Shown here in pieces: positions 1 to 12,419 of a stretch of 12,419 nt of DNA. Source of the stretch: Methanobacteriota archaeon (GTDB lineage: Archaea; Thermoplasmatota; Poseidoniia; Poseidoniales; Thalassarchaeaceae); contig PAUH01000031.1 of assembly GCA_002712645.1 (NCBI GenBank), forward strand, positions 15,624 through 28,042. The letters run 5' to 3'. Every line of letters starts with the position of its first letter. Within the stretch, counting starts at the first letter, position 1. The notes beneath the pieces are model-generated. The model did not search any database, was not told the DNA's origin, and worked only from the letters and a program-made list of their open reading frames with translations. The position numbers were made by a program, and so were the translations under genes.

Positions 1-161
1 CCCCATACTGCAGCGACGTACTCGCTTACTCCGACTTTGACAGACGTCTGCACATTGCCGTCTTCATCCTCTTCTCTATCGATAACTTGGAGCCACAGGT
101 GCTCCTTTGTGTATCTCCTATCTTCTGCAACACTGAACTCGATGTCATCGTCACTGGCCAT
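1..161 (-). CDS. gcvH: Glycine cleavage system H protein, 5' part (gene cut by window edge)
   Basis: H protein carries a lipoyl arm that shuttles the aminomethyl group between the P, T and L proteins of the cytoplasmic glycine cleavage system. Reading the minus strand from the ATG at 161-159 gives 53 full codons up to the window edge. Residues 17-23 read RYTKEHLW, matching the H-protein N-terminal hallmark (YTKEHEW), and a later stretch VKVGVSEYVAAVWG matches the usual 'VGITDYAQ..LG' strand. An acidic segment (EEDEDGN) sits between the two in a surface loop. The lipoylated lysine would lie beyond the edge, so activity cannot be judged. The gene is divergent from the acyl-CoA dehydrogenase at 285. 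A lipoyl-carrier paralogue outside glycine cleavage is possible. Family assignment is fairly secure; exact role less so. Confidence 0.8.
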   Translation of the reverse strand, partial: MASDDDIEFSVAEDRRYTKEHLWLQVIDREEDEDGNVQTSVKVGVSEYVAAVW

Positions 162-284
162 GTCAATCCGACTCGCGGGCCGTACCATCTTAACTTGAAT
201 TATTCGACTCTACCGCATATTGTGTATTCATCGCCAATACGATGGATTAACAACCCTAGGCTTACTCTTGGAGTTGGGGCGGAT
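162..284. promoter_or_regulatory. Divergent intergenic region between gcvH and acyl-CoA dehydrogenase
   Basis: This 123-base gap separates the start of gcvH (minus) from the chosen start of the acyl-CoA dehydrogenase (plus), so it should hold both promoters. An AT-rich stretch at about 186-205 lies roughly 30 nt upstream of the gcvH start and could supply its TATA element, but no clean TATA box is visible in either direction. A GGAG at 270-273 lies 11 nt before the dehydrogenase ATG, rather far for a ribosome binding site. The plus-strand frame of the dehydrogenase stays open through the gap, but the encoded residues look unrelated to the family. Confidence 0.35.
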
Positions 285-1469
285 ATGGATTTCCAAGAGA
301 CAGACGAGCAAGCCATGATCAGACAGATGGTTAGAGATTTCGCTGAGGAGGTTCTTGCACCGACTGCTGCATTGCGGGACAAAGAACAACGCCCTCCGCT
401 CGCTGAATGGGAATCGTTCTGCCAGCTAGGGCTACAATCAATGACTATTCCTGAGGAGTACGGGGGCAATCCTATCGATGATATCTCGGAGGCAATTGTT
501 GTGGAAGAGCTTGCAAGGGTGGATGCCTCCTTCTCAGTCATGTTTTGTGTGCACGTTGGTCTGTGCGCCGCTACAATAGCGATTCACGGCGATGACGATC
601 AGAAATCAAAATATCTGCCTCGCTTGGCAGCAGGCGAGGTCGGGGCCTACTCTCTTTCAGAGGCTGGTTCGGGTACCGATGCTGCTGCGATGAGTTGTAC
701 TGCGAAGTTGAGCGAGGATGGGGCCCATTACATACTGAATGGAGAAAAAATGTGGGTTACTAATGGGAGCAGTGCAGGGATATATGTTCTATTCGCGAAG
801 GATGTCGATCATCCAGAATATGGGTCCAGAAGCCATGGCGGCACTACGGCTTTCATTGTGGAGAAGGGTTTCGATGGGTTCTCCGTGGGGAAGAAGGAAG
901 ATAAGCTGGGAATCAGATCCTCCGATACCTGCTCTTTGGTTTTGAAAGACTGCAAGGTACCTGTTGAAAATGTACTCAGAGGTGCAGGAGAGGGTTTTCC
1001 CATCGCCATGAATGCATTGGATAACTCCAGGATAGGAATCGCTGCACAAGCCCTCGGAATTGCGCAGGGCGCATACGAAACTGCATTGGATTACGCTCAA
1101 CAGAGAACAACATTTGGGAAACCGATATCGAGGCATCAATCCATTGGAAATTATCTTGCAGATATGGCCACTAAGATTTCAGCTGCGAGGTTGGTTGTCT
1201 ACAAAGCATCATGGGCGAAACAGCAACACTACCATGCAGGAGGGCCTAGGCATACCACTGAGGCCTCGATGGCCAAGCTATTAGCTGGAGATACCGCCAT
1301 GTGGGTTGCTGAGAGGGCTGTCCAGGTTCTTGGAGGGTACGGATACACTACTGATTTCCCGGCTGAGAGGTTCTTCAGAGATGCCAAAATCACACAAATC
1401 TACGAAGGCACACAAGAGGTTCAGAGGATTGTAATTAACAGATCGATATCCTCTAAAAATTCAGATTGA
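285..1469 (+). CDS. Acyl-CoA dehydrogenase, short/branched-chain type
   Basis: This flavoenzyme introduces the alpha-beta double bond in acyl-CoA and passes electrons to electron-transfer flavoprotein; it acts in the cytoplasm in beta-oxidation or branched-chain amino acid breakdown. I chose the ATG at 285 (394 residues). An in-frame TTG at 87 would add 66 residues that overlap gcvH antisense and look unrelated to the family, whereas MDFQETDEQ is a standard N-terminus for it. Signature 1 is at about 122-134 (YSLSEAGSGTDAA), the flavin-contacting WVTNG at 157-161, and signature 2 at about 346-383. E374 in QIYEGT is the expected catalytic base at the position used by short-chain and isobutyryl-type enzymes. 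Length is normal. Chain-length specificity cannot be read from the sequence. It converges on the GH53 gene with a 34-base gap. Its ETF partner may be the one encoded at 8423-10108. Confidence 0.9.
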   Translation: MDFQETDEQAMIRQMVRDFAEEVLAPTAALRDKEQRPPLAEWESFCQLGLQSMTIPEEYGGNPIDDISEAIVVEELARVDASFSVMFCVHVGLCAATIAIHGDDDQKSKYLPRLAAGEVGAYSLSEAGSGTDAAAMSCTAKLSEDGAHYILNGEKMWVTNGSSAGIYVLFAKDVDHPEYGSRSHGGTTAFIVEKGFDGFSVGKKEDKLGIRSSDTCSLVLKDCKVPVENVLRGAGEGFPIAMNALDNSRIGIAAQALGIAQGAYETALDYAQQRTTFGKPISRHQSIGNYLADMATKISAARLVVYKASWAKQQHYHAGGPRHTTEASMAKLLAGDTAMWVAERAVQVLGGYGYTTDFPAERFFRDAKITQIYEGTQEVQRIVINRSISSKNSD

Positions 1470-1503
1470 GGGGTATTCTGGAAATCTGATGACACGGATT
1501 CAC

Positions 1504-1519
1504 TCACGCTTCTGCGTGA
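1504..1519. terminator. Inverted repeat at the convergent junction, possible bidirectional terminator
   Basis: A perfect 6-bp stem, TCACGC / GCGTGA, with a 4-base TTCT loop. It contains the stop codon of the GH53 gene (1504-1506, minus) and begins 34 bases after the stop of the acyl-CoA dehydrogenase. There is no T-run following it on either strand, so termination is only suggested by position. Confidence 0.3.
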
Positions 1520-2625
1520 TGATAGCTCAGATTGAACTCCATCAAGACGGGGAGTTCTTTGTTTTCAAAGTTGAAAATGGCCTGGTTTTCCCAGACGGAG
1601 CCGTTTTCAGATTCCGGGCCGTCCCATGAAATCATATCTGCACCCCAATAGCAAAAACCGATACCGCCATCAACATCAAAAATCTGCTTTTTGAGGTCGT
1701 GAAGAAAGGCCCTCTGGCCTTCAGGCGTTGCAGGGTATTCTGGGAAAATCAACTGATTTTCAGAGCCCAGAATATTGTCTGTCCAATCATTCCAACCGAG
1801 AGTGAAGGGGTATGCCGTCTCCGCAATTACGACTTCTTTGCCGGTACTTTTTACTATGTTTTCCAGTACATCCCCAACATTTTCAATTGATTTCCCGTGC
1901 CAGAGAGGGTAGTATGAGATTCCAGCCACGTCGTAATCAATGTGCTTGACCTGATCGAAAAATGATGTCGATGATTCGAGTCCCGCAAAGTGAAGTATTA
2001 TTTTCGCTCTTTCTGAGCTATCCCTCACTCCATTAGATCCCTGTTCAAGAATCTCAAGAAATTGAGTCATATTGTGGTGAATATTGCCATGGGGGAACAA
2101 CATCCCGTTGTTCACTTCGTTTCCTATCTGGATGAAATCTGGGTCAATCTCAGTGACAATATGCCTTGTGTACTCGTAAACCTCGATTTTCAGTTCCTCG
2201 AAATCAAGCGACTCCCATGAAATGGGCGTCTTTTGCTGGCTTGGGTCAGCCCATGTATCGGAATAATGTGGGCATAGCCATATCTTCAGCCCCTTTGATT
2301 TTAGTAAATCGGAGAATTCCGAAACTTGGGCCAAAGAAGAGGGACTGTCGGAGATGTTATTCCATATTCTCAGCCTAACCGTATCGACTCCATTCTGAAT
2401 CAGAGAGTCGATGAAATCAACTTGATCTCCATTCCGATCGAAATAGGTATGATTGAACTCTGATATCAGCGGGTAGTATGAGATATCAACAGCGGAAATC
2501 TTGTTATTAGCGGTCTCGAGTTGATTCTGCGTATCGCCTACCGCATTCTGATCTTCATCACTCACACAGCCCGGCATGATTCCGACGAGGATGATTATCA
2601 CGACGAGCCCCGATCGCCAGATCAT
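1504..2625 (-). CDS. Endo-beta-1,4-galactanase lipoprotein, glycoside hydrolase family 53
   Basis: GH53 enzymes cut beta-1,4-galactan in pectic or algal arabinogalactan. The 373-residue protein opens with MIWRSGL and a hydrophobic stretch ending in a lipobox (GIMPGC, cysteine at 20), so it is probably exported and anchored outside the cell. An acidic linker (about 21-42) leads into the barrel domain. Family landmarks follow: VDISYYP at 46-52, VRLRIWN at 83-89, HYSDTWADP at 120-128, IGNEVNNGM at 167-175 with acid/base E170, ISYYPLWHG at 236-244, and VIAETAYP at 266-273 with nucleophile E269, then YPATPEGQ at 297-304. Length is normal for one catalytic domain and both catalytic glutamates are present. 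The gene lies 41 bases behind HMG-CoA synthase with a TATA-like box of its own in the gap, so it is probably transcribed separately. Beta-1,4-galactan from phytoplankton is a plausible but unproven substrate. Confidence 0.9.
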   Translation of the reverse strand: MIWRSGLVVIIILVGIMPGCVSDEDQNAVGDTQNQLETANNKISAVDISYYPLISEFNHTYFDRNGDQVDFIDSLIQNGVDTVRLRIWNNISDSPSSLAQVSEFSDLLKSKGLKIWLCPHYSDTWADPSQQKTPISWESLDFEELKIEVYEYTRHIVTEIDPDFIQIGNEVNNGMLFPHGNIHHNMTQFLEILEQGSNGVRDSSERAKIILHFAGLESSTSFFDQVKHIDYDVAGISYYPLWHGKSIENVGDVLENIVKSTGKEVVIAETAYPFTLGWNDWTDNILGSENQLIFPEYPATPEGQRAFLHDLKKQIFDVDGGIGFCYWGADMISWDGPESENGSVWENQAIFNFENKELPVLMEFNLSYHHAEA

Positions 2626-2650
2626 GTATACTGGGTCGAGGCTCTAATCA

Positions 2651-2658
2651 TAAAATAT
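2651..2658 (-). promoter_or_regulatory. TATA-like box of the GH53 gene
   Basis: On the minus strand this reads ATATTTTA inside a longer AT-rich stretch, in the 41-base gap after the HMG-CoA synthase stop. Its centre is about 30 nt before the GH53 start codon, which fits an archaeal TATA box driving a leaderless or near-leaderless transcript. No ribosome binding site is seen before that ATG, in agreement. Confidence 0.45.
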
Positions 2659-2666
2659 GACTCGGA

Positions 2667-4220
2667 CTAATTGACCCAGGAGTATCGTCTCTCTCCTTCC
2701 AAATGACCCTCAGCACCTATTGAGATCAGCGCAAATTCTCCTGAAGGCGAAATCACGGATGATCTTCTGGAGCCTCGATGTAGTGCTTCATAGATCGATT
2801 TGTCTATCGGTTGGCGGTCATCGATTCTTGAAAATAATGAAAATCGTGATGCGATGTGTTTCCATTCTGATTGGATTATTCCCTCGAAAACCTTGGCCTT
2901 TGCCCCAGAACCATAGCCGCAGAGCCCTATTCTGCTTCCTTTCATATCTTGATTCTCATTGAAATCGGACTCTAACGCGGACATTAATGCAAGGAATATT
3001 GACCCTGTGTATTGATTTCCGACCATAGAGGATGCTCTCTGGGTCTTCTCAATTCTTTCCTCGACGAACTGTTTGAAATGATCGGTCTTGGATATCTTCC
3101 TGCGGTATCCGTCGTTTGCTGACTCGAAGTCTGAATCGCCTGCTATGCCTTCCGGGAAGTTTGTCCTGACCGGCTCAGGGCCTATCTCAGATTCTATCTC
3201 GTCCCATATGGGGAGATTTCTGCGATCATGGCGAAAGACATCCGGAAACATTCTTTTTGCCTGGAAGGCATATGGGAGATGGACAATTATTCTCGCCCAT
3301 TGATCTGTCAGTATTTTGTCCTCGTCGGGATCGTATCTACCTGCAGACATTGCTTTCGAGCGGAAATTGATGAAAGCATGCTTGACTGATTCCGAGTAAC
3401 ACCTATTGGAAAACGCTCCATCGAAAACGGGAGTATCTTTGTGCACCTTGAGGGTCTCGGATTCGAATAGTGTGTGATCTCTCTTATCCGACTTGTCGAT
3501 CATTCTCATAATCTTCTCAGAGAGATTCTTCCTGAGGTTTTGACCGGCTTCAGAAGCAAGTTCGAGGACCGTATCGACTATTGATCGTCTGGATATCTCT
3601 CTTCTGGGTTTGAAGAAATCATGAACAGGCATGGTGGACACGCCCCATATGTCTGGTATCACGAGAAGTCTTGGATTGTGGCGAATGAGAATTGCTCCTC
3701 CGCCGGCTCCTTGGGTGTATTCTCCAGATGAGCCCAAGTCGTACTTCGCATTATCAGCAAACACTACTATCCCCATTCTATCTTGATCTGGGCCCCCTCT
3801 TGCAACCCAATCCAACGTATTGTGCATGGCATCAACAGCACCAATGCAAGCGAATGTCATGTCTACAACATCACAATTCCTGAAACAGTCGACTCCATAC
3901 TTCTTTGCATACCTCTGTTCGAGCATATCCATGATGTAGGTAGCAGTTGGTTTTGAGCCATCGAGTGCAGATTCGGTCCCAAGATATATCCTACCAATTT
4001 TTCCAGGGTCTATCTTATTCCTGTCGATGACCCTGGCCACAGCATTTGCACCCATTGTCGCAGTATCTTCGTGGACGTCGGGTATGGCCATTGCAGAAAG
4101 GCCCAGGCCTCGGTTCAACTTACCATAATCCGCGCCTCTGAACTCTGCGAAATCCTTGATATCAAAGTAAAGACGGGGTATGTGAATTGCGATATCATCG
4201 ATACCCACTGACTGAACCAT
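2667..4220 (-). CDS. Hydroxymethylglutaryl-CoA synthase, long MvaS type
   Basis: This enzyme condenses acetyl-CoA with acetoacetyl-CoA to HMG-CoA, the entry to the mevalonate pathway for archaeal isoprenoid lipids. All three catalytic residues can be placed: E83 in GTESALDGSKP, C125 in DMTFACIGAVD (acetylated cysteine), and H314 in IIVHLPYAFQAKRMF. Other landmarks are KYDLGSSGEYTQGAGGGA at 159-176, MVGNQYTGSIFLALMSALES at 399-418, GLCGYGSGAKAKVFEG at 432-447 and a C-terminal ERRY. At 517 residues it is longer than the bacterial enzyme (about 390) because of extra sequence between about 190 and 400, including a charged segment at 228-262. It resembles the bacterial/eukaryotic MvaS line rather than the shorter archaeal synthase that works with a thiolase and a DUF35 protein. 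It follows tyrosyl-tRNA synthetase by 80 bases. A role in polyketide beta-branching is possible in principle, but the gene is not next to the synthase. Confidence 0.93.
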   Translation of the reverse strand: MVQSVGIDDIAIHIPRLYFDIKDFAEFRGADYGKLNRGLGLSAMAIPDVHEDTATMGANAVARVIDRNKIDPGKIGRIYLGTESALDGSKPTATYIMDMLEQRYAKKYGVDCFRNCDVVDMTFACIGAVDAMHNTLDWVARGGPDQDRMGIVVFADNAKYDLGSSGEYTQGAGGGAILIRHNPRLLVIPDIWGVSTMPVHDFFKPRREISRRSIVDTVLELASEAGQNLRKNLSEKIMRMIDKSDKRDHTLFESETLKVHKDTPVFDGAFSNRCYSESVKHAFINFRSKAMSAGRYDPDEDKILTDQWARIIVHLPYAFQAKRMFPDVFRHDRRNLPIWDEIESEIGPEPVRTNFPEGIAGDSDFESANDGYRRKISKTDHFKQFVEERIEKTQRASSMVGNQYTGSIFLALMSALESDFNENQDMKGSRIGLCGYGSGAKAKVFEGIIQSEWKHIASRFSLFSRIDDRQPIDKSIYEALHRGSRRSSVISPSGEFALISIGAEGHLEGERRYSWVN

Positions 4221-4240
4221 CGCGTGGACGCCCTTGATTT

Positions 4241-4250
4241 GCTATTTAGC
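4241..4250 (-). promoter_or_regulatory. TATA-like box of the HMG-CoA synthase gene
   Basis: Minus-strand GCTAAATAGC, centred about 25 nt before the HMG-CoA synthase ATG, in the 80-base gap after the tyrosyl-tRNA synthetase stop. The position fits leaderless archaeal initiation. The match is modest, and read-through from the upstream synthetase is equally possible. Confidence 0.3.
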
Positions 4251-4300
4251 GAAATCGCCATTCATGCTACTCTTGAGGCGCAGTACAGGGCGATACCTGT

Positions 4301-5407
4301 TTAGCCAGTGATATCCATTATCTGTTTCATTAATCGATTATTTGAGTCGAAATGCTCCCTCAGAGGTTCAAGGATTTCAGAGAGAGAGTCTGCAGTGGCC
4401 ATCTTAAGATCGAATGGGTGCAAATCGCCATTTGATACCGCCTTTGTCAATTCATCGATATCGCTCCATTCCGAAGGCTCACCGAACTCTGGCTTGGGGG
4501 TGACAGTCATACTCCCGAGCTGCGGGAGTATGATGTGATTAACAATCTCGTAGACTGGCGAATCTGCATCTTGTACATCGAGAAATGCCTTTCGAAGTTT
4601 CTTACGTAGGGCCTTGTGGGAATCGTGTAGTATTATCGCATTGGAGGGATCTGACTTCGACATCTTGTGGTCGAATGAATCCATACGGCCGCCTTGTTTT
4701 CCCTTCAGTCCAGAAAGCATTGGCGTGTGGATGCATGTTGCCTTGTGCCAGCCATTCCTATCTGCTACGTCACGCATGTACATGTGGGCCTTTCTTTGAT
4801 CCATTCCTCCGAAGGCTATGTCCACTTTGAGGCGAAAAATATCCGCTGCCTGCATGGGGGGATAGAAAAATGCAGCTAAGTCGTCATCGGATGAGTCCTC
4901 AGTCCTCCCCATTATGCTAAATGTGCGTCTAGCTCTAGCCAAACTCATTCCCTTTGAACATCTCAAAACGGTCTCCCAGTAGGCGCCCTCATCCATCAAT
5001 TCACTGGCTCTTAGAAATCTGATCTGCCCTGCTGATTCGCCTTCGGGGGGTTGGTCCAAGAGGACTCGGAAAACCTCCGACATATAGTCGGCAGCTGTCG
5101 ATATCTTCTCCATATCTCGGCCGAACTTGTCGTTTACCCATGCGTGCCAATCGGCCAATAGTATAGTGACGTTAACGCCCTCCCTGAGCATATTGCCGAT
5201 ACAATCTGCAATCAGCATCCATCCAAGGTGCGCCTTGCCGCTTGGTTCAAGCCCGATATATGCTCGAATGATATCGTCTCCTCCAGCACTGGGCGATCCA
5301 TCGATTACGGAAGCGACGTGATTGGCACCAACGACTTCTTCGACATTAGCAAACATACGGACCATGGCGGCATTGGCAGCCTCGCTGAATCCGTCTGAAT
5401 TTTCCAT
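4301..5407 (-). CDS. tyrS: Tyrosyl-tRNA synthetase, archaeal/eukaryotic type
   Basis: Charges tRNA-Tyr with tyrosine in the cytoplasm. The 368-residue protein aligns by eye with the compact archaeal enzyme. Tyrosine-pocket residues are at the expected spacing: Y50 in AYIGLEPSG, then Y182, Q186 and D189 in FFYPPMQAAD, and Q204 in GGMDQRKAHM; these argue for Tyr rather than Trp. The KMSKS loop is intact at 248-252. The HIGH motif is HLGW at 60-63, with tryptophan for the second histidine; eukaryotic TyrRS also has an aromatic residue there (HVAY/HVGY), so activity is expected. The anticodon-reading loop DLHPFDLK (328-335) matches the archaeal DLHPMDLK-like pattern, D333 reading G34. The N-terminus carries about 25 extra residues compared with Methanocaldococcus. 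The start overlaps nothing and lies 9 bases after the upstream gene, with GAGGAT 5 nt before the ATG. Confidence 0.95.
   Translation of the reverse strand: MENSDGFSEAANAAMVRMFANVEEVVGANHVASVIDGSPSAGGDDIIRAYIGLEPSGKAHLGWMLIADCIGNMLREGVNVTILLADWHAWVNDKFGRDMEKISTAADYMSEVFRVLLDQPPEGESAGQIRFLRASELMDEGAYWETVLRCSKGMSLARARRTFSIMGRTEDSSDDDLAAFFYPPMQAADIFRLKVDIAFGGMDQRKAHMYMRDVADRNGWHKATCIHTPMLSGLKGKQGGRMDSFDHKMSKSDPSNAIILHDSHKALRKKLRKAFLDVQDADSPVYEIVNHIILPQLGSMTVTPKPEFGEPSEWSDIDELTKAVSNGDLHPFDLKMATADSLSEILEPLREHFDSNNRLMKQIMDITG
4507..4533. repeat. Perfect 11-bp inverted repeat inside tyrS
   Basis: Left arm TCATACTCCCG (4507-4517), 5-base loop AGCTG (4518-4522), right arm CGGGAGTATGA (4523-4533). In the tyrS message it would form a strong hairpin over the codons for HIILPQLGSM. 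Coding sequence rarely gives an 11-bp perfect stem with so short a loop by chance. Function unknown. Confidence 0.6.
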
Positions 5408-5412
5408 GTCGA

Positions 5413-5418
5413 ATCCTC
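5413..5418 (-). promoter_or_regulatory. Ribosome binding site of tyrS
   Basis: Minus-strand GAGGAT overlaps the stop codon of the upstream gene and lies 5 nt before the tyrS ATG. It fixes the tyrS start and suggests translational coupling of the two genes. Confidence 0.6.
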
Positions 5419-5983
5419 ACGCGCTCAGTAGTTTGCCAAGCTTCTCTGCTCTTCCAGCCGCACGGGTGTTCTCCCCATTCTCCAGTGCCTCTTCTATTTC
5501 CTCAATGAGTGCATTTGCCTGTGATTTCACATCTTCCGACAGGTTCTCTGACATCGACATGAAATGCCGAGCTGACGAGACGCCTGACTTGGCTTTGGTT
5601 GCCTTCTTGGCCCATTCTTTTGCTTTGTCGCCTCTTTGCTTTGAGTTGTACCCTGTTGCCTCATCGAGAAACTGTGTCCATCGCTTTCTAGCATCCATAG
5701 CAGCGCGCACCGCATCAGGGTCATCGAAATCCGGAGGGACGTTCGTTACATCCACTCTCAGCGCACCTGAATCGTCATACTTTCCTTCGATGGAGGTCAT
5801 GATTCCGTGGGAAGCCACAAATGCCTGTGCGTCGATCTTTTCGACGTCGTCGAAATATCTCTTTGCCAGGGACGATAGTCCTCCGTCTGCTGCCACTGTC
5901 TTGACTACTCCTCGCTTTACATCGAAGCGCTCCATGTGCCGTGGGATGTCCGAGGGGATTTGAAGGCTGTCCGTGGTGAGCAT
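5417..5983 (-). CDS. Conserved archaeal protein of unknown function (DUF5611-like)
   Basis: No enzyme function can be assigned. Counting from the ATG at 5983 the product has 188 residues. Residues 17-120 form a compact alpha/beta-looking domain: MERFDVKRG at 17-25, a central HGIMTSIEGKYDDSGALRVDV at 59-79 (split by a turn), and KRWTQFLDEATGYNSKQR at 100-117. This resembles, from memory, the archaeal DUF5611 domain with its 'FLEEATGYTxKER' ending. After that comes a lysine/alanine-rich linker and a C-terminal helix pair (about 147-187), rich in E and A. A second start at 5935 (M17) would begin right at the domain and leave 98 bases rather than 38 before the divergent gene, a better size for two promoters; I cannot decide between them. 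It is tightly linked to tyrS (9-base gap), hinting at a translation-related role. Confidence 0.7.
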   Translation of the reverse strand: MLTTDSLQIPSDIPRHMERFDVKRGVVKTVAADGGLSSLAKRYFDDVEKIDAQAFVASHGIMTSIEGKYDDSGALRVDVTNVPPDFDDPDAVRAAMDARKRWTQFLDEATGYNSKQRGDKAKEWAKKATKAKSGVSSARHFMSMSENLSEDVKSQANALIEEIEEALENGENTRAAGRAEKLGKLLSA

Positions 5984-6021
5984 GCCTACCTGCTGAACGC
6001 AGTGGCTAAGCAGGATGAGTC

Positions 6022-7149
6022 GTGCCGAGCATCATGGCCGCAAGGTTGCTGGTGTTTCTGATGTTACTAGGGATGGCTCCTACAGCGATTGCAGAGGATG
6101 GCTCTTTGATGAGGATAGACCACTCATTTACATTGATGGAATATGATCCTGGGATTGAAGATGCTGCTATGCATCCGGCTTCGAATTGGGTCGTTGTAGT
6201 GGGTGCAGAAGGATATGCTGTATCGATGGATAAGTCATCTCCAAGCACCATGATACCTCTTGCAGATATCTCGGATTCGGATCTGTTAGATTCAGATTAC
6301 CACCCTGGTGGCAACACAGCGCTGATTGTGGGTGAAAACGGGTCGGTCCTCAGGTATGCGATTTCCGACCATTCGATAGAGAGAGCAACATCGGCTCAGT
6401 CAGTAGGGTACGACACCATGCAGGCCGTATCTTGGAATGCGAATGGCGAATGGGCATATCTGGGAAGTTCGGATGGTACCCTGTATCGAATGCGCCCAGC
6501 GGGAAATGGTAGTTCAGAGATTGTGCCCATGCCAGGCACTGGTGGCTCACCAATATCGAGTATAGACTGTCTTCCAGAACCGTTTGTGTGTTTGGTGGCA
6601 TCCGCCGAGGAAGGTATCGGGATGATCGATAGGGACCATGTTCTATCCTGGGTCGGGGGGAGTGGCTCATCTTGGTCGGATATTGTTTGTAGATCCGGGG
6701 GAGTGCCTGTTTGTATTGCGATATCCATGGATCGATCGATTGCAGAGATTGAGTTTGAGTCAGGAGTAGTTGGATTGAACATGCAGACTTTGGAGGGATT
6801 CGAAGGGACGCCGCGCTCTATTTCGTTAATCTCTTCAGAGCAAATTCTAATCACGGCAACACCTGCTGAAATCATGGAGCACCGGCCTTTGGGGGGCGGC
6901 ACATTCACCTGGCTCACCAATGAGGCGATCGTTGGGCAATCATTCGGCGTAAGTGGTTCCACCATAACAGGAGTGTGGGCTGGCGATAGCGGCGACCATT
7001 GGATCATGACTCGGGATGGAACTGTTGCGCTACTGGTTCCTGAGGAGGTAGGCGTAGCTCAAGGATTACCGAAATTAGTGACCATGCTATCATTTGGAAT
7101 CATGGGCGTGATGGCGATCGGGATATGGTCTACAAGATCGAGTAGATGA
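6022..7149 (+). CDS. Secreted membrane-anchored beta-propeller-like protein
   Basis: Function not known. The product starts at GTG 6022 (375 residues) or ATG 6034 (371). Residues 5-24 form a signal peptide ending AIA before ED, and a hydrophobic helix at about 350-367 followed by TRSSR makes a C-terminal anchor with the basic tail inside. So most of the protein should face outward. The middle has repeated strands in a blade-like pattern: AMHPASNWVVVVGAEGYAV (49-67), YHPGGNTALIVGENGSVL (about 93-110) and SWNANGEWAYLGSSDGTLY (about 135-153), resembling WD40 or YCF48-like propellers; later blades are weaker. Four cysteines lie in the middle third (near SIDCLPEPFVCLV and DIVCRSGGVPVCIA) and could form disulfides. 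It lies 52 bases before the glutaryl-CoA dehydrogenase on the same strand. A propeller is inferred from the repeat pattern; the exact family is not recognised. Confidence 0.75.
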   Translation: MPSIMAARLLVFLMLLGMAPTAIAEDGSLMRIDHSFTLMEYDPGIEDAAMHPASNWVVVVGAEGYAVSMDKSSPSTMIPLADISDSDLLDSDYHPGGNTALIVGENGSVLRYAISDHSIERATSAQSVGYDTMQAVSWNANGEWAYLGSSDGTLYRMRPAGNGSSEIVPMPGTGGSPISSIDCLPEPFVCLVASAEEGIGMIDRDHVLSWVGGSGSSWSDIVCRSGGVPVCIAISMDRSIAEIEFESGVVGLNMQTLEGFEGTPRSISLISSEQILITATPAEIMEHRPLGGGTFTWLTNEAIVGQSFGVSGSTITGVWAGDSGDHWIMTRDGTVALLVPEEVGVAQGLPKLVTMLSFGIMGVMAIGIWSTRSSR

Positions 7150-7201
7150 AATCGAAGTGCGAACCTTGAAGGGACTCTGCCTCGGCGGATGAATCGATAT
7201 T

Positions 7202-8374
7202 ATGGGATACGAGGCACTCGACTTCTACGATGTTGATTCACTTCTTACAGATGAAGAACGCATGATTCGCGACGTCGTGAGAGACTGGGTGGATGAATCA
7301 GTTATCCCAAAAATAGAGAATGCTTGCAGAGAGGGGGTCTTCCTGGATGAATGGCGCCAGGAGCTTGGTGGCATGGGGATATTGGGGGCCCCATTGAAGG
7401 GGTACGGATGCCCTGGACTTTCTTACACTGCATATGGCGTGATTTGTCGAGAATTGGAAAGAGGAGATAGCGGAATCAGATCCTTCGCAAGTGTGCAAGG
7501 TTCTCTTGCGATGTACCCGATATGGGATTTCGGAAGTGAGGAACAGAAGGAGAAGTATCTGCCCAAGATGGCAAGTGGAGAGCTAATCGGTTGCTTCGGG
7601 TTAACTGAACCAGACTACGGATCGAATCCCGGCGATATGGTGACCAAGGCTGAAGAGGATGATGACCACTATATTCTGAATGGCGCGAAGATGTGGATCA
7701 CAAATGGGACTATTGCTGATCTGGCAGTAGTCTGGGCCAAACTAGACGGAGTCATCAGAGGTTTCATCGTTGAGAAAGGCGATGAGGGTTTCTCTGCACC
7801 AGAGATGAAAGGGAAGCACTCGCTAAAGGCTAGCGTTACATCAGAACTTGTATTCCAAGACTGCAAGATTCCAAAAGATAGGATCCTTCCAGGCGTCAAA
7901 GGGCTCAGAGGGCCGTTTTCATGTCTTAACAATGCTAGATATGGAATCTCATGGGGCGCGGTTGGCGCTGCTCAGTCATGCTTCGACTCAGCCAGAAGCT
8001 ATGCGATGAGTCGGATTCAATTCGATCACCCAATAGCGGCTTACCAGTTGGTGCAGAATAAATTAGCCTGGATGCTTCGTGAAATCACAAAGGCGCAACT
8101 TCTCGCATACCACCTGGGTGTCAAGAAGGATTCAGGAGAATGGGTGCCTGAACACATCTCTCTTGCGAAAATGAACAATGTGGACATAGCTCTCGAAATT
8201 GCACGTGTTGCTAGAGACATCCACGGTGCGAATGGCATACTGGACGAATATCCGGTCATGCGCCACATGGCAAATCTCGAATCTGTAAAGACGTATGAGG
8301 GAACTCACGACATACACAATCTGATACTAGGAAGGCACATAACCGGCATTCAGGCCTTTACGAGAGAAGCCTGA
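7202..8374 (+). CDS. gcdH: Glutaryl-CoA dehydrogenase (decarboxylating)
   Basis: Oxidises and decarboxylates glutaryl-CoA to crotonyl-CoA and CO2 in lysine, tryptophan or aromatic-acid breakdown, giving electrons to ETF. The 390-residue protein follows the human enzyme closely by eye: IKGYGC-like LKGYGCPG at 65-72, RELERGDSGIRS at 83-94 holding E86 and R93 (human E87 and R94, which bind the substrate carboxylate and mark this subfamily), CFGLTEPDYGSNPGDM at 131-146, MWITNG at 164-169, GPFSCLNNARYGISWG at 237-252, and KTYEGTHDIHNLILGR at 363-378 with catalytic base E366 (human E370). The ending TGIQAF is also shared. Nothing is missing or truncated. ETF beta begins 48 bases downstream, so the acceptor is encoded alongside. 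No clear ribosome binding site precedes the ATG. A non-decarboxylating glutaryl-CoA dehydrogenase remains possible. Confidence 0.92.
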   Translation: MGYEALDFYDVDSLLTDEERMIRDVVRDWVDESVIPKIENACREGVFLDEWRQELGGMGILGAPLKGYGCPGLSYTAYGVICRELERGDSGIRSFASVQGSLAMYPIWDFGSEEQKEKYLPKMASGELIGCFGLTEPDYGSNPGDMVTKAEEDDDHYILNGAKMWITNGTIADLAVVWAKLDGVIRGFIVEKGDEGFSAPEMKGKHSLKASVTSELVFQDCKIPKDRILPGVKGLRGPFSCLNNARYGISWGAVGAAQSCFDSARSYAMSRIQFDHPIAAYQLVQNKLAWMLREITKAQLLAYHLGVKKDSGEWVPEHISLAKMNNVDIALEIARVARDIHGANGILDEYPVMRHMANLESVKTYEGTHDIHNLILGRHITGIQAFTREA

Positions 8375-8413
8375 TTCCGTTGTATTGATAGGACTGCTGC
8401 CGGAGCGACGTAT

Positions 8414-8420
8414 GGTGATC
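8414..8420 (+). promoter_or_regulatory. Ribosome binding site for etfB, supports GTG start
   Basis: GGTGATC is complementary to part of the expected archaeal 16S rRNA 3' tail (GGATCACCTCC); its GG lies 7 nt before the GTG at 8423. It supports that start over the out-of-frame ATG at 8412. Confidence 0.45.
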
Positions 8421-8422
8421 GC

Positions 8423-9178
8423 GTGAAGGTAGCCGTCCTAATCAAGCAAGTACCAGACACAACAGCAAGAATTAGCATAGCCGGCGGATCGGTTGACGAG
8501 GGCTCTATATCGAAATGGACAATCAGCCCGTATGACGAATATGCCCTTGAGGCCGCCCTTAAATTGCAAAGCGAATCAGGGGCGAAGGTAGTTGCAATTA
8601 CTCTTGGGCCACAGCGTTCTTCCAAGTCTCTTATCGATGCCGCAGCGGTTGGTGCTGATGAGCTGGTGCACGTATTGTATGAGGGGGATACGGGGTCATT
8701 ATCACTTCAGAGTGCTCTGGCGGCTGCTGTCCGTAAATCAGAAGCGGATATCGTTCTCGCGGGCAAGCAAGCAGCAGACACTAACTCTGGCTCTACAGCA
8801 CCAGGAGTTGCACAGATGCTTGGCCTTCCCTGTGTGGGTCTTGTCTCGGAGGTAAAGGCGGTTGACGGCAACTTCGTGGCAACTCGATCGACTTCCTCAG
8901 GCATGGAACGTGTTTCGGTGAATGGCCCATGCGTATTTGCATTCGACAAAGGCGATGAAGAGCTACGAAGGCCGAATGTGAGAGGCATCATGATGGCTAA
9001 AAAGAAGCCGATAGAGTCGCTATCCCCTGCTGATCTTGGTGTTTCAATGGAAGATGGCGGCGTGAATGTTGAATCAGTCGGATACCCTCCAGAGAAGCCT
9101 GTCGGGCAGACATTCCAGGGTGCGGCTTCTGCCTCTGAAGTCGTAACCAAACTGAGAGAAGAGGCCAACGTAATCTGA
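8423..9178 (+). CDS. etfB: Electron transfer flavoprotein beta subunit
   Basis: Beta subunit of the soluble ETF heterodimer, which accepts electrons from acyl-CoA dehydrogenases; this subunit binds AMP and carries the dehydrogenase docking loop. Translation starts at GTG and gives 251 residues, normal for the family. The N-terminus MKVAVLIKQVPDT is diagnostic, followed by ISPYDEYALEAAL (34-46), the ADIVLAGKQAADTNSG stretch (about 109-124) and LPCVGLVSEV. Near 185-200, LRRPNVRGIMMAKKKP corresponds to the loop that binds partner dehydrogenases. It lies 48 bases after gcdH and 12 before etfA. Whether the ETF is an ordinary or an electron-bifurcating type cannot be settled by eye; the gcdH neighbour suggests ordinary. 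No membrane ETF:quinone oxidoreductase gene is in the window. Confidence 0.95.
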   Translation: MKVAVLIKQVPDTTARISIAGGSVDEGSISKWTISPYDEYALEAALKLQSESGAKVVAITLGPQRSSKSLIDAAAVGADELVHVLYEGDTGSLSLQSALAAAVRKSEADIVLAGKQAADTNSGSTAPGVAQMLGLPCVGLVSEVKAVDGNFVATRSTSSGMERVSVNGPCVFAFDKGDEELRRPNVRGIMMAKKKPIESLSPADLGVSMEDGGVNVESVGYPPEKPVGQTFQGAASASEVVTKLREEANVI

Positions 9179-9184
9179 GGAGGT
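9179..9184 (+). promoter_or_regulatory. Ribosome binding site for etfA
   Basis: A strong GGAGGT, beginning right after the etfB stop codon and 6 nt before the ATG at 9191. It sets the etfA start over the out-of-frame ATG at 9186. Confidence 0.8.
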
Positions 9185-9190
9185 CATGAC

Positions 9191-10108
9191 ATGAGTGTAA
9201 CAATCGTTTCAGAACCGCATGAAGAAGGAATGCATCCGACCTTGCCGCAATTGGTGAGGGCGGCATCGATAATCGGTGAATCATGTACTGTGATTATACC
9301 TGGTGGAAATGGTGCCGATGAAGCATCGAAAATACAGGGTGTTGAGAAGGTCATAAAACTCAATGGAGACTGCTTCTCAGTATTCGATTCATCGGCATGG
9401 TCAGCAGCAATATCCGGTCTTGTCGATGGTACTGTTCTGATGGCTACTACTCCCATGGGGAGGGAGCTTTCAGCGAGCATCGCAGCAGGTCTTGGACGTT
9501 CAGTTGTCCAGGATGTGACTTCGATAGCCCCGGGCATAAAGGTCGAGAGGCCCGCCTACTCCGGCAAGGCTGTGGAAAGTATCTCCGTGAGTGGCGATGC
9601 AGTCATTACGATCCGTCCGAACGCAATTGAATCAGCGGAATCGGGGGGTTCAGCGGATGTTTCGACGGTTGACTCCGGGGAGAACTTGAAGATTGCAATC
9701 TTAGAAGCCATTGCCAAGGCAGGAGAACGTCTCGACGTCTCTGAGGCTGATATCATAATTTCCGGGGGAAGGGGCCTTGGAGATCGATCTAATTTTGAAA
9801 AACTGGAATCTGTTGCTGATTCTCTCGGTGCCGCGGTGGGTGCTAGTCGCGCAGTTGTGGACGAATGGGGCCTTCCTCACAGTATGCAAGTTGGCCAAAC
9901 GGGGAAGACCGTCACCCCATCCCTCTACATTGCAGTCGGAATATCTGGTGCGATTCAGCATCTAGCCGGTATGCGATCAAGCAGATACATTCTCGCAATC
10001 AACAAGGATCCCGAGGCACCTATCTTCGGTGTTGCCGACTATGGAATCGTTGCTCAGTGGGAAGACGCGCTGCCAATCCTACATGAGGCCATCAAGTCTC
10101 TTCCGTGA
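9191..10108 (+). CDS. etfA: Electron transfer flavoprotein alpha subunit
   Basis: Alpha subunit of ETF; it binds the redox-active FAD and pairs with the etfB product. The 305 residues divide into an N-terminal alpha/beta domain (1 to about 170) and a C-terminal FAD domain (about 185-305). FAD-domain landmarks are SGGRGLGD at 191-198, GASRAVVDEWGLPHSMQVGQ at 217-236, TGKTV at 237-241, YIAVGISGAIQH at 246-257, INKDPEAPIF at 270-279 and VADYGIV at 281-287, all in the usual order. Length is close to typical (about 310-320). It forms a tight pair with etfB, and its last 17 bases overlap the 3' end of the phosphopantetheinyl transferase gene on the other strand. The overlap may matter for transcription ending; see the inverted repeat at the stop codon. 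Confidence 0.95.
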   Translation: MSVTIVSEPHEEGMHPTLPQLVRAASIIGESCTVIIPGGNGADEASKIQGVEKVIKLNGDCFSVFDSSAWSAAISGLVDGTVLMATTPMGRELSASIAAGLGRSVVQDVTSIAPGIKVERPAYSGKAVESISVSGDAVITIRPNAIESAESGGSADVSTVDSGENLKIAILEAIAKAGERLDVSEADIIISGGRGLGDRSNFEKLESVADSLGAAVGASRAVVDEWGLPHSMQVGQTGKTVTPSLYIAVGISGAIQHLAGMRSSRYILAINKDPEAPIFGVADYGIVAQWEDALPILHEAIKSLP

Positions 10109-10718
10109 TCCTCGAAGCGATCACGGCGATGTGGTCTACGTCAGAGATTTTGACATCGTGGCTGTTTATCGACCATCTTGATCCCATGGCCGTCCATGAT
10201 TTTCCATCATGTGTGATATCCTTCGAAATTGACATGCCAATACCGAGGGCTTTCGAAATAGCTTCTTTCGACATCCATATCCGGAGTCTTGAGTGCTCGT
10301 CATGAACATCATTTTGTTCCTCTTCATTCAATATCAAATTAAATGCCCCCTGGGATACTTTCCGATTTCTAGGTTCCAAATCCACCCCCACGGGCATATC
10401 GGAGGGTGCTACCACAGCTACAGCCCCATAATCAGAATGAGATATGCTACATCTCGCAAAGATTCGACCATCACGAACCAGACAACCGCCCATGTCAGGC
10501 ACTATTTGCAAAGTGTCTCCATCTCTAGACTGTGAAATTTTTGAAAGGGCGTGTCTCCCTGAAATATGGTGTAATCTTCTTTTGGGGCTCCTAGAAGCCA
10601 TTATTTTCGGATCTAGGAGAGGAGGGTTGTTTGTATCTTCAGAATGAGCAGAATGCTCCACAAAATGAATCGTGAATGATTTTTGACTTGATACGATCTT
10701 TGAGGCATTGTGGAGCAT
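10092..10718 (-). CDS. 4'-phosphopantetheinyl transferase, Sfp type
   Basis: Transfers the phosphopantetheine arm of CoA to a serine of acyl- or peptidyl-carrier domains. The 208-residue protein shows the family motifs in order: ISGRHAL at 52-58 (the GRxA region), SISHSDYGAVAVVA at 91-104 with H94, VGVDLEPR at 110-117 with metal ligands D113 and E115, and WMSKEAISKALG at 148-159 with E152 (the WxxKEA motif). Length fits the Sfp/PfaE class. Its start lies 5 bases after the stop of the synthase gene, with GGAG 8 nt before the ATG formed by the last synthase codons, so the two are probably translationally coupled and the synthase's carrier domains are its likely substrate. The first 35 residues look poorly ordered; M40 is a less likely alternative start. 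Its 3' end overlaps etfA by 17 bases, tail to tail. Confidence 0.88.
   Translation of the reverse strand: MLHNASKIVSSQKSFTIHFVEHSAHSEDTNNPPLLDPKIMASRSPKRRLHHISGRHALSKISQSRDGDTLQIVPDMGGCLVRDGRIFARCSISHSDYGAVAVVAPSDMPVGVDLEPRNRKVSQGAFNLILNEEEQNDVHDEHSRLRIWMSKEAISKALGIGMSISKDITHDGKSWTAMGSRWSINSHDVKISDVDHIAVIASRITEET
10103..10126. terminator. Inverted repeat at the etfA / PPTase tail overlap
   Basis: A perfect 8-bp stem, CCGTGATC (10103-10110) and GATCACGG (10119-10126), with an 8-base loop. The left arm contains the etfA stop codon (10106-10108); the whole repeat lies inside the 3' coding end of the PPTase. It could end transcription from both sides, but there is no T-run. Confidence 0.35.
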
Positions 10719-10723
10719 ATTCC

Positions 10724-12419
10724 CTACTCCGCGTCTATCAAACCTGGGCGCTCGCTAGCATCCAGGGTAGCCATTGATTTCATCATAAGACCATCAATTT
10801 TGAGCACGGGGGTGCCATCGAGTCTTATTACTGAATCGTGGAGAGTGGAAGAATCGGGTGAAGACCCGATCCTGACGGACAAGACGGTTAACGAACCGTC
10901 TGAAATCTCGTCTGACAGGACTATCCTGCGTGCACCCACGGGGAGAGAGTCAACACCATCGATATCCATTGATGTTAGACCAGCCGCCTGAAAACATGAT
11001 TCAATGAGCATCGGGTATGCTATCATTGTAGGTTGTTTTTCACCCGCTCCACTGTTGAATAATTCTGGATTGGGGATGTCCCTGATATCGTGCACACGTG
11101 CTTCAATTCCTCGGCCATTTTCATTCTGAATAGATGCTACCACTCCAATCAGAGGTTGGAATCTTGGCCCATGGAACATACGGTTGTAGATATCTGCTGA
11201 GGCAAGGATTCTTGATCCATCTTCTTCCTCAGGGATAATGTCAGGAATTGATTCAATTCCCATAGAAGGGCGCAATATTGCAATGGCCTTGTGATGGATT
11301 ATCGATTGTCCGAGCCCTCCGGGGGCCATGGACTCTATGGTGCAAGAAAATGCAATTTCAGCACCATCGTGCTGAATGGATTCAACAGCACAACGAATTT
11401 CCTTGGTCCCTCTTGTGATTTTCACGGGTATTCCGAATTCAACATTCTCGAATCTGACAACTTTGCCATTATTTGAACACAGACTAACGGTCTCAGCCAT
11501 CATTTCGAGAGCCATTACCCCTGGAAAGTATGGCACTCCAGATATTGAGTGGTCTTTGAGATATGTGTGCGAATCCGGATCCAGATCGATAGAGGTGACT
11601 GCCTTCATGCCGATATCGCATTTGAGGATCTGCTGAATCATCGGGAAGGTAAGAGGGTCACCATAATCAGAAGATGCACTCGGAGACAGATGGACTTCCT
11701 TTTCTCTTACTGATTTTCTGTGATCTAAAGTACCCATTTTTCCTGCGATAAGGACTGGCGTGCCTGCTGATCCCAATACCTCTTCAACGAACATACGGGC
11801 ACCGTCGTCGACGGGTATCATGTCCACTCCTGCACGATCGAATACAGTTTCCAGCGATCCCCTTGTAGCCATCCCCGCACCGGCCCAAGGCGACCAAGCA
11901 ATTGAGATTGAGACCATGTTTTCCGAGGATATCCTGGCATGTTCGGCATCCAATATCCTGTTCGCTGCACAATAGTCTAGTTGGGCTGCATTGCCCAATC
12001 TTCCGGCTACGGACGTGAATGAACATGCGAATCTAACCGGCTGCTTTCTCGAAGATAGCGAACCGTAAATCGACAGCCAGCCCCCTACTTTTACGCCCAT
12101 GACCTTCTGTACGGTTTCATCTGACTTTGAATCGAAAGGTGTGGAGTCCTCAATGCCTGCGCCATGCACTATACCAGTTATAGGCCCGTAATTGCCGATG
12201 ATTGAGTCGATCGCTGTATCAACAGACGTCCTTGATGTGACATCCACTGAGACGTATTCTGCGATGGCTCCGGCAGCTCTGAGTCTCGAAAGGGTAGAAT
12301 GAATCCCAATGGCCCGTTTCTTAGATTGCCAAGCATCGTCCCACTGCTTTAGAGTGACTTTCCCAGAACTACTGATTGAATCTAGATGCTGCTTCAATTG
12401 GTTCTTCTCATCTTCCATG
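10724..12419 (-). CDS. PfaA-like iterative type I polyketide/PUFA synthase, C-terminal part (KR-DH)
   Basis: The 3' part of a large multidomain synthase; the 5' part lies beyond the right edge. The ATG at 12418 lies inside the ketoreductase, so it is not the start (numbering below uses it). The KR domain spans about 1-230: the nucleotide-binding TGGxxG is off the edge, but the helical insertion typical of PfaA and enediyne-type KRs is seen at 1-45, then VEY-like AEYVSVDV (53-60), GIVHGAGI (82-89), K110, S136 in FTSVAG, Y149 and N153 in DYCAAN, a complete KR catalytic set. A PS-DH (hot-dog) domain covers about 255-545: H290 in DHSISGVPYFPG, FHGPRFQPL at 415-423, and E473 in LIESCFQAAG, where most PKS dehydratases have Asp. 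The end follows at 564. KR-DH at the C-terminus matches PfaA of PUFA synthases. KS, AT and carrier domains are expected upstream but not seen. Coupled to the PPTase gene. Confidence 0.85.
   Translation of the reverse strand, partial: MEDEKNQLKQHLDSISSSGKVTLKQWDDAWQSKKRAIGIHSTLSRLRAAGAIAEYVSVDVTSRTSVDTAIDSIIGNYGPITGIVHGAGIEDSTPFDSKSDETVQKVMGVKVGGWLSIYGSLSSRKQPVRFACSFTSVAGRLGNAAQLDYCAANRILDAEHARISSENMVSISIAWSPWAGAGMATRGSLETVFDRAGVDMIPVDDGARMFVEEVLGSAGTPVLIAGKMGTLDHRKSVREKEVHLSPSASSDYGDPLTFPMIQQILKCDIGMKAVTSIDLDPDSHTYLKDHSISGVPYFPGVMALEMMAETVSLCSNNGKVVRFENVEFGIPVKITRGTKEIRCAVESIQHDGAEIAFSCTIESMAPGGLGQSIIHHKAIAILRPSMGIESIPDIIPEEEDGSRILASADIYNRMFHGPRFQPLIGVVASIQNENGRGIEARVHDIRDIPNPELFNSGAGEKQPTMIAYPMLIESCFQAAGLTSMDIDGVDSLPVGARRIVLSDEISDGSLTVLSVRIGSSPDSSTLHDSVIRLDGTPVLKIDGLMMKSMATLDASERPGLIDAE
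10727..10730 (-). promoter_or_regulatory. Ribosome binding site of the PPTase gene
   Basis: Minus-strand GGAG within the last sense codons of the synthase, 8 nt before the PPTase ATG; favours that start and coupling of the two genes. Confidence 0.5.

What the first reader, a model, noticed from the sequence alone, without database searches (positions are those of the whole stretch)
10092..12419. PUFA-synthase-like megasynthase with dedicated PPTase in an archaeal genome
Seen: a KR domain with the insertion characteristic of PfaA-type synthases, then a hot-dog DH and, 5 bases later, a Sfp-type PPTase with an SD inside the synthase's last codons. Known: this domain order and partner match PfaA plus PfaE of bacterial secondary-lipid synthases. 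Inference: this organism makes a fatty-acyl or polyketide chain by an iterative type I route, although archaeal membranes are isoprenoid. It might be a storage lipid, a signal or defence compound, or a lipid cap on a surface glycan. This is the best candidate here for an undescribed system.
Basis: partly seen in the sequence, partly recalled or inferred. Interest (0 to 1): 0.8.

Follow-up and report, generated by a model that had tools for sequence, protein, structure and literature searches.

The report
Archaeal fatty-acid megasynthase with threonine carriers
Uncultured ocean archaea carry a compact three-gene fatty-acid-making machine of bacterial type, and in most of those that have it the carrier domains show threonine where textbook carriers have an indispensable serine.

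Summary
The window cuts the 3' end of a 2705-aa synthase (KS-AT-KS2-ACPx2-KR-DH), preceded by a FabI-type reductase and followed by a PPTase. It belongs to Marine Group II archaea: 43 of 60 genomes (own and 59 relatives) and 179 of 292 class genomes match; reductase-synthase-PPTase order holds in 22 of 22 loci examined. It is PfaA-like, not a strict PUFA synthase: TIGR02813 stays under cut-off, PfaD is absent, the DH is fused. All ACPs found lie in the synthase; the 17 genomes without it show neither ACP nor PPTase. Most synthases have Thr, not Ser, at the phosphopantetheine site: Thr motif in 145 genomes, Ser in 21, both only in the contaminated window genome. The window's own synthase has Ser. 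Sampled bacterial relatives mostly have Thr. Ser-to-Thr inactivates E. coli ACP (PMC3340395), yet the one measurable Thr pair is under purifying selection. Best reading: an iterative type I fatty-acid synthase of bacterial descent using Thr-linked phosphopantetheine; product and Thr attachment are inferred. It bears on the unsolved lipids of these archaea.

The parts
10092..10718 (-). PPTase, 208 aa
   Evidence: PF01648 33.1 bits, cut-off 25; a PPTase follows the synthase in 22 of 22 loci examined
10727..10730 (-). Shine-Dalgarno-like GGAG inside the synthase's last codons, 8 bases before the PPTase ATG
   Evidence: sequence read directly
10724..12419 (-). C-terminal part of the 2705-aa synthase; it continues beyond the window to G000:C38:34464
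11882..12298 (-). Ketoreductase domain (KR), Ser/Tyr/Asn motif present
   Evidence: PF08659 91.2 bits, residues 2182-2320 of the synthase; motif alignment of 22 synthases
11360..11605 (-). Dehydratase, first hot-dog, conserved His
   Evidence: PF21089 35.1 bits, residues 2413-2494
10772..11182 (-). Dehydratase, second hot-dog, conserved ExxFQ
   Evidence: PF14765 25.1 bits, residues 2554-2690

Best explanation
Three genes (FabI-type enoyl reductase, KS-AT-KS2-ACPn-KR-DH megasynthase, PPTase) form a self-contained iterative type I fatty-acid synthase of Poseidoniales. The PPTase puts phosphopantetheine on the tandem ACPs. The AT loads malonyl units, KS condenses, KR reduces, DH dehydrates and the partner reductase reduces the enoyl bond. 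The chain leaves without a built-in thioesterase, probably by transfer to a separate acyltransferase. The unit descends from bacterial PfaA-like synthases, and in most of these archaea Thr takes the phosphopantetheine instead of Ser. Shown here: domains, motifs, gene order, co-occurrence, Thr/Ser states, purifying selection in the pairs measured. Inferred: catalysis, full reduction, malonyl specificity, Thr attachment, and that the product is a fatty acyl chain for membrane or other lipids. The confidence is for the fatty-acid-synthase part; the odds of Thr attachment are given in the section on the most novel reading.
For: Domains and order. In 22 aligned synthases the catalytic motifs of KS1 and KS2 (Cys-His-His), AT (GHSLG, HAFH), KR and DH hold, apart from one KS1 His that reads X in the window's own synthase because the assembly has an N. 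Reductase Tyr-x6-Lys in 22 of 22. Reductase-synthase-PPTase order in 22 of 22 loci. PF01648: 36 of the 59 relatives have exactly one match (35 over cut-off); coordinates put 34 of these beside the synthase and two near the start of another contig; the 17 genomes without synthase have none. PF00550: matches in 39 of 60 genomes, all in frames of 991 aa or more that one search identifies as synthase, none in the 17. Thr aligns with Ser of solved ACPs in the five printed alignments. With any residue allowed at the site, only Ser or Thr was met in the loci read. On the synthase tree the Ser state needs at least two changes; no bootstrap tree of 200 makes do with one. dN/dS 0.054 in one Thr pair, 0.086-0.092 in three Ser pairs.
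Against: No biochemistry. Ser-to-Thr is a null in E. coli ACP (PMC3340395, passages) and is reported so for spinach ACP-I (PMC9310384, one passage). PF01553 acyltransferases occur in 60 of 60 genomes, with or without synthase, so they do not tie the product to phospholipid. Six of eleven f1 genera lack the synthase, so it is not indispensable in the order. A lipid survey of waters rich in these archaea saw no unusual polar lipids (PMC6962369, passages). Malonyl-CoA supply and a releasing enzyme were not searched. Genomes are incomplete, so single absences are weak; six synthase-bearing genomes had no PF01648 match.
Confidence: 0.7

Rival explanations
1. Same synthase, but it makes a specialised product (signal, defence compound, pigment or surface lipid), not bulk fatty acid.
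For: PfaA-type synthases in bacteria make secondary lipids (recalled); patchy presence in family f1; no thioesterase domain in the three synthases scanned.
Against: A full FAS reaction set with a FabI-type reductase, and no tailoring gene kept beside it in the 22 loci; present in 23 of 23 f2 genomes; the genome's only ACP system found.
Confidence: 0.2
2. Thr ACPs are not phosphopantetheinylated; the Thr-type synthases are inactive or work through another residue.
For: E. coli ACP(S36T) is described as unmodifiable and non-functional (PMC3340395); the PPTases known to me act on Ser (recalled).
Against: In the synthases read, every ACP found in one chain has the same state, Thr or Ser; the PPTase is kept beside Thr synthases; dN/dS is 0.054 in the one Thr pair that could be measured well; the residues with a conserved hydroxyl are the same columns in both classes.
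Confidence: 0.2
3. The locus is contamination in the archaeal assembly.
For: The assembly is 6.3% contaminated; a second synthase on contig C7 looks foreign (pieces 98-99% identical in G055 of family f2; a neighbour gene has a second copy on C31), and two extra PPTase matches lie on C23 and C46.
Against: The window's own unit has orthologues in the same order in six other genomes of its genus, and the 34 archaeal synthases of the tree form one clade apart from 38 bacterial ones.
Confidence: 0.02

Closest known systems
PfaA and the Pfa (PUFA synthase) system, TIGR02813
   Same: KS-AT, tandem ACPs, KR with an apparent insert; partner PPTase; best NCBIfam model (876.9 bits for the C7 copy, 613.9 for the window's N-rich copy)
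   Different: Below the cut-off of 1010.1; second KS and DH in the same chain; no PfaD over cut-off in 40 genomes; FabI-type reductase; Thr at the ACP site in most members
Bacterial PfaA-like synthases with GIDTVKQAE ACPs (Myxococcota, Acidobacteriota, Chloroflexota, Elusimicrobiota and others)
   Same: KS-AT-KS2-ACPn-KR-DH in order in seven stretches (L099, L103, L108, L111, L127, L139, L179); Thr ACPs; a PPTase match after the DH in six (L084, L101, L143, L164, L170, L173); L091 has a FabI-type reductase 51% identical before the KS
   Different: Archaeal members form a separate clade (SH-aLRT 100); some bacterial ones (L098, L108, L133) have an ACP with intact Thr motif between AT and KS2, where the archaeal chains have at most a degenerate one
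Animal and fungal type I FAS, and bacterial type II FAS (recalled, not compared here)
   Same: Same reaction set; FabI-type enoyl reductase as in type II
   Different: Different domain order; reductase separate; no thioesterase found; two KS domains

Membership tests
Pfa PUFA synthase | PfaA score over the curated cut-off (TIGR02813) | tested here: not met
   876.9 and 613.9 bits against 1010.1, two synthases scanned
Pfa PUFA synthase | KS-AT-tandem ACP-KR in one chain | tested here: met
   Present, but with a second KS between AT and ACPs
Pfa PUFA synthase | PfaD enoyl reductase (TIGR02814) | tested here: not met
   0 of 40 genomes over cut-off; 9 of 40 have weak partial matches of 16.8-18.9 bits
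Pfa PUFA synthase | Separate PfaB and PfaC genes | tested here: inconclusive
   No such neighbour in 22 loci; in the window's genome KS (PF00109) matches outside the two synthases are one partial match on C3; AT not searched genome-wide
Pfa PUFA synthase | Partner PPTase (PfaE type) | tested here: met
   A PPTase follows the synthase in 22 of 22 loci
Iterative type I fatty-acid synthase (works like) | Complete KS, AT, ACP, KR, DH, ER set | tested here: met
Iterative type I fatty-acid synthase (works like) | Makes saturated fatty acyl chains | not testable with these tools
   needs reconstitution
Canonical acyl carrier proteins | Ser at the phosphopantetheine site | tested here: not met
   Thr motif in 145 of the 165 genomes with either motif; Ser in 21 by subtraction, letters seen in 13 of these. 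The window's own synthase has Ser, so it meets the feature itself
Canonical acyl carrier proteins | PF00550 match | tested here: met
   39 of 60 genomes over cut-off; Thr aligned to Ser of solved ACPs

The most novel reading that the evidence does not exclude
Phosphopantetheine is carried on threonine, not serine, in the only ACPs found in most synthase-bearing Poseidoniales and in a broad family of bacterial PfaA-like synthases, served by PPTases that accept threonine. This would be a second natural attachment residue for the cofactor, in an archaeal fatty-acid synthase that supplies acyl chains to the lipids of abundant ocean archaea.
Probability: 0.6. Interest if true: 0.88.

Novelty: new variant of a known kind. 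Interest (0 to 1): 0.76.

Why it matters
Which lipids Marine Group II archaea make is an open question: a survey concluded that they do not make any known archaeal lipid, and earlier genome work is cited there for a 'putative' fatty-acid pathway (PMC6962369, passages). This report names a set of genes, shows that they come and go as a unit, and shows which genera have or lack them, so the question becomes testable by expression and by comparing genera. Threonine carriers would break the rule that the cofactor sits on serine.

Tried and rejected
Co-switch idea: the PPTase clusters c9 and c6 matched Ser and Thr in 22 of 22 loci. Genus g20 refuted it: Ser ACPs with PPTases scoring nearer to the c6 query (67.8-83.4 bits) than to the c9 query (23.8-34.5) in three loci. 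Dropped.

PF01553 acyltransferase as a marker: in 60 of 60 genomes, so it does not follow the synthase. Genomes with three or more PF01553 matches: 26 of 34 synthase-bearing ones outside genus g1, 0 of 9 in g1, 0 of 17 without synthase. Kept as a lead only.

AlphaFold of the window's PPTase: mean pLDDT 38.2, unusable; no fold search was run.

Contamination as the explanation of the locus: rejected for contig C38, accepted for the second synthase on C7.

Literature: the rows listed by searches showed no title on this synthase or on Thr-linked phosphopantetheine. Several searches held more papers than were listed (16: 30 of 210; 20: 25 of 39; 46: 20 of 1,123), and the library lacks most subscription papers. 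Villanueva et al. 2017 is known to me here only through papers that cite it.
Full report
What is there. The window is G000:C38:15624-28042 of a 1.55 Mb assembly in 46 contigs, 86.7% complete and 6.3% contaminated. Its right edge cuts a synthase that reads on to 2705 aa: KS, AT, a second KS, two ACPs, KR and a double hot-dog DH. An SDR-type reductase precedes it (PF13561, 155.3 bits; its counterpart on C7 scores best against NCBIfam FabI models, below their cut-offs) and a PPTase follows. The cleaner orthologue L045 gives the same domains, most at higher scores.

Whose it is. With the synthase of contig C7 as query, 43 of 60 genomes matched (the window's own and 59 relatives); in the class 179 of 292. 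Named database entries among the 120 listed matches are Candidatus Poseidoniales, Poseidoniaceae, Poseidonia sp. or Euryarchaeota. Family f2 (genomes near 2 Mb) is therefore probably Poseidoniaceae and f1 the other family of the order; that naming is inference. In one search all 23 f2 genomes and 5 of 11 f1 genera have it; g4, g6, g7, g9, g10 and g11 (15 genomes) do not, nor do 2 of the 11 genomes of genus g1. None of the 21 genomes of a third family in the class is among the matching rows, and none has the ACP motif.

Contamination. The second synthase (C7) is probably not the organism's own: pieces 98-99% identical lie in G055 of family f2, and a neighbour gene has a second copy on C31, 43% identical to it. 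The window's own unit is seen in the same order in six other genomes of the genus.

The unit. Twenty-two loci were examined: G000's two and twenty chosen among relatives for a complete synthase on a long contig. All show reductase, synthase, PPTase in that order on one strand, close together. In g3 and g8 (three loci) the unit lies between a conserved block (c3, a TBP-family gene c4, and c5) and an ABC transporter c26; g8 has one more ORF before c26. In g5 and f2 the block before the unit is the same and the genes after it differ. Thirteen stretches were fetched at this place from genomes without the unit there. In 11, c5 and c26 lie 28 to 462 bases apart, too close for the unit: one each from g4, g6, g9 and g11, two from g10, five from g1. 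Two were uninformative (a contig end; the third family). g7 was not examined at this place. In g1, including the window's genome, the old place is empty and the unit sits elsewhere, tail to tail with ETF genes. So the three genes appear to be lost and moved together.

Carrier system. PF01648 matches in 37 of 60 genomes, and in none of the four archaeal control genomes. Leaving out the contaminated G000 (four matches), 36 have exactly one; by coordinates 34 lie next to the synthase and two (G022, G045) near the start of another contig. Six synthase-bearing genomes had no match; in three of them (G002, G006, G010) an adjacent PPTase ORF is present but diverged, and the other three were not followed up. 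None of the 17 synthase-less genomes has one. PF00550 matches in 39 of 60, always in synthase frames, none in the 17; one archaeal control, Methanosarcina acetivorans, has a match. G037, one contig of 2.06 Mb, has three ACPs, all Thr, and one PPTase match.

Threonine. Of the 22 synthases, 9 carry GIDSIKQ in both ACPs (g1 and g8, including the window's own) and 13 carry GIDTVKQ in all 2-4 ACPs. The Thr aligns with the phosphopantetheine Ser of solved ACPs. In 292 class genomes a DNA pattern for the Thr motif is found in 145 and a pattern for Thr or Ser in 165. By subtraction Ser occurs in 21 genomes: 8 of g1, 9 of g8 and, in the other family, 4 of g20; letters were seen in 13 of them. The wider pattern would also admit Cys, Arg or Trp codons, and exact patterns miss variants. 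Read side by side, the two tables show both states only in G000, through C7. In 85 copies read, codons are ACN or TCN, one base apart. On the KS-AT tree of 34 archaeal synthases Ser needs at least two changes. Columns with a conserved Ser, Thr, Cys or Tyr are the same in 60 Thr and 25 Ser copies. Selection is purifying: dN/dS 0.054 for one Thr pair with unsaturated dS, 0.086-0.092 for three Ser pairs; the other five pairs tried were saturated or undefined. Thus Ser and Thr seem interchangeable here, although E. coli ACP(S36T) is described as unmodifiable (PMC3340395, passages) and a spinach Ser-to-Thr ACP as inactive (PMC9310384, one passage).

Bacterial origin. Seven of the stretches (at most 8 kb each) show all six domains in the archaeal order; six have a PPTase match after the DH, and L091 has a FabI-type reductase 51% identical before the KS (which printed 70 of 117). 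For the tree, 38 of the 117 gave a usable KS-AT piece; the 34 archaeal rows form one side of a branch with SH-aLRT 100. The bacterial sample was chosen by the ACP motif and is not a census; no Pfa, HglE or enediyne reference was put in the tree, and the direction of change between Ser and Thr is not shown.

Mechanism. See the best explanation. The HAFH motif of the AT suggests malonyl units, and the Glu in the DH resembles FabZ (motif meanings recalled). A weak ACP match between AT and KS2 occurs in two g1 genomes, G000 and G005; my reading finds no Ser or Thr at its acceptor place.

Known background. PMC6962369, PMC6461757, PMC6336850, PMC9723583, PMC9385802 and PMC7852524 were read as passages only. 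[quoted passage not shown] None of the passages seen describes this megasynthase.

Noticed in passing
G000:C7 (L008), C23, C46: A complete second synthase unit on C7 is probably contamination from a Poseidoniales genome of family f2; two further PPTase matches on C23 and C46 may be foreign contigs as well.
   Followed up: partly
window 7202-10108: Acyl-CoA dehydrogenase and both ETF subunits (PF00441, PF01012, PF00766) lie tail to tail with the PPTase, overlapping it by 17 bases: beta-oxidation genes beside a fatty-acid synthase.
   Followed up: partly
window 1504-2625: Glycoside hydrolase family 53 (PF07745, 263.4 bits) with a lipoprotein-like start (my reading).
   Followed up: no
window 2667-4220: HMG-CoA synthase (PF01154, PF08540) of the mevalonate route.
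   Followed up: no
L223:1311-2912 (G037): A 533-aa PF01553 acyltransferase; genomes with three or more PF01553 matches are all synthase-bearing and outside genus g1 (26 of 34): possible acceptor of the chain.
   Followed up: partly
L053:2784-4652: ABC transporter with membrane and ATPase parts in one chain downstream of the unit in g3 and g8; also present where the unit is missing.
   Followed up: no
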